DNA of 64,000 nt from an uncultured Thiohalocapsa sp. (GTDB lineage Bacteria > Pseudomonadota > Gammaproteobacteria > Chromatiales > Chromatiaceae), in NCBI RefSeq assembly GCF_913063425.1, contig NZ_CAJXYK010000008.1, positions 1 through 64,000 on the forward strand, in the 5' to 3' direction. Each line of letters begins with the position of its first letter. The stretch's first letter is position 1. The translations under genes and the position numbers were made by a program. Under the pieces are notes generated by a model. It was given only the letters and a program-made list of their open reading frames with translations. It was not told the DNA's origin and ran no database searches. Positions 1-64,000 of the stretch are shown in pieces.

Positions 1-686
<686 letters not shown>

Positions 687-1031
687 GGTCGGTGCCGCGG
701 GCCGCAGCGGGCCGCAGGATGCCGCCGTCGGCACCGCGCAACCGCCGCGATGAACGCCGCAGCATACTTGCTTGCGGGCTCGCGTAGAAGGGTGCGGATG
801 CAAGCGCCGCGTTGCGGGCGGGTCGGATTGGCGGCTGGGTGTCCAGACGCTTGCCTGCGCTGCCCTACAGAAATCCCGCAAACGCTATGCCGGCATTTGC
901 CAGCGACGGTCATGATCACTAACCTGTCGGGCGGTTGGTCGCAGAGCTGCTGCGCGCGCCGCTGGCCGCAGGCGTGGTCGCTCGCCCGGCAGGCGCAACC
1001 GCTCATTCATTCACCCCAGGAGATCGTATTC
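687..1031. other. Gap between divergent glnS and the EF-hand gene
   Basis: These 345 bases lie between two diverging genes, so both promoters should be here. I see a possible glnS -10 (AGCATA, 761-766, read leftward). For the rightward gene there is a weak pair, TTGCCA at 897-902 and TAACCT at 920-925 with a 17-base spacer. Open frames crossing the gap show no recognisable protein. Confidence 0.4.
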
Positions 1032-1583
1032 ATGCAGAGAGCCATCCCCCTCGCCGTGCTTGCGCTGTGCGCCGGCTTCACGGCCCACCTCGCCCTGGCC
1101 CAGGACCAGGCCGGCGGCAACCAGGCCGGCGATGCCGCCAAGGCCTTCATGCAGAAGCTCGACACCGACGGCAGCGGCGGTATCTCGCTGGAGGAAGCCA
1201 CGGCGCCGCAGAAGGAGCAGTTCAAGGAGAACGACGCCGACGGCGACGGCTTCATCACCGCCGAGGAGGCAGGCGCCGCCTTCGCCGAGCAGGTACCGCC
1301 GGAGATGATGGAAGCCATGAAGGAGCGCGGCATGCCGGACCCGGGCGAGACCTTCGTCAAGAACCTCGACCAGAACGAAGACGGCAAGGTCGACCCGACG
1401 GAGTTCGAGCAGCCCACCAAGGAGTCCTTCGCGGCCATGGACAAGAACGGCGACGGCATCGCTGACGAGGCCGAGGCGACGGCCTACTTCGAGGAGATGC
1501 GTGCGAAGATGCAGGAGCGCATGCAGCAGATGCAGCAGCAGATGCAGCAGATGCAGCAAAGCCAGCCGCCCGCCACCGAGTGA
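1032..1583 (+). CDS. Exported EF-hand calcium-binding protein with Met/Gln-rich tail
   Basis: The 183-residue product starts with a typical signal peptide (about residues 1-24, ending LALAQ), so it should be exported. Four EF-hand loops follow: DTDGSGGISLEE, DADGDGFITAEE, DQNEDGKVDPTE and DKNGDGIADEAE, arranged as two pairs. The C-terminus is a helical run of MQQ-type repeats (about residues 158-180), probably a short coiled coil, encoded by near-repeats of ATGCAGCAG. A strong ribosome site AGGAGA (1018-1023) precedes the ATG by eight bases and fixes the start. It belongs to the EF-hand-domain proteins common in proteobacterial periplasms; the ligand is presumably calcium. No specific function can be assigned. 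It converges on the reductase gene at 1669. Confidence 0.85.
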   Translation: MQRAIPLAVLALCAGFTAHLALAQDQAGGNQAGDAAKAFMQKLDTDGSGGISLEEATAPQKEQFKENDADGDGFITAEEAGAAFAEQVPPEMMEAMKERGMPDPGETFVKNLDQNEDGKVDPTEFEQPTKESFAAMDKNGDGIADEAEATAYFEEMRAKMQERMQQMQQQMQQMQQSQPPATE

Positions 1584-1668
1584 CGCCCGTCGGGCACGGC
1601 AGGGACGCTGTGCCGCGGTAGATTGGACAGGCCAGGAGCGGGCCTGCCGACACCCGCACCTTCGCCCT

Positions 1669-2598
1669 TCAAAGCACCCGCAGCAGCGTCCCCTGCGCCG
1701 CCGGCGACGCAGCCAGGTCGGCCCCGGCATCTGCCGCTGCGGCAAGGTCCAGGTCGTAGAGCACATCCACGCCCATGCGGAAGATGCGCGGTGTCAGCCG
1801 CAGCGCGTCCGCCAGTCGCTCCGTGCGCGGCAGGCTGACCCCGGGCCGACCCTGACCGATGATGAGCGGCGCCACCGCGAGCTGAAGCCGCGAGAGCACG
1901 CCTGCTGTGAGGCAGCGGGACACGGTCACCCCACCCCCTTCCACGAAGAGCCGCCGCAGCCCGCGCTCCGCGAGGGCGCCCACCAGGGCATGCAGGCGCA
2001 GCCCGTCGGCATCCGCCGGCAGCTCCAGGCGCTCCACGCGATCGTGGCGGCGCCCGCCCCCTTTGCCCGCCGCGGTGCACAGCAGCGTCGGTGCGGCATC
2101 GTCGCGGAACAGCCGGTAACCATCGCCGAGCCGGCCGCCGGGGTCGAGCACCACGCGTACCGGGCTCGGCCCCGCCACCAGCCGTGTCGTCAGCCGCGGA
2201 TCATCGCTGGCGACGGTGCCGGCGCCCACCACCACCGCATCGCAGAGCGCGCGCATCCGGTGCAGATGCAGGATGTTGTCGGGCCCGGTGACGAAACAGG
2301 ACTCTCCCAGGTGCGTGGCGATACAGCCGTCCAGGCTCTGGCCCAGGTGACCCACGACCCAGCCGCCATCCTCACCCCCGGCGCAGAGGGGCAGATAGAG
2401 GTCCAGCAGGTCCCGCACCGGCGCCGGCGCGTCCGGCTGTATTGTCCAGGCGCCGGAGGCTCCTCGCCCGAGCCAGCTCGCAGCGACACCGGACGGCGCG
2501 CCACCTCGGCCCGCCGCCGCCAGCAGCGCGGTCCAGGCGGCCGTACCGGCCGCCGCGGGAAGGCCTGCCGAAGGGGTTGACGGAGTGGGCGGCAGCAT
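1669..2598 (-). CDS. RibD C-terminal-domain (pyrimidine reductase-like) protein
   Basis: The 309-residue product is a stand-alone dihydrofolate-reductase-fold protein of the RibD C-terminal family. Diagnostic parts are GHLGQSLDGCIA, the segment LHRMRALCDAVVVGAGTV followed by DDPRLTTR, and RLFVEGGGVTVS followed by APLIIGQGRP. In bifunctional RibD this domain reduces the ribosylamino-pyrimidinone intermediate of riboflavin synthesis with NADPH; archaeal RIB7/ArfC does the same as a separate protein. No deaminase domain with the zinc motif is present; the first 70 residues are not recognised. The gene begins 15 bases after the creatininase-family gene stops, so the two are probably one transcript. 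Riboflavin reductase, a pterin-related reductase, or a natural-product enzyme all remain possible. Confidence 0.8.
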   Translation of the reverse strand: MLPPTPSTPSAGLPAAAGTAAWTALLAAAGRGGAPSGVAASWLGRGASGAWTIQPDAPAPVRDLLDLYLPLCAGGEDGGWVVGHLGQSLDGCIATHLGESCFVTGPDNILHLHRMRALCDAVVVGAGTVASDDPRLTTRLVAGPSPVRVVLDPGGRLGDGYRLFRDDAAPTLLCTAAGKGGGRRHDRVERLELPADADGLRLHALVGALAERGLRRLFVEGGGVTVSRCLTAGVLSRLQLAVAPLIIGQGRPGVSLPRTERLADALRLTPRIFRMGVDVLYDLDLAAAADAGADLAASPAAQGTLLRVL

Positions 2599-2613
2599 CC
2601 GCGATCGCCCGGC

Positions 2614-3426
2614 TCAGGCGCGGCCCGCAGGCGCGGGCGGCGCCAGCGCCGCGAGCGCGTCGACGATGCCGAGCAGCACCTGCGCCAGGTGCGACAGCAG
2701 CGCCGCGCCGCGGGACGCATCTGCCCGCGCCGCGTTGCCGCAGACGCCGGCGGGGTGCAGGTCCGTACAGAGCCAGCCGAGCCCCACCGGCCCCTCGAAG
2801 CCGAGCCGGCCGCGGCCGTCATCCGGCTGCGCGGGTGTGAAGTCCCGGGCGGCATCCATGCGCACCAGCTGCGGCGCCAGATGCAGCATCAAAGAGGTCT
2901 CCACCTCACCGCCGTGCAGGCCGTACCGCCACTCGTCTGTGTCGAAGAGCCCGGCCGGCATGCCGAAGGCCGGCCAGAAGGCCCGCACCACCTGCATACG
3001 CAAGTGTGCGCGCCAGCGCACGGCGGCCAGGTCCATCAATGCGGTCTGGCCGCCGTGGCTGTTCAGGAGTACGAGCCGGCGGACGCCGGCAGCGGCCACA
3101 CCGGCCGCCACATCGGTCCACAGCGCCAGCAGCGTCTCGGCGCCGGCGCTCAGCGTGCCGGCGACGGCCGCATGCTCTGGGCTGTGGCCGATGTCCAGCG
3201 CAGGCAGCACGAGCAGCCGCGGGCCGGTGTCGCCCCGCGCCCGCAGCAGCTCCAGGGTGCGGGAGACGAGGCCGGCGCTGATGGCGGCGTCCGTGGCGAG
3301 CGGCAGATGCGGGCCGTGCTGCTCCACCGCCGCCACCGGCAGCAGGGCGACGGTCGCATCGACATCCAGTGCCGCCAGGTCTGCGGCCGTGAGGTCCTGC
3401 CAATAGCCCGATGCGACCGTGCTCAC
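2614..3426 (-). CDS. Creatininase-family metal-dependent amidohydrolase
   Basis: The 270-residue protein has the creatininase/ArfB/MftE fold signature. Metal ligands are visible: Glu35 and His37 in AAVEQHGPHLPLATD with Asp46, the NSHGGQ motif (His124), and Glu174 in HGGEVETS. The family includes creatininase, the archaeal FAPy deformylase ArfB and the mycofactocin peptidase MftE. Here the downstream partner is a RibD-type reductase, which recalls the archaeal ArfB-ArfC route to riboflavin/F420 precursors; creatine metabolism is not suggested by anything nearby. The start is a GTG with no strong ribosome site and no better alternative. The substrate is unknown. All ligands expected for activity are present. 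Confidence 0.82.
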   Translation of the reverse strand: MSTVASGYWQDLTAADLAALDVDATVALLPVAAVEQHGPHLPLATDAAISAGLVSRTLELLRARGDTGPRLLVLPALDIGHSPEHAAVAGTLSAGAETLLALWTDVAAGVAAAGVRRLVLLNSHGGQTALMDLAAVRWRAHLRMQVVRAFWPAFGMPAGLFDTDEWRYGLHGGEVETSLMLHLAPQLVRMDAARDFTPAQPDDGRGRLGFEGPVGLGWLCTDLHPAGVCGNAARADASRGAALLSHLAQVLLGIVDALAALAPPAPAGRA

Positions 3427-3503
3427 GGCACGCTGGCCCGATGTCGCCGGCGACTGCGCCGACGGGCGCCGTCAGGCACGGCCAGGACCGACGACCAACG
3501 CAC

Positions 3504-3947
3504 TCAGGCGACGGCCACCAGCTCCAGATCGAACACCAGGTCGTGTCCGGCGAGGGGATGGTTGCCGTCGACGGTGACGTTCTCGTCGTCGAACTGCGCG
3601 ACCGTGAAGCTCACGGTCTGGCCCTCGGGACTGCGGGCGTTGAGGACCATGCCGACGGCGAGCTCGATGTCGTCCGGGATCACCGAGCGCGGCACGGTCT
3701 GGGTCATTTCCTCGTTGCGGGCGCCGTAGGCGGAATCGCAGGGGATGGTGACGGACTTCTGCTCGCCGGGCGTCATGCCCACGAGGGCGCTCTCGAACCC
3801 GGCGATGGTCTCGCCCTGGCCCAGCGTCAGCTGCAGGGGCTCGGCGCCGCGCGAGGAGTCGAACTCGGTGCCGTCCACCAGGCGGCCGGTGTAATGGACC
3901 TTGACGGTGTCACCGACGGCGGCGGTCTTCTGGGTGTCTGCGGACAT
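3504..3947 (-). CDS. FKBP-type peptidyl-prolyl cis-trans isomerase, SlyD/FkpB-like
   Basis: The 147-residue cytoplasmic protein has the FKBP core (VKVHYTGRLVDGTEFDSSRG, then GQGETIAGFESALVGM) and a SlyD-type insert-in-flap segment starting near YGARNEEM. The end, VDGNHPLAGHDLVFDLELV, is the usual SlyD/FkpB closing strand. The metal-binding histidine-rich tail of SlyD is absent, so it is a short form. It should speed proline isomerisation and act as a holdase for folding proteins. The start chosen (MSADT) has AGAGGA about nine bases upstream; a longer open frame extends upstream without family similarity. It lies 77 bases upstream of the creatininase gene and may or may not share its transcript. 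Confidence 0.9.
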   Translation of the reverse strand: MSADTQKTAAVGDTVKVHYTGRLVDGTEFDSSRGAEPLQLTLGQGETIAGFESALVGMTPGEQKSVTIPCDSAYGARNEEMTQTVPRSVIPDDIELAVGMVLNARSPEGQTVSFTVAQFDDENVTVDGNHPLAGHDLVFDLELVAVA

Positions 3948-4198
3948 TGGCTGATCCTCTGGGGTTGCTTGCGGGGGTGATCTGCTGCGGAGGCCCGCCG
4001 GGCAGTCCGGCAGACCGCGGGCGCCGACCCCGTGCACGAACGCGGCCGACCGAGAGGTCATTGCATGAGTGCTCACCTTAGAACAGCGCACCCCGTGGGT
4101 GCAAACGCTCGGAATCTGGGCTTGTGCCGCCGCGGGCGGGCGCCGGGGCGCCCGTACCTCCGAACGCCGTGACTATGACCCAGCGCTCAACCGCGGCG

Positions 4199-4609
4199 TC
4201 AGCTGAATGCGCCGCCCTCGCCGTTGGTGTAGTCGAAGGTGATTTCCTCGCCGGGCGCGATGCGGCGCGCCGCGTAGAGATCGAAGCCGTCGAAGGCGGC
4301 ATTGGGGCTGGCACTGTGGTTCAGCCAGCGCAGCAGGTTGCGCCCGCTGCGCCCCGTCCAGTGCTCGCCGTCGGTGCTGACCCAGAGCACGTAGGTGCCG
4401 TTGCGGCGCGCGGCGGGACCGGCGTAAGTGCCGATGTAGTCACCGGGCGCGAAGGCGATGCGCGCGAAGCAGCCCTGGCCGTGAATGGGCGACGGACCGC
4501 GGCGGACGCGCTCGCGCAGGCGCCCCGGACCTGCACCGCCAGCGCCACCGCCAGCTGCGCCGGCGCCGGTTGCCGGGCCGTCCTCCACCCCTGCCCCGGG
4601 CTCGGGCAT
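4199..4609 (-). CDS. Small SET-domain protein (predicted protein-lysine methyltransferase)
   Basis: The 136-residue product is a minimal SET domain. It carries PIHGQGCFA with GDYIGTYAG near the start, RNLLRWLNHSASPNA (SAM-binding NHS..PN at 97-103) and GEEITFDYT (120-128). These are the cofactor-binding and catalytic segments of SET lysine methyltransferases; pre-SET and post-SET cysteine clusters are lacking. The first 35 residues are glycine- and alanine-rich and probably disordered. Its ATG overlaps the tex stop by one base (TGATG), so its translation is coupled to tex. A TTG one codon upstream is a less likely start. The target is unknown; a ribosomal or nucleoid protein is plausible. A 6-bp-arm hairpin (4088-4102) lies downstream but lacks a T-run. 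Confidence 0.85.
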   Translation of the reverse strand: MPEPGAGVEDGPATGAGAAGGGAGGAGPGRLRERVRRGPSPIHGQGCFARIAFAPGDYIGTYAGPAARRNGTYVLWVSTDGEHWTGRSGRNLLRWLNHSASPNAAFDGFDLYAARRIAPGEEITFDYTNGEGGAFS

Positions 4610-6951
4610 CAATCCCGGCGTGCGGCCTCGAAGGCGGCCGCAAGCGCGCCCCGGGGCGCCTGGTCCTGCTCGCTGCGTCCGGCACGACCCTGCCGGCGCT
4701 TGCCGCCGTCCGCCGGGCGCGGCTGCCCGCCGCCGGGGGCTGCCCGGTCGGCCTTGCCGCGCGCCTGTCCCGGCCCGGTTTCCGCCGGCGCATCATCCAG
4801 TCGCATGCTGAGCCCGATGCGCCGCCGCTCCAGGTCCACGGCCAGCACCTTGACCTTCACCACCTGTCCCGACTGCACCACCTGGTGCGGGTCCTTCACG
4901 AAGCGGTCCGCGAGCTTCGAGATGTGCACCAGGCCGTCCTGATGCACGCCGATGTCCACGAAGGCCCCGAAGTTGGTGACATTGGTCACCGTGCCCTCCA
5001 ACACCATGCCGGGCCTGAGGTCCTCCGGCGCCTCGATGCCCTCCTTCAGCGCTGCTGTGGCGAAGGCGGGGCGCGGGTCACGGCCGGGCTTCTCCAGCTC
5101 CACCAGGATGTCGCGCACCGTGGGTGTGCCAAACACCGCATCGGCATACTCCCCGGCGGAGAGCGTGCGCAGGATTTTGCGGTCGCCCATGAGCGCCGTG
5201 ACAGGCTTGCCGGTGCCCGCGACGATGCGTCGCACCACCGGATAGGCCTCGGGGTGCACGGCGGAGGCGTCCAGGGGCTCGTCGCCGTCGCGGATGCGCA
5301 GGAAGCCCGCGCACTGCTGAAACGCCTTGTCGCCGAGCCGCGGCACGTCGAGCAGTTGGGCGCGGTTGCGAAACGGCCCCCGCTGGTCGCGGTGCTGCAC
5401 CAGATTCTCGGCCAGGGTCGCCGAGATGCCCGACACCCGCGCAAGCAGTGGTGCGGAGGCCGTATTCAGGTCCACGCCCACTGCGTTCACGCAGTCCTCC
5501 ACCACCGTGTCCAGCGAGCGCGCCAGCCCGGTCTGGTTCACGTCGTGCTGGTATTGGCCGACGCCGATGGACTTGGGGTCGATCTTCACCAGCTCCGCCA
5601 GGGGGTCCTGCAGCCGGCGGGCAATGGACACCGCCCCGCGCAGGGAGACGTCCAGCTGCGGCAGCTCGTGGGAGGCGTACTCCGAGGCCGAATAGACCGA
5701 GGCGCCCGCCTCGCTCACCATGACTCCGGTAATGCCGAGCTCCGGGTGGCGCTTGGCGAGATCGCGCACCAGCCGGTCCGTCTCCCGCGAGGCGGTGCCG
5801 TTGCCGATGCTGACCAGCCTGACGCCGTGCTCGCGGCAGAGCTTGGCGAGGGTGGCGATGGTCGCATCCCACTGGTTGCGGGGCGCATGCGGGAAGACGC
5901 TGTCGGTGGCCAGCACGCGGCCGGTGCCGTCCACCACGGCCACCTTGACGCCGGTGCGAAGCCCAGGGTCGAGACCCATGGTGGGCACACGGCCCGCGGG
6001 GGCGGCCATCAGCAGTGCGCGCAGATTGGTGGCGAAGACGCGGATGGCCTCGGCCTCTGCCGCCTCCAGCAGGCGCCCTTTCAGGTCCAGGTCGAGCCGG
6101 GTCAGGAGCTTGATGCGCCAGGCCTTGCGGGCGGTCTCCACCAGCCAGGCGTCGCCCGGGCGGCCGCGGTCGGCGATGCCCAGCTGCACGGCCACGCGGG
6201 CGCGCAGCGGCGCGTCTGCATCGGGCGCGTCGCCGGCGGCGAGCTCCAGGCTCAGCACACCCTGGTTACGACCCCGGAACAGCGCCAGCGCGCGGTGGGA
6301 CGGAATCCTGTGGATGGGCTCGGCGTGGTCGAAATAGTCGGAGAACTTGGCGCCCGTGCCCTCCTGGCCCGGCAGGACCCGGGACTTGAGGACGCCGCGC
6401 TGCCACAGCGTCTCGCGCAGCTCGCCCACCAGCTCCGGGTCCTCCGCAGCCCGCTCCATCAGGATCTGCCGGGCGCCCTCCAGGGCCGCCGCGGCGTCGG
6501 CCACACCCTGCTCCGGACGCACGAAGTCCGCCGCCTGCGCCTCGGGGGCAAGCTCCGGCCTGGCCAGCAGCGCGTCCGCCAGCGGCCCGAGGCCCGCCTC
6601 CCGGGCCATCTGCGCCTTGGTGCGCCGCTTGGGCCGATACGGCAGGTAGAGGTCTTCCAGGCGCTGCTTGCTGTCGGCGGCCTGCACGGCCTCGCGCAGG
6701 GTGTCGCTCAGCTTGCCCTGCTCCTCCAGGCTCTTCAGCACCGTCGCCCGGCGGTCTTCCAGCTCCCGCAGATAGCCGAGGCGCTGCTCCAGCAGGCGCA
6801 GCTGGGCGTCGTCCAGGCCGCCGGTGGCCTCCTTGCGGTAACGGGCGATGAAGGGGACGGTGGCGCCGCCGTCGAGCAGGCCCACGGCCGCCTCCACCTG
6901 CGCGGCGCGGACGGAGAGCTCTTCAGAAATGACTTGAACGATGGATGGCAT
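4609..6951 (-). CDS. tex: RNA-binding transcription accessory protein Tex
   Basis: Tex is a cytoplasmic nucleic-acid-binding protein linked to transcription and virulence-gene control, related to the core of Spt6. The 780-residue length is normal. In order: the N-terminal helical region with [15 protein letters not shown] and [14 protein letters not shown]; a YqgF/RNase H-like domain ([20 protein letters not shown], near residue 330); a helix-hairpin-helix region ([19 protein letters not shown] onward); and an S1 domain ([17 protein letters not shown], near 655-725). The tail is basic and Gly/Arg/Pro-rich. The start MPSIVQ has AAAGG just upstream and matches family starts; 81 codons of open frame above it are spurious. 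It leads a two-gene unit with the SET-domain gene. Confidence 0.96.
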
Positions 6952-7043
6952 GCCTTTGAATCGGGTCCGAATCGTGCGGGACCCCCATTCTAGGCAATGG
7001 CAGGCGGGCTCGCCACGCCCGCAGGCGCGCGCGGCGTGGCGGT

Positions 7044-7253
7044 CTAGTCGATGCGGCAACGCTCGCCGTAGACGGCCATGACGGCCTTCAGCTCTGCAAG
7101 CACCCAGGCGCGCTCGGCGTTGTCGAGGTCGGATGTCTCGGGCAGATCGACACCCTGCTCCAGGGTGTCGATGGCATCCCACACCCTGCGGCATCCGCGC
7201 TCGCAGATGGTCTCGACGCGTACCTCCAGCAAAGGTTTCTGCTGTGCCGCCAA
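7044..7253 (-). CDS. Small hypothetical protein
   Basis: This predicted 69-residue protein has no function I can assign. It reads [20 protein letters not shown], then an acidic helix-rich part ending [16 protein letters not shown]. Three cysteines are present (in ERGC, in ICE, and near the C-terminus). I place the start at TTG 7253 because GGGAGG sits seven bases upstream; a GTG at 7268 would add five residues but would consume that ribosome site. It stands 92 bases upstream of tex on the same strand. The composition is typical of real local genes, and the sequence looks like a compact cytoplasmic domain. Confidence 0.6.
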
Positions 7254-7538
7254 GGCTGTGCCTCCCACCGTGTCATCGGCTGGTCGATCAGACGTTGCTG
7301 ATACACCAAAGTATGCGGCATCCCAAGGCCGATGTCAGCGGTTTGTTGGCTGCTGTCGTGGATTTCCTCAATCCCGCCGTGCACGACTCTCGGCTGCCCC
7401 GGCGGCGGCCGGGAGTGCGGGCGCCGGCGCAGCCAGGCCGCGCCGTTCGCGTTATCCTTGCGGGCCGATGGTATTCGCCTGGACCTTCAAGCCCCGCCCT
7501 GAGCCGATCCGGACGCGCCGGAGACCCGCCTTCAGATC

Positions 7539-9809
<2,271 letters not shown>

Positions 9810-9854
9810 GCTCGCCACCATCCCACCGTGGGCGACCGCGACCGCGCCCGCGCC

Positions 9855-9889
9855 TTGACAACCAACCCCGACCCTGATCGGAACCAAGC
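9855..9889 (+). promoter_or_regulatory. Possible uppP promoter
   Basis: A perfect -35 hexamer TTGACA (9855-9860) lies between the kinase and uppP. The matching -10 position (about 9878-9883, TCGGAA) is poor, so the call rests on the -35 alone. Its location 36 bases before the uppP ATG would leave almost no leader. Confidence 0.25.
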
Positions 9890-9895
9890 CGCTCC

Positions 9896-10717
9896 ATGGA
9901 CAGCATCCAGATTGCCCTGCTCGCCTTCGTGCAGGGGCTCACCGAATTCCTGCCCATCTCCAGCTCCGGGCATCTGATCCTGACACCCCTGTTGTTCGGC
10001 TACGAGCTCCAGGACCTCTCCTTCGACGTCGCCGTGCACCTGGGCACCCTCGCCGCCGTCCTGCTGTACTTCCGGCGCGACCTCGTGGCCATGGGGACGG
10101 CCATGCTCGCCGGGGCACGCGGGGGCGCCGGCCCCGAGCAGCGCAAGGACGCCCGGCTCGGCTGGATGGTGATCATCGCCACCCTGCCCGTGCTGGTGCT
10201 GGGGCTGCCGCTGAAGCAGGTGCTGGAGGTGCTGCGCAGCGACGACACGCTCATCGCGCTGGTGATTGCCGGCACCACCATCGGCTTCGGGCTGCTCCTG
10301 TGGTACGCCGATGTGCGCGGCAGCCGCCGCCTGGACGAGTACGCCATCAACTGGGTGGCGGCGCTGTTCATCGGCCTGTTCCAGGCCATCGCCATCATCC
10401 CCGGCACCTCCCGCTCGGGCATCACCATGACGGCGGGGCTTTTCATCGGACTCACGCGGCACGCCGCCTCCCGCTTCTCCTTTCTGCTGGCCATTCCGAC
10501 CATCCTGCTCGCGGGTGCTGTCGCCACCAAGGATCTGCTTCAGGCCACCGGCGCCATTGACTGGACGGCCCTGGTCATGGGCGCCCTGCTGTCCTTCATC
10601 GTCGCTTATCTCACCATCCACTTCTTCCTGGCGTTCATCGAGCGCGTCAGCATGCTGCCCTTCGTGCTCTACCGGCTGCTGCTGGGTGGGGTCATTCTGT
10701 GGCTGGTGCTGATGTGA
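9896..10717 (+). CDS. uppP: Undecaprenyl-diphosphatase (BacA/UppP family)
   Basis: This integral membrane enzyme removes a phosphate from undecaprenyl diphosphate so the lipid carrier of peptidoglycan synthesis can be reused; extra copies give bacitracin resistance. The 273-residue length is typical. Family motifs are clear: AFVQGLTEFLPISSSGHL at the start (the conserved Glu-rich catalytic segment) and IIPGTSRSGITMTAGL near residue 160-180 (PGxSRSG motif). Several hydrophobic helices follow. The 3' end overlaps the end of the converging antitoxin-like gene by 26 bases. The upstream kinase gene ends 86 bases earlier. Confidence 0.95.
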   Translation: MDSIQIALLAFVQGLTEFLPISSSGHLILTPLLFGYELQDLSFDVAVHLGTLAAVLLYFRRDLVAMGTAMLAGARGGAGPEQRKDARLGWMVIIATLPVLVLGLPLKQVLEVLRSDDTLIALVIAGTTIGFGLLLWYADVRGSRRLDEYAINWVAALFIGLFQAIAIIPGTSRSGITMTAGLFIGLTRHAASRFSFLLAIPTILLAGAVATKDLLQATGAIDWTALVMGALLSFIVAYLTIHFFLAFIERVSMLPFVLYRLLLGGVILWLVLM

Positions 10718-11108
10718 GCGCTGGTTCGACGGCGCCGGGTCCGATGCACCTGGGCTCAGGCGGCGGGGATTCGACAGCCATGACCGGCCCCTGCACCGAG
10801 CGCACCTGCTCAGCGGGGATGCCGCCGGTGTCGCGGTTTCGGGTGTGCATCCAGTGCCGGATGGCCGCCGCATCGCCGCCCACCAGGGCATAGAGACTTC
10901 GGTAACAGCGAATCAGCAGCAGCGCCAGCTCCCCGGCCTTACTGTCGGGGTCCAGACCACGGCTGAACGCGGTGCGCTCGCGCCCGACGATCTCGGCCAG
11001 TTGCTGCTGCGACAGGCCGAGTCCGTTGCCGGCGTTGAGCAATGCTTTGGTCAAGACTGCCCGTAGGTCGGGAGGCGCGACGGGAGCGGCGTGTACGGGG
11101 GCGTGCAT
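10692..11108 (-). CDS. Xre/MbcA/ParS toxin-binding-domain protein (antitoxin-like, no toxin partner seen)
   Basis: The 138-residue product matches the Xre/MbcA/ParS (DUF2384) antitoxin family: an N-terminal helix-turn-helix (LTKALLNAGNGLGLSQQQLAEIVGRERTAF, in part) and the C-terminal toxin-binding region with ELALLLIRCYRSLYALVGGD and HWMHTRNRDTGG. Such proteins usually pair with a RES-domain toxin that destroys NAD. None is adjacent: the flanks are uppP and an N-formylglutamate amidohydrolase-family gene. The last 30 residues leave the family pattern after VMAVES and are proline-rich. The gene has its own promoter with a palindrome over the start point, as for autorepressors. It could be an orphan regulator or the remnant of a toxin-antitoxin pair. 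Confidence 0.8.
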   Translation of the reverse strand: MHAPVHAAPVAPPDLRAVLTKALLNAGNGLGLSQQQLAEIVGRERTAFSRGLDPDSKAGELALLLIRCYRSLYALVGGDAAAIRHWMHTRNRDTGGIPAEQVRSVQGPVMAVESPPPEPRCIGPGAVEPALTSAPATE

Positions 11109-11130
11109 TTCGGGAAAGCCCGGGATTAAC

Positions 11131-11176
11131 CGTTGCCTACGCAACGTATAGGTCAGGCTTGTGGTATTTGCAACGT
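11131..11176 (-). promoter_or_regulatory. Promoter and operator-like palindrome of the antitoxin-like gene
   Basis: Read leftward, a -35 TTGCAA (11168-11173) and -10 TATACG (11145-11150) are separated by exactly 17 bases. A perfect palindrome CGTTGC-CTAC-GCAACG (11131-11146) covers the start point and touches the -10. Its half-site GCAACGT (11141-11147) recurs at 11170-11176 over the -35, about three helical turns away. This fits repression by the helix-turn-helix protein encoded immediately downstream. Confidence 0.6.
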
Positions 11177-11892
11177 CAAGGGCGATGGCCGTGAGCCACA
11201 TCCAGCCACTGGGTCAGCGCCGCGAGCACCCGCCGGCCCTTCTCGGCGTCGCTGGCGAAGGGGGCGCGGCTCAGCTCGATCATGACCCAGGGCAGCTCCG
11301 CGGCATGGGCACGGACGATATAACCGCCGCTGAATGGCCGGTTCAGGGTCACCTCGCCGCCGAAGTGCCGCTGGAAGCAGTCCACGAGCCCCTCGGCCCA
11401 GTCCGGCGGGCAGGCGCCGTTGCCGTCGCCGATGCAGACCTCAGGGCGCGGCTGGCCGCAGTCGGGGCCCACCGGCGGGCCGGCGGCGGCCATGGTGTGG
11501 CAGTCCACCCCGAGCAGCACGCCGCTGCCGGCAAGCTCGGTGAGCTTGTGGTGATAGGGCCGGTGCCAGCGCTGGAGCAGGGTCTCCACCGTGGCGGGCG
11601 GCAGCGGCGCGCGGTAGACCGGCTGGTCCCAACAGGTGTGCGTCTTCACGACGCCGTCCTTGCGCAGGTCGCCCTCGGCACGGTTCAGGTCCACGAAGGC
11701 GCGGGCGATGTCGGTGGTGACATAGTGCGCCACCCGGTCGCGCAGCACGGCGTAGATGGCGGCGGCACCCTCGTCGCCGTCACGCGCGATCTGTGCCGGC
11801 GTGAGCAGGCTCAGGCGGGCGACCTCGTCGGGCACCAGGAGCCCGGCATGGGGCACGGAGATCAGGAGCGGCAGCCGGTCCACGCCGAGCAC
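11176..11892 (-). CDS. N-formylglutamate amidohydrolase family protein
   Basis: The family hydrolyses N-formyl-L-glutamate to formate and glutamate in histidine degradation, but many members lie outside hut clusters with unknown substrates. The 238-residue protein keeps the family blocks ISVPHAGLLVP, DLNRAEGDLRK, LLGVDCHTM, GDGNG and SGGYIVRAH, which supply the metal and carboxylate-binding residues. It has no signal peptide and should act in the cytoplasm. No hut gene is nearby. It follows the gamma-glutamyltransferase gene by six bases, so both are surely co-transcribed; a shared glutamyl-type substrate is a reasonable inference. The start is GTG 11892, with another GTG three codons later equally possible. 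Confidence 0.82.
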   Translation of the reverse strand: MLGVDRLPLLISVPHAGLLVPDEVARLSLLTPAQIARDGDEGAAAIYAVLRDRVAHYVTTDIARAFVDLNRAEGDLRKDGVVKTHTCWDQPVYRAPLPPATVETLLQRWHRPYHHKLTELAGSGVLLGVDCHTMAAAGPPVGPDCGQPRPEVCIGDGNGACPPDWAEGLVDCFQRHFGGEVTLNRPFSGGYIVRAHAAELPWVMIELSRAPFASDAEKGRRVLAALTQWLDVAHGHRP

Positions 11893-11898
11893 TCAGCG

Positions 11899-13578
11899 TC
11901 AGTCGGCGGGGCCGGCGGCGGAGCCGTCACGGCGCGGGTCGGCGACGCCGATGCAGGCGTCACCCTCGCGCAGCACCAGCTGCACGCAGCCGAGGTAGAA
12001 GCTGTAGGGGTCGCGTGGATCGACCTCGAAGCCATGCCGCGCCAGCTCCCGGGGGATGTCGTCGCGCATGCGCGCCGCCTCCAGGGCGACCTTGCCGGGG
12101 AGGCTGCAATGCAGCCGCGGCGCTTCCACGGCGTCCAGCGGCGTCGCGCCGCGCTCCAGGCGCAAGAGCACCTGCAGGATGGCGGAGACGATGCGCTCGC
12201 TGCCCGGCGAGCCGATGGCAAGCCAGGGCCTGCTGCCGCGGAAGACGATGGTGGGCGCCACCGACGCCCAGGGCACGGCGTTGGGCCTCAGATAGTAGGG
12301 ATGGGCGATGTCCTGGTACTCGAAGGCGCTTATGTAATTGTTGTAGATGAAGCCGAGCGTCGGGCTCACGGTGAAGGAGCCGTAGACGCGCTCGATGGAC
12401 TGGGTGAGCGCCACGACGTTGCCGGCGGCGTCCATGACGGACAGATGCGTGGTTTCGCCGCTGTGGCCCCGCCGGCGCCGGGCGATGCTGCCGCCCTCCC
12501 CCTTCAGCAGCCGGGCCTTGATACGCCGGGCCACGCGCTTGGCGTAATCCAGATGCGTGATGTCCTCGCCCAGCTCCAGCTCCTGGGCGAACAGCGCCGG
12601 GTCCTCCGGGCGGTCAGCGCGGTCCAGGTTGGCCCGGCGAATGACATGCGCCAGCAGCAGTGCGCCGCGCGGGTTGTCCGGGTCCCGCGCCGCCGCGGGA
12701 AACTGCTCCAGCAGGTTCAGCGCCTCGATCAGCGTACGCCCGGCGCCGGGGGGCGGGAAGGTGAACACCCGCTTGTGCGCGAAGTGGGTCGCCAGGGGGC
12801 GGCGCTCCGTGGGCCAGGGGATCTGCGCCAGATCGTCGTCCCGCAGCAGACCGTCGTTCGCCACCATGTCGGCATGGATGGCCCGGGCGATGTCCCCCTG
12901 ATAGAAATCCTCGACGCCATGCTCGGCCAGGCGCCCCAGCGTCGCGGCCAGCGTCGGCTGGCGGAAGCGCGCACCGATGGGATAGGGCGTCCTGCCGTCC
13001 TTCAGGAAGAAGGCGCCGGCGGAGTGGTTTTTGAGGTGCTTGAGCTCCCGGCGCGTCAGGTGATGCTGGAGCGGCGAGATGCGATACCCCTCCTCCGCCA
13101 GGCGAATGGCCGGAGCCAGCACATCGTGGAGGGTCTTGGTGCCGTAGTGCTTCAGCGCATAGGCCAGCACCGCCGGCGTGCTCGGCACCGTGGTGGCGCG
13201 GTGCCCGCGCAGGCGCGCCGTGCGCGCCAGCTCGCCGGGCGGGGTGCGGTTCGGCGCCCGGGTGGCCCCGTCCAGGCAGAACTTGCGGCCCTCCGCCGAC
13301 AGGTGCAGCAGCAGCATGGTCTGGCCGCCGAGGCCGCAGGCGGCGGGCTCCACCACGCACAGCGCAAAGGCGGCCGCCACCGCCGCGTCCACGGCATTGC
13401 CGCCGGCGGCGAGCATGGCCGCACCGGCTTCGCTTGCGTGGTAATGCTGGGTGGAGACCATGCCGCGGCGGGAGACGCTCACCCGCTGCGGGTGCACCAC
13501 CCGGTGGTCGCCGGGGTCCGGCGGCGGCCCTTCCGGCGGTGTAACCTCCGGCTCCACGGCCCTGGTGCGAGCGCTCAT
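11899..13578 (-). CDS. Gamma-glutamyltransferase/hydrolase family protein, no signal peptide
   Basis: The enzyme is a self-cleaving Ntn-hydrolase that removes or transfers gamma-glutamyl groups. The 559-residue protein has the large-subunit start (GMVSTQHYHASEAGAAML, GGNAVDAAVAAAFAL, GGQTMLLLH) and the maturation site GETTHLSVMD, where Thr376 is the predicted nucleophile of the small subunit. Later GSPGSERIV is the GSPGG-like glutamate-binding segment. Unlike periplasmic Ggt of E. coli it lacks an export signal, so it should act in the cytoplasm. The start at 13578 is eight bases after the ligase stop and has GAGGGCGG upstream; a start 27 bases earlier would overlap that gene. It lies in the ligase-GGT-amidohydrolase unit. 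Confidence 0.88.
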   Translation of the reverse strand: MSARTRAVEPEVTPPEGPPPDPGDHRVVHPQRVSVSRRGMVSTQHYHASEAGAAMLAAGGNAVDAAVAAAFALCVVEPAACGLGGQTMLLLHLSAEGRKFCLDGATRAPNRTPPGELARTARLRGHRATTVPSTPAVLAYALKHYGTKTLHDVLAPAIRLAEEGYRISPLQHHLTRRELKHLKNHSAGAFFLKDGRTPYPIGARFRQPTLAATLGRLAEHGVEDFYQGDIARAIHADMVANDGLLRDDDLAQIPWPTERRPLATHFAHKRVFTFPPPGAGRTLIEALNLLEQFPAAARDPDNPRGALLLAHVIRRANLDRADRPEDPALFAQELELGEDITHLDYAKRVARRIKARLLKGEGGSIARRRRGHSGETTHLSVMDAAGNVVALTQSIERVYGSFTVSPTLGFIYNNYISAFEYQDIAHPYYLRPNAVPWASVAPTIVFRGSRPWLAIGSPGSERIVSAILQVLLRLERGATPLDAVEAPRLHCSLPGKVALEAARMRDDIPRELARHGFEVDPRDPYSFYLGCVQLVLREGDACIGVADPRRDGSAAGPAD

Positions 13579-13586
13579 GTCCGCCC

Positions 13587-15731
13587 TCAGCCGTCCAGCA
13601 GGCACTGCATCAGCAGCAGGGTGCGCTGCACCAGGCTGATGCGCGAGACGGCCTCGTCACTGGTGAAGAGATCGCTCGCCACCGGTCCCAGACCGCACAC
13701 CACGGGCACCCGATCGGGCACCAGGCCGGCAGCGGAGGGCCACAGCGAGGAATCCGTCCCCAGCGGGATGTCCCACTCGGCAGCGATGTCCTTCAGGCCC
13801 TGTACCAGGGGCACATTGATCTTGCGCTCCGGCATGGGTGGCCGATCCGAGACCATCACCAGGTCCCAGTGCACGCCGCCGCCGCGCAGGATGGCGCGCA
13901 TGGCCCGATCCAGCGCGGCCACCTGGACCTGGTCCGGATAAGACACCTGCAGCCCGATGCGCACGCGGTGCGGCAGCCGCATGGGGAAGGCGTCGGTGGC
14001 GATGTCCGACACGGACACGGCAACCCGTGTCTTGCGGTCCGTGAGGCCGGTGAGCTCGTCGAGCTTGCGGTAGAGCACGCGCATGACTTCCGCACTGCGG
14101 CCGGCCTGTCCCAGCCTGAGCGCCTTACCCTCCACCCGCAGCCGGTAGCGGCGCTGGCCGCGGCGGGAGGTGATGATGCGATCGCCGGCGTTGCCGGGGT
14201 TCAGCACCAGCACCCGGCCGGCATCGGCGCAGGCGCGGCGCAGCACCTCCGTGCTCTCCTCGCAGTCCCGGCCCTCGTCGGCGTAGATGGCGACGCCGAG
14301 CTTGGTGCGGTTCAGCCGTCGCACGTGCTTCACGGCGCGAAGCGCCATTTCCAGCATGGCCAGGGATGCCCGCGACGACCCCACCCCCTCGCCATAGAGC
14401 CATTCCGGGTCGCGGTGGAAGTGCTCCATGCCGAGCTGCGGGTTCACGGGCACGTCCAGGTGGCCGACCACCAGCGTACCGCCGGCGAGCCCGGCGGGGC
14501 TCTCCCAGGTCCAGATGTCGCGGTCGTCGGTGAGCTCGCGCACCAGGCGCAGACCGATGTCGGTCATCTGCTCGGTGAGACGCTGCGCGGCGAGGCGGAT
14601 GCCCACGGGGTCGTCCGAGCGGCTGCCCACACCGGTCCACTCCTCCAGCAGCTTCTCGAGCCGGTCGCGGCGCTCGGTGAGGAAGGCGAAGGCGGCGTGC
14701 TTGGGGTCGGAGCGCCGCCGGCTCAGGTCCGGCGGGTTCGGCGTGCCGAAATAGCGCGCCGCGGCGACCTCCACCAGGCGCACCACCAGGGCGTCGAAGT
14801 CGAGCCCCACGGCCTCGGCGCCGGCCACATAGGAGCCGTGCTCGCCAAGGCTCGGCAGGCTGTTGATCTCCAGGACATAGAGGTTGCCCGCGGCGTCCAC
14901 ACGCATGTCCACGCGGGCGCAGTCGTAGCAGCCCAGCACATGGAAGGCCTGGAGGGCCGTGGCCTTGGCCTTCGCCGCCAGCGCAGGCTCGATGTCCGCC
15001 GGGCACTGCACCCGCACCTCGCGCCCGGAGGTGTGCTTCTTGTCCTCCATGGTGTAGATCTGCGGCCCGCCCTCGCCGAAGATGAGCTCTGCCGGCGGGA
15101 AGGCCTCCAGCGCCGTGCCGTTGCCCAGCAGGCCGACATTGATCTCCCGGCCTTCGATATAGCGCTCGGCGAGCACCGGCTGGTCGAACTGCTCGAAGAT
15201 CACACCGGCCGCCTCGCGCAGCTCGGCCTCGTCATGGACGATGCGGATGCCGAAGGAGACAGCCTCGTTCTTGGGCTTGACGATGAGCGGAAAGGCCAGG
15301 TCGGGCAGCTCGAACCCCGGGGCATCCAGCACCGCGAACTCAGGCGTCGGCACACCGCGCTGGGCGAACAGCATCTTGGCGACCACCTTGTCCAGCGCCA
15401 GCGAGTGCGCCAGCGGCCCGGAGCCCACGTAGGGGACACCGACCATCTCCAGAATCCCCGGTACGTGCGTATAGCGCGCCTGGCCCTGAATGCCGTAGGA
15501 GAGATTGAAGGCCATGCCGGGGCGCTCGCCCTTCAGCGCCCGGGGCATGAACTCCTCCAGATTGTCGATGAGGTCCTTGTCGCCCTCCAGCGCGATGGCC
15601 TGGTGGCCGGCCTTCTTGAGCGCGTTGACGATGCGGTTGATGGCCTTGATGCCGTACTTCTCGCGGTTCGGCTGCCCGAACAGATTGATGACCTTCTGCG
15701 ACTCTCTGTTGTAGATGACGGCGACCTTCAT
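13587..15731 (-). CDS. D-Ala-D-Ala ligase-like ATP-grasp protein fused to a degenerate M20-peptidase-like domain
   Basis: This 714-residue protein has two parts. Residues 1 to about 325 are a Ddl-like ATP-grasp ligase: FNLSYGIQG, PYVGSGPLAHSLALDK, FPLIVKPKNE, LAERYIEGREINV and CARVDMRV...LEINSLPSLGEH, with metal-binding Asp275, Glu288 and Asn290. Residues about 405-714 resemble M20 peptidases in outline (GTLVVGHLDVP, LYGEGVGSS, AIYADEGRDCEES, LNPGNAGDR, and a closing GLGPVASDLFTSDE). His424, Asp426 and Glu486 remain, but positions normally holding metal ligands read Ser452/453, Gly487, Asn511 and Phe689. The ligase looks active; the second domain probably binds but does not cut. It heads the unit with GGT and the amidohydrolase. 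Substrates are unknown; it should not replace Ddl of peptidoglycan synthesis. Confidence 0.8.
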   Translation of the reverse strand: MKVAVIYNRESQKVINLFGQPNREKYGIKAINRIVNALKKAGHQAIALEGDKDLIDNLEEFMPRALKGERPGMAFNLSYGIQGQARYTHVPGILEMVGVPYVGSGPLAHSLALDKVVAKMLFAQRGVPTPEFAVLDAPGFELPDLAFPLIVKPKNEAVSFGIRIVHDEAELREAAGVIFEQFDQPVLAERYIEGREINVGLLGNGTALEAFPPAELIFGEGGPQIYTMEDKKHTSGREVRVQCPADIEPALAAKAKATALQAFHVLGCYDCARVDMRVDAAGNLYVLEINSLPSLGEHGSYVAGAEAVGLDFDALVVRLVEVAAARYFGTPNPPDLSRRRSDPKHAAFAFLTERRDRLEKLLEEWTGVGSRSDDPVGIRLAAQRLTEQMTDIGLRLVRELTDDRDIWTWESPAGLAGGTLVVGHLDVPVNPQLGMEHFHRDPEWLYGEGVGSSRASLAMLEMALRAVKHVRRLNRTKLGVAIYADEGRDCEESTEVLRRACADAGRVLVLNPGNAGDRIITSRRGQRRYRLRVEGKALRLGQAGRSAEVMRVLYRKLDELTGLTDRKTRVAVSVSDIATDAFPMRLPHRVRIGLQVSYPDQVQVAALDRAMRAILRGGGVHWDLVMVSDRPPMPERKINVPLVQGLKDIAAEWDIPLGTDSSLWPSAAGLVPDRVPVVCGLGPVASDLFTSDEAVSRISLVQRTLLLMQCLLDG

Positions 15732-15993
15732 GGGGCCTCGCTGTGGGATTCGGCGCCTGCGCCCGGGCCGGGCTGCTCACTGGCTGCGAGCATACACCCT
15801 GCATGCGCAACGGGTGGGCGCGTGGACGCCGGACGCGCAAGGCAGCGTGGCGGCACGGTGAGCGCCGGCGCGGCGGTGATGATTGCGTGGCGGTGGTCGG
15901 GCCGCGGCAGCGCGGCCTGGCAGGCCCGTGCGCTGGGGCAGGCGCAGCGTCGGCGCACGTCGGCTGCGGTGCTGTGCCGGCGGGCGGTGCGGC

Positions 15994-16779
15994 TCAGGCT
16001 CCGGCCTGCGGCTTCCCGAAGAGGCGGAAGTAATTCTCCGCCGTGAGCTCGGCGACAGCGTCGGCGCTCATCCCGCGCAGCTCGCCGATCTTCTCGGCGA
16101 CATGGCGGACGTACCTGGGCTCGTTCTTCTTGCCGCGGTGCGGGACCGGGGCCAGGTAGGGGGAATCGGTCTCGATGAGGAGGCGCTCCAGCGGCACGCG
16201 GCGGGCGACGTCGCGCAGGGACTCCGCGCTCTTGAAGGTCACGATGCCGGAGAAGGAGATGTAGAAGCCGAGGTCCAGGGCCTGCTCCGCCATCTCCCAG
16301 GTCTCGGTGAAACAGTGCATGACGCCGCCGGCCTGCTCCGCGCCCGCCGCGCGCATGATGGCGATGGTGTCTTCGCGGGCGTCCCGGGTGTGGATGATGA
16401 GCGGCAGGCCGCTCTCGCGGGCGGCGGCGATGTGCACGCGAAAGCGTGCGCGCTGCCAGTCGAGATCGCCCTGGTTGTAGTGATAGTCGAGGCCGGTCTC
16501 GCCGATGGCGACGGCGCCGGTGTCTGCGGCCAGGCGCACCAGCTCCGCGACCGTCGGCTCGCGCGCCGCCTGCTCGTTGGGATGCACGCCCACCGAGATG
16601 GACACGTCCGACTCACCCGCCACCTTGGCGCGCATGGCGTCGAATTCTTCCAGATCGATGCAGACGCAGAGCATGTGCCCCACGCCGCTGTCGCGGATGG
16701 CCGCCATGAGCGCCTGAAAGCTGCCCTCGTAGGGGGTCAGATCGACGCGGTCGAGGTGGCAGTGGGAGTCAACCAGCAT
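15994..16779 (-). CDS. TatD-family metal-dependent hydrolase (YcfH-like)
   Basis: TatD/YcfH proteins are TIM-barrel metallohydrolases with 3'-5' DNase or D-aminoacyl-tRNA deacylase activity. The 261 residues carry the metal ligands in LVDSHCHLD (HxH), GETGLDYH, IIHTRDA, MHCFTE and LIETDSPYLAP. The gene closes the long fab-tmk-holB operon, the usual place of ycfH. I use ATG 16779 (MLVDSHCHLD, the family's usual start); GTG 16797, which overlaps the pilZ stop as GTGA, would add six residues and is a real alternative through coupling. Confidence 0.93.
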   Translation of the reverse strand: MLVDSHCHLDRVDLTPYEGSFQALMAAIRDSGVGHMLCVCIDLEEFDAMRAKVAGESDVSISVGVHPNEQAAREPTVAELVRLAADTGAVAIGETGLDYHYNQGDLDWQRARFRVHIAAARESGLPLIIHTRDAREDTIAIMRAAGAEQAGGVMHCFTETWEMAEQALDLGFYISFSGIVTFKSAESLRDVARRVPLERLLIETDSPYLAPVPHRGKKNEPRYVRHVAEKIGELRGMSADAVAELTAENYFRLFGKPQAGA

Positions 16780-16793
16780 GGTACGGGATCGGG

Positions 16794-17156
16794 TCACATG
16801 GTGTGGGTGGGACGCTCGGCCTCCAGACTGCCGGCGAGGTACTCTTCGATCTTGCGCCGGGCGTCACCCTTGTCCTGATCGCTGAACTGAATGCCGACGC
16901 CGATCTGACGGTTGCCCTCGGCGCCGATGGGGGTGATCCAGACCACGGTGCCCGCCACCGGAATGCGCTCCTTCTCGTCCATCAGCTGCAGCAGCAGGAA
17001 CAGCTCGTCCCCGAGATTGTAGCGCCGGCTGGTGGGGATGAAGAGGCCACCGTTGCGCACGTAGGGCATGTAGGCTGCGTACAGGGCCTGCTTGTCCTTG
17101 ATGGCGAAGCTCAGGATACGCTGACGGCCGCTCTGGGTCTCGGAGTCCATAGCCAT
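16794..17156 (-). CDS. pilZ: PilZ-domain protein (type IV pilus PilZ type)
   Basis: The 120-residue protein belongs to the PilZ family, whose founding member is needed for type IV pilus assembly and sits next to holB, as here. Visible features are LSFAIKDKQALYAAYMPYVRNGGLFIPTSR, GDELFLLLQLMDE and GTVVWITP. The RxxxR and DxSxxG c-di-GMP motifs are not seen, as in PilZ itself, which does not bind the nucleotide. It follows holB by 88 bases and overlaps or abuts tatD. Two ATG codons (17156, 17150) could start it, with no decisive ribosome site. Confidence 0.88.
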   Translation of the reverse strand: MAMDSETQSGRQRILSFAIKDKQALYAAYMPYVRNGGLFIPTSRRYNLGDELFLLLQLMDEKERIPVAGTVVWITPIGAEGNRQIGVGIQFSDQDKGDARRKIEEYLAGSLEAERPTHTM

Positions 17157-17244
17157 TCTCGAGCCATTCTTGGGGTCCGCTCGCGGCGCCGCTGCGCCGG
17201 GTGGGAGGGGTGGAGACGATACTCGGGTCGGCGGCGGCCCCGCA

Positions 17245-19013
<1,769 letters not shown>

Positions 19014-20108
19014 TCAGGTGCCGGCCGCCGCGGTTTCGGCGTCCTGCGCCGCCGCACCGGCGTCGGTCTCGGTCTCTGGCTCGGGCTGGCGCAGGTCCGC
19101 GCAGGGCTGATTCAGCTGGTAGTGGCGCACGGCGCAGTTGTGCTCGTCCAGGGTGGCGGAGAAGTAATGGCTGCCGTCGCCGCGTGCGACGAAGAACAGC
19201 TCGTCGCCGTCCGCCGGGTGCAGCACGGCGTGGATGGCTTCCCGGCCCGGCAGGGCGATGGGGGTGGGCGGCAGCGCCGGGATGACATAGGTGTTGTAGG
19301 GCGTCTCCCGGCGCAGATGCTCGCGGGTGATGTCACCGTCGAACTCGTCCCCGAGGCCGTAAATGACCGTCGGGTCCGTCTGCAGCCGCATGCCCTGCTC
19401 CAGACGCCGGGTGAAGACACCGGCGATGCGCGGTCGCTCCCCCGCCCTGCCCGTCTCCTTCTCGACGATGGAGGCGAGGATCAGGGCCTCGTAGGGGGTT
19501 TCGATGGGCAGGTCGTCGCTGCGACCCGCCCATTCCTCGTCCAGCACGCGGCGCATCCGCGCGTGGGCGCGGCGCAGGATCTCTTCGTCCGTGGTGCCGC
19601 GGTCGAAAAGATAGGTGTCCGGAAAAAGCCAACCCTCAGGATGCTCGGCCTCGATGCCGAGCCGCTCCACGAGGGCTTCATCGGCGAGGTCCCCGAGCAC
19701 CATCTCGAAGACACCGGGCTCGGCGATGGCCGCGAGCGCCTCGCGGAAGGTCGTGCCCGGCACGAAGGTCACCGGGAACTGGATGGAGCGTCCGCTGGCG
19801 AAGAGGGCCAGCAGCTCCGGCGGGCGCATGCCGGCCTCGATGGCGTATTCGCCCGCCTTGAGCGCGTTCTGCTGCTCGGTCTCGTAGGCGTGCAGGGTGA
19901 ACAGGAAGCGGCTCGAGATCCAGCCGCGGTCGGCGAGATCATGGGCGACGCCGCGGATGGTGGCGCCCTCGCGCACGCGATAGACCGCCCGGTCGTCCTC
20001 CAACTGCAGCGGGGTGGCGAGGAAGTCCTGGTACAGGCCGAAGCCGCCCCAGGCCATGGCGCCGCCGACCAGGGCCAGCACCAGCAATGTCGAAACAATG
20101 GTCTTCAC
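19014..20108 (-). CDS. mltG: Endolytic murein transglycosylase MltG (YceG)
   Basis: MltG cuts nascent glycan strands at the inner-membrane surface and probably ends chain growth. The 364-residue protein has one N-terminal membrane helix (about 4-27), a LysM-like part with VREGATIRGVAHDL, then the YceG catalytic domain with PEGWLFPDTY, LASIVEKETG (catalytic Glu in residues 212-219), MRLQTDPTVIYGLG and TPYNTYVIPALPPTPI. A C-terminal acidic tail (about 345-364) is extra. The GTG start overlaps the pabC stop as GTGA. Confidence 0.95.
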   Translation of the reverse strand: MKTIVSTLLVLALVGGAMAWGGFGLYQDFLATPLQLEDDRAVYRVREGATIRGVAHDLADRGWISSRFLFTLHAYETEQQNALKAGEYAIEAGMRPPELLALFASGRSIQFPVTFVPGTTFREALAAIAEPGVFEMVLGDLADEALVERLGIEAEHPEGWLFPDTYLFDRGTTDEEILRRAHARMRRVLDEEWAGRSDDLPIETPYEALILASIVEKETGRAGERPRIAGVFTRRLEQGMRLQTDPTVIYGLGDEFDGDITREHLRRETPYNTYVIPALPPTPIALPGREAIHAVLHPADGDELFFVARGDGSHYFSATLDEHNCAVRHYQLNQPCADLRQPEPETETDAGAAAQDAETAAAGT

Positions 20109-20953
20109 GACTGCATCTCCGGTTCCAGTGCGATCTGCCGCACCCGCTCGATGAGCGCGGCGGGCACCGCCTCGGGGCGGCAGCGATGGGCGCCGATCCG
20201 GGCCACGGGCAGCACGCCAAGCAGGGCGTTGCTGATGCAGAGCCCATGCGCCGCAAACAGGTCTTCCGGGCGCAGCACCCGTTCCGCGAAGGGCACGCCG
20301 AGGTCCCGGGCGCAGTCGCGCACCAGGGTGCGGACAGTGCCGGCGACCCCGCAGTGCGTGAGCGGGGGCGTGGCGATCCCGGCGTCGTCCAGCAGGTACA
20401 GATTGGACATGGTGCCGCAGACGACCTGCCCGTGAGCGTTGCACATGACACCGTCCAGGACACCCGGGTCCGACCATTCCGCGCGGGCCAGCACCTGCTC
20501 CAGCCGGTTCAGGTGCTTGATGCCGGCGAGGCGCTGATTCTCGCCGAGACGCGTTCGGCAGAGCGTCAGCCGGACGCCGGCTTTCGCGCCGTCGATTACC
20601 GCCGGCAGGCCGGGCGCGAAGGACAGGATGCGTCTCGGCTTCGGGGCGGGCGGGGACGCATAGCCCCTTGGGCCGCTGCCCCGGGTGACGACGAGCTTCA
20701 GCACGCCATCCGCGGCGGCGACGTTGGTGAGCAGCGCCTCGGCCTCCGCGGCCAGGCGCGCCGGCGCCGGTGCCGGGATGTCGAGCCGCGCACAGCCTGT
20801 TGCCAGGCGCTCCAGGTGCTGCCGCCACAGACAGGGCCGACCGTCGCGCACGGCGATGGTCTCGAACAGGCCATCGCCGTACTGCAGCCCACGGTCGCTG
20901 ACCGGTATCCGGTCCCCGGGCTCACCGTCGATGAGCGTCATCGACCCGGGCAT
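20105..20953 (-). CDS. pabC: Aminodeoxychorismate lyase
   Basis: This PLP enzyme (fold type IV) turns 4-amino-4-deoxychorismate into p-aminobenzoate and pyruvate for folate synthesis. The 282 residues include DRGLQYGDGLFETI near the start, the PLP-binding lysine Lys146 in LAGIKHLNRLEQV, and GTMSNLYLLDD with GVAGTVR downstream. Its place between fabF and mltG is the usual one. Starts at 20953 or 20941 (MTLIDG) are both plausible. Confidence 0.94.
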   Translation of the reverse strand: MPGSMTLIDGEPGDRIPVSDRGLQYGDGLFETIAVRDGRPCLWRQHLERLATGCARLDIPAPAPARLAAEAEALLTNVAAADGVLKLVVTRGSGPRGYASPPAPKPRRILSFAPGLPAVIDGAKAGVRLTLCRTRLGENQRLAGIKHLNRLEQVLARAEWSDPGVLDGVMCNAHGQVVCGTMSNLYLLDDAGIATPPLTHCGVAGTVRTLVRDCARDLGVPFAERVLRPEDLFAAHGLCISNALLGVLPVARIGAHRCRPEAVPAALIERVRQIALEPEMQS

Positions 20954-21023
20954 GGCAACGACCAGGGATGCTGTGCCTTGGGCCTTGAGGCGGTGGCGGC
21001 TGTAGGGGCGCCTTCAGGGGCGG

Positions 21024-22262
21024 CTAGGGGCGCTTGAAGATCAGCGTGCCGTTGGTGCCGCCGAAGCCGAAGGAGTTGCTGAGCGCGTACTCGATACGCA
21101 TCTGCCGCGCCTCGTTCGGCACATAGTCCAGGTCGCACGCTGGGTCCGGCGTCTGGTAGTTGATGGTGGGCGGCGCCACCTGGTCGCGGATGGCCAGCAC
21201 GCTGAAGATGGCCTCCGCACCACCGGCAGCGCCCAGCATGTGGCCCGTCATGGACTTGGTGGAGCTGACGGCCAGCTTGTAGGCGTGCTCGCCGAGCGCA
21301 AGCTTGATGCCTTTGGTCTCGGCGATGTCGCCCGCGGGCGTGGAGGTGCCGTGGGCGTTGATGTAGTCGATGGCCGCGGGCTCGACGCCGGCGTCCTCCA
21401 TGGCGAGTCGCATGCAGTCCGCGGCGCCCGTGCCGTCCTCGGACGGGGCCGTCATGTGGTAGGCGTCCGAGTTCATGCCGATGCCGACAAGCTCCGCGAG
21501 AATGGGCGCGCCACGCGCCCTGGCCGCCTCGTATTCCTCCAGCACCATGACCCCGGCGCCGTCGCTCAGCACAAATCCGTCACGATCCTTGTCGAAGGGC
21601 CGGCTCGCGCCCGCAGGGTCGTCATTGCGGGTGGACAGCGCGCGTGCCGCCGCGAACCCCCCGAGTCCCACCGGGGATGTGGCCATTTCCGCCCCACCGG
21701 CGAGCATGGCGTCGACGATGCCATGGCGGATCATGTAGGCGGCCTCGCCGATGTTGTGCGTCGCCGTGCTGCACGCGGACACGATGGAGAAGTTCGGGCC
21801 CTTGAGTCCGTACTTGATGGACAGATCTCCGGCGACCATATTGACGATGTTGGCCGGCACGAAGAACGGCGAAATCTTGCGCGGGCCGCCCGCGGCATAG
21901 GCGGCATAGTTGTTCTCGATACCCGTGATGCCGCCGATGCCGGAGCCGATGGCGACACCGATGCGCTTGCGGGTCTCGTCCGTAATCGGCAGCCCCGAGG
22001 ACTCGATGGCCTGCGTGCCCGCGGCCATGCCGTAATGGATGAAGGCATCCATCTTGCGGGCGTCTTTCTTGGAGATGTACTGCGTGACGTCGAAGCCGTA
22101 GATCGGCCCGCCGAAGCGCGTGCTGAAGGGCTCGACGTCAAAATGGGTGATGGGCTGGATACCGCTGCGCCCGGCCAGAATGCTCTCCCATGCCGAGGGA
22201 ATGTCCTGCCCGACGGGCGCCACGATGCCGACGCCCGTGACGACGACCCTTCTACCTCTCAT
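21024..22262 (-). CDS. fabF: 3-oxoacyl-ACP synthase II
   Basis: FabF condenses acyl-ACP with malonyl-ACP in fatty-acid elongation. The 412-residue protein has the Cys-His-His triad: Cys164 in [10 protein letters not shown], His304 in INAHGTSTP and His341 in [16 protein letters not shown] strong ribosome site GGGAGGTGA precedes ATG 22262. It follows acpP by 124 bases, the classical arrangement. Confidence 0.97.
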
Positions 22263-22386
22263 GCTTCACCTCCCGACGACCTGGTGGGGACGGCTGGATG
22301 GGGGACGTGCGCCCATACCGCGGTCCGCCCTGCCCGGACGCACCCCGAAAGCGCCCGCGATGTGCCGGCGCGAGCCCGGGGCACGC

Positions 22387-22623
22387 TCAGCTCAGGTGCT
22401 CGTTGATGTAGTCGATGGCCTGCTTCACCGTGGTGATGTTTTCGGCGTCCTCGTCCGGGATCTCGGTGTCGAACTCCTCTTCGAGCGCCATCACCAGCTC
22501 GACCGTGTCCAGCGAATCCGCGCCGAGGTCATCGACGAAGGAGGCCTCGAGCGTGACCTCTTCTTCCTTCACGCCGAGTTGCTCGACGACGATCTTCGTG
22601 ACTCGATCTTGAACGCTGCTCAT
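22387..22623 (-). CDS. acpP: Acyl carrier protein
   Basis: The 78-residue acidic protein carries growing acyl chains on a phosphopantetheine arm attached to Ser37 in [21 protein letters not shown]. The four-helix pattern and length are standard. It has a promoter of its own within the fab operon (see 22690-22695), consistent with the high level of ACP needed. The start MSSVQDR matches family starts; GAGGG lies about 11 bases upstream. Confidence 0.98.
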
Positions 22624-22664
22624 GCTGTTGAACCCTCGTGCCTTGTCTGGCTTCACGTGTTTGG

Positions 22665-22695
22665 GGTCGCGTGGGCACGCGACCGCGGTATTCTA
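22665..22695 (-). promoter_or_regulatory. Internal acpP promoter with 9-bp perfect palindrome at the start point
   Basis: Read leftward, a good -10 TAGAAT occupies 22690-22695; the -35 region (TTTTAT, 17 bases upstream) is weak. The predicted start point falls at about 22683, inside a perfect inverted repeat GGTCGCGTG-GG-CACGCGACC (22665-22684). It could be an operator or a stem at the 5' end of the acpP messenger. Confidence 0.5.
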
Positions 22696-22782
22696 GTGAC
22701 AAATCAGTGCGGATAAAAGCTCGAAAGGACACCAATAAGCCGATACAAGCCATTGATTGAGCTGCTGATTGTTTGCCGTCCG

Positions 22783-23526
22783 TCAGGCCATGTACATGCC
22801 GCCGTTGACGTGCAGCGTCTCACCTGTGATGTAGCCCGCACCGGGTGACGCGAGGAAGGCGACGGCCGCCGCCACTTCAGCCGCCGCGCCGAGCCGGCCC
22901 AGCGGTATGGACCCGAGCAGCGCCTCGCGCTGGGCGTCGCCGAGGCCGCGGGTCATGTCCGTGTCGATGAAGCCCGGTGCCACGCAGTTCGCGGTGATGC
23001 CGCGGGCGCCGACTTCACGCGCCAGGGACTTGGTGAAGCCGATCATGCCGGCCTTCGCCGCCGCGTAATTGGTCTGCCCCGCATTGCCGCTCGCCGCCAC
23101 TACGGAGGCGATATTGATGATGCGCCCGCGGCGGGCCTTCGTCATTGGCCTGAGGCAAGCCTTGGTGACGCGATAGATCGAGGTCAGGTTGGTGGCGATG
23201 ATCGCGTCCCAGTCGTCCTCCTGCATGCGCAGGAGCAGACCGTCGCGGGTGATGCCCGCGTTGTTCACGAGAATCCCGGGAGCGCTGCCAAGACCGTCCG
23301 TCACCTGTGCGAGCACGGAGTCGACGGAGGCCGGGTCGGTGACGTCGAGCCGCAGACCGAGCACGCGACGGCCGTCGCCGGCGAGCTCGTCGCGAATGCG
23401 CGCGGCGCCGCCCTCGGTGGTGGCCGTACCCGCGACGGCGGCCCCCTGCTCCAGCAGCGTCTCGGCGATGGCGCGGCCGATGCCGCGGCTCGCGCCCGTT
23501 ACCAGTGCCACTTCACCGTCAAGCAT
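22783..23526 (-). CDS. fabG: 3-oxoacyl-ACP reductase
   Basis: FabG reduces 3-oxoacyl-ACP with NADPH. The 247-residue short-chain dehydrogenase has the cofactor motif TGASRGIGRAI, NNAG at 88-91 and the catalytic Ser141, Tyr154 and Lys158 (SVVAASGNAGQTNYAAAKAG). The end, GYITGETLHVNGGMYMA, is the family's closing strand. It overlaps fabD by eight bases. Confidence 0.97.
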   Translation of the reverse strand: MLDGEVALVTGASRGIGRAIAETLLEQGAAVAGTATTEGGAARIRDELAGDGRRVLGLRLDVTDPASVDSVLAQVTDGLGSAPGILVNNAGITRDGLLLRMQEDDWDAIIATNLTSIYRVTKACLRPMTKARRGRIINIASVVAASGNAGQTNYAAAKAGMIGFTKSLAREVGARGITANCVAPGFIDTDMTRGLGDAQREALLGSIPLGRLGAAAEVAAAVAFLASPGAGYITGETLHVNGGMYMA

Positions 23527-24466
23527 CCGCCGTCACCTCCAGGGCATGGTCCAGCCCCGCCGGGTCCGACACCGGCAGGGTCTTGATGGTCTTGTCGATG
23601 CGCTTGCCGAGGCCCGTCAGCACCTTGCCCGGACCCGCCTCCACCGCCGTGGTGATGCCCATGGCGGCCAGGGCGCGAATGGTCTCCACCCAGCGCACCG
23701 GACTGTGGATCTGCTGCGCGAGCAGCGTGCGCAATGCCGCCACGTCCCCTGCCGGTGCAGCCGAGACATTGTGCAGCACGGGCACCCCGGGCTCCCGCAG
23801 CGGCGTGTGCGCAAGGCGCTCCGCGAGCTGCGCGGCGCTGTCCTGCATCAGCGCACAGTGCGAGGGTACGCTCACCGCCAGCACCACGGCCCGCTTGGCT
23901 CCCGCCGCTGTTGCCGCGGCCGCGCCCCGCTCCACCGCGGCCTTGTGGCCCGCGATCACCACTTGCCCAGGCGCGTTGAAGTTGACGGGCTCCAGCACAT
24001 CGTCACCCGCCTGGTCCGCGCAAACTGCCCGCACCTGATCGTCATCAAGCCCCAGGATGGCGGCCATGGCACCGGTGCCGGCGGGCACCGCCGACTGCAT
24101 GAGCCGCGCCCGCTCGGCCACCAGACCCACGGCGTCCGCGAATTCCAGTGCCCCGGCGCACACCAGCGCGCTGTACTCGCCCAGGCTGTGGCCAGCCACC
24201 GCCGCCGGCATCGGGCCGCCGCGGGCCTGCCAGCAGCGCCAGACGGCGACGCCGGCGGCGAGCATGGCGGGCTGGGTGTTCTCGGTGCGGTCCAGGTCCT
24301 CCGCCGGGCCCTCCGCAGCGACGGCCCAGAGGTCACGGCCAAGCACCTCGGATGCCTCGGCAAAGGTGGAGTGAACTTCCGGCTGGGCCGCCGCCAGGTC
24401 CGCCAGCATGCCGACGGACTGGGACCCCTGGCCGGGGAAGAGCATCGCGAATGTCGCTGTGGTCAT
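23519..24466 (-). CDS. fabD: Malonyl-CoA-ACP transacylase
   Basis: FabD moves malonyl from CoA to ACP. The 315-residue protein has FPGQGSQSVGM at the start and the nucleophile Ser94 in VAGHSLGEYSAL; the partner His is in VSVPSHCALM, and GPGKVLTGL is near the end. It lies between fabH and fabG in the usual order. Confidence 0.97.
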   Translation of the reverse strand: MTTATFAMLFPGQGSQSVGMLADLAAAQPEVHSTFAEASEVLGRDLWAVAAEGPAEDLDRTENTQPAMLAAGVAVWRCWQARGGPMPAAVAGHSLGEYSALVCAGALEFADAVGLVAERARLMQSAVPAGTGAMAAILGLDDDQVRAVCADQAGDDVLEPVNFNAPGQVVIAGHKAAVERGAAAATAAGAKRAVVLAVSVPSHCALMQDSAAQLAERLAHTPLREPGVPVLHNVSAAPAGDVAALRTLLAQQIHSPVRWVETIRALAAMGITTAVEAGPGKVLTGLGKRIDKTIKTLPVSDPAGLDHALEVTADA

Positions 24467-24543
24467 GCGGAAAGCGCGTCTTGTTGGTCTCTGTCGTCAC
24501 CGGCTCGAGCGGGCGGACCCGCTGCGGGCGCCCGATGCCGTCT

Positions 24544-25503
24544 TCAGTAGCGCAGCAGCACCGAGCCCCAGGTGAAGCCGCCGCCGAAGGCCTCCATCAG
24601 GACCGTCTGGCCGCGCTGGATACGCCCGTCGCGCACGGCCTCGTCGAAGGCCAGCGGCACCGAGGCGGCGGACGTGTTGCCATGGCGATCAACGGTGACC
24701 ACCACCTGTTCCATGGGGAGGTCCAGCTTGCGGGCGGTGGCCTGGATGATGCGCAGATTGGCCTGGTGCGGCACCAGCCAGTCGATGTCGGCCCGGGTCA
24801 TGGCATTGGCCTCCAGGGTCTCGTCGACGATGCGCCCCAGGGTGGTGACGGCCACCCGGAACACCTCGTTGCCCTTCATTTCCATGTAGGGCGAGCCTTG
24901 ATTGCCATTGGCGACGCCGGCCGGCACCTGCAGCAGCTCACGGTGGGCACCGTCCGCATGCAGGTGCGAGGAGATGATCCCCGGGGCGTCGGCGGCGCCG
25001 AGCACCACGGCGCCCGCGCCGTCGGCGAAGAGCACGCAGGTGCCGCGATCGGTCCAGTCGATGATGCGGGAGACGGTCTCGGCCCCCACCACCAGCGCAT
25101 GGCGCGCGGCGCCGGTGCGGACGAACTGGTCCGCGACGCCGAGGGCATAGATGAAGCCCGTGCAGACCGCCTGGATATCGAAGGCGGCACAGCCACGAAT
25201 GCCGAGGCGATGCTGGAGCAGGCAGGCGTTACTCGGAAAGATCTGGTCCGGCGTGGTGGTGGCGACGACGATGAGGTCGATGGCGCCCGGATCGATGCCC
25301 GCGGCGTCGAGGGCCCGGCGCGCGGCGCCTTCCGCGAGATCCCCGCAGGTCTCGCCGTCAGCGGCGATACGCCGCTCGACGATGCCGGTGCGCTCACGGA
25401 TCCAGGCGTCCGTGGTGTCCACCATGCGCTCGAGGTCATGATTCGTCAGGACCTTCTCCGGCAGGTAGCCGCCGGTGCCGAGGATGCGCGCGTAGGTCGT
25501 CAT
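24544..25503 (-). CDS. fabH: 3-oxoacyl-ACP synthase III
   Basis: FabH starts fatty-acid synthesis by joining acetyl-CoA (or a short acyl-CoA) to malonyl-ACP. The 319 residues carry the catalytic Cys114 (IQAVCTGF), the His of VPHQANLRI and the Asn of [10 protein letters not shown]. The ATG overlaps the plsX stop (ATGA), so the two are coupled. Length and motifs are standard. Confidence 0.97.
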
Positions 25504-26540
25504 GCGCTCGCCCGCACCGCTGCCGGGGTGAGATGGGCCGCGACCTCGTGCTCGATGCGGGCGATGACCCGGGCGTTGATCTCGTGCTCGGCGATGTGGA
25601 TGGCGTTCTCGAAGGCCTTGGCATCGGCGCCCCCGTGGCTCTTCACCACGATGCCGCGCAGGCCGAGCAGGCTCGCACCGTTGTAGCGGCGCGGATCCGC
25701 CTCTTCCTTGAAGGCCTTGAGCGTCGGCAGCGCGAGCAGACCCGCGAGCCTGGACCAGAGATTCCTGCGGAAGTGACTGCGCAGCATGTGCGCCACCAGC
25801 TTGGCGACCCCTTCGCTGGATTTGAGGGCGACATTGCCGACGAAGCCGTCCGCCACCACCACATCGACCCCGCCCATGAAGATGCCGTCTCCTTCCACAT
25901 AGCCCGCGTAGTTGAGATCGGAGGCGGTGATCAGCTCGTGCGCACGCCGGACCTGGTCGTTGCCTTTGATCTCTTCCTGACCGATATTCAGCAGCCCCAC
26001 CTTGGGCCGCTCGACGCCGGTGACCGCCTTGACGAGCTCACTGCCCATCACCGCGAACTGGAACAGGTGCTCGGCGCTGCAGTCCACATTGGCGCCCAGG
26101 TCCAGCATGTGTGTGCTGCCCTGCACCGACGGCATGGCGCTGATGATGGCCGGGCGGTCCACGTTGGGCAGGGTCTTCAGCACGAAGCGCGCGGTGGCCA
26201 TGAGCGCGCCGGTGTTGCCGGCGCTGACGCAGGCGTCCGCCTCCCCCGCCTTCACCAGGTCGATGGCCACGCGCATGGAGGAGTCTTTCTTGCCGCGCAG
26301 GGCTTTGGAGGGCAGCTCGTCCATGCCCACCACCTGGCTCGCGTCGTGCACGCGGAGGCGCGCGTCCTGATCGGGCCTGGGGTCGGCGTCCAGCAACGGC
26401 TCGATGACGCCGCGCTGCCCCACCAGCACCAGATCGATGCTCGGCACCTTGGCGAGAAAGGCCCGTGCCGCCGGCACCACCACGGGTGCGCCATGGTCGC
26501 CGCCCATGGCGTCCAGTGCGATGATCGGGCGTCGGCTCAT
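25500..26540 (-). CDS. plsX: Phosphate acyltransferase PlsX
   Basis: PlsX makes acyl-phosphate from acyl-ACP for phospholipid synthesis at the inner face of the membrane. The protein of 346 residues has [13 protein letters not shown] at the start, [20 protein letters not shown] and [17 protein letters not shown]. Two ATG codons are adjacent (26543, 26540); GGGAG lies three bases before the first and six before the second, so the second is preferred. A long open frame upstream, through rpmF, is not coding. Confidence 0.96.
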
Positions 26541-26599
26541 CATCGGCTCCCGGGACGCTCGCAACGGCAGACGCTTGTTGGGGTGCAGCGACCGCGGGC

Positions 26600-26776
26600 T
26601 CAGTCGGCGCGCTCCACGACCTTGCGGCCGCGGTAGAAGCCGTCGGGTGTCACATGATGGCGGCGATGGATCTCGCCGGTGGTGGGGTCTTCCGACAGCG
26701 TCGGCTTGCTGAGCGCGTCGTGGGAGCGGCGCATGCCGCGCTTCGACGGGGTCTTGCGGTTCTGCTGGACGGCCAT
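26600..26776 (-). CDS. rpmF: 50S ribosomal protein L32
   Basis: The 58-residue basic protein [20 protein letters not shown] is a clear L32, part of the large ribosomal subunit. GGAGA lies seven bases before the ATG. It sits between yceD and plsX as in most gammaproteobacteria, tying ribosome and lipid synthesis in one transcript. No zinc-binding cysteines are present. Confidence 0.97.
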
Positions 26777-26870
26777 GGCGGGTCTCCGTTGTTCTCTGTT
26801 GCCGCACCGGCATCGACGCCGGCGCGCCGGCTTCTGTTTCATACCGGGCCCGGGCGCGGCGGGCACGGCC

Positions 26871-27401
26871 TCAGTGGTATCGCTTCAGCCCCTCGAGCGC
26901 GGCGAATGGGCTGGGCTCCCCGGACGCCGGGGACGCATCGCCTTCCGGCTCGGTATACGCCGGCGCGCTGCAGGCGCCCACCGGATGGCGCGGCACCGTC
27001 GGTACCGCAAGCAGCAGCTCGTCCTCCACCAGCGTTGCCGGGTCCAGTGTGGCCTCTTCCGGCAGCAGGGGCTCGTAGTCCTCGGGCAAGCGTGCGGCTT
27101 CGTCCAAACCGTCCACGACGGCGAGCGTGAAGGTGCTCGCCACCGGCAGCTCCAGCACGCCGTTGCACCGCTCGCAGCGCAGGCGCAGGGTTGCCGTCAC
27201 CTCGCCCTGGACCAGATCGCGGCCACTCGCGTCCCGCCGAAAGGCGAGCCGATAGGCGGCACAGCCAGGCTCGGCCGTCGGGTCGCTCAGCACCAGCTGG
27301 GCCAGCCGCGGCAGCCGCGACAGCGGCAGCGTGCCGGCCAGCTCCCGCTGGAGCTCCGCCAGTCGCCGCGGGTCAACGGACTGCGGTAAAGCGTCGCACA
27401 T
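26871..27401 (-). CDS. yceD: YceD family protein (DUF177), 23S rRNA accumulation
   Basis: YceD/DUF177 proteins are needed for normal 23S rRNA levels. The 176-residue product has the family's CxxC ([14 protein letters not shown]), the acidic [12 protein letters not shown] and the [15 protein letters not shown] block, and ends with the family's [11 protein letters not shown]-type C-terminus. It is the first gene of the fab operon. No ribosome site is seen before ATG 27401, and the predicted promoter would start transcription only a few bases upstream, so the messenger may be nearly leaderless. Confidence 0.92.
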
Positions 27402-27410
27402 AAGCCGTCA

Positions 27411-27439
27411 AGCATAACCCAGTGGTTCGCGTTCGGCAA
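27411..27439 (-). promoter_or_regulatory. Predicted promoter of the yceD-rpmF-fab operon
   Basis: Read leftward: -35 TTGCCG (27434-27439) and -10 TATGCT (27411-27416), spaced by 17 bases. The start point would be near 27404, about three bases before the yceD ATG. Four of six bases match consensus in each box. Confidence 0.45.
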
Positions 27440-27514
27440 GCACTGCGCCGGCAAAGGCCGCCAAGCGGGTCACGGGCGTCGGCCCCGCTGGGTCCGTCGT
27501 CAAGCCGTGGTGCG

Positions 27515-28648
27515 TCAGTTGCCGGTCAGCGCCAGCAGGATGCCGGCGGCCACCGCGGAGCCGATGACACCTGCCACGTTGGGGCCCATGGCGTGCATGA
27601 GCAGGAAGTTGTGGTGGTCTGCTTCGAGGCCGACGCGGTTCACCACACGCGCCGCCATGGGCACCGCCGACACGCCTGCCGCGCCGATGAGTGGATTCAC
27701 CTTGCCGCCGGTGGCCCGGTGCATGATCTTGCCCATGAGCACTCCGGTGGCGGTGCCGATGCAGAACGCGAGCGCCCCCAGCACCAGTATCCCGAGGGTC
27801 TCGAGTGCCAGGAACTTGTCCGCGGACAGTTTGGAGCCGATTGCGAGCCCCAGCATGATGGTGACGATGTTGATGATCTCGTTCTGCGCCGCGCGGCTCA
27901 GCCGCTCGACGACGCCGCACTCCCGCAGCAGGTTGCCGAAGGTGAGCATGCCGATGAGGGGCGCCGCCGACGGCAGCAGCAGGGCACACAGAATGAGCAC
28001 CACGAAGGGGAACAGGATACGCTCCAGCTGGGAGACGGGCCGCAGTTGCTGCATCACCACCCGCCGCTCCTCGGGCGTGGTCAGCGCACGCATGATGGGC
28101 GGCTGGATGATGGGCACGAGCGCCATGTACGAATAAGCGGCGACGGCGATGGCGCCGAGCAGGTCCGGTGCCAGCCTGGAGGCCAGAAAGATGGCCGTGG
28201 GTCCGTCCGCGCCGCCGATGATGGCGATGGCCGAGGCGTCCTGGAGGGTGAAATCGAAGCCCGGCACGAAGTTGAGCAGGATGGCGCCGATCAGGGTCGC
28301 GAAGATCCCGAACTGCGCCGCCGCCCCCAGGAGCAGGGTCGAGGGCCGCGCGATCAGCGCGCCGAAGTCCGTGAGCGCCCCCACCCCCATGAAAATCAGC
28401 AGCGGGAAGATGCCCGTCTCGACGCCGACGGCGTAGATCATGCCGATCATGCCGTCCGGACCGCCGATGCCGGCCACCGGGATGTTGCTGAGCAGCGCCC
28501 CGAAGCCGATGGGCACCAGCAGCAGGGGCTCGAATTTCTTGGCGATGGCGAGGTAGATGAGCCCACAGCCCACGGCCATCATCAACGCCTGGCCGAAGTC
28601 CATGTTGGCGATGCCCATGGACTGCCAGAGCTTCAGCAGTTGGTCCAT
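27515..28648 (-). CDS. oadB: Oxaloacetate decarboxylase beta subunit (sodium pump)
   Basis: OadB is the membrane subunit that decarboxylates carboxybiotin and exports sodium ions. The 377-residue polytopic protein carries [14 protein letters not shown] (ion-site Asp), [23 protein letters not shown] and [18 protein letters not shown], all hallmarks. It follows oadA by 20 bases. The end faces the yceD promoter region. Confidence 0.96.
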
Positions 28649-28668
28649 CTGCGTTCTTGGCTCTTATC

Positions 28669-30507
28669 TCAGGCCACGGACAGGAGGGGCGCGCCGAGCC
28701 CCACCGCATCGCCTTCCTTGACCCGGATCTCCACGACCTTGCCCGCGATGCTGGCGCGGACTTCGGTCTCCATCTTCATGGCCTCCAGCACCAGCAGCAC
28801 GTCGCCGACGCTCACCTGCTGGCCCGGCTGCACCTGGACGCGCACGATGTTGCCGGCGAGCGGCGATTCCACCATCTGGGCCGCGGCAGCGGGTGTCGGC
28901 GCTGCGGCCGGGGGGGCTGCCGGGGTTGCCGCCGAGACCTGCTCGATGCTGCCCTCGGGCGAGACGGTGACCGCGTAGCTGCGCCCGTCCACCTCCACGC
29001 GGTAGTGCTCCGGGCCGCCCGCCGTGCTGGGGGCCGCCCCGGGCTGACTCCCAGGCTGGGCCACCGACCGCAGGGCGGCCTCGCGCTCGGCCTGCTCCTT
29101 GGCATCCAGCTCCCAGGGCGGCGGCTCGAAGGCCGACGCATCGCCGCGGTGCTCCAGAAATTTGAGGCCCACCTGCGGGAACATGGCGTAGATGAGCACA
29201 TCGTCCACCTGGTCCTGGGTCAGGTCGAGCCTGCGCTCGGTGGCGATGCCCTCCAGCTCCGCCGTCAGCCGGTCCAGCTCCGGGCTCAGCTCGTCCGCGG
29301 GCCGGCAGGTGATGGGCTCCTCGCCGTCGGCGAGCACCCGCGCCTGCAGCGCCTCGTTGACGGGTGCCGGCGTCTTGCCGTAAGCGCCCTTGAGCACACC
29401 AGCGGTCTCGTTGGTGATGGATTTGTAGCGCTCTCCCATGAGCACGTTCAGCACCGCCTGGCTGCCGACGATCTGGCTGGTGGGCGTCACCAGCGGGATG
29501 AAGCCCAGATCCTCCCGGACCTTCGGAATCTCCTCCAGCACCTCGTCCAGGCGGTCCGTGGCGCCCTGCTCGCGCAGCTGGTTCTCCATGTTGGTGAGCA
29601 TGCCGCCCGGCACCTGCGCCACCAGGATGCGCGAGTCCACACCGCGCAGGGAGCCCTCGAAGCGCGCGTACTTCTTGCGCACCTGACGGAAGTACGCGGC
29701 GATCTCCTCCAACAGCTTCAGGTCGAGGCCCGTGTCCCGCGGCGTGCCCTCCATGATGGCCACCACGGACTCCGTCGGCGAATGGCCGTAGGTCATGCTC
29801 ATGGAGGAGATGGCCGTGTCCACCATGTCGATGCCCGCCTCGGCGGCCTTGACGATGGTGGCCGTGCTGAGGCCGGTGGTGGCGTGGCACTGCATGGCGA
29901 TGGGAATGCTGCAGGTCTCCTTCAGGCGCGACACCAGCTCCTCGGCGACATAGGGCCGCAGCAGCCCAGCCATGTCCTTGATGAACATGGAGTGGCAGCC
30001 CATGTCCTCCAGCCGCCGACCCAGGTCCACCCAGTAGTCCATGTTGTGCACCGGGCTCACGGTGTAGGACATGGTGCCCTGGGCATGGGCGTCCGTGTTG
30101 AGCGCCGCGCGCACCGCCTGTTCCAGGTTGCGCAGGTCGTTCATGGCGTCGAAGATGCGGAACACGCCGATGCCGTTCACCGCGGCCCGCTCGACGAACT
30201 TTGCGACCACGTCGTCGGCGTAGTGGCGGTAGCCGAGCAGGTTCTGCCCGCGCAGCAGCATCTGCTGCGGCGTGTTGGGCATGGCGGCATGCAGCTGCCG
30301 CAGCCGCTCCCAGGGGTCCTCGCCGAGGTAGCGGATACAGGCATCGAAGGTGGCGCCGCCCCAGCTCTCCAGCGACCAGTAGCCGACCTGGTCCAGCTTG
30401 CCGGCGATGGGCAGCATGTCCTCGATGCGCATGCGGGTCGCCAGCAGCGACTGGTGCGCATCGCGCAGCACGACATCGGTGATGCGTAGCGGTTTCTTTT
30501 CGGTCAT
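28669..30507 (-). CDS. oadA: Oxaloacetate decarboxylase alpha subunit (carboxyltransferase and biotin carrier)
   Basis: The 612-residue cytoplasmic subunit transfers CO2 from oxaloacetate to biotin. The N-terminal TIM-barrel carboxyltransferase shows [18 protein letters not shown] and [12 protein letters not shown]; a linking domain follows; then an Ala/Pro-rich hinge (about 510-535) and a biotinyl domain with the target Lys578 in [14 protein letters not shown] before ATG 30507 is a good ribosome site. It is co-transcribed with oadG and oadB. Confidence 0.96.
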
Positions 30508-30576
30508 GGGTGACTCCCCAACGGAACGGCGCGGATGCGGGGTGCGTGGGTCGGCTCGGCGCGGGCTTGGTTTTAC

Positions 30577-30828
30577 TTAGGGGGCTGCGCGCCTGCCGGC
30601 GCGATAGCGGGCGACGGCGGCGGCGATGACCGCAATGGGCAGCTCAGTGTCCGCACCGACACCGGCCACAGGCACTGCGGGCTCGGTCTGCGGCAGCGGC
30701 GCCAGCCGCGCGGCGGCCCAGGACATGACCCGCAGGATGCCGACCAGCAGCAGCAGGAAGCTGAAAACGATGCCCATGCCGATGAGCATCAGCCGCAGGC
30801 TCTCGAACAGCAGGGCCGTTTCGCTCAT
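30577..30828 (-). CDS. oadG: Oxaloacetate decarboxylase gamma subunit
   Basis: The 83-residue protein has one N-terminal membrane helix (about 9-33, ESLRLMLIGMGIVFSFLLLL) and a short cytoplasmic tail. Size, position as first gene of oadGAB, and sequence fit OadG, which holds alpha and beta together and binds zinc through its tail in some species; no histidines are seen here. Confidence 0.9.
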   Translation of the reverse strand: MSETALLFESLRLMLIGMGIVFSFLLLLVGILRVMSWAAARLAPLPQTEPAVPVAGVGADTELPIAVIAAAVARYRAGRRAAP

Positions 30829-30906
30829 GGCTGGGGTGACCTGTGGGGTGACCTGTGCGCGGATGCCAAGGAGGTTGCCGATGCCTGGACGCTGCCGGGC
30901 AGCGGC

Positions 30907-32232
<1,326 letters not shown>

Positions 32233-32347
32233 TCAGGTGATCGGCTGACAAGTTAACACGATGTTCATGCTTGGGGGAGCAGGCGCCGCCCCAACACCCG
32301 CACAATCGGCGGCCGCGCTCGCAGCCCGGGCCAGGTCACGGCGGGCC

Positions 32348-33529
32348 TCAGGCATCGGCGCCGGGCTTGATGGTCCAGCCGTCCCCCTCCGGCACCAGCA
32401 CCTCGACCTCGGCGCCGCCGGGCTCCGCGGCCCCGGGCAGCCGATACACCACCCGCCGCCCGGCGCGGCGCAGACGGCCCACCTCCGCCTGGAGAGCGGC
32501 ATCCGCACTCCAGGGCGCCAGCACCGTCGGCGCTGCGGCCGCCTCACGCGCCGGCGCCTGGGCGATCAGCCCCTTCAGGTCGGTGCTGAAGCCCACCGCC
32601 GGCCGCGAGCGCCCGAACACGCGGCCGATGTCGTCGTAGCGGCCGCCGCGACCGATCTCCAGCCCCCAGCCGGGCACGAAGGCCGCGAACACGATGCCCG
32701 TCTTGTAGTTGTAGCCCCGCAGCTCGGCGAGGTCGAAATGCACCGAAAGCCCGGGCAGCCAGCGCGCGGTCTCGTCGGCGACGGCCCGCAGCCGGGCAAG
32801 GGCCGCCTGCACCGGCGCCGCCGCCTGCGCCAGCGCCGCAGCGGCGCGCTCCAGCGCATCGTCGCCGTTCAGCTCCGGCAGCGCCAGCAGCATGTCGCCC
32901 ACCGCTGCCGTGACGCCGGCGCGCTCGATGAGCGCGTGGATCTCCGGGATGGCCTTGCGCTGCAGGGCATCGAACAGCGCCATCTCCTGGCCCCGGTCCA
33001 GCCCGGCCTGGCTCGCAAGCGCCCGGTAGATGCCCACATGACCCAGGTCCAGGTAGGCGTTGTCGATGCCCGCCGCTTCCAGGGTGGCCACCAGCAGGCG
33101 CAGGATCTCGACGTCGCTCTCCACGCCGTCGTGGCCGAAGATCTCGGCCCCGATCTGCAGCGGTGCCCGGGTGCCGGCGAAGCCATCGGAGCGGGTGTGC
33201 AGGACCGTGCCCAGGTAGCACAGCCGGGTCGGCGCTTCCCGGCGCAGGCGATGGGCGTCCATGCGCGCCACCTGGGGGGTCATGTCCGCGCGCACGCCGA
33301 GCAGGCGCCCGCTCACCTGGTCCGTGAGCTTGAAGGTCTTGAGATCGAGGTCGCTGCCGGTGCCCGTGAGCAGGCTCTCCAGGTAATCGATGAAGGGCGG
33401 GATGACCAGCTCATAGCCCCAGCTCGCATACAGGTCGAGCAGCAGGCGGCGCAGGCGCTCCAGGCTTGCCGCCTCAGGCGGCAGCACCTCGTCGATACCG
33501 TCCGGCAGGCGCCAGCGTTCTTGGCTCAT
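32348..33529 (-). CDS. hisZ: ATP phosphoribosyltransferase regulatory subunit
   Basis: HisZ resembles histidyl-tRNA synthetase without charging activity and works with the short form of HisG in the first step of histidine synthesis. The 393 residues begin WRLPDGIDEVLPPEA and contain VRADMTPQVARMDAHRL (class II motif 2-like), IGAEIFGH and GRGGRYDDIGRVFGRSRPAVGFS. Its place between DUF2065 and purA is typical. A short-form hisG is expected elsewhere. Confidence 0.95.
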   Translation of the reverse strand: MSQERWRLPDGIDEVLPPEAASLERLRRLLLDLYASWGYELVIPPFIDYLESLLTGTGSDLDLKTFKLTDQVSGRLLGVRADMTPQVARMDAHRLRREAPTRLCYLGTVLHTRSDGFAGTRAPLQIGAEIFGHDGVESDVEILRLLVATLEAAGIDNAYLDLGHVGIYRALASQAGLDRGQEMALFDALQRKAIPEIHALIERAGVTAAVGDMLLALPELNGDDALERAAAALAQAAAPVQAALARLRAVADETARWLPGLSVHFDLAELRGYNYKTGIVFAAFVPGWGLEIGRGGRYDDIGRVFGRSRPAVGFSTDLKGLIAQAPAREAAAAPTVLAPWSADAALQAEVGRLRRAGRRVVYRLPGAAEPGGAEVEVLVPEGDGWTIKPGADA

Positions 33530-33573
33530 GGGGCAGATCAGCGCAGCAACAGATGGGAAGGACAGGCGGCTCG

Positions 33574-33605
33574 GAGCCGGACGATTGAAGAAAAGCGTCC
33601 GGCTC
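33574..33605. repeat. Perfect 10-bp-arm hairpin between the DUF2065 gene and hisZ
   Basis: GAGCCGGACG (33574-33583) pairs with CGTCCGGCTC (33596-33605) around a 12-base loop. The right arm overlaps the DUF2065 stop codon. No T-run follows in either direction, so a processing or attenuation role is as likely as termination. hisZ lies upstream and the DUF2065 gene ends here only if read leftward toward hisZ's start. Confidence 0.6.
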
Positions 33606-33789
33606 AGTTGATCAGGTACAGCAGGGCGACGCCGCCGAGCATGCTGAAGAGCCCGCTCACGCGCAGGCTGCGGTTGTCCTGCCGCGCCACCTCCAGCAGC
33701 ACCCGCCGCATCAGGCCCGGTGCCAGGAACGGCAGCACGCCTTCGATGACGAAGAGCAGTGCCAGGGCCACCAGAAGCTCATGCCACAT
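33604..33789 (-). CDS. DUF2065 small membrane protein (YjeT-like)
   Basis: The 61-residue protein has two hydrophobic segments (about 5-27 and 45-60) and the family pattern ALLFVIEGVLPFLAPG...GLFSMLGGVALLYLI. It is conserved next to hflC in gammaproteobacteria, but its role is unknown. It begins about 200 bases after hflC. Confidence 0.9.
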   Translation of the reverse strand: MWHELLVALALLFVIEGVLPFLAPGLMRRVLLEVARQDNRSLRVSGLFSMLGGVALLYLIN

Positions 33790-33986
33790 GGAACCACGAG
33801 AGAAGACTGCGAGCGGACGTGACGGCAGGCCGTGCCGCCTGGCGGCAAGCCCTGGCTGCCACCGGGGGAATCATTGCAGATGCCGGGGATAAAGTCTAAC
33901 GCCCACCGGGCGGCGGGCGCGAGTGGGACGCCGCAGCTGCGGCGCGCGGGCGGGGGCTGCACCCTCGCCCGGCGCGGCGACGGCGC

Positions 33987-34940
33987 TCAGCGCAGGCGCG
34001 AACTCCAGTCCGGCTGCGGTGCCGGGGCTGCCGCCTGCGGCGGCTCAGCCGCGGGTGCGGCACTGCGCTCCGCACCGCGCATGTTGCCGAAGAACTTGAA
34101 GAAGTCCGAATCCGGCGCGAGCACCAGCGTGCTGTCGCCGTCGCCGAAGGACGCGCGGTAGGCGTTCAGGCTGCGGTAGAAGGCGTAGAACTCCGGGTCC
34201 GCCGTGTACGCGGTGGCGTAGATTTCCGCCGCCTTCGCATCGCCCTGGCCGCGGGTCTGCTCGGCCTCTTTATACGCATCCGCAAGGATGACGGTGCGCT
34301 GGCGGTCGGCGTCGGCACGGATGCGCTCGGCGGCTTCTGAGCCCTTGGCGCGCAGGTCCCGGGCAACGCGCTCGCGCTCGGCGCGCATGCGGTTGTACAC
34401 CGACTCACTGACCTCCGGCGGCAGATCGATCTTCTTGACCCGCACATCCACGACATCGACCCCGAGCTCCGTGGCCTGGGTGTCGATCTGTCTGGTGAGC
34501 TCGGCCATCAGCTCCAGCCGGTCCTCCGACACCACCTCCTGGATGGTGCGCTTACCGAACTCGTCACGCAGGCTGGTGTTGATCCGCTCCGAGAGCAGCC
34601 GCGCCGTGCGCGCCGAGTCGCCGCCGGTGGAGCGGAAGAACTGCGCGGCGTTGCTGATGCGCCACTTGGTGTAGGAGTCGACGATAACGTCCTTCTTCTC
34701 GATGGTCAGAAAGCGCTCCGGGCGCGAATCGAGTGTCTGAATGCGACCGTCAAAGGTGATGATGTTATTGAGCAGGGGCACCTTGAAGTGCAGCCCAGGC
34801 TCATAGTCGCTGCCGACGATCTCACCCAGGCGCAGCTTGATGGCCGTCTCGTACTCCTTGACGATGAAGGTGGAGGCGTAGATCAGCAGTGCCAGCAGCA
34901 CCAGGCCAGCCGGCAGAAAGATCTTTTTCATGTCATCCAT
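33987..34940 (-). CDS. hflC: FtsH protease modulator HflC
   Basis: HflC forms with HflK a large periplasmic cage around the FtsH protease. The 317-residue SPFH/stomatin protein has one N-terminal membrane helix (about 5-26), the band-7 domain (FIVKEYETAIKLRLGEI, GLHFKVPLLNNI) and a long charged coiled coil (RMRAERERVARDLRAKGSEA onward). The last 35 residues are Ala/Pro-rich. Its ATG overlaps the hflK stop by one base (TGATG). Confidence 0.95.
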   Translation of the reverse strand: MDDMKKIFLPAGLVLLALLIYASTFIVKEYETAIKLRLGEIVGSDYEPGLHFKVPLLNNIITFDGRIQTLDSRPERFLTIEKKDVIVDSYTKWRISNAAQFFRSTGGDSARTARLLSERINTSLRDEFGKRTIQEVVSEDRLELMAELTRQIDTQATELGVDVVDVRVKKIDLPPEVSESVYNRMRAERERVARDLRAKGSEAAERIRADADRQRTVILADAYKEAEQTRGQGDAKAAEIYATAYTADPEFYAFYRSLNAYRASFGDGDSTLVLAPDSDFFKFFGNMRGAERSAAPAAEPPQAAAPAPQPDWSSRLR

Positions 34941-36091
34941 CAGCGACTCCTCCGATCACGCGAGGTTGTGCGGCTGCGCGGGTCCGGTGCGCGCGTGCTT
35001 GCGGTGGTGGGCTGCGACAGGTCGCGGCGCGCGCCGTTGCTGTTGGCCTGGCTGCGCGGGGACTTGTTCATGAGCTGGTCCAGGGGCAGGTACATCAGGC
35101 TGTCGCCGCCCGGCACGTCCAGCACCACCGTGTTGTTGGCGCCGAGCACGTTCTCGATGGTCTCCAGGTACAGGCGCTCGCGGGTGACGTCCGGGGCCTT
35201 TTCGTATTCGGTGAGCACCGCGGAGAAGCGCGAGGTCTGGCCTTCCGCCTCGGCGATGACGCGGTCGCGATAGGCCTTGGCGTCGGCGATGGCGCGGGCG
35301 GCCTCGCCGCGTGCCTGGGGCAGAATCTCGTTGGCATAGGCCTCGGCCTGGTTCTCCAGGCGCTCCTTGTCCTCGCGCGCCTTGATGGCGTCGTCGAAGG
35401 CCTCCTTCACCGGCTCCGGCGGCTTCGCCGGCTGCATGTTGACCGAGGTCACCAGGAGCCCGGTCTTGTATTCATTCATCAGGTTCTGCACGCGCTCCTG
35501 GATGATGGCGGCGATGGCGCTGCGGCCCTCGGTGAGAATGAAGTCGAGCTTGCTGCCGCCGATGGTCTTGCGCACGACGGTTTCGGTGGCGTCGCGCAGG
35601 GTCTTCTCGGGCGTCTGGTCCTGGAACAGATAGTTGGCCGCGTCCTGGATGCGCGACTGCACCGTCAGCTCCACGTCCACGATGTTCTCATCCTTGGTCA
35701 GCATGGCCGCCTTGTGGCTGAAGGACGAGATCTCGTCCACGTTCACCAGCTGCACCGACTCGATGGGAAACGGAATGTGCCAGTGCGGGCCGGGCTCGGT
35801 GGTCTTGGCATAGGCACCGAAGCGCATCACCACGCCCCGCTCCGCGGGGTCGACGATGTAGATGCCGGTGAACAGCCAGACGATCAGCAGGACCGCGGCG
35901 ATGATGCCGATGGTGCGCTTGCTGATGTCGGCACCGCCGCCACCACCGCCACCGCCCTTGCCGCCCCCCAGGAAGCCACTGACGCGCTCCTGCAGCTTGC
36001 GTACGATCTCGTCGAGATCGGGCGGTCCGGAATTGTTGGGGCCGCTGCCCCAGGGGTCTTTGCCGCCGCCTCCGGGCTCGTTCCAAGCCAT
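34940..36091 (-). CDS. hflK: FtsH protease modulator HflK
   Basis: HflK is the partner of HflC. The 383-residue protein has a Gly-rich cytoplasmic N-terminus (GGGKGGGGGGGG near 42-53), a membrane helix (about 61-79), the SPFH domain (VDPAERGVVMRFGAY, WHIPFPIESVQLVNV) and a coiled coil (KAREDKERLENQAEAYANE). Its C-terminus is basic. GGAGA precedes the ATG by five bases. Confidence 0.95.
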   Translation of the reverse strand: MAWNEPGGGGKDPWGSGPNNSGPPDLDEIVRKLQERVSGFLGGGKGGGGGGGGADISKRTIGIIAAVLLIVWLFTGIYIVDPAERGVVMRFGAYAKTTEPGPHWHIPFPIESVQLVNVDEISSFSHKAAMLTKDENIVDVELTVQSRIQDAANYLFQDQTPEKTLRDATETVVRKTIGGSKLDFILTEGRSAIAAIIQERVQNLMNEYKTGLLVTSVNMQPAKPPEPVKEAFDDAIKAREDKERLENQAEAYANEILPQARGEAARAIADAKAYRDRVIAEAEGQTSRFSAVLTEYEKAPDVTRERLYLETIENVLGANNTVVLDVPGGDSLMYLPLDQLMNKSPRSQANSNGARRDLSQPTTASTRAPDPRSRTTSRDRRSR

Positions 36092-36397
36092 AGTGTCTCC
36101 GCAGATCGTCAGTTTGGGTGTTTCGGGTGCCGACCGCTGCGCTCGCCGCCGACCGTACTCACGAACGGGGCCAAGTGCCGGCCGGCGCAGATGATATCAA
36201 GACGCTGACTGACAGCGCCGGGTCGCATCGGCGGCCCCGGACCGCCGAGTGGCAGGTGCCGGCGCATCGCGCCGGCGGCAGACCTGTGGCGCCGGAACCC
36301 ACCCGCGCGCACTGCTGGTGGCTCCGGCCCGCCCGGGGGACGACCATCGCCGGTCGCAGTCGTCGGGCGCGCTCCCGGGGCCGGCTCTGCACGCCGG
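36092..36397. other. Gap between hflX and hflK
   Basis: These 306 bases separate two genes of the same strand (hflX upstream, hflK downstream). I see no gene, no clear terminator and no convincing promoter; an hflKC promoter may lie here. Confidence 0.3.
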
Positions 36398-37756
36398 TCA
36401 GCGCGCGCTCGCCGGCTCCCGGTCGGCCGCGGCAACGTCCCGGGGCATACCGGGTGCGGCGATGGCGCAGATGCGGCGACTCAGCGCATCCTGGCCCTGC
36501 TCCACTCGCTGCCAGCGCGCCTGTGGCATGCTCACCTGCATGTCCCAGCCGCCGAGCTCCGTGGGGCTGTCCTGCTCCACGCTCGTATGGCGGAACAGCC
36601 AGGCCCGCAGCGCGCCGTCCTGTGGCCCCAGCAGCAGGCGCTGGTGGACCGTGGCGGTGGCAAGCCGCTCGGCGATGGCGTCCAGCAGCAGGTCAACGCC
36701 TGCTCCTGAGACAGCGGACAGCCAGACCCGTTCAACCCGGCCGTCGGCATCCCGCTCCACCCGCGGCGTCGGATCGACGCCGGTCTCTTCCAAGGCGTCG
36801 ATCTTGTTGTAGACCATGATGCGCGGCACCGCGTCGGCGCCGATCTCCGCCAGCACCGTCTCCACGTCCTGGATGTGCCGGGCGCGCTCCAGCGGGTGTG
36901 CGTCCACCACGTGCAGCAGCAGGTCCGCGGAGCGCGTCTCCTCCAGCGTCGCCCGGAAGGCCGCCACCAGCTCATGCGGCAGCTCGCTGATGAAGCCGAC
37001 GGTGTCCGCCAGCACCGCCTCCTGCCCGCCCGGCAGCGGCAGCCGCCGCAGGGTCGGGTCGAGGGTGGCGAACAGCTGGTCCGCCTGCAGCACCCCGGCC
37101 GCCGTGAGCCGGTTGAAGAGCGTGGACTTGCCGACGTTGGTGTAGCCCACCAGGGCCACCGCCGGCACTTCGCGGCGCTCACGGGCACGGCGACCCTGGC
37201 TGCGCTGCACCTCGATGCGGGCCAGGCGCTCGCGCAGCAGCGCGATGCGCTTGCCGAGCAGGCGCCGGTCGGTCTCCAGCTGGGTCTCGCCCGGGCCGCG
37301 CAGGCCGATGCCGCCCTTCTGGCGCTCCAGGTGGGTCCAGCCCCGCACCAGGCGGGTGGACAGATGGCGCAGCTGCGCCAGCTCCACCTGGAGCTTGCCC
37401 TCGAAGGAGCGGGCGCGCTGGGCGAAGATGTCGAGGATCAGGCCGCTGCGGTCCACCACCCGGCATTCCAGCAGGCGCTCAAGGTTGCGCTCCTGCGCCG
37501 GGCTCAGCGCATGGTCCACGATGACCAGCTCCGCCTCTGCGGCGGCCACCAGCGCCTTCAGCTCTTCGGCCTTGCCGGTGCCGATGAAGTATTTCGGGTC
37601 CGGCGCAGCGCGGCTGCCGCCGATGAATCCGACGACGACGGCGCCGGCGGCGACGGCGAGCTGCTCCAGCTCCTCGCGGGCATCGGCGGCAAGGTCGCCG
37701 CCGACGGCGAGCTGCACCAGCACCGCCCGCTCACCGGAGGTGGGGCGCTCAAACAT
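36398..37756 (-). CDS. hflX: Ribosome-associated GTPase HflX
   Basis: HflX binds 50S subunits and splits stalled ribosomes under stress. The 452-residue protein has the N-terminal HflX domain (KYFIGTGKAEEL, HALSPAQERNLE), a basic helical region (GGIGLRGPGETQLETDRR), then the G domain: GYTNVGKSTLFNRL, DTVGFI and NKID. A C-terminal domain follows. It starts 12 bases after hfq. Confidence 0.96.
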   Translation of the reverse strand: MFERPTSGERAVLVQLAVGGDLAADAREELEQLAVAAGAVVVGFIGGSRAAPDPKYFIGTGKAEELKALVAAAEAELVIVDHALSPAQERNLERLLECRVVDRSGLILDIFAQRARSFEGKLQVELAQLRHLSTRLVRGWTHLERQKGGIGLRGPGETQLETDRRLLGKRIALLRERLARIEVQRSQGRRARERREVPAVALVGYTNVGKSTLFNRLTAAGVLQADQLFATLDPTLRRLPLPGGQEAVLADTVGFISELPHELVAAFRATLEETRSADLLLHVVDAHPLERARHIQDVETVLAEIGADAVPRIMVYNKIDALEETGVDPTPRVERDADGRVERVWLSAVSGAGVDLLLDAIAERLATATVHQRLLLGPQDGALRAWLFRHTSVEQDSPTELGGWDMQVSMPQARWQRVEQGQDALSRRICAIAAPGMPRDVAAADREPASAR

Positions 37757-37768
37757 GGTGGGTCAGGC

Positions 37769-38020
37769 TCAGTTGTTGCCCTCCTCGGCCTCGGCATCCT
37801 GGGCCGGCGGCAGCTTGACGTTGCGCGCGGGCACCACCGTGGAGATGGCGTGCTTGTAGATCATCTGGCTGACGTTGTTCTTCAGCAGCACGACGAACTG
37901 GTCGAAAGACTCGATTTGGCCCTGGAGCTTGATGCCGTTCACCAGGAAGATCGAGACCGGGATCCGCTCCTTGCGCAACGCGTTCAGAAAGGGATCTTGC
38001 AGGCTTTGGCCCTTGGACAT
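37769..38020 (-). CDS. hfq: RNA chaperone Hfq
   Basis: Hfq is a hexameric Sm-like protein that pairs small RNAs with messengers. The 83-residue product has [25 protein letters not shown], the Sm2 motif YKHAIST and a short acidic tail. GGAG lies nine bases before the ATG. It precedes hflX in the standard miaA-hfq-hflX order. Confidence 0.97.
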
Positions 38021-38043
38021 TGTTGTGTCTCCATATTGTCTTG

Positions 38044-38070
38044 CACCGGTCGGTTGTTCCGCAGCCGGTG
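38044..38070 (-). promoter_or_regulatory. Stem-loop in the hfq leader
   Basis: CACCGG (38044-38049) and CCGGTG (38065-38070) form a stem with a 15-base loop in the segment between miaA and hfq, ending about 24 bases before the hfq start. An internal TCGG/CCGC pairing may extend it. Hfq messengers are autoregulated in the leader in E. coli; whether this stem serves that is inference. Confidence 0.35.
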
Positions 38071-38226
38071 TGAGGGACGTTTGTGGGGCGCATCAAAAAC
38101 TGGAAAATAGCATATCCGCCTGGGTCGGGGCGCTGGAAAAACGCCGCCCGCGGGGTCGCATCCGCCGTCTATTGACGCCGATGCGCGCCGCGCCTGCGGG
38201 CCGTGGCTTGCGCGCTGCCGCATCGC

Positions 38227-39249
38227 TCAGGATGCCGCGCCCAGCCCGTGCCGCACCAGCCCGCGCCGCACCAGCCCGAGCGCCTGCTCAAGCGGCGCGG
38301 CGTCGTCCCACAGCCACTGGCAGTCGGGCTCGCTGCGCAGCCAGGTGTACTGCCGCTTGGCGAGCTGACGGGTGGCGGCGAGCGCGCGCCGGCGCATCTC
38401 CCGGGCATCGCAATCGCCGGCGAGATGTGCCCAGGCCTGACGGTAGCCCACGGCGCGCATGGACGGCAGCTCCGGTGCAAGATCGCCGCGGCGCATCAGC
38501 CCCCGAACCTCGTCGAGGAAGCCCGCCGCCAGCATCGCATCGAAGCGCGTTTCGATGCGCCGGTGCAGCACTGAGCGCTCGCGGGGCGAGCGCACGAGCT
38601 TGAGGGCCGGTACCCCGAGCCCCTGCCCCGCCGCCTGCCACAGCGCGCTCATGGGCCGGCCGCTTGCCAGATACACTTCCAGCGCACGCTGCACCCGCTG
38701 CGGGTCGTTGGGATGGATGCGCGCGGCGGACACCGGGTCCACGTCCGCGAGCCAGCGGTGCATGCCCGCGATGCCGCGCGCCGCGGTCTCCGCTTCCAGC
38801 CGTGCCCGCAGCGCCGCATCCGCCTGCGGCAGCGGCGAGAGGCCCCGCAGCAGCGCCCGGAAATAGAGCATGGTGCCCCCCACCAACAGGGGCAGCGCGC
38901 CCCGGGCGCGGATCTCGGCGATGGCAGCCAGCGCATCCGCCCGGAAGCGCGCAGCGGAATACGCCTCCGCAGGGTCGCAGATGTCCACCAGGCGGTGCGG
39001 ATACTGCGCCCGCAGTGCCGGCGACGGCTTTGCGGTGCCGATGTCCATGCCCCGATAAACCAGCGCCGAGTCGACGCTCAGGATTTCGCATGCCTGCTGC
39101 GGCGCCAGCGCATCCACCAGCGCGACGGCGAGGTCCGTCTTGCCGGCTGCGGTGGGCCCCATGATCAGCACCACCGGTGGGCCGTTCTCCGGGCTGCCGG
39201 TGAGTCCGTGTGCCGGCGGCCCGGCGGCACCCTGGATGTCGCCGGACAT
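38227..39249 (-). CDS. miaA: tRNA dimethylallyltransferase
   Basis: MiaA adds a dimethylallyl group to A37 of tRNAs reading codons that begin with U. The 340-residue protein has the P-loop [34 protein letters not shown] and [12 protein letters not shown], and [14 protein letters not shown]. The ATG directly follows the mutL stop (TGAATG), so the genes are coupled. An N-terminal extension of about 25 residues precedes the P-loop. Confidence 0.96.
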
Positions 39250-41139
39250 TCAGCGCCCGCGCAGGAAGAGCGCGTCCAGCTCCCGCTGGGTGAGGCGCGT
39301 CCAGGTGGGGCGGCCGTGGTTGCATTGATCGGCACGCTCGGTGCGCTCCATGTCGCGCAGCAGGGCGTTCATCTCCGCCAGGGTCAGGGGGCGATTGGCG
39401 CGCACGGCGCCATGGCAGGCCATGGTGGCGAGCAGACCGTCCACGGCGGCCTCGATGCGATCACTGCTGCCATGGGTGCCAAGGTCCGCGAGCACATCCC
39501 GCAGCAGTTGCTCCGCATCCGCCGCCGCGAGCAGGGCCGGCAGCTCCCGCACCACCAGCTGCGTCTCGCCGAGCCGGCCCACCACCAGCCCGAGCCGCTG
39601 AAGGAGCGATGCCTGCGCCTCGGCGAGGTCCGCCTCGGCACGGCTCACATGCACGCTCACGGGCATCAGCAAGGGCTGGCGCACCAGCGCCTGGGCATGC
39701 ACCGCCTGCTTCAGGCGCTCATAGCCGATGCGCTCGTGCGCCGCATGCATGTCCACGATGATGAGCCCATCCGCGGTCTCGGCGAGCACGTAGATGCCGT
39801 TCAGCTGGCCGATGGCGAAGCCGAGCGGCGGTGTCTCAGCGGACTGCTCCGGCGCGGCAGCCTGCGTGGGCGCCGGGTATTCCGCGCTCGGCGCAGGCTG
39901 CTGAAAGACGAGCCCGGCCGCGGCCTGGGCCGGATACACACGCCCGCTCCCGCCCCAGCCACCGGCCCAACCGCCGGCATAACTGCTGCGGGTCTCCGCC
40001 ACGCCGAGCGGGAGCGACCGGGGCGCTGCGTCGCGGCCAGCAGGGGCGTCCGCGCCGGCGCACTGCGCGTCGGCGTCAGCCGCCCTAAGCGCCGCAGGCG
40101 TGTCGGGCGTCGCCGCAGGCGTGTCCTGCCCCGTCCCCTGCTGCCCGCCGGCGAGCCGCCGGTGCAGCGCGCGGAAAATGAAGTCGTGCACCTGGCGGGA
40201 CTCGCGGAAGCGGACCTCGTGCTTGGCGGGGTGCACGTTCACGTCCACCTGCCGCGGCGCCAGCTCCAGGAACAGCAGAAAGGCCGGATGGCGGCTGTGG
40301 TGCAGCACGTCGCGGTAGGCCTGGCGCACGGCGTGGGTGACCAGCTTGTCCCGCACCAGCCGGCCGTTGACATAGAAGAACTGCATGTCCCCCTGACTGC
40401 GGGCGAAGGCCGGGCTCGCCACCAGGCCATGCAGCCTGAGCCCCACTGCGGACTCGTCCAGTGCGAGGGCGTGGGTCAGAAAATCCTCGCCGAGCAGCCG
40501 CCGCAGCCGATCGGCGGCCAGCGGCTCGTCCGCCGCGGGCAGCTCCAGGGACACGCGGCCGTTGTGCGTGAGGCGCAGCGCCAGATCACTCTGTGCGAGC
40601 GCGAAGCGGGTCAGCAGCTGATCGATGTGACCGAGCTCCGTGCGCTCGGTGCGCAGGAACTTGCGCCGCGCCGGCACGTTGTAGAAGAGATCCCGCACCT
40701 CGACGCTGGTGCCGGCGACCTGGGCCGCCGGCTGCGGCGGGTCCATATGGTCGCTGCCGTCGCAGGCGAGGCGCCAGCCGTGGGGCTCGCCGTTGCGGCG
40801 GGAGGTGATGGCAAAGCGCGAGACGGAGGCGATGCTCGGCAGCGCCTCACCGCGAAAACCGAGGGTGGCGACGCCTTCGAGGTCTTCGAGGCTCGCGATC
40901 TTGCTGGTGGCATGGCGGGCCAGGGCCAGTGGCAGGTCATCCCGGCCGAGCCCGCCGCCGTCATCGGTGACGCGGATGAGCTTGATGCCGCCCTGCTCCA
41001 GATCGACGCCGAGGCAGCGGGCGCCGGCGTCCAGGCTGTTCTCCACCAGCTCCTTGACCACGGAGGCCGGGCGCTCAATGACCTCGCCGGCGGCGATCTG
41101 GTTGACGAGCTGCGCAGGGAGGGGGCGGATGGCTGCCAT
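39250..41139 (-). CDS. mutL: DNA mismatch repair protein MutL
   Basis: MutL links mismatch recognition by MutS to strand incision. The 629-residue protein has the GHKL ATPase: [36 protein letters not shown] and [12 protein letters not shown] Pro/Ala-rich linker (about 335-430) joins the C-terminal dimerisation domain. That domain contains [12 protein letters not shown] at the position of the endonuclease motif DQHA(x)2E(x)4E, with Gln replaced by Met. The end has [13 protein letters not shown] and QCNHGRPTW. The start is the ATG of MAAIRPLP, where family homology begins; no ribosome site is evident. Confidence 0.95.
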
Positions 41140-41228
41140 CGCGCAGATGGAACCAGATGCCCGCGCTGCCCGCAAGCCGCGGGCCGGTGGGCGGTACGTG
41201 CAGAGCAGCGCGGAGCCGTGGAGCGGGG

Positions 41229-42842
41229 TCAGCCGTCCGGCGGCGACGGCTGCGCACCGCCCTGCGCCGAAACCGGCTTGGAGTCTTGGGAGATCACCGC
41301 AGGCCCCGGCGCCGCAGCCGGCCGCCCGGCGATGCCGGGCAGGCGCGGCGCCTCTGCGAGCCGCACGCCGGAGAGGTCCAGGTCGTAGCGCCGGGCCACC
41401 TCGGCGAAGGTTGCCCCGCCCGCGGCGGGGAGTGCGCCCACCTCGTCGCGGCCCGGGATGTCGTCGCGCGCGAAGCGGGTGCCGGGCGGCGGATAGTCCT
41501 CGAAGTAATCGACGATGCCCTCCACCAGGTAGTCGGCGAGCTTGTCCTGATAGCTCCTGCTGCGCAGGCGCTTCTCTTCGTCGGGATTCGAAATGAACGC
41601 CGTCTCCACCAGCATGGAGGGGATGTCCGGTGACTTCAGCACCGCAAAGCCCGCCTTCTGGATGTGCGTCTGGTGGACATCGCCCAGCGCGCGCAGCTTG
41701 GACAGCACCCGCTCGGCGGCAATGCTGCTGTGCTCCAGGGTCGCATTCTGCGTCATGTCCAGCAGCACGCCCGCCAGCACATCGTTCTGCTCCGCCAGGC
41801 TGACGCCGCCGATGAGGTCCGCCCGGTTCTCCCGCTCCGCAAGCCATTTGGCCGCCTCGCTGGTGGCGCCGCCGTTGGAGAGGGTGTAGACGGAAGAGCC
41901 GCGCACGCGCCGATCTGTGAAGGCATCCGCATGGATGGACACGAACAGGTCGGCCTGGTGCTTGCGGGCCTTGGCAATGCGCTGGCGCAGCGCGATGTAA
42001 TAGTCGCCGTCGCGGATCAGTACCGCCCGCATGCCCCGTTGGCGGTCGATACGGTGCGCTAGCTTGCGGGAAATGGCCAGCGTCACGTCTTTCTCCCGCG
42101 TGCCGGCCGGCCCGATGGCGCCCGGGTCCTCGCCGCCGTGGCCGGCGTCAACGGCCACGATCACGTCGCGATGGCGCACCCCCTTGGGCTGCACCGAGAG
42201 GTGCTGCGGTGCCACCGAGGGCGCGGTCCGGCTCGCCACCTGGGCACGCCCCGGCCGCGAGCGGGCCGCGACATCGATGACCAGCCGATGCCCGTAGGTG
42301 CCGTTGGGCTCCAGCCGGAAGCTCTTGGCCTTCACGGGCTGCTTCAGGTCCAGCACCACCCGCAGGTCGTCGCCCTGGCGCACGCCGCTGCGCAGCCCCG
42401 CCACCAGGGCGTCGTCGGCCGCCGCCGTCGGCAGCTCGCCGGACAGGCGCGCGTCGCTGATGTCCACCACCAGCCGGTGGGGGTCGTCCAGGGAAAAGAT
42501 GCGGTGGCTGACGGGCTCGGCGGTGTCGAGCACGATGCGCGTGTGGTCCGGTGCATTCCAGATCCGCGCGCCCTGTACCTTCACCTGGCCCGCGGCTGCG
42601 GGCTGCGCCAGTGCGACCAGCAGCAGCGCCGCCACGACGACCAGGCGGCTGCCGGCCCACCGGCGGCTGCCGGTCGCAGCGCTGCTGGAGACCGCGCTGA
42701 GGGGCGTGCTGGGGGCCGTGCCGGACCCGGTGCTGGACCCGCTGCTGGGGGCGCTGCTGGGGGTGGTCCTGGGATCTGCGTTGGGCGCGTGCGTCTCCAT
42801 GGGACGGCGTGTACGGATGGGGGTTTCAAGTGCGCTTGCCAT
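41229..42842 (-). CDS. amiB: N-acetylmuramoyl-L-alanine amidase (AmiB type, AMIN plus Amidase_3)
   Basis: The amidase cuts peptide stems from glycan strands during cell separation. The protein of about 537 residues has a long Ser/Thr/Pro/Gly-rich N-terminus (about 15-60), then SRRWAG and a hydrophobic signal ([17 protein letters not shown]). The AMIN domain follows ([18 protein letters not shown]), then the Amidase_3 domain with zinc ligands in [14 protein letters not shown] (His, Glu) and SIHADAF, and catalytic Glu in [11 protein letters not shown]-terminal remnant resembles LysM. ATG 42842 is used; ATG 42800 (METHAP) is possible. The twin arginine before the signal core leaves Tat export open. 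Confidence 0.92.
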
Positions 42843-43159
42843 GTCTGAGCCCCTGCCCCGAGTCTTTCGGTGGACGGGAAACGTTGCTTGGAGGATAGCA
42901 TCCGGCGCGAACAGATTCCAAGCACACACCGGTCGTTGCAGCGTATTCTTCACGCGGATTGAGCGCTTCGGTTGCGTGCATCAGACAGTTGTCGCAGGTG
43001 CACGCGGCAGCGACCCCGCAGCCCCGCGGCGCGCGCCCGGCCCCTGGGCATCGGCGGCCGCGCTCAGCCCAGCGCCCAGCCCAACGCTGGGCCCAACGCT
43101 GGGCCCAACGCCGGACCCAACGCTCGGACAGGGGCGACGACAGGCGCGACGACCGGCAC
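42843..43159. other. Gap between nnr and amiB, with a tandem repeat but no tsaE
   Basis: In related genomes tsaE lies between nnr and amiB. These 317 bases are too short for it and no TsaE motif is seen in any frame. The gap contains a five-unit 12-bp tandem repeat (43067-43126). The amiB promoter should be here but I cannot point to it. Confidence 0.6.
43067..43126. repeat. Five-unit 12-bp tandem repeat
   Basis: Units read GCCCAGCGCCCA, GCCCAACGCTGG (twice), GCCCAACGCCGG and ACCCAACGCTCG. The central CCCAACGCTGGG is itself partly palindromic (CCCA/TGGG), so single strands can fold. It lies 34 bases past the nnr stop. Confidence 0.8.
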
Positions 43160-44653
43160 TCAGGCGACCAACAGCCGCGGCAGCGTGGCGATGAGGTCGC
43201 CGGCGAGGAGTCCGCGGTCGGTGCCTGCGGCGGCGAGCTCGCCCGCCGCCGCGTGCAGGCAGACGCCGGCGGTGGCCGCCTCCTGCGCATCCAGCGCCGG
43301 CGCCTGCGCCCAGAGCGCGGCGATGATGCCCGTCAGCGCGTCGCCCATGCCGGCACTCGCCATCGCTGGGCTGCCGTCGCTGCATACCGCAGGCGGGCGC
43401 TGCCCCGGGCCGTGAACGAGGGTGCCGGCACCCTTCAGTACCACAGCGCCGCCGAAGCGCCGCTGCAGCGCCGCGGCCGCCGTGAAGCGGTCCTGCTCCA
43501 CCGCCGCCGCGGTCTGCTCCAGCAGGCGTGCGGCCTCGCCGGGATGTGGTGTCAGAATCCATTGCTCGCGGCGCTGCGGCGCCCGGGCCAGCAGGTTCAG
43601 AGCATCGGCATCCACCACCAGGCGCCGGTCGAGCCCCAGCACCGCGTCCAAAAGGGTCCGGCCCCAGTCGTCACGGCCGAGCCCGGGCCCCACCGCGATG
43701 ACATCCGCCCGGGCCGCAGCCTGGGCCAGCTCATCCGCGGCGGCCACCGCCTGCACCATCAGCTCCGGGCGGGTCAGGTTCAGCACGGACGCATGCGCCG
43801 GATGCGTGGCGATGGTCACCAGCCCGGCACCGGCCCGCAACGCCGCCTCACCCGCGAGCCGCGGCGCACCGGACATGCCGGGCGCGCCGCCCACCACCAG
43901 CACATGACCCGCGCTCCCCTTGTGGGCGTCTGCGCTGCGCGGTGGCAGCAGCTCGCGCTCCTTGCGCCAGTCCACCCGGCGGGCGGAGAGGACCTGGGTG
44001 GCATAGATGCCCGGCGGCACGCCGAGGCCGTGGAAGTACACCGCACCGGAGCACGCGGGCCCGCGGCCGGTGAAGAGCCCCTGCTTGAGGCCGATGAAGC
44101 TGACGGTGGCATGGGCACGCACCGCGGTGCCGAGCACCCGGCCCGTGTCGGCATCCAGTCCGGAGGCGATGTCCAGTGCCAGCACCGGCGCGCGCGCGGC
44201 GTTGACGGCGTCGATGGCCGCCGCCCACTGCCCCGAGACCTCGCGGGTGAGACCCGTGCCGAGCAGTGCGTCGACGATGACGTCCACATCCCCAGGCAGG
44301 CGCTGGTAGGACGCAGCAGACCCGCCCTCCTGCACGAAGCGTGCGGCGGCCGCCGCACTCGCCTCCGAAAGCCTGTCCTGATCGCCAAGCGTGAGCAGGC
44401 GCACATCCAGACCTGCGGCGAGGGCCTCGGCGGCGAGGACATAACCGTCGCCGCCGTTGTTGCCGGCGCCCGCCAGCACGAGGATGCGCTGCGCATCCGG
44501 CCAACGGGTGCGCAGCACCCCGAAGGCGGCGCGGCCGGCACGCTGCATGAGCCTGAAGGCGGGGATGCCGTGCTGCTCGATGGCACAACGATCCAGCGCG
44601 CGGACCTGGTCCGCGCGATACAGCGCGTAAGGGATGGGTTGTTTTTCCGGCAC
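43160..44653 (-). CDS. nnr: Bifunctional NAD(P)H-hydrate epimerase / ADP-dependent dehydratase
   Basis: Nnr repairs damaged NADH and NADPH: the YjeF_N half epimerises the hydrate and the YjeF_C half dehydrates it with ADP. The 497-residue product has the epimerase motifs LMQRAGRAAF, VLAGAGNNGGDGYVLA and LDIASGLDADTG (about 1-215), and the kinase-like dehydratase with GHVLVVGGAPGMSGAP, TPHPGEAARLL and SAGMGDALTGIIAAL. The start is taken as GTG 44653 (VPEKQPIPY), where homology begins. The next gene expected, tsaE, is missing. Confidence 0.94.
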   Translation of the reverse strand: MPEKQPIPYALYRADQVRALDRCAIEQHGIPAFRLMQRAGRAAFGVLRTRWPDAQRILVLAGAGNNGGDGYVLAAEALAAGLDVRLLTLGDQDRLSEASAAAAARFVQEGGSAASYQRLPGDVDVIVDALLGTGLTREVSGQWAAAIDAVNAARAPVLALDIASGLDADTGRVLGTAVRAHATVSFIGLKQGLFTGRGPACSGAVYFHGLGVPPGIYATQVLSARRVDWRKERELLPPRSADAHKGSAGHVLVVGGAPGMSGAPRLAGEAALRAGAGLVTIATHPAHASVLNLTRPELMVQAVAAADELAQAAARADVIAVGPGLGRDDWGRTLLDAVLGLDRRLVVDADALNLLARAPQRREQWILTPHPGEAARLLEQTAAAVEQDRFTAAAALQRRFGGAVVLKGAGTLVHGPGQRPPAVCSDGSPAMASAGMGDALTGIIAALWAQAPALDAQEAATAGVCLHAAAGELAAAGTDRGLLAGDLIATLPRLLVA

Positions 44654-44899
44654 AGCGCCTACCAAATTACGAGCCGTAGAGCGCCGCCGTCGGGCGGCGG
44701 AGACAACGTCGTGCGAAGGACGCACGCACCCAGTTACCCTATCGCTGAGCGCGGACTTTGCAACCCCTGCAAGACCGTCAGCAGCGCCCCTTCGACAGGC
44801 AGCACGAGCCGTCCATGACGCATCCCTGCATCGTCGTCGAGCACGAACAACACTGTGGCCCCAGCATAGCGGCTCACCCTCACCACCCGGCAGAGCGAC

Positions 44900-46054
44900 G
44901 TGACGGACACCAATTGCGAAGCGCGGGCGCCCCGCGACGGGCCCCGCCACGATCTCCCCCTGTCAGAGGCTGAAACCGCGCGCCTGGCCCGGGCCATCAA
45001 GGCCTGGGGCGCCGAGCTCGGCTTTCAGCAGGTGGGCATCGCCGATTGCGACCTCGCCGTCGCCGAGGCACGTTTGGGCGCCTGGCTGCAACAGGACATG
45101 CACGGCGAGATGGACTGGCTCGCCCGCCACGGCACCAGGCGCAGCCGTCCGGCGGAGCTGGTGCCGGGCACGCTCCGTGTCATTTCCGCGCGCATGGACT
45201 ACCTGCCGGAGTATCAGGTCAACATCGAGCGCGTGCTCACCGACCCGGCCCAGGCCTTCGTCTCCCGTTACGCCCTCGGTCGCGACTACCACAAGGTACT
45301 GCGCCAGCGCCTGAAGCGCCTGGCCCAGCGCATCGAGGCACAGGTGGGCGCTTTCGGCTACCGCGTCTTCGTGGACTCGGCGCCGGTGATGGAGAAACCG
45401 CTGGCGCAGAAGGCGGGGCTCGGCTGGATCGGCAAGCACACCAATGTGATCAATCCGCAGGCCGGGTCCTGGTTCTTTCTCGGCGAGATCTACTGCGACC
45501 TGCCGCTGCCGACGGACCCGCCTGCACAGGACCACTGCGGGCGCTGCAAGGCCTGCATCGACATCTGCCCCACGGATGCCATCGTCGAGCCTTATGTGCT
45601 GGACGCGCGCCTGTGCATCTCTTACCTCACCATCGAGCATCCGGGCCCCATCCCCGAGCCGCTGCGCGCCCGCATCGGCAACCGCATCTACGGCTGCGAC
45701 GACTGCCAGCTCGCCTGCCCCTGGAACCGCTTTGCCCGGCTCACCGAAGAAACCGACTTCCTGCCGCGCAATGACCTGGACACGGCCACGCTCATCGAGC
45801 TCTTCGGCTGGGACGAGGACAGCTTCCTGCGCCGCACCGAGGGCAGCGCCATCCGGCGCATCGGCCACGAGCGCTGGCTCAGGAACCTCGCCGTCGCCCT
45901 CGGCAATGCCGAGCCGTCATCTGCCGTGCGCGAGGCGCTGTCGGCGCGCGCCGACCATCCGAGCGAGCTGGTGCGTGAGCATGTGCGGTGGGCATTGGCT
46001 GTGCAGGGCGCAGTGCAACAGCGGCCGGCAACAGGGCTTGATCGAGCACTCTAG
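44900..46054 (+). CDS. queG: Epoxyqueuosine reductase
   Basis: QueG makes queuosine in tRNA from epoxyqueuosine, using cobalamin and two [4Fe-4S] clusters. The 384-residue protein has the ferredoxin-like cluster motifs CGRCKACIDICPTDAI and CDDCQLACPWN, preceded by GWIGKHTNVINPQAGSW. The C-terminal region resembles the HEAT-like end of the family. It starts with GTG and is divergent from nnr; the 246-base gap should hold both promoters. Confidence 0.95.
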   Translation: MTDTNCEARAPRDGPRHDLPLSEAETARLARAIKAWGAELGFQQVGIADCDLAVAEARLGAWLQQDMHGEMDWLARHGTRRSRPAELVPGTLRVISARMDYLPEYQVNIERVLTDPAQAFVSRYALGRDYHKVLRQRLKRLAQRIEAQVGAFGYRVFVDSAPVMEKPLAQKAGLGWIGKHTNVINPQAGSWFFLGEIYCDLPLPTDPPAQDHCGRCKACIDICPTDAIVEPYVLDARLCISYLTIEHPGPIPEPLRARIGNRIYGCDDCQLACPWNRFARLTEETDFLPRNDLDTATLIELFGWDEDSFLRRTEGSAIRRIGHERWLRNLAVALGNAEPSSAVREALSARADHPSELVREHVRWALAVQGAVQQRPATGLDRAL

Positions 46055-46112
46055 GGAATCACCGCGTCCGCCCGTCGCTGACGCGCACCAGACCCGCACT
46101 GCACACTGCGCA

Positions 46113-46127
46113 CGCCGGCCGCCGGCG
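46113..46127. repeat. Palindrome between converging queG and orn
   Basis: CGCCGGC-C-GCCGGCG is a perfect inverted repeat in the 125-base gap between two converging genes. It could help end transcription from both sides, though no T-run follows. Confidence 0.35.
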
Positions 46128-46179
46128 CCACACTCGCCGGAGTGGCAGCTCATAACGCCGCATACGCGGCAAGCGCGGC

Positions 46180-46722
46180 TCACACCCGCAACAGCTCCGC
46201 CCGATAGTGCTTGAGCTCGGCGATGGATTCGCGGATGTCGTCCAGCGCCTGGTGCTTGTTCTGCTTCTTAAAGGCCTCGGCGATGTCCGGCGCCCACAGC
46301 CGGGCCAGGATCTTGAGGCTGCTCACGTCAAGGTTGCGGTAGTGGAAGAAGGCCTCGAGCCTCGGCATGCAGCGGGCCAGGAAGCGCCGGTCCTGGCAGA
46401 TGCTGTTGCCGCACAGCGGCGCCTGCTTCGGCTGGCACCACTTGTGCAGGAAGGCCAGGGTCGCGGCCTCCGCGTCCGCCTCTGTGGTGTCGCTGCTGCG
46501 CACCCGCTCCAGCAGGCCCGACTGGCCGTGGTGGCGCGTGTTCCACTCGTCCATGGCCGCGAGCACGGCCTCCGGCTGGTGGATGGCCAGCACCGGGCCT
46601 TCCGCCAGGATGTTGAGCTCCGGGTCGGTGACGATGCTGGCGATCTCGATGACGTGGTCGGTGAACGGATCGAGCCCCGTCATCTCCAGGTCGATCCAGG
46701 CCAGATTCCCCGCTTGCTCCAT
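46180..46722 (-). CDS. orn: Oligoribonuclease
   Basis: Orn is a 3'-5' exonuclease of the DEDDh family that finishes off short RNA oligomers, including the pGpG made from c-di-GMP. The 180-residue protein shows [13 protein letters not shown] (Exo I), [20 protein letters not shown] (Exo II) and [14 protein letters not shown] (Exo III). AGGAGA precedes the ATG by four bases. Length is normal. Confidence 0.97.
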
Positions 46723-46792
46723 TGGCTTCTCCTGCCGTCACCACGATTTGACGGGATGGTAGCGCGATCGCGCCCGCTGCGGCGCCGGCCGT

Positions 46793-46801
46793 TGCTAGAA
46801 T
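46793..46801 (+). promoter_or_regulatory. Extended -10 promoter of the cytochrome c gene
   Basis: TGC-TAGAAT (46793-46801) is an extended -10 element located 29 bases before the cytochrome ATG. No -35 is seen at the usual spacing, as is usual for such promoters. Confidence 0.45.
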
Positions 46802-46829
46802 CCAACCCCAGCGAATACCGGAGAATGCC

Positions 46830-47159
46830 ATGAAGGTCCGAGCCCCCATCGCCGTCACCGCCCGTGCCTCTGCCCTCGCTGCCCTGGTGGGTGCAGGGCT
46901 CGGCGCCGGCGCCCTGCTCACCGGGCTGCCCGTCGCCGCCACCGAATCGGTGGATGCCGAGGCCCTGGTGCAGAAGAACTGCACCAGCTGCCACGGCAGC
47001 GAGATGTACACGCGTGAAGATCGCAAGATCGGCTCCTTCAGCGCGCTCGAGACCCAGGTCGAGGCCTGCAACACCAATCTGGACACCGGCATGTTCCCCG
47101 AAGAGGTCAAGGCCGTGGCCACGCTCCTGAACGAGGAGTACTACAAGTTCGAGCAATGA
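46830..47159 (+). CDS. Small periplasmic monohaem cytochrome c
   Basis: The 109-residue precursor has a signal peptide (about 1-37) and one haem site, CTSCH (residues 51-55); the likely sixth ligand is Met88 or a neighbour in LDTGMFPEEVKAV. The mature protein of about 72 residues is a small class I cytochrome that would shuttle electrons in the periplasm. GGAG lies eight bases before the ATG. The redox partner is not indicated by the neighbours (orn and rsgA). Confidence 0.88.
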   Translation: MKVRAPIAVTARASALAALVGAGLGAGALLTGLPVAATESVDAEALVQKNCTSCHGSEMYTREDRKIGSFSALETQVEACNTNLDTGMFPEEVKAVATLLNEEYYKFEQ

Positions 47160-47231
47160 CATGGCGCCGCTGAGGGGCCGCCGCGAGCCGCCGCGCGGGC
47201 AGCCGGACATGCATCGCGGCGCACCAGCCTG

Positions 47232-48326
47232 ATGCCCAAGCGGCGGCTGTCGGAGCACCAGCGCCGGCGCATCCTGGCCATCCAGGAGCGCCGGCGCCAG
47301 CGGCTGGAGAGCCGCACCCAGGCCGTCCTCGACGCGCTCGACACCGAGCAGCCCGAGGTGGCGGCGGACGTCAGCGGCGGGGCGCGGGGAGCGGGCGCGC
47401 AGGGCAGTAGCGCCGACGTGCCGCAACAGGCGTCGCAACAGGGGCGGGTGGTGGTCCGGCACGGCGCTCATCTCGGCGTGGAGGATGAGGTGGGCGAGCT
47501 GCACCACTGCGTCGCCCGCCGCCACCTGGGCCACCCGGTGTGCGGCGACCTCGTGGTCTGGGCGCCGACGGAGCCGGGCCGCGGCGTGGTCACCGCCCTC
47601 TGCCCGCGGGACAATGTGCTGAGCCGCCCGGACTACGGCGGCCGCGACAAGCCGCTGGCGGCGAACCTCAGCCTGCTCGCTGTGGTGGTGGCGCCGCAGC
47701 CGCCGCCGAGCGGTTTTCTGCTGGACCAGTACCTGGTGGCGGCGGAGCTGATGGGCGTGCGCGCCCTGGTGGTGGCGGCGAAGCTGGACCTGCTGGACCC
47801 GCACGACCGGCGCGCCTTCCTCGACGCGCTGGCACCCTACCCCGCCCTCGGCTACCCGGTCTGCCCGGTCAGCACCAAAGGCGAGCCCGGCATCGGCGCA
47901 CTGCTCACGCATCTGCCGGGCGAGACGGCCATCCTGCTGGGCCAGTCAGGCGTCGGCAAGTCGTCGTTGGTGCAACAGTTGCTGCCGGACCAGGACATTC
48001 AGGTGGGGCGCCTGTCGGCGGCCACCGGCCTCGGCCGCCACACCACCTCCACAGCCACCTGCTATCGGCTGTCGCCGGACGCGGCGGCGGGCGGGCGGCT
48101 CATCGACTCCCCGGGCGTGCGCAGCTTCCGGCTGGCGGGCCTCAGCCAGGCGCAGCTGGAGGACGGCTTTCCGGAGCTCCGCACCCTGCGCGGCCAATGC
48201 CGCTTCCGCGACTGCCGCCACCTGGACGAGCCAGACTGTGCCGTGCACACGGCAGTGGCGGCGGGCGGCATCCACCCGCAGCGGCTGGCGCGCTTCCAGC
48301 AGTTGCGCGAGGGGCTGGTGAGATAA
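47232..48326 (+). CDS. rsgA: Small ribosomal subunit biogenesis GTPase RsgA
   Basis: RsgA checks late assembly of the 30S subunit. The 364-residue protein has a basic N-terminus, an OB fold (about 85-135), then the circularly permuted G domain: G4-like VAAKLDLLD, then GQSGVGKSSLV (G1), GRHTTSTATCY (G2) and DSPGVRSF (G3). The zinc site is in GQCRFRDCRHLDEPDC. The usual Asn of the NKxD motif is replaced by Ala (AKLD). It follows the cytochrome gene by 72 bases. Confidence 0.94.
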   Translation: MPKRRLSEHQRRRILAIQERRRQRLESRTQAVLDALDTEQPEVAADVSGGARGAGAQGSSADVPQQASQQGRVVVRHGAHLGVEDEVGELHHCVARRHLGHPVCGDLVVWAPTEPGRGVVTALCPRDNVLSRPDYGGRDKPLAANLSLLAVVVAPQPPPSGFLLDQYLVAAELMGVRALVVAAKLDLLDPHDRRAFLDALAPYPALGYPVCPVSTKGEPGIGALLTHLPGETAILLGQSGVGKSSLVQQLLPDQDIQVGRLSAATGLGRHTTSTATCYRLSPDAAAGGRLIDSPGVRSFRLAGLSQAQLEDGFPELRTLRGQCRFRDCRHLDEPDCAVHTAVAAGGIHPQRLARFQQLREGLVR

Positions 48327-48390
48327 GCCGGCGCTGCCGCCGCGTTCCGGTTGGCCCAGGCCTTTGCCCGACGGCTGGCGCGCACGGATA

Positions 48391-48726
48391 TCAGTCCGGC
48401 AGCCAGGTCGGGTCCAGGATGCTGTCCAGGGTCCAGGGACACTCGTCGGGAAAGGCCACCAGCCCGGTTTCATCGATGGCCTTGGCCACCGCGTCCGCCC
48501 AAATGCGTATCCACCACGCGGGATCGCGCAACATGGCCTTGAGGCTCGGCACACTTGCGAGGTGGGCGGCAAGGGCCTTGCGCTGCACGCGGATGGTGGC
48601 CCGCCAGCCGGCGCCGCGGCGGGCAGGTTGATACTGCCACTTGAGCAGGTGTGCGAGCAGGACCGCCATGCGGCTGCCGAGCTCGCGCTCCTCGCTCTTG
48701 CCCACGTCCTCGTCGCCATCGCGCAT
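48391..48726 (-). CDS. DUF29-family protein
   Basis: The 111-residue protein has the DUF29 pattern ELGSRMAVLLAHLLKWQYQPARRG...WRATIRVQRKAL, and ends with FPDECPWTLDSILDPTWLPD. The family is widespread in proteobacteria and cyanobacteria and has no known activity. Its ATG directly follows the imuB stop codon (TGAATG), so it should be translated with imuB and rise with the SOS response. This linkage to the mutasome genes is uncommon as far as I know. Confidence 0.88.
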   Translation of the reverse strand: MRDGDEDVGKSEERELGSRMAVLLAHLLKWQYQPARRGAGWRATIRVQRKALAAHLASVPSLKAMLRDPAWWIRIWADAVAKAIDETGLVAFPDECPWTLDSILDPTWLPD

Positions 48727-50439
48727 TCAGCATTCACCGGAGCCGAGCGCGTCGCCGCCGGTCGCCGCCGGATCATCACCGAAAATGCCGTGCAGGAACC
48801 AACCACCGGCGCCGCGCAGCTCGCGGTAGACCCAAAGGCGCTCGCCCTCGGCGGTGCGGGCGACATAATAGTCCCGGGCCACCTGGAAGCCGTCCCACCA
48901 GCCGGTGTCGATGCGCTCGCAGCCGGCCCCCAGGTCCAGCGGGCCGTCCAGCCAGGGGCGATTGTCGCGGAGCCTGAGCGCCACCGGCTCCGCCAGGAGC
49001 CACAGGGGTCGGTCGTGGCGAGCGCCCGCGAGCGCCTCCAGTGCCGGCGCGCCCCCCAGCGCCGGCCCCCCAGGCCCGACCCCTGTGCTGCCGGCCGCCC
49101 TGCCTAGGGTCCGACCCGGCTTAGGTCGTGCATGGACCGCAGCGCACGCATCGGCGGGCGCCAGCGTCGGCTCGCACGGCTGCCAGGCACGCTCCGGGCG
49201 ATGGTCCGCCACCGCCGCAAGGCCCTGCACCGCCGCTGGACCGAGCCGCGCCCGCAGCCGGTCCAGCAGCGCCGGGTCCGGTGCCGTGTCGCCGGTCTCC
49301 CCGGGGAAAAGCTCCGCATGGGCGGGCGCCAAGGGGCGCAGCCGCTCGCTGCGCAGGGCAATGGCCCGCACCGGCGCCCGCAGCCTGAGCCGGTCCAGGC
49401 GCTCGCGCAGCAGGATCAGCCAGTGCTGCGGGGCCCGCGCCGGGGCCGCCGAGCCGAGCTGCATTTGGGTCGGCGGGCCGTCGGCGTGGTGCAGCTGCCA
49501 GTCGAGACGCTGCACGCCGGCGCCGCGCGCGCGCAGGAAGCCGCCGAGCTCGTCGATGAGCCGGCGGCAGGCGAAGGCGAGGGCCGCGGCGTCCGGCACC
49601 TCCGCCGGCAGCTCCAGCCTGGCCTGGAAGCGCGCCGGCGGCACGAAGGCCCGGCGCGGGTCCGCCCGCTCGCCGAGCAGGCGCTCCAACTGCTCGAGCC
49701 GGGCGACGCCGAAGCGCTCGGCGAGGCCGGCCCGCGGCAGCCGCAACAGGTCGGCGATGCGGGCGATGCCCATGCGGTGCAGGTCGTCGAGCTCCGCCGC
49801 CGTGAAGTCCAGCACCGCCACCGGCAGCGCGGCCAGATGGCGGCGCAGGTCCGCGTAGTCGACGACGATGCCGACGGCGGACACCCCTGCCCCAGCGGCA
49901 GCGGCGTCGGGCTCGGCGCCGAGCCCGGCGGCCGCGAGCACCAGCGCCGCCCCCGGCGTCGGCGCCAGCACACAGCGCGCGCGCCAGCCGAGGGCGGCGA
50001 CACCGTCCAGCACCCGCCGCCGCAGCGCCGCGGCGCCGCCGAAGAGCCTGAGGCTGCGGCCGGCCTCCAGCACCAGGGCCGCGGGCGGCGCCAGGCTCAC
50101 CTGGTCGCTGAAGCCGTAGGCCCAGGCGGCGAGCCGGGCGAGGGCCGCCCGCTCGGCCGCGGGGCGGCGCGGCAGGATGCGCAGCTCCGCCGCCAGCGCG
50201 CGGGCGGCGGCGTCCGGCAGGCCCGGCGTGATGCCGAGCCGGGCGGCGGCGGCATTGCGGGCGATGATGTGCTCGCGCTCGCTCACCGCCAGCGGCGGCT
50301 GGCGGGCGGCGGCCGGCGGCGCCTCAGCCGACAGCACGTCGGCGGGCGCCTGCCCTGCGGACTCTGCATCGGCCGGCGGCAGGGCCCGGGTGTAGACCTC
50401 CAGCGCCAGCGCCGGCAGGTGCAGCGCAAGCCAGTGCAT
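48727..50439 (-). CDS. imuB: Y-family DNA polymerase-like protein ImuB
   Basis: ImuB is a catalytically inactive relative of Y-family polymerases that joins DnaE2 to the beta clamp in damage-induced mutagenesis. The 570-residue protein has WLALHLPALALEVYTR, GITPGLPDAAARAL, YGFSDQVSLAPPAALVLE and the helix-hairpin part LHRMGIARIADLLRLPRAGLAERFG. The C-terminal RYDYYVARTAEGERLWVYREL-type end (near ARDYYVARTAEG) is typical. The catalytic acidic triad of active polymerases is not seen. It is downstream of imuA in the SOS operon; dnaE2 is not in the window. Confidence 0.9.
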   Translation of the reverse strand: MHWLALHLPALALEVYTRALPPADAESAGQAPADVLSAEAPPAAARQPPLAVSEREHIIARNAAAARLGITPGLPDAAARALAAELRILPRRPAAERAALARLAAWAYGFSDQVSLAPPAALVLEAGRSLRLFGGAAALRRRVLDGVAALGWRARCVLAPTPGAALVLAAAGLGAEPDAAAAGAGVSAVGIVVDYADLRRHLAALPVAVLDFTAAELDDLHRMGIARIADLLRLPRAGLAERFGVARLEQLERLLGERADPRRAFVPPARFQARLELPAEVPDAAALAFACRRLIDELGGFLRARGAGVQRLDWQLHHADGPPTQMQLGSAAPARAPQHWLILLRERLDRLRLRAPVRAIALRSERLRPLAPAHAELFPGETGDTAPDPALLDRLRARLGPAAVQGLAAVADHRPERAWQPCEPTLAPADACAAVHARPKPGRTLGRAAGSTGVGPGGPALGGAPALEALAGARHDRPLWLLAEPVALRLRDNRPWLDGPLDLGAGCERIDTGWWDGFQVARDYYVARTAEGERLWVYRELRGAGGWFLHGIFGDDPAATGGDALGSGEC

Positions 50440-50546
50440 GGCGGTGGCTCAGAGGTTGTGAAAGGCAAGCCGGGGCTGCGCTGCGCGCCCCGGCTGCATC
50501 AGGCAGAGGCTCCCCATGCCACGCATCGCCATGGTCCCTCCCGGCC

Positions 50547-51728
50547 TCAGCCCCGGGGTCCGCCGCGCCGGCGGCGGCTGCGGCGAATGGCCGCCGCCGG
50601 CGCAGTGCCGCCCGCCGCCTGCACCCGGTGGAGCCTCTGCTGGCGCGCCGGTGCTGGGGGCTGGGGGAATGTGGGCTGGGGGAATGTGGGCTGGGCGCGT
50701 GCGGGCTGGGGGGCTGTGGCCCCGGGGGTTGGGGGCCTGGAAGGGCGCTGCCCGGGGGACGGCGGGGCGGTGTGCTCGGTCGGCTTGGCGTGGGGCTTTG
50801 GCCCGTCGGCTGCGTCGGTGGTGGCCGGTTGCGGGTCAGGTTGCGACCTGCTCCCGGCGCCGACGGCTGGGGTGGGTACGGCATCCGGCTCCGGTGTCCG
50901 CCCGCTGGTGGCGATGGCGTGGCCGGTCGCTGTACCCCAGCCGACAACATCGGAGCCACCGCCATGGGACCCATCGGCATGCGAACAGGCGCCGCCGAAA
51001 CCCTCCGCATCCGGCTGCGCCGGCAGCCGCAGCCGCTGCCCCGGACGGCCGCCGCGCTGCTTCAGCAGGGTTACATCCAGGCCCTCGGCGCAGGCGCTCA
51101 CCCTGAGCCGCAGCGCCGCCGGCGAGGTCTCGGCGGCGACGGCAAGCGGGCGCAGCAGCAGCGCCGGCGTCTGCGTTTCGGCGGCGGCGAGCTGCAGGCG
51201 ACGCAGCGCCGCCGGGGTCCAGCAGTTGTTGCGCTGCCGGTCCGCCCCGCCGCCGGTACGGGCAGCGACCTGCTCCCGGCGCCCGCCGGCCGCTGCGCCG
51301 TTCACTTGGGCTGTGTCCAGACCGGTCCAGGCCAGCACCGCGGCACAGGTGCCGGAGCGCAGGCCCTGCTCCGCGGCCCAGGCGGCATCGGCGCCGGCAT
51401 GGACGATGAGGATGCGCCGCAGGTCCAGCCCGCGGGCCGCCAGCGCCGGTGCGAAGGGGATGTGCGGCGGGTCCACCCACAGTATCCAGCGCGGCATCTG
51501 TTGCTGTGGCGGCCGGCTCAAAGCCGCCAGCAGCGGCAGCAGCAGCGCCAGCCCGGCGCCCTGGTGGGCACTCAGCACCTCGCTGAGGCCGGCCGCCGGC
51601 CACCCCTGGCCGGACAGCACGGGGTCCAGCGCACGAAAGCCGGTGGCGAGGCCGGGCGGTGCCGCCTGCGGCGTGGCATGGCCGCGCCAGAGGTCCGCGC
51701 GGGCGGCGAGGAGTTGGTCGAGCTGCAT
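50547..51728 (-). CDS. imuA: ImuA (RecA/SulA-like mutasome protein) with a long repetitive tail
   Basis: ImuA is a RecA-like partner of ImuB in SOS mutagenesis. The first 235 residues hold the family domain: RADLWRGH, GFRALDPVLSGQGWPAAGLSEVL, LWVDPP, LRRLQLAAAE and LDVTLLKQRGGRPGQ. Two oddities stand out: an insert of about 30 residues (140-170, GAAAGGRREQVAARTGG) and a C-terminal tail of some 155 residues that is Pro/Gln/Ala-rich with PTFPQ repeats. The total of 393 residues is well above the usual length. GGAG precedes the ATG by nine bases. It follows lexA by 99 bases. Confidence 0.85.
   Translation of the reverse strand: MQLDQLLAARADLWRGHATPQAAPPGLATGFRALDPVLSGQGWPAAGLSEVLSAHQGAGLALLLPLLAALSRPPQQQMPRWILWVDPPHIPFAPALAARGLDLRRILIVHAGADAAWAAEQGLRSGTCAAVLAWTGLDTAQVNGAAAGGRREQVAARTGGGADRQRNNCWTPAALRRLQLAAAETQTPALLLRPLAVAAETSPAALRLRVSACAEGLDVTLLKQRGGRPGQRLRLPAQPDAEGFGGACSHADGSHGGGSDVVGWGTATGHAIATSGRTPEPDAVPTPAVGAGSRSQPDPQPATTDAADGPKPHAKPTEHTAPPSPGQRPSRPPTPGATAPQPARAQPTFPQPTFPQPPAPARQQRLHRVQAAGGTAPAAAIRRSRRRRGGPRG
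50661..50720. repeat. 15-bp tandem repeat within imuA
   Basis: On the plus strand the unit CTGGGGGAATGTGGG occurs twice exactly (50661-50690), followed by two degenerate copies. Within imuA it encodes PTFPQ repeats. The unit length keeps the frame, so the tail can change length without breaking the protein. Confidence 0.75.
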
Positions 51729-51827
51729 GGCGCTGCGCTCCGGATGTCATAGAGGCCGGCCGGGGCCTGTTGCCGGCCTGCAGCCGGGACTGAGATCGGG
51801 CCTGGGACCGGGTCGGGGGCTGGATGC

Positions 51828-52481
51828 CTACAACCGGCGGGCGCCGCCGGCAGCGGTTGCGAGCCCACGACGGAGCACGCCGACACCGAGCCCTTCGATG
51901 ACCAGTGTCTGCTCGCGCAGGTCCAGGTTGAGGGGCGCAAAGTCGGGGTTCTCCGGCAGCAGCTGCACGCGGTGGCGCCAGTTGGCCTGGCGGCGGAAGC
52001 GCTTGACGGTGACCTCGTCATCGAGCCGGGCGACGACGATCTGGCCGTTCTCGGCCTGCGGCGTGCGGTGCACGGCCAGCAGATCGCCGTCCAGGATGCC
52101 GGCGTCGCGCATGCTGAAGCCGCGCACCCGCAGGAGATAATCCGCCCGCGGATGGAACAGGCCCGGGTCCAGCCGGTGATGCTCCTCGATGTGCTCCGCG
52201 GCGAGGATGGGACTGCCGGCGGCCACCCGCCCCACCACCGGCAATTGCCCGTCATCCGCCGGCACCAGCAGGCGGATGCCGCGGGAGGTGCCCTGCTGCA
52301 TCTCGATGACGCCGTGCCGGGCCAGGGCCTTGAGATGGTCCACGGCGGCAGTGACGGACCTGAAGCCGAAGGCCTCTGCAATTTCTGCACGCGTGGGCGG
52401 ATAGCCCGTCTCGCGCACATGGCGGCGGATCAGCTCCAGGATCTGGTGCTGGCGCGCGGTGAGCCGGTCTTGGTCTGACAC
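51828..52481 (-). CDS. lexA: SOS-response repressor LexA
   Basis: LexA represses DNA-damage genes until RecA filaments trigger its self-cleavage. The 217-residue protein has the winged helix ([33 protein letters not shown]), the cleavage site Ala88-Gly89 in RVAAGSP, and the Ser123/Lys160 dyad ([14 protein letters not shown] and VTVKRF). The start is a GTG. It leads the operon with imuA, imuB and the DUF29 gene; a LexA box covers its promoter. Confidence 0.96.
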
Positions 52482-52505
52482 GCTTGGGGTCCTTACCGGA
52501 ACAGA

Positions 52506-52540
52506 TACTGTTATTTTAGACAGTTTCTGTGGCTCGGCAA
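52506..52540 (-). promoter_or_regulatory. lexA promoter overlapped by a near-consensus LexA box
   Basis: TACTGTTATTTTAGACAGTT (52506-52525) has the CTGT-N8-ACAG core of gammaproteobacterial SOS boxes. Read leftward, a -10 TAAAAT (52513-52518) lies inside the box and a -35 TTGCCG (52535-52540) lies 16 bases upstream. LexA bound here would block the polymerase directly, so the operon is autoregulated and damage-inducible. Confidence 0.85.
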
Positions 52541-52564
52541 GGGCGGTCTTGCTGCCAGCATCAA

Positions 52565-52668
52565 GTATACTGTCACCAGTGGAATGGAATTCCAGTTACC
52601 GTCCCCGCTTTTCGTCCCCGCTTTTCCGGCATTTATGTGCTTTCTTTTCAGTATACCGTCCCCTTTTC
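52565..52668. repeat. Short CGTCCCC-type repeats between lexA and nth
   Basis: The 13-mer CGTCCCCGCTTTT occurs twice in tandem (52600-52612, 52613-52625), and GTATACCGTCCCC follows at 52651-52663; GTATACTGTCACC is at 52565-52577. The GTATAC plus GTCCCC elements are the reverse complement of the GGGGACG...GATAC units found at 53957-54001, in opposite orientation. No transposase is present. Confidence 0.6.
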
Positions 52669-52736
52669 TTTGCGCAGGTGCCCGTTGCGTGAAGCCCTTC
52701 CGCGGTGCTGCGCCATGCCGCTATCCTTGCCGCGCC

Positions 52737-53471
52737 ATGAACCGAGCCAAACGCACCGAGATCTTCGAGCGCCTGCGGGCGGCCAACCCGGCGCCGACGA
52801 CGGAGCTTGCCTACGCGAGCACCTTCGAGCTCCTGGTGGCCGTGATCCTGTCGGCCCAGGCGACGGACAAGGGCGTCAACAAGGCCACAGCACGGCTGTT
52901 TCCGGTGGCCAACACGCCGCAGGCGATCCTGGACCTGGGCGAGGCCGGGCTCAAGGCGCACATCAAGACCATCGGCCTCTTCAACAGCAAGGCCAAGAAC
53001 ATCCTGGCCGCCTGCCGCATCCTGGTGGATGAGCACGGCGGGGAGGTGCCGCGGGAGCGCAAGGCACTGGAGGCCCTGCCCGGCGTCGGGCGCAAGACCG
53101 CGAATGTCGTCCTGAACACCGCCTTCGGTGAGCCGGCCATGGCCGTGGACACGCACATCTTCCGCGTCGCCAACCGCACCCGCATCGCCCAGGGCAAGAC
53201 GCCGCTCGCGGTGGAGCAGCGCCTGCTGCGGCTGGTGCCGAAGGAATTCCTGCAAGACGCCCACCACTGGCTCATCCTGCACGGGCGCTATGTCTGCACC
53301 GCGCGCAAGCCGCGCTGCCATGAGTGCATCATCGCCGACCTGTGCGAATACAAGCAGAAAACGCCGGCGCCCGATGGCGCAGGGCAGACGGCCAGCGCCG
53401 GCGCTGCCGTGCACGGCGCGGACGTCGTCGCAGGGGGGCATGAAAAGCCGGCGGCCGACGCCACTTCCTGA
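52737..53471 (+). CDS. nth: Endonuclease III
   Basis: Nth removes oxidised pyrimidines and nicks the abasic site. The 244-residue protein has the helix-hairpin-helix with catalytic Lys and Asp (EALPGVGRKTANVVLN, and VDTHIFRVANR) and the [4Fe-4S] ligands C-x6-C-x2-C-x5-C in CTARKPRCHECIIADLC. About 30 extra residues follow the cluster. The ATG at 52737 starts MNRAKRTEIFERL, matching family starts; upstream open frame is repeat sequence. Confidence 0.95.
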   Translation: MNRAKRTEIFERLRAANPAPTTELAYASTFELLVAVILSAQATDKGVNKATARLFPVANTPQAILDLGEAGLKAHIKTIGLFNSKAKNILAACRILVDEHGGEVPRERKALEALPGVGRKTANVVLNTAFGEPAMAVDTHIFRVANRTRIAQGKTPLAVEQRLLRLVPKEFLQDAHHWLILHGRYVCTARKPRCHECIIADLCEYKQKTPAPDGAGQTASAGAAVHGADVVAGGHEKPAADATS

Positions 53472-53499
53472 AGCCCGTCACGGCTCAGGAGACCTGCCC

Positions 53500-53946
53500 A
53501 TGCTCGGCCCCCAGCGCGACCCCTATCGCCGCCGCTTCGTCGAAGCCTGGCAGAAGGCCCAGCGCGGCGACCCGCTGGACCCGCTGGAGCAGCGCATCGC
53601 CGAAGTGGTGCGCAGGCACCCCGAGTACCACAACCTGCTCGAAGACACGGACAAGGCGTTGGCGAAGGACTGGCTGCCGGAGGGCGGCGAGACCAACCCC
53701 TTCCTGCACATGGCGCTGCACCTGGCCTTGCTGGAGCAGCTGGGCGCGGACCATCCCCCGGGCATCGGCGCCCTGTACGACAGCGCGCTGCGCGTGCACA
53801 GCGACGCCCACGCCCTGGAGCACCGCATCATCGACTGCCTGGCGGAGTCCATGTGGCGCATGCAGCGCGAGGGCCGCGAGGACGACCCCGCCCACTACCT
53901 CGCCTGCATCCGCCACCAGCTGGGCCTACCGCCCACCACCGCGTAA
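53500..53946 (+). CDS. DUF1841 family protein
   Basis: The 148-residue protein fits DUF1841: FVEAWQKAQRGDPLDPLEQRI, HPEYHNLLED, NPFLHMALHLALLEQLGAD and the ACIRHQLGL end. The family lies beside nth or related repair genes in many proteobacteria; its function is unknown. AGGAGA is seven bases before the ATG. Histidines in HMALH and AHALEH might bind a metal. Confidence 0.9.
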   Translation: MLGPQRDPYRRRFVEAWQKAQRGDPLDPLEQRIAEVVRRHPEYHNLLEDTDKALAKDWLPEGGETNPFLHMALHLALLEQLGADHPPGIGALYDSALRVHSDAHALEHRIIDCLAESMWRMQREGREDDPAHYLACIRHQLGLPPTTA

Positions 53947-53956
53947 CCCGAATGAC

Positions 53957-54001
53957 GGGGACGATTTGGGGACGTGATACCAAGATTCGGGGACGTGATA
54001 C
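53957..54001. repeat. GGGGACGTGATAC tandem repeats
   Basis: GGGGACG at 53957-53963 is followed by two full GGGGACGTGATAC units (53968-53980 and 53989-54001), 21 bases apart. They fill the gap between the converging DUF1841 and pntB genes. Related elements, inverted, precede nth. Confidence 0.7.
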
Positions 54002-54041
54002 TTAATCCCCCGCCCCTGAAGCAACGGGGGCAGCCACCCGA

Positions 54042-55442
<1,401 letters not shown>

Positions 55443-55454
55443 GCGTCTGCCCCC

Positions 55455-55739
55455 TTACTTCTTCTTCTTGAACATGGACAGCATCCGGTGTGTCACCAGA
55501 AAGCCGCCGAAGACGTTGATGCTGGCCAGCAGCACCGCGAGGAAGCCCATGCCGGAGGCGAGCCAGCCGGCCTCGTCGAGGCCGGTAACCAGCAGCGCAC
55601 CCACCAGCACGATGCCCGAGATGGCATTGGTGAGCGCCACCAGCGGTGTGTGCAGGGACGGCGTCACGCCCCAGACGACGTAGTAGCCGATGAAGCAGGC
55701 GAGGACGAAGACGTAGAGGGCGGTGAGGGATTCGGACAT
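55455..55739 (-). CDS. pntAB: NAD(P) transhydrogenase subunit alpha, membrane part
   Basis: This 94-residue protein holds the three-helix membrane part of the alpha subunit, a separate gene as in Rhodospirillum-type enzymes. It has [33 protein letters not shown] and [18 protein letters not shown]. It lies between the NAD-binding alpha gene and pntB. Confidence 0.93.
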
Positions 55740-55959
55740 CCGGTTGGCTCCAGTGTGGCTGTGGTTCCGGAGGATGGTCGTTGTTCGCGACCCTGCGTGG
55801 GATGTTGAGGGGTCGATGGCTCACGCGAGGACCAGGCGCTGTCGCCGATGCGGCGTGCAGACCCGCCGCGACGCCGGGGCGCAGAGCGCCCGGGACGCGT
55901 GACACCGCAGAGCGATGTCACGCGCACTTCATACGGCGATGCGCTCCTGCCGCATGCGC

Positions 55960-57051
55960 TCAAGCCCCCACCTGCATGGCCTTGGTGATCTCGTCTTCGC
56001 TCAAATCCTTGAGCGCCAGGCCCGAGTCGGTCTTGTCCACCATGATCTCCAGCAGGTTGGCGAGGTTCTTCGCGTAGAAGGCGCTCGCGTCCGCCGGCAC
56101 CATGGCCGGGTAGTTGGTGTGGCCGATGAGGTTCACGCCGTGGCGCTGGACGATTTCATCGGCCTCGGTGAGCTTGCAGTTGCCGCCGTTGGCCGCGGCG
56201 AGGTCGACGATGACCGAGCCCTCCCGCATGCGCCGGACCACGTCCTCGGTGATCAGCTCCGGCGCCGGCCGGCAGGGGATCAGCGCCGTGGTGACGATCA
56301 CATGCGCCTTGGCCAGCTCGTCCGCCAGCAGTTGCTGCTGCTTGGCCTTGGCCTCCTCCGACAGCTCTTTGGCATAGCCGCCCTCCCCCGCGCCGCTTTC
56401 GCCCAAGTCCAGCTCGATGGCCTTGGCGCCGAGGGACTCGATCTGCTCCTTGGTTTCGGGACGGACGTCATAGGCATGGACATCGGCACCAAGCCGCCGC
56501 GCCGTGGCGATGGCCTGGAGCCCGGCCACACCGGCGCCGAGAACCACCAGCCGCGCCGGCTTTGCGGAGCCCGCCGAGGTCATCATCATCGGGAAGAAGC
56601 GCCCGTAGCGGGCGGCGGCCTCGATGACAGCGCGGTAGCCCGCGATGTTGCTCTGTGACGAGAGCGCGTCCATCGACTGCGCCCGGGAGATGCGCGGCAT
56701 CCGCTCCATGCCGAGCACCGTCACGCCGTTCTCCACCATGCGGGCGACGGTCGGGTCCTCGCCGCAGCTCTCCAGCAGGCTGATGTAGACGGCGCCCGAG
56801 CGCACCGCGGCGGCCTCGTCGTCGGTGGGCCGGCGCACCTTGAGGACGATGTCGGCGCCGAAACAGGCGTCACGCTGGACCACCTGAGCACCGGCGGCCT
56901 CGTAAGCGGCATCGGTGTAGTGCGCGGCGGCACCGGCGCCGGCCTCCAGCAGCACCTCGAAGCCCTGCTTGATGAGCTTCTGGGCGACCTCCGGCGTGGT
57001 GGCGACGCGGGTCTCGCCGGCGAGCGATTCTTTGGGGATTCCGAGCTTCAT
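55960..57051 (-). CDS. pntAA: NAD(P) transhydrogenase subunit alpha, NAD-binding part
   Basis: The 363-residue soluble subunit binds NAD(H). It reads MKLGIPKESLAGETRVATTP at the start, with ISRAQSMDALSSQSNIAGYRAV and the Rossmann motif VVLGAGVAGLQAIATARRLGA, then GHTNYPAMVPADASAFYAKN near the end. A 220-base gap separates it from the membrane part, long for this operon; it holds no other gene. Confidence 0.95.
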   Translation of the reverse strand: MKLGIPKESLAGETRVATTPEVAQKLIKQGFEVLLEAGAGAAAHYTDAAYEAAGAQVVQRDACFGADIVLKVRRPTDDEAAAVRSGAVYISLLESCGEDPTVARMVENGVTVLGMERMPRISRAQSMDALSSQSNIAGYRAVIEAAARYGRFFPMMMTSAGSAKPARLVVLGAGVAGLQAIATARRLGADVHAYDVRPETKEQIESLGAKAIELDLGESGAGEGGYAKELSEEAKAKQQQLLADELAKAHVIVTTALIPCRPAPELITEDVVRRMREGSVIVDLAAANGGNCKLTEADEIVQRHGVNLIGHTNYPAMVPADASAFYAKNLANLLEIMVDKTDSGLALKDLSEDEITKAMQVGA

Positions 57052-57185
57052 GGGCAGGTGGGCTCGTGCTGATTGTTGTCACTGCGGCCGTTTGGCATGG
57101 CCGATGCGCGGGCGGCGCATTATCGACCCTGCCCCGGGCGATCTCAAGGAAGGCCCGCCGCGGTCAGCGCCCCGCCTGCGCCCGG

Positions 57186-57761
57186 TCAATCCGCAGCGAG
57201 CTGCTCGGCGAGGTCCGCCATCAGGTCCGGGTGCCAGAGCATACAGGGGTGGCACAGGGCCGGGATGCGCCTGCTGTCCGCCAGCTGCCAGTCGGCGCTG
57301 TCCTGCGGGATGATCACCGCATCGAAGGGCGTCCAGTAGGCGAAGAGCTCCATGCGGTCCAGCTTGTGCGCGCTCCCACCGAGCCGCGCCAGAAAGTCGC
57401 TGTGCGGCCGCATCTGCCTGGCGCCCTCGCCTGGATAGCCATAGGCCCAGATGGTGCCCTGCATGGGCGAGGCGATGGCGGCGAACCGGTCCACCCGCGC
57501 GTGCCCGCCCAGCTCCTGAAGGTACCAGCGCGACACCAGCCCGCCCATGCTGAAGCCCACCAGCGCGAAGGGCGCCTGCGGCCCGAAGGCCGCGCGGATC
57601 TCGCCCTTCAGCTGCTGCGCCAGCGCCGGCAGCCCATCGCGGCCGTCGTTCGGCGTCAGCGACGGCGCCAGGCAGACATGCCCGCGCGCTTCAAGGTACG
57701 GCTTGAGCGTCTTGAACTTGCTGCCGGTGTCGAAAATGCCGTGGACCAGGACGACGCGCAT
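57186..57761 (-). CDS. Alpha/beta hydrolase (lipase-like)
   Basis: The 191-residue cytoplasmic protein has VVLVHGIFDTGSKF and the nucleophile elbow GFSMGG (Ser71). A catalytic His is expected near the C-terminus (PALCHPCM or WHPDLM). No signal peptide is seen. GGAGGTGA seven bases upstream is a strong ribosome site. The substrate is unknown; the sequence resembles EstA-like small esterases. Confidence 0.82.
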   Translation of the reverse strand: MRVVLVHGIFDTGSKFKTLKPYLEARGHVCLAPSLTPNDGRDGLPALAQQLKGEIRAAFGPQAPFALVGFSMGGLVSRWYLQELGGHARVDRFAAIASPMQGTIWAYGYPGEGARQMRPHSDFLARLGGSAHKLDRMELFAYWTPFDAVIIPQDSADWQLADSRRIPALCHPCMLWHPDLMADLAEQLAAD

Positions 57762-57998
57762 GCTTCACCTCCAGGGCGGCGCCTCACGCAGCGGCGCAAC
57801 GGGAAACCGGCGCAACGGAGCAAGCGCCCCTGGGGGCGCCGAGTTTCACTCGGCCGCACCCGGCCCGCGCCCGATGCCCGCGCCGGCTGCTCGAAGGAAG
57901 CCAATGGCGGAGCCAATGGCGGGCCAGGCTGACGCCAAGCCGCACAGACACGCCGAACGGACCGTCGAGCCAGCTGCGCTGCCGCTCAGCCCAACCCG

Positions 57999-58865
57999 TC
58001 ACCGCGCCGGTTTCCGCCCCTCGATGGTGGCCGACACCACATAGTCCTCCACGCCACGCCCCGGCACCCAGTCCCGGATAAACTCGCGCGACGCATCCTT
58101 CGGCGCGATCACCACGTCCACGAACCCCGCCGCCGCCAGCATCGCCTCCAGCACATCCACCCGCGACGCGCCCGCGACACAGGCCGCATGCAGATAGGGA
58201 TCATCGCGCATCGCCGCCGGCAGCTCCGCCGTGGCCACCACGTCAGAGATGGCAAGCCGCCCACCCGGCTTCAGCACCCGGAACGCCTCGCGAAACACCT
58301 GCGGCTTGTCAGGCGACAGATTGATGACGCAGTTGGAGATGATCGCGTCAACCGTCCCGTCCGCCACCGGCAGGTGCTCGATCTCGCCGAGCCGAAACTC
58401 GACATTGCCGAAGCCGCCCCGCACCGCATTGCCCCGCGCCTTGCTCAGCATGTCCGGCGTCATGTCCACGCCGATGACCCGGCCCTGCGCGCCCACCTCG
58501 GCAGCCGCCAGAAAGCAGTCGAAGCCGCCGCCGGCCCCCAGGTCCAGCACGGTCTCGCCCGGCTGCAACGACGCAATGGCCCGCGGATTGCCGCAGCCGA
58601 GACCCATGTCGGCCCCCGCGGGCACCGCGGCCAGATCCGCATCCGAGTAGCCGAGGCGCAGCGACAGCAGCCGGTTGATCTGCTCGTCCTCCGACACGCC
58701 GCAGCAGCTCGACGCCTCGCCACAGCAGTCGCCCGCGTCGCTGGCCTGGGCCACCTGGGCATAGGCGCTGCGGACTCGATTGCGGGTGGCGTCGTCGCCC
58801 TGCCCATCGGACTCGGCGCTTGTCGTGCTCCCGGCGGCTACGGGCAGTTCGGGGAAGTTTGCCAT
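57999..58865 (-). CDS. arsM: Arsenite S-adenosylmethionine methyltransferase
   Basis: ArsM methylates arsenite, giving volatile or exported products. The 288-residue protein has the N-terminal Cys pairs (DCCGEASSCCG), GLGCGNPRAIASL, the SAM motif VLDLGAGGGFDCFLAA, ISNCVINLSPDK and HAACVAGA, which include the conserved arsenic-binding cysteines. GGAG precedes the ATG. No arsR or arsenic transporter is next to it, so it would be controlled elsewhere or be constitutive. Confidence 0.92.
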   Translation of the reverse strand: MANFPELPVAAGSTTSAESDGQGDDATRNRVRSAYAQVAQASDAGDCCGEASSCCGVSEDEQINRLLSLRLGYSDADLAAVPAGADMGLGCGNPRAIASLQPGETVLDLGAGGGFDCFLAAAEVGAQGRVIGVDMTPDMLSKARGNAVRGGFGNVEFRLGEIEHLPVADGTVDAIISNCVINLSPDKPQVFREAFRVLKPGGRLAISDVVATAELPAAMRDDPYLHAACVAGASRVDVLEAMLAAAGFVDVVIAPKDASREFIRDWVPGRGVEDYVVSATIEGRKPAR

Positions 58866-59052
58866 GCTTCGGCTCCAACTCGGCTCAGGAAGAGCGCCGA
58901 TGCTAAGCCGTCCGCGCGGCGCTGCAAAGCCGTTGACCGGCGCCGAGACGCCTTGGGCATCGGCTGCGCGTCCGACGGTCGGTCCGCGCAGCGGAGGCGC
59001 GAACGATGCCGGGCACGCCGTGCTGTCGGCACAAGCCGGCTCCCCCGGCCGC

Positions 59053-59874
59053 TCAGGCCGTCGTCCCGTTCGGCGACTTCACCGCCCGCAGGATCTGCGA
59101 GGCGATCTCCTCGATGGACTGGCTGGTGGTGTTGAGCACCGGGATGGCGTGGCGCTTGAACATGGTCTGCGCCTCGCGGATGTCACGGCGGCAGCGCTCC
59201 GGGGAGGCATACTCGCTGCCGCGGCGGCGCTCTTCGCGGATCGCCTGAAGGCGCTGGGCGTCGATGGTGAGGCCGAAGGCGTGCTGCTTGGCCCCGATGA
59301 GCTCGGGCGGCAGGTCGCCGCGCTCGAAGTCCTCTTCGGTGATGGGGTGATTGGCGGCGCGCAGGCCGTAGTGCATGGCGAGATACAGGCAGGTGGGGGT
59401 CTTGCCGCTGCGCGAGACGCCCACCAGCACCACGTCGGCGTAGCGGAAGTTGTCCGGGCGCATGCCGTCATCGTTGGCCATGGCGAAATTGATGGCCTCG
59501 ATGCGCTTGGTGTACATGCTGGGCTTGGTGATGGCGTGGCTGCGGCCGGACTTGCGGCTGGGCGCCACGCCGAGCTCCATGCTGAGCGGCTCCACGAACT
59601 GCTCGAAGAGCTCCAGGTAAAAGCAGTTGCCGCGCCGCAGGATGTCGCCGATCTCCTGGTCCAGCATGGTGGCGAAAACGATGGGCCGCACGCCGTCGCG
59701 ACCGTACGCCTCGTCCATGCGCTGACACAGCGCCCGCGCCCGGGCTTCGGTGTTGATGTAGGGCATGTAGACCTGCTCGAAATCCACGGTGTCGAACTGC
59801 GACAGCAGGCTGTGGCCCATGGTCTCGGCGGTGATGCCGGTGCTCTCGGAGACGAAGTAGACGGTGCGTTTCAT
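59053..59874 (-). CDS. ppsR: Phosphoenolpyruvate synthase regulatory protein (kinase/pyrophosphorylase)
   Basis: PpsR (DUF299) switches PEP synthase off by ADP-dependent phosphorylation and on by phosphate-dependent release. The 273-residue protein begins MKRTVYFVSESTGITAETMG and carries the P-loop GVSRSGKTPTCLYLA and SMYTKRIEAINFAMANDDG. The partner ppsA is not in the window. A long open frame upstream of MKRTV is not coding. Confidence 0.95.
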   Translation of the reverse strand: MKRTVYFVSESTGITAETMGHSLLSQFDTVDFEQVYMPYINTEARARALCQRMDEAYGRDGVRPIVFATMLDQEIGDILRRGNCFYLELFEQFVEPLSMELGVAPSRKSGRSHAITKPSMYTKRIEAINFAMANDDGMRPDNFRYADVVLVGVSRSGKTPTCLYLAMHYGLRAANHPITEEDFERGDLPPELIGAKQHAFGLTIDAQRLQAIREERRRGSEYASPERCRRDIREAQTMFKRHAIPVLNTTSQSIEEIASQILRAVKSPNGTTA

Positions 59875-60232
59875 GGGCTTGAGGGCTGCGTCGTGGTGGT
59901 CTGCCTGGGGCCGGTGGGTCGGTCCTCGCGCCTCGCGGCCAGGATCGCAGGCGCCGCCGTGGGACGGGCTGGCCGCGGTGCCGGGGACACTCGGCGCAGC
60001 GCGCCCCGGCCTGTGACTCATATCAATGCGACCCGGATGCCCTTAGGAGCATATTAGCGAATGGTGACAGAGGGTCGCAGTCCGTACTCCGCACCTGCGT
60101 TATCGGCGCAGTCGCGTGGTACCGGCAGCTGTCCGACCCCTGTGGCCCTCGCCGCCTGCGGCCATTGCCCAAAGACAATAACCGCAAGCCGGCGACAGTC
60201 AAACAAAGCACTCCGCGACCGAGGCCCGAGCC
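59875..60232. other. Divergent gap between ppsR and the unknown ORF
   Basis: These 358 bases hold the promoters of two diverging genes. I see one CRP/FNR-like site, TGTGA-CTCATA-TCAAT (60012-60027), with a good left half. No gene is evident. Confidence 0.3.
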
Positions 60233-60697
60233 ATGCCCACCATCAGCAACGACCAAGACCTGCGCAGCCTGCTGCACAAGCTCCCGGCGGCACAGCAGCG
60301 CGTCATCGGCGTGCGCTTCGCCAAGAGCGTACAGCACCTGAGCCGGGACGAGCGCGTGAACCGCGCCATCGACACTGGTCTGCGCGCGGATGCCGCCCCG
60401 GACGAGCTGGAAGACGCCTACCGCGCCGCCAAGGCGTATGCCACCAAGACCTACACCGACTGCGGCAAGGACACGGACTGGCTGGCCCAGGCGGATCACT
60501 TCGTGGCCGCGGCGGTGGCCGCCGCGCTGACGCCGGACAATCTGCTGCCGGAGAAGACCAACCGCGCCTGGAAGGCCGCCATGCAGGCGCGTATGGCGAA
60601 CAACTGCGAGCTGGTGGAGAGCGACGACGACACCCACGGCGACGAGGTGCAGCGCCAGTACGCCATTGCGGACGAGTTTCTGGACGCTGCGGGCTGA
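60233..60697 (+). CDS. Hypothetical protein at the hydrogenase locus
   Basis: The 154-residue product has no family I can name. It is largely helical, with RVIGVRFAKSVQHLSRDERVNRAID, a central Cys (TDCGKDTDWLAQADHFVAAAVAAAL) and NRAWKAAMQARMANNCELVE. It has no signal peptide or membrane segment. GAGG lies nine bases before the ATG. It stands upstream of hypC and the hydrogenase genes but is separated from them by a repeat region, so a role in hydrogenase assembly is inference. Confidence 0.65.
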   Translation: MPTISNDQDLRSLLHKLPAAQQRVIGVRFAKSVQHLSRDERVNRAIDTGLRADAAPDELEDAYRAAKAYATKTYTDCGKDTDWLAQADHFVAAAVAAALTPDNLLPEKTNRAWKAAMQARMANNCELVESDDDTHGDEVQRQYAIADEFLDAAG

Positions 60698-60757
60698 GCT
60701 GGGCGCAGGCCGGGCGCCGGCTGGGCGCAGGCCGGGCGCTGGCTGGGTCAGGCGCCC
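60698..60757. repeat. 22-bp tandem repeat after the unknown ORF
   Basis: GCTGGGCGCAGGCCGGGCGC plus CG is followed by a second copy differing at one base (60720-60741) and a partial third. The array begins at the unknown ORF's stop codon. Confidence 0.75.
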
Positions 60758-60853
60758 GCTCGGCAGCTGCCCAGGCGGGCGCCGCTGAAGTCGATGAGGC
60801 GGCGTGACGCCCCATGCTGCTCGCCTCTCGAGGCGACCATCCACAGCCGAGGT

Positions 60854-60878
60854 GGCGGATGCGCTCCGCTTATCCGCC
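60854..60878. repeat. Hairpin repeat between converging genes
   Basis: GGCGGAT (60854-60860) and ATCCGCC (60872-60878) form a hairpin with the sequence GCGCTCCGCTT between them. The pattern GGCGGATGCGCT..CTTATCCGCC followed by CTACG is a type of intergenic palindrome seen in several proteobacteria. It lies between the converging unknown ORF and hypC and may end transcription. Confidence 0.55.
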
Positions 60879-60911
60879 CTACGCTGCTCGCAGCCTCTGT
60901 GATCTGAACCC

Positions 60912-61163
60912 CTATTGGGGCTGCGGAACGCTCTCCGCCGCCGGCACCGCCAGCATCTCGTCGTAGATGGCCCAGGCCTCGGCGGCGCGCTCGGCGTCGA
61001 TGCGTTCGATGACGTGGCCTAAGTGCACGACCACATAGTCGCCGATGCTGACCTCGTCCGGGCCCACCATCAGCAATGTCGCCTCGCGCACGGCCCCCTT
61101 GGCCTCACAGCGGGCGACAAGCCCGTCGATGGCGGTGATCTGCATCGGAATGCCCAAGCACAT
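60912..61163 (-). CDS. hypC: Hydrogenase maturation chaperone HypC/HupF
   Basis: HypC helps HypD load the Fe(CN)2CO unit and guides the large subunit. The 83-residue protein starts MCLGIPMQI, with the essential Cys2, and includes GDYVVVHLGHVIERID. It is transcribed away from the hydrogenase genes, unlike most hyp or hup clusters. No other hyp gene is in the window. Confidence 0.93.
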   Translation of the reverse strand: MCLGIPMQITAIDGLVARCEAKGAVREATLLMVGPDEVSIGDYVVVHLGHVIERIDAERAAEAWAIYDEMLAVPAAESVPQPQ

Positions 61164-61552
61164 GGTCGCGACCCGTTCAACTGGAAACTCCGGGCAGGCT
61201 AAGGCGCGCCGGCCGCCGTCGGCAAGCCGCAAGCGGCCTCTTCCTGTGCCGGATCAATCCGCCACGGACGGATCTGCGCGATCATCGCAGCGCTGTCCAC
61301 CGCGTACCCGCCAGCGCGCACTTGGTCGCAGGCTGCGGAACGCCTGGGGCGGGGCCAGCACGTTGCTCCCGCGCCGGCTGGTGCGCTGTCCCCGGGCGGC
61401 CTCCCGACCTCGGCGGTGACGGCCCGGCGCGACCTGTCCGGCCCACCCGGCCACCGGCCGCCGCCCACGACTCCAGCACCGCCGGCAGCGCACGGCGCCA
61501 TCGCCTTCCAACACCACCCGAGTCACATCGAGCCAAGCCCGACTGCAGACCC
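61164..61552. other. Divergent gap between hypC and the protease gene
   Basis: The 389 bases should hold two promoters. I see only a weak pair for hypC (TTGCCG and TTAGCC, 17 bases apart, read leftward). No gene or repeat stands out. Confidence 0.3.
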
Positions 61553-62074
61553 ATGACCGACCAAACCGATCAGGTATCCACCCCAGCCGCACCGACCACA
61601 CTGATCCTCGGCCTCGGCAATGTGCTGCTGACGGACGAGGCCCTGGGCGCCGCCGTGCTTCAGGCGCTCGCGCCCCTGGCCCAGGCCGACCCGGACATGC
61701 TGCTGTTGGACGGCGGCACGCTCAGCTTCACCCTCGCCGGGCCCATCGGCGAGGCGGCGCAGCTCGTCGTCGTGGACGCCGCGCGCATGGGCCAGACGCC
61801 CGGCACGGTGCGGGTGCTGGAGGGGGATGCCATGGACGCGCAGCTCTCCAAGCACGCCAACAATGTGCACGAGGTGAGCCTCGCGGACCTCTTCGACATC
61901 GCCCGACTCACCGACAGCCTGCCGGCGCGCCGCGCCCTGGTGGGTGTGGAGCCCGCGGTGGTGGACTGGGGGCGGGAGCTGAGCCCGCCGGTGGCGGCGG
62001 CGGTGCCCGAGGCGGTGGCAGCCATCGAGGCCCTGCTCGCGCGCTGGCGCAGCGAGGGCGCACCGGCATCCTGA
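61553..62074 (+). CDS. Hydrogenase maturation protease (HupD/HyaD family)
   Basis: The endopeptidase trims the C-terminus of the large subunit after nickel is inserted. The 173-residue protein has LGLGNVLLTDEALG (metal-ligand Glu; the usual Gly after it is Ala), VVVDAARMGQTPGTV (Asp ligand) and SKHANNVHEVSL (His ligand). The start is ATG 61553. It is 350 bases upstream of the HupH-like gene. Confidence 0.88.
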   Translation: MTDQTDQVSTPAAPTTLILGLGNVLLTDEALGAAVLQALAPLAQADPDMLLLDGGTLSFTLAGPIGEAAQLVVVDAARMGQTPGTVRVLEGDAMDAQLSKHANNVHEVSLADLFDIARLTDSLPARRALVGVEPAVVDWGRELSPPVAAAVPEAVAAIEALLARWRSEGAPAS

Positions 62075-62427
62075 CCGGTTGCCGCATGCCCCATGCCGGC
62101 AGCAGCATCGACGGCGCAGGGACACCCCAGGGTGGATGACGCCAGTCCAGGCGCGTAAGCAGAAGCTGGCGGGGTGGGTGACGCGGCGGGCAACCGAAGG
62201 CCGGGCCAGCGACAGCCTGACCCGACCATCAAGGGCTTATTCACAGCGTTGGGCCATGCTGGGCTGGCCCGGCCTTCGCGCGCTTGCCACCGGATTCCCA
62301 GCCGGCGGCTCGACCTGACCATGGGGTCATTGCGCAAACGCAAGAGTCCACACAAGACGTGCCTCACGTCAAACCACTGTCCATAAGACCCAGCTAACAT
62401 TATCAACAAGCGATACGGGAGCGAGCG
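62075..62427. other. Gap before the HupH-like gene with two palindromes
   Basis: The 353 bases are non-coding as far as I can see. Near the right end lie TTGCG-CAAA-CGCAA (62330-62343) and a perfect GACGTG-CCT-CACGTC (62356-62370), suitable for a regulator of the hydrogenase operon. No sigma-54 promoter of the usual form was found. Confidence 0.4.
62356..62370. promoter_or_regulatory. Operator-like palindrome upstream of the hydrogenase genes
   Basis: GACGTG-CCT-CACGTC is a perfect 6-bp inverted repeat located 58-72 bases before the HupH-like start. A second, shorter inverted repeat lies 13 bases upstream. Confidence 0.4.
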
Positions 62428-62856
62428 ATGGCGTCGATCGGTGACATTCCGGTCAAGGTGGAAGGCGAGCCGGCGGCACCGGCGGAGTACGGCAACGCCC
62501 TGCCGGTGCTGAGCCAGGTCCGCCACGCATTGGCACAGCTGACCCAGGGGGGCGAGCCGACGCAGATCGACCTCGGCGCCATGCCCTTCGGCCCCGGCGA
62601 CGAGGACCGGCTCATGGCCCTGCTCGGCCAGGGCGAGGTGACGGCGAGCGTCGATGCCCTCGGGCGCACACGCATCCAGGAGACCGCCTACAGCGGTGTC
62701 TGGGTGGTGGAGTACCTGAACACCGACGACCAGCGCGTCGCCCTGCATCTGGAGATCGACACGGTGCCGCGCCTGCTGCGCAGCCAGCCGGAGGACCTGA
62801 GCGACGCCCTCGCCGCCCTGAATACGCTGCTTGCGGCGTCGCTGGACCAGGCCTGA
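62428..62856 (+). CDS. HupH/HyaF-like hydrogenase assembly protein, single domain
   Basis: The 142-residue protein matches the C-terminal domain of HupH/HyaF: LLGQGEVTASVD, RIQETAYSGVWVVEYLN and the VPRLLRSQPED end. HupH assists maturation of the small subunit or Fe-S clusters. Usual family members are about twice this length, made of two related halves; here one half exists. It precedes the small-subunit gene by 159 bases and is probably co-transcribed. GGGAGCGAGCG precedes the ATG. Confidence 0.82.
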   Translation: MASIGDIPVKVEGEPAAPAEYGNALPVLSQVRHALAQLTQGGEPTQIDLGAMPFGPGDEDRLMALLGQGEVTASVDALGRTRIQETAYSGVWVVEYLNTDDQRVALHLEIDTVPRLLRSQPEDLSDALAALNTLLAASLDQA

Positions 62857-63015
62857 CGGGCCCGCCCGGCGGCGCCGGCGCGCTGCTCAGGCGCGGCGGC
62901 CGCCGCGGATACGTCTCAGGTCTCAGGCGCGCAGATTGCCATGCGCCGCAACGCACAGGCACAGCTTTCGACATCCGGCAACGGACTGTCCGTCACTCAA
63001 GCAGTAGGAGGAACG

Positions 63016-64000
63016 ATGGCCACAGCAACTCCGCAACGGCCCCAAGGGCAGTCCATGCCGACGCCGCAACCGACGCTCGGCGAGAGTCTGCGCCGCAACG
63101 GCGTGTCACGCCGCGGTTTTCTGAAACTCTGCGCCGCCACGGCGAGCCTGATGGCGCTGCCGCCGAGCATGGCGCCGGCCATTGCGGCGGCGCTGGAGAG
63201 CGCCCGGCGGCCATCGGTGATCTGGCTGTCGTTCCAGGAGTGCACCGGCTGCACCGAGTCCCTGACGCGCAGCTTCTCGCCAACGGTGGAGAACCTGATC
63301 CTGGACACCATCAGCCTGGACTATCACCACACCCTCCAGGCGGCCGCCGGCGATGCCGCGGAGCATGCGCGTGAAGAGGCCATGCACGCCAACGCCGGCC
63401 AATACCTGGTGGTGGTGGACGGCTCCCTGCCCGGCCCCAGGGCCAACCCCGGCTACAGCACCATCGCCGGCATCAGCAACTACGACATGCTGATGGAGAC
63501 CGTCGCCGACGCCGCCGCGGTCATTGCGGTGGGCAGCTGCGCGGCCTTCGGCGGCCTGCCCAAGGCGGACCCGAACCCCTCCGGCGCCGTCGCCGTGCAG
63601 GACCTGGTGAAGGACAAGCCCGTCATCAACGTCTCCGGCTGCCCGCCCCTGCCCATGGTCATCACCGGCGTGCTGGCACAGTACCTCACCTTCGGCAAGC
63701 TGCCGGAGCTGGATGAGTACAACCGCCCGCTGGCCTTCTTCGGCCAGTCCATCCACGACCGCTGCTATCGCCGGCCGTTCTACGACAAGGGCCTGTTCGC
63801 CGAGACCTTCGACGACGAGGGCGCCAAGAAGGGCTGGTGCCTGTACCGCCTCGGCTGCAAGGGCCCCATGACCTACAACGCCTGCGCCACCATGAAGTGG
63901 AACGGCGGCGTGAGCTGGCCGGTGGAGGCCGGCGCGCCCTGCCTGGGCTGCTCCGAGCCCGACTTCTGGGATGCCGGCGGCTTCTACGACGCCCTGTCGG
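63016..64000 (+). CDS. hupS: [NiFe] hydrogenase small subunit (group 1 uptake type), 3' end outside
   Basis: The small subunit carries three Fe-S clusters from the active site to the membrane. The first 328 codons are seen. A Tat signal is at the N-terminus (SRRGFLKLCAA, residues 31-41). The proximal-cluster ligands are in ECTGCTES (Cys76, Cys79), GSCAAFGG and VSGCPPLP; the distal and medial ligands are in IHDRCYRRPFY, RLGCKGPMTYNAC and APCLGCSEPDFWD. AGGAGG lies four bases before the ATG. The large subunit should follow beyond the edge. The lack of extra cysteines marks the standard, oxygen-sensitive form. Confidence 0.95.
   Translation, partial: MATATPQRPQGQSMPTPQPTLGESLRRNGVSRRGFLKLCAATASLMALPPSMAPAIAAALESARRPSVIWLSFQECTGCTESLTRSFSPTVENLILDTISLDYHHTLQAAAGDAAEHAREEAMHANAGQYLVVVDGSLPGPRANPGYSTIAGISNYDMLMETVADAAAVIAVGSCAAFGGLPKADPNPSGAVAVQDLVKDKPVINVSGCPPLPMVITGVLAQYLTFGKLPELDEYNRPLAFFGQSIHDRCYRRPFYDKGLFAETFDDEGAKKGWCLYRLGCKGPMTYNACATMKWNGGVSWPVEAGAPCLGCSEPDFWDAGGFYDALS

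Follow-up and report, generated by a model that had tools for sequence, protein, structure and literature searches.

An operon of a Ddl-like ligase fused to an M20-like domain, a GGT-family protein and an FGase-family protein in a Thiohalocapsa-like bacterium

What might an ATP-grasp ligase, a member of the GGT family and a member of the N-formylglutamate amidohydrolase (FGase) family do when they are encoded side by side? The three genes lie on one strand (minus) in the genome of a Thiohalocapsa-like purple sulfur bacterium, in the order ligase fusion, GGT, FGase, within the 64,000-nucleotide stretch of DNA analysed here (the window). By family membership they add up to one amide-forming and two amide-cleaving enzymes, as a first-pass annotation of the window had proposed, and we hypothesize, giving the idea an even chance, that the trio is a tightly packed operon whose products build and take apart an amide-linked amino-acid conjugate in the cytosol. 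The spacings of 8 and 6 bases on the same strand given in that annotation agree with the coordinates; its remark that no hut, glutathione or peptidoglycan genes are near holds for hut, with none among the identified flanking genes, and needs a minor qualification for a nearby uppP. The features are as follows.

13587..15731, minus strand: ATP-grasp ligase with M20-like domain, first trio gene (714 aa, ATG start; open reading frame, PF07478, full-length relatives)
14727..15731, minus strand: ATP-grasp (Ddl-like) domain of the ligase, residues 1-335 (ATP/Mg residues intact, Ddl substrate residues altered)
13590..14726, minus strand: M20-like domain of the ligase, residues 336-714 (di-zinc ligands lost; purifying selection)
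13579..13586, minus strand: spacer between the ligase and GGT genes (8 nt)
11899..13578, minus strand: GGT-family (T3) Ntn hydrolase (559 aa, ATG start; without signal peptide, catalytic Thr376, altered gamma-glutamyl pocket)
11893..11898, minus strand: spacer between the GGT and FGase genes (6 nt)
11176..11892, minus strand: FGase-family (PF05013) amidohydrolase (238 aa, GTG start; invariant residues)
9896-10717, strand opposite to the trio: uppP, a cell-wall lipid-carrier gene

All parts of the trio are under purifying selection (omega 0.065-0.381, window versus four relatives). Rfam gave zero matches at gathering scores over positions 9500-19500, and a consensus scan of positions 10600-16100 found no promoter-like sites and one terminator-like site, which is on the other strand and within shuffle expectation.

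The ligase domain

PF07478 covers residues 122-321 of the ligase (127.8 bits versus a Pfam cut-off of 24), and the NCBIfam cut-off for Ddl (NF002378) is missed (175.1 versus 243). The ligase shares with Ddl its fold and the residues K97, K144, K215, R255, D257, E270 and N272, which we take to be the ATP/Mg and phosphoryl-transfer residues of Ddl and which are all kept in 16/16 aligned ligases (as K115, K152, K231, R273, D275, E288 and N290); also found in 16/16 is E24, presumably the Glu position that binds the first amino acid's amine in Ddl. It differs from Ddl at the three positions that we assume to form the D-Ala pocket of the E. coli enzyme (S150, Y216 and S281): among the aligned ligases S150 is replaced by V/L158 and S281 by G299, while the place of Y216 is residue 232 (K/R/T/V/M) or 233 (H/R/S/N/K), the alignment being unsure at this point, and is never Tyr. 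It differs as well in its fusion to an M20-like half and in its place in the tree, separate from six Ddl proteins whose branch measures 2.45 changes per column. Judged by these residues, the enzyme is no D-Ala-D-Ala ligase.

Such a ligase might add amino acids to the end of a protein or peptide, with the two hydrolases trimming or removing them, a form of protein tagging that has been put forward for other ATP-grasp/peptidase operons and seems unlikely to us here. There is a precedent for ATP-grasp addition to a protein in RimK, an ATP-grasp enzyme which, according to an excerpt of one source, attaches glutamates to a ribosomal protein (PMC12239564). RimK and AstE-like genes also occur near two trio loci, 0.5 kb downstream in one (L031) and about 6-8 kb upstream in the other (L099), but no recurrent gene for a target protein was seen beside the trio. 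Against tagging also stands the placement of the ligase in the Ddl branch of ATP-grasp enzymes, which is known for joining small molecules.

The GGT, FGase and M20-like partners

The second gene encodes a full-length match to PF01019 that misses the TIGR00066 equivalog cut-off (329.9 versus 357.85); scored with their own profile, trio GGTs reach at least 933 bits, versus at most 436 for other GGTs of the same genomes. They share with GGT the self-cleaving Thr followed by T/S-H: T376 (the E. coli T391 position) and H378 are present in 16/16 aligned members, and solved small chains align from residue 376. Unlike GGT they carry no export signal, as had been remarked at first pass, since a hydrophobic N-terminus is absent in 16/16 aligned proteins (best 14-residue mean hydropathy at most 0.82, versus 2.12 for another GGT, from G183, in which a signal peptide can be made out by eye). 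They also differ in the gamma-glutamyl pocket, which we take to consist in E. coli of R114, N411, Q430, D433, S462 and S463. Five of these six side chains are replaced in 16/16 members (R114 by A/G/S105, N411 by E396, Q430 by Y415, D433 by A/S418 and S462 by A438), only S463 being kept, and the earlier designation of the protein as a gamma-glutamyl hydrolase is therefore unsupported.

The third protein scores 153.3 bits against PF05013 (Pfam cut-off 28.9), and the nearest solved folds to its model are 2q7s (TM 0.76-0.77) and 2odf (TM 0.74-0.77). While it shares this family and fold with HutG, it lies far below the TIGR02017 cut-off (68.7 versus 278.75), in a setting with no hut gene among the identified neighbours. 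Its invariant residues are H15, D40, R64, D68, N70, R71, H132 and E206, among which D68, N70 and R71 (16/16) make up a DLNR-type motif; in aspartoacylase-type enzymes this motif binds substrate carboxylates. The PF01019 and PF05013 memberships and the retained motif would agree with the pathway suggested at first pass, in which the ligase produces a gamma-glutamyl or acyl-glutamate compound and two hydrolases, one genuinely specific for gamma-glutamyl groups and the other for N-formyl- or acyl-glutamate, recycle it, but the replaced pocket and both missed equivalog cut-offs leave this pathway rather improbable.

Pfam returned nothing for the C-terminal half of the ligase at E <= 0.001. A profile match nevertheless assigns this half to M20 (carboxypeptidase G2, E 8.9e-14), as does its predicted model, which over residues 345-714 matches 1cg2_A (Z 33.6, 4.0 A, 348 aligned residues) and is mostly well predicted, with pLDDT under 50 at 428-452 and 687-693. 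It shares with carboxypeptidase G2 and other M20 peptidases their fold and catalytic-base Glu position (E486, present with D426 in 16/16), and differs from them in lacking the di-zinc site and in forming half of a ligase. If the zinc ligands of carboxypeptidase G2 are, as we assume, H112, D141, E176, E200 and H385, then three of the five are absent in 16/16 aligned members and a fourth in 15/16. E176 (the second Glu) has become G and E200 (the third carboxylate) N/R/T in 16/16; the bridging-Asp position D141 is S/A/T/L/G in 16/16 and H385 (the last His) is Y/F/N in 15/16 aligned members, the exception being L037 with His, which L101 has as well, these two positions having been placed via alignment with L047, L086 and L087 and H385 lying outside the profile-aligned stretch. 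The H112 position (H424) is kept in 14/16. An intact zinc site had been expected in the diverged trio of G1240 (L157), because the domain there resembles the M20 of L087; this candidate was rejected, the motifs being degenerate there too.

Could the domain still be a hydrolase, using one metal or another mechanism? The persistence of D426, E486, H424 and, in two loci, the last His, together with purifying selection, would suit this reading, but the loss of the three carboxylate positions and nearly every last His, and the complete absence of the domain from two genomes (L095 and L096), make it quite doubtful. As far as its residues can tell, the M20-like half is a conserved accessory domain and no metallopeptidase; the first-pass term "M20-like fusion" was right about the fold and its attachment to the ligase, and misleading in that it reads like the name of an enzyme.

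Cell-wall peptide scavenging, in which GGT-like and carboxypeptidase-fold hydrolases would cut murein peptides and a Ddl-like ligase would rebuild the dipeptide, is highly unlikely. The Ddl-like fold, a weak similarity of the FGase model to the MpaA fold (4axv, rank 24) and the proximity of uppP speak for it, but among the loci viewed uppP lies beside the trio in Thiohalocapsa only, the genome has a separate Ddl in its own mur operon (L103), and the Ddl substrate residues are altered.

Distribution of the trio

This ligase was found in 32 genomes, and 27 of them (16/19 loci of the first genome contig set, 10/12 further genomes and the window) have the trio contiguous and in the same order, with the strand also the same in the 16 and the 10; within the first contig set most spacings fall between -4 and +24 nt. 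The hosts belong to the Gammaproteobacteria, Desulfobacterota, Planctomycetota and Nitrospinota, and the flanking genes vary among them. The neighbourhood search in relatives that the first-pass annotation had called for thus finds the genes co-located, in keeping with its view that they act together. That they are chance neighbours with unrelated roles, as the 3/32 genomes without one or both partners despite sufficient contig might suggest, is refuted by the conservation of the trio across four phyla while its flanks differ.

The three exceptions are an intact ligase alone (L030), a ligase with an internal deletion (L029), and a locus where the FGase and M20-like domain are absent and the GGT is truncated (L096). 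The trio of G922 (L095) has a ligase without the M20-like domain and an FGase 227 nt behind the GGT, and L101 has two divergent GGTs. Three further genomes (G003, G004 and G027) hold scraps of the trio alone, which fits loss of the whole unit. The trio is rare and patchy in distribution, with signs of transfer between phyla. Ligase and GGT distances are correlated (r 0.77; 0/5000 permutations as high), and those of the FGase correlate weakly with either (r 0.26-0.32; 191 to 337/5000 permutations as high), suggesting that the third gene may belong less firmly to the unit.

No recurrent transporter, regulator or other pathway-naming gene was found beside the trio in the loci viewed. On plasmids, no full-length match to the ligase fusion was found at E <= 1e-30; the ligase domain alone occurs in 13 rhizobial records, and the GGT search at E <= 1e-70 gave two Bradyrhizobium records. 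Viral contigs gave nine GGT matches, seven at 29-37% and two at 56 and 71% over short stretches.

Proposed role and sister operons

For the making and breaking of an amide-linked conjugate, we propose a mechanism in which every activity is inferred from residues. The ATP-grasp domain would convert the carboxylate of an amino acid into an acyl phosphate and couple it to an amine. The GGT-family protein would cleave itself before Thr376 and then hydrolyse or transfer an acyl group other than gamma-glutamyl; the loss of R114, which we take to be the Arg holding the alpha-carboxylate in E. coli GGT, and the change of Asn411 to E396 suggest an acyl group with amines and without a free alpha-carboxylate. 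The FGase-family enzyme would release an amino acid from its acyl or aminoacyl substituent. For the M20-like half, in which two zincs can no longer be bound in the known manner, the likeliest task is binding of substrate or product or bringing the partners together; it is dispensable, because two genomes have a ligase without it.

Related ligase, GGT and M20 genes are held by sister operons with lysine-2,3-aminomutase-like (KamA) enzymes, found on the Bradyrhizobium barranii plasmid NZ_CP088281.1 and at loci L085, L087, L105 and L161. The ATP-grasp and GGT proteins of the B. barranii operon are direct relatives of the trio proteins (49% and 43% identity), and the M20-like domain is related to the M20s of L086 and L087, which match PF01546 and have their ligands intact. 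Unlike these operons the trio is without an aminomutase and a 7TM gene, and no FGase was seen in the aminomutase-linked operons. KamA was found inside no trio; an aminomutase operon adjoins the trio in one locus (L161), 16 bases apart. KamA as the missing pathway gene was rejected, because the KamA genes have unrelated surroundings in the ten genomes with the trio or the ligase for which these were viewed. The ATP-grasp-adjacent KamA type above 500 bits occurs in 1/31 ligase genomes (G1139, the query's own) versus 2/49 others (G048 and G1141), and KamA lies beside ATP-grasps, in the flanks of all listed matches, in 1/31 (G1139) versus 4/49 (G048, G1141, G204 and G205), L163 and L165 in this check being the known loci L161 and L085. 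With no association at genome level, the link therefore rests on the homologous parts of the sister operons and the one adjacent locus. A beta-amino acyl group, which has amines and no alpha-carboxylate, would be in keeping with a pocket that has lost R114 and gained E396. It is conceivable, though in our judgement improbable, that the trio does the processing in a beta-amino-acid pathway, in which the ligase and a re-tooled GGT make and break amides, for example of beta-lysine, and the M20-like domain is a former peptidase of the same pathway that now binds substrate.

In a partly covered literature we found no paper describing the trio, in line with the first-pass annotation, whose author knew of none, nor one describing an aminomutase, ATP-grasp and GGT together. 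The ATP-grasp/peptidase amidoligase operons reportedly surveyed by Iyer et al. 2009 follow the same logic, with an amide ligase beside peptidases of unrelated folds. The family names (D-Ala-D-Ala ligase, GGT, N-formylglutamate amidohydrolase) mislead here, each protein departing from its namesake, and the decayed M20 half of the ligase, whose relatives next to lysine-aminomutase-like genes still have all their ligands, illustrates clearly how a peptidase can become an accessory domain. These departures, together with joint movement across phyla, point to a small-molecule or peptide pathway not described so far and, as the trio has only three genes, its direct expression and assay are feasible.

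A three-gene unit and its surroundings

The first-pass annotation described three adjacent genes on one strand and held that they act together. The reading frames, strand and spacers are as it described, with 8 nt between the ligase and GGT genes and 6 nt between the GGT and FGase genes.

Genes of the trio and its downstream neighbour in the window
13587-15731, minus strand: reading frame of the ligase fusion (Ddl-like ATP-grasp ligase joined to an M20-like half)
11899-13578, minus strand: reading frame of the GGT-family hydrolase (GGT)
11176-11892, minus strand: reading frame of the PF05013 amidohydrolase (FGase)
10692-11108, minus strand: Xre/MbcA/ParS-type antitoxin-like gene

Upstream of the trio, on the same strand, are tatD (262 nt from the ligase gene), pilZ, holB and tmk; on the other strand, on the downstream side, lie uppP and a gene for a hybrid histidine kinase. 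The antitoxin-like gene may be an orphan, because no RES gene is seen beside it in the window and the equivalent spot in Thiohalocapsa halophila carries both an Xre/MbcA/ParS-type gene and a RES-domain toxin-like gene (L022:10620-10988 and 11025-11780). The window's genome (5.9 Mb, 117 contigs) also encodes two fusions of a 7TM_transglut (PF14402) membrane part with a Ddl-like ATP-grasp (L040:6530-8614 and L104:5462-7351, both minus strand), each adjoined by an HlyD-type gene; the L040 fusion matches the ligase domain of the window at 46%. The closest relatives belong to Thiohalocapsa (86-94% across the M20-like half).

Conservation, with probable loss and transfer

The M20-like half, used as query against the genome collection, recovered 19 loci, of which 16 have ligase, GGT and FGase in this order on one strand, mostly with 4-nt overlaps or gaps of at most 24 nt. 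The exceptions are a locus that stops within the ligase (L038) and two with neither partner: L029, whose ligase is possibly a remnant, and L030 (Thiodiazotropha), whose ligase is intact. By profile scores, no clade-type GGT occurs elsewhere in the L030 genome (best 272 bits), and the L029 genome has no match. Within L030:5993-13986 the lone ligase is followed by polyamine-type genes, which encode a class-I glutamine amidotransferase, an arginase-family protein, arginine decarboxylase and, farther along, a saccharopine-dehydrogenase-like protein.

Later searches added 12 ligase-bearing genomes, and the trio is present in ten of them (G219, G241, G286, G362, G735, G922, G1139, G1147, G1149 and G1240), with the FGase cut by a contig end in G219, two interruptions in the ligase gene but intact GGT and FGase in G735, and a diverged trio in G1240. 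The other two are incomplete: G637 has a ligase and two divergent GGTs on a contig that stops 174 nt beyond, and G1083 has a ligase lacking the M20-like half and a truncated GGT, with no FGase seen. With genomes met in several searches entered once, and three scrap-bearing genomes (G003, G004 and G027) left out, the trio is thus present in 27 of 32 ligase genomes including that of the window, which strongly supports joint action.

Interrupted ligases and trio scraps
L029:4594-6267, plus strand: Thiomargarita ligase lacking the greater part of its ATP-grasp core (residues ~146-335), no GGT or FGase beside it
L102:7235-12088, plus strand: Desulfobacterota ligase gene split by two ~1.4-kb stretches, GGT and FGase intact
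L186:7976-8176: scrap in G003
L187:7971-8207: scrap in G004
L041:7183-7791: scrap in G027

In two genomes of the same genus as the window (G003 and G004) short ligase pieces are all that is left, adjoining uppP as the window trio does, and the stretches retrieved contain neither GGT nor FGase; G027 has fragments of the M20-like half and the FGase, and no GGT. These scraps fit loss of the whole unit.

Frequencies are rough, because the samples contain the seed genomes and only part of the first-look candidates was scored; phylum assignments follow the titles of named records. In the window's family, 5 of 146 genomes have a clade member (>600 bits; remaining matches at most 66). The counts are 7 of 343 for Planctomycetota (one truncated), 3 of 297 for Desulfobacterota and 4 of 24 for Nitrospinota; one further match in each of the first two phyla (G195 and G660, respectively) is a stand-alone M20. 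By GGT, clade members occur in 3 of 321 Gammaproteobacteria (G000, G922 and, in part, G1083), 2 of 249 Pseudomonadota (G000 and G1240), each with two weaker matches outside the clade, and 1 of 11 genomes of G922's order (G922 itself). Two Desulfobacterium loci are nested in an otherwise gammaproteobacterial group of the ligase tree (99/95 support), and this placement points to transfer between phyla. Across 14 loci, ligase-domain, M20-domain and GGT distances covary (r 0.64-0.77, 0 of 5000 permutations as high); FGase distances covary weakly with those of the other parts (r 0.26-0.32, 191-337 of 5000).

Residues and probable chemistry of the parts

The ligase domain is Ddl-like (PF07478, 127.8 bits), and falls under the cut-off of every family among the best 25 of 42 matches. 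The catalytic residues (Lys, Arg, Asp, Glu and Asn) do not vary among the 16 aligned ligases; none of the E. coli DdlB residues Ser150, Tyr216 and Ser281 is retained. Trio ligases form a single group (97/94) separate from six Ddl proteins, including the Ddl of the window genome's own mur operon, in a tree whose deep branching order is unsure because some rows have very long branches.

The M20-like half has no Pfam match at the threshold used, and its 16-member profile matches carboxypeptidase G2 (E 8.9e-14), as does its predicted structure (Z 33.6, 4.0 A, 348 residues), taken from a fusion model with mean pLDDT 69.1 in which this half is better than the ATP-grasp half. In 16 of 16 members the bridging Asp is replaced by S/A/T/L/G, the second Glu by Gly and the third carboxylate by N/R/T; the last zinc-ligand His is Y/F/N in 15, with His in L037 and likewise in L101 (G637, outside the set). 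The first His is kept in 14 and the Glu base in all 16. Stand-alone M20 relatives (L047, L086, L087), unlike the fused half, retain the ligands. The half is constrained (omega 0.065-0.249), is missing from G922 and G1083, and fits best as an accessory part that is not a peptidase.

In the GGT, Thr376 is invariant and aligns with the first residue of the small chain in solved GGTs. Of the E. coli GGT pocket residues, R114, N411, Q430, D433 and S462 are replaced in all 16 proteins and S463 is retained; hydropathy gives no export signal in any of the 16. In one search with their own profile, trio GGTs score at least 933 bits and the remaining GGTs of the same genomes no more than 436; across the other searches no full-length clade member scores below 880, leaving out the diverged G1240 (620 and 552) and the two GGTs of G637. 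The FGase model is confident (mean pLDDT 93.4) and matches N-formylglutamate amidohydrolase 2q7s and Atu2144 2odf; its invariants include H15, D40, R64, D68, N70, R71, H132 and E206.

The earlier reading stands for the unit and is strongly supported for its joint action, but its gamma-glutamyl and M20 chemistry needs correction, as the GGT pocket is replaced and the di-zinc ligands are gone.

Kinship with aminomutase operons

On a Bradyrhizobium barranii plasmid, genes for a GGT (43% identical to that of the window), a 7TM protein and an ATP-grasp (49% identical) come in this order after a gene annotated as lysine 2,3-aminomutase (KamA). A planctomycete cluster (G183, L105) contains 7TM_transglut (PF14402), KamA-like, GGT and GNAT genes; its KamA-like protein matches the one from B. 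barranii with 130 bits but reaches only 21.2 for Radical_SAM, under Pfam's 29.5. The KamA-linked GGTs of L105 and L108, outside relatives, have some trio changes in common, such as no Arg at the R114 place. Ligand-intact M20 genes adjoin LAM_C/Radical_SAM genes in L086 and L087, the latter encoding a 922-aa fusion of an ATP-grasp with a lysine-aminomutase-like radical SAM part (L087:1891-4659, minus strand). In L085, KamA precedes two ATP-grasps and a GNAT/histone-deacetylase-like fusion; in Nitrospinota G1139, 16 nt separate the convergent trio from the end of a cluster of KamA, two ATP-grasps and a GNAT gene. Genome-level association is absent (KamA beside ATP-grasps in 1 of 31 ligase genomes and 4 of 49 others), so the aminomutase link is one of kinship of parts, not of co-occurrence.

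KamA-like aminomutases recur with Ddl-like ATP-grasps, sometimes with GNAT, in at least three groups of genomes (L085:5799-11557, L161:3068-7458, L164, L166, L168), and we know of no pathway described for this cluster. Two rhizobial plasmid loci, each with a biotin-carboxylase-like gene, carry ligase-type ATP-grasps. In L109 these lie near genes for an aspartate decarboxylase and an aminomutase, in L111 near ectB and a second ATP-grasp; the two may encode an undescribed plasmid-borne small-peptide pathway.

No description of the trio turned up in the literature searched. That its substrate is a beta-amino acid is the boldest reading and an improbable one; our preferred reading, with about an even chance of being right, is that the trio would serve as a cytosolic unit making and breaking an amino-acyl amide.
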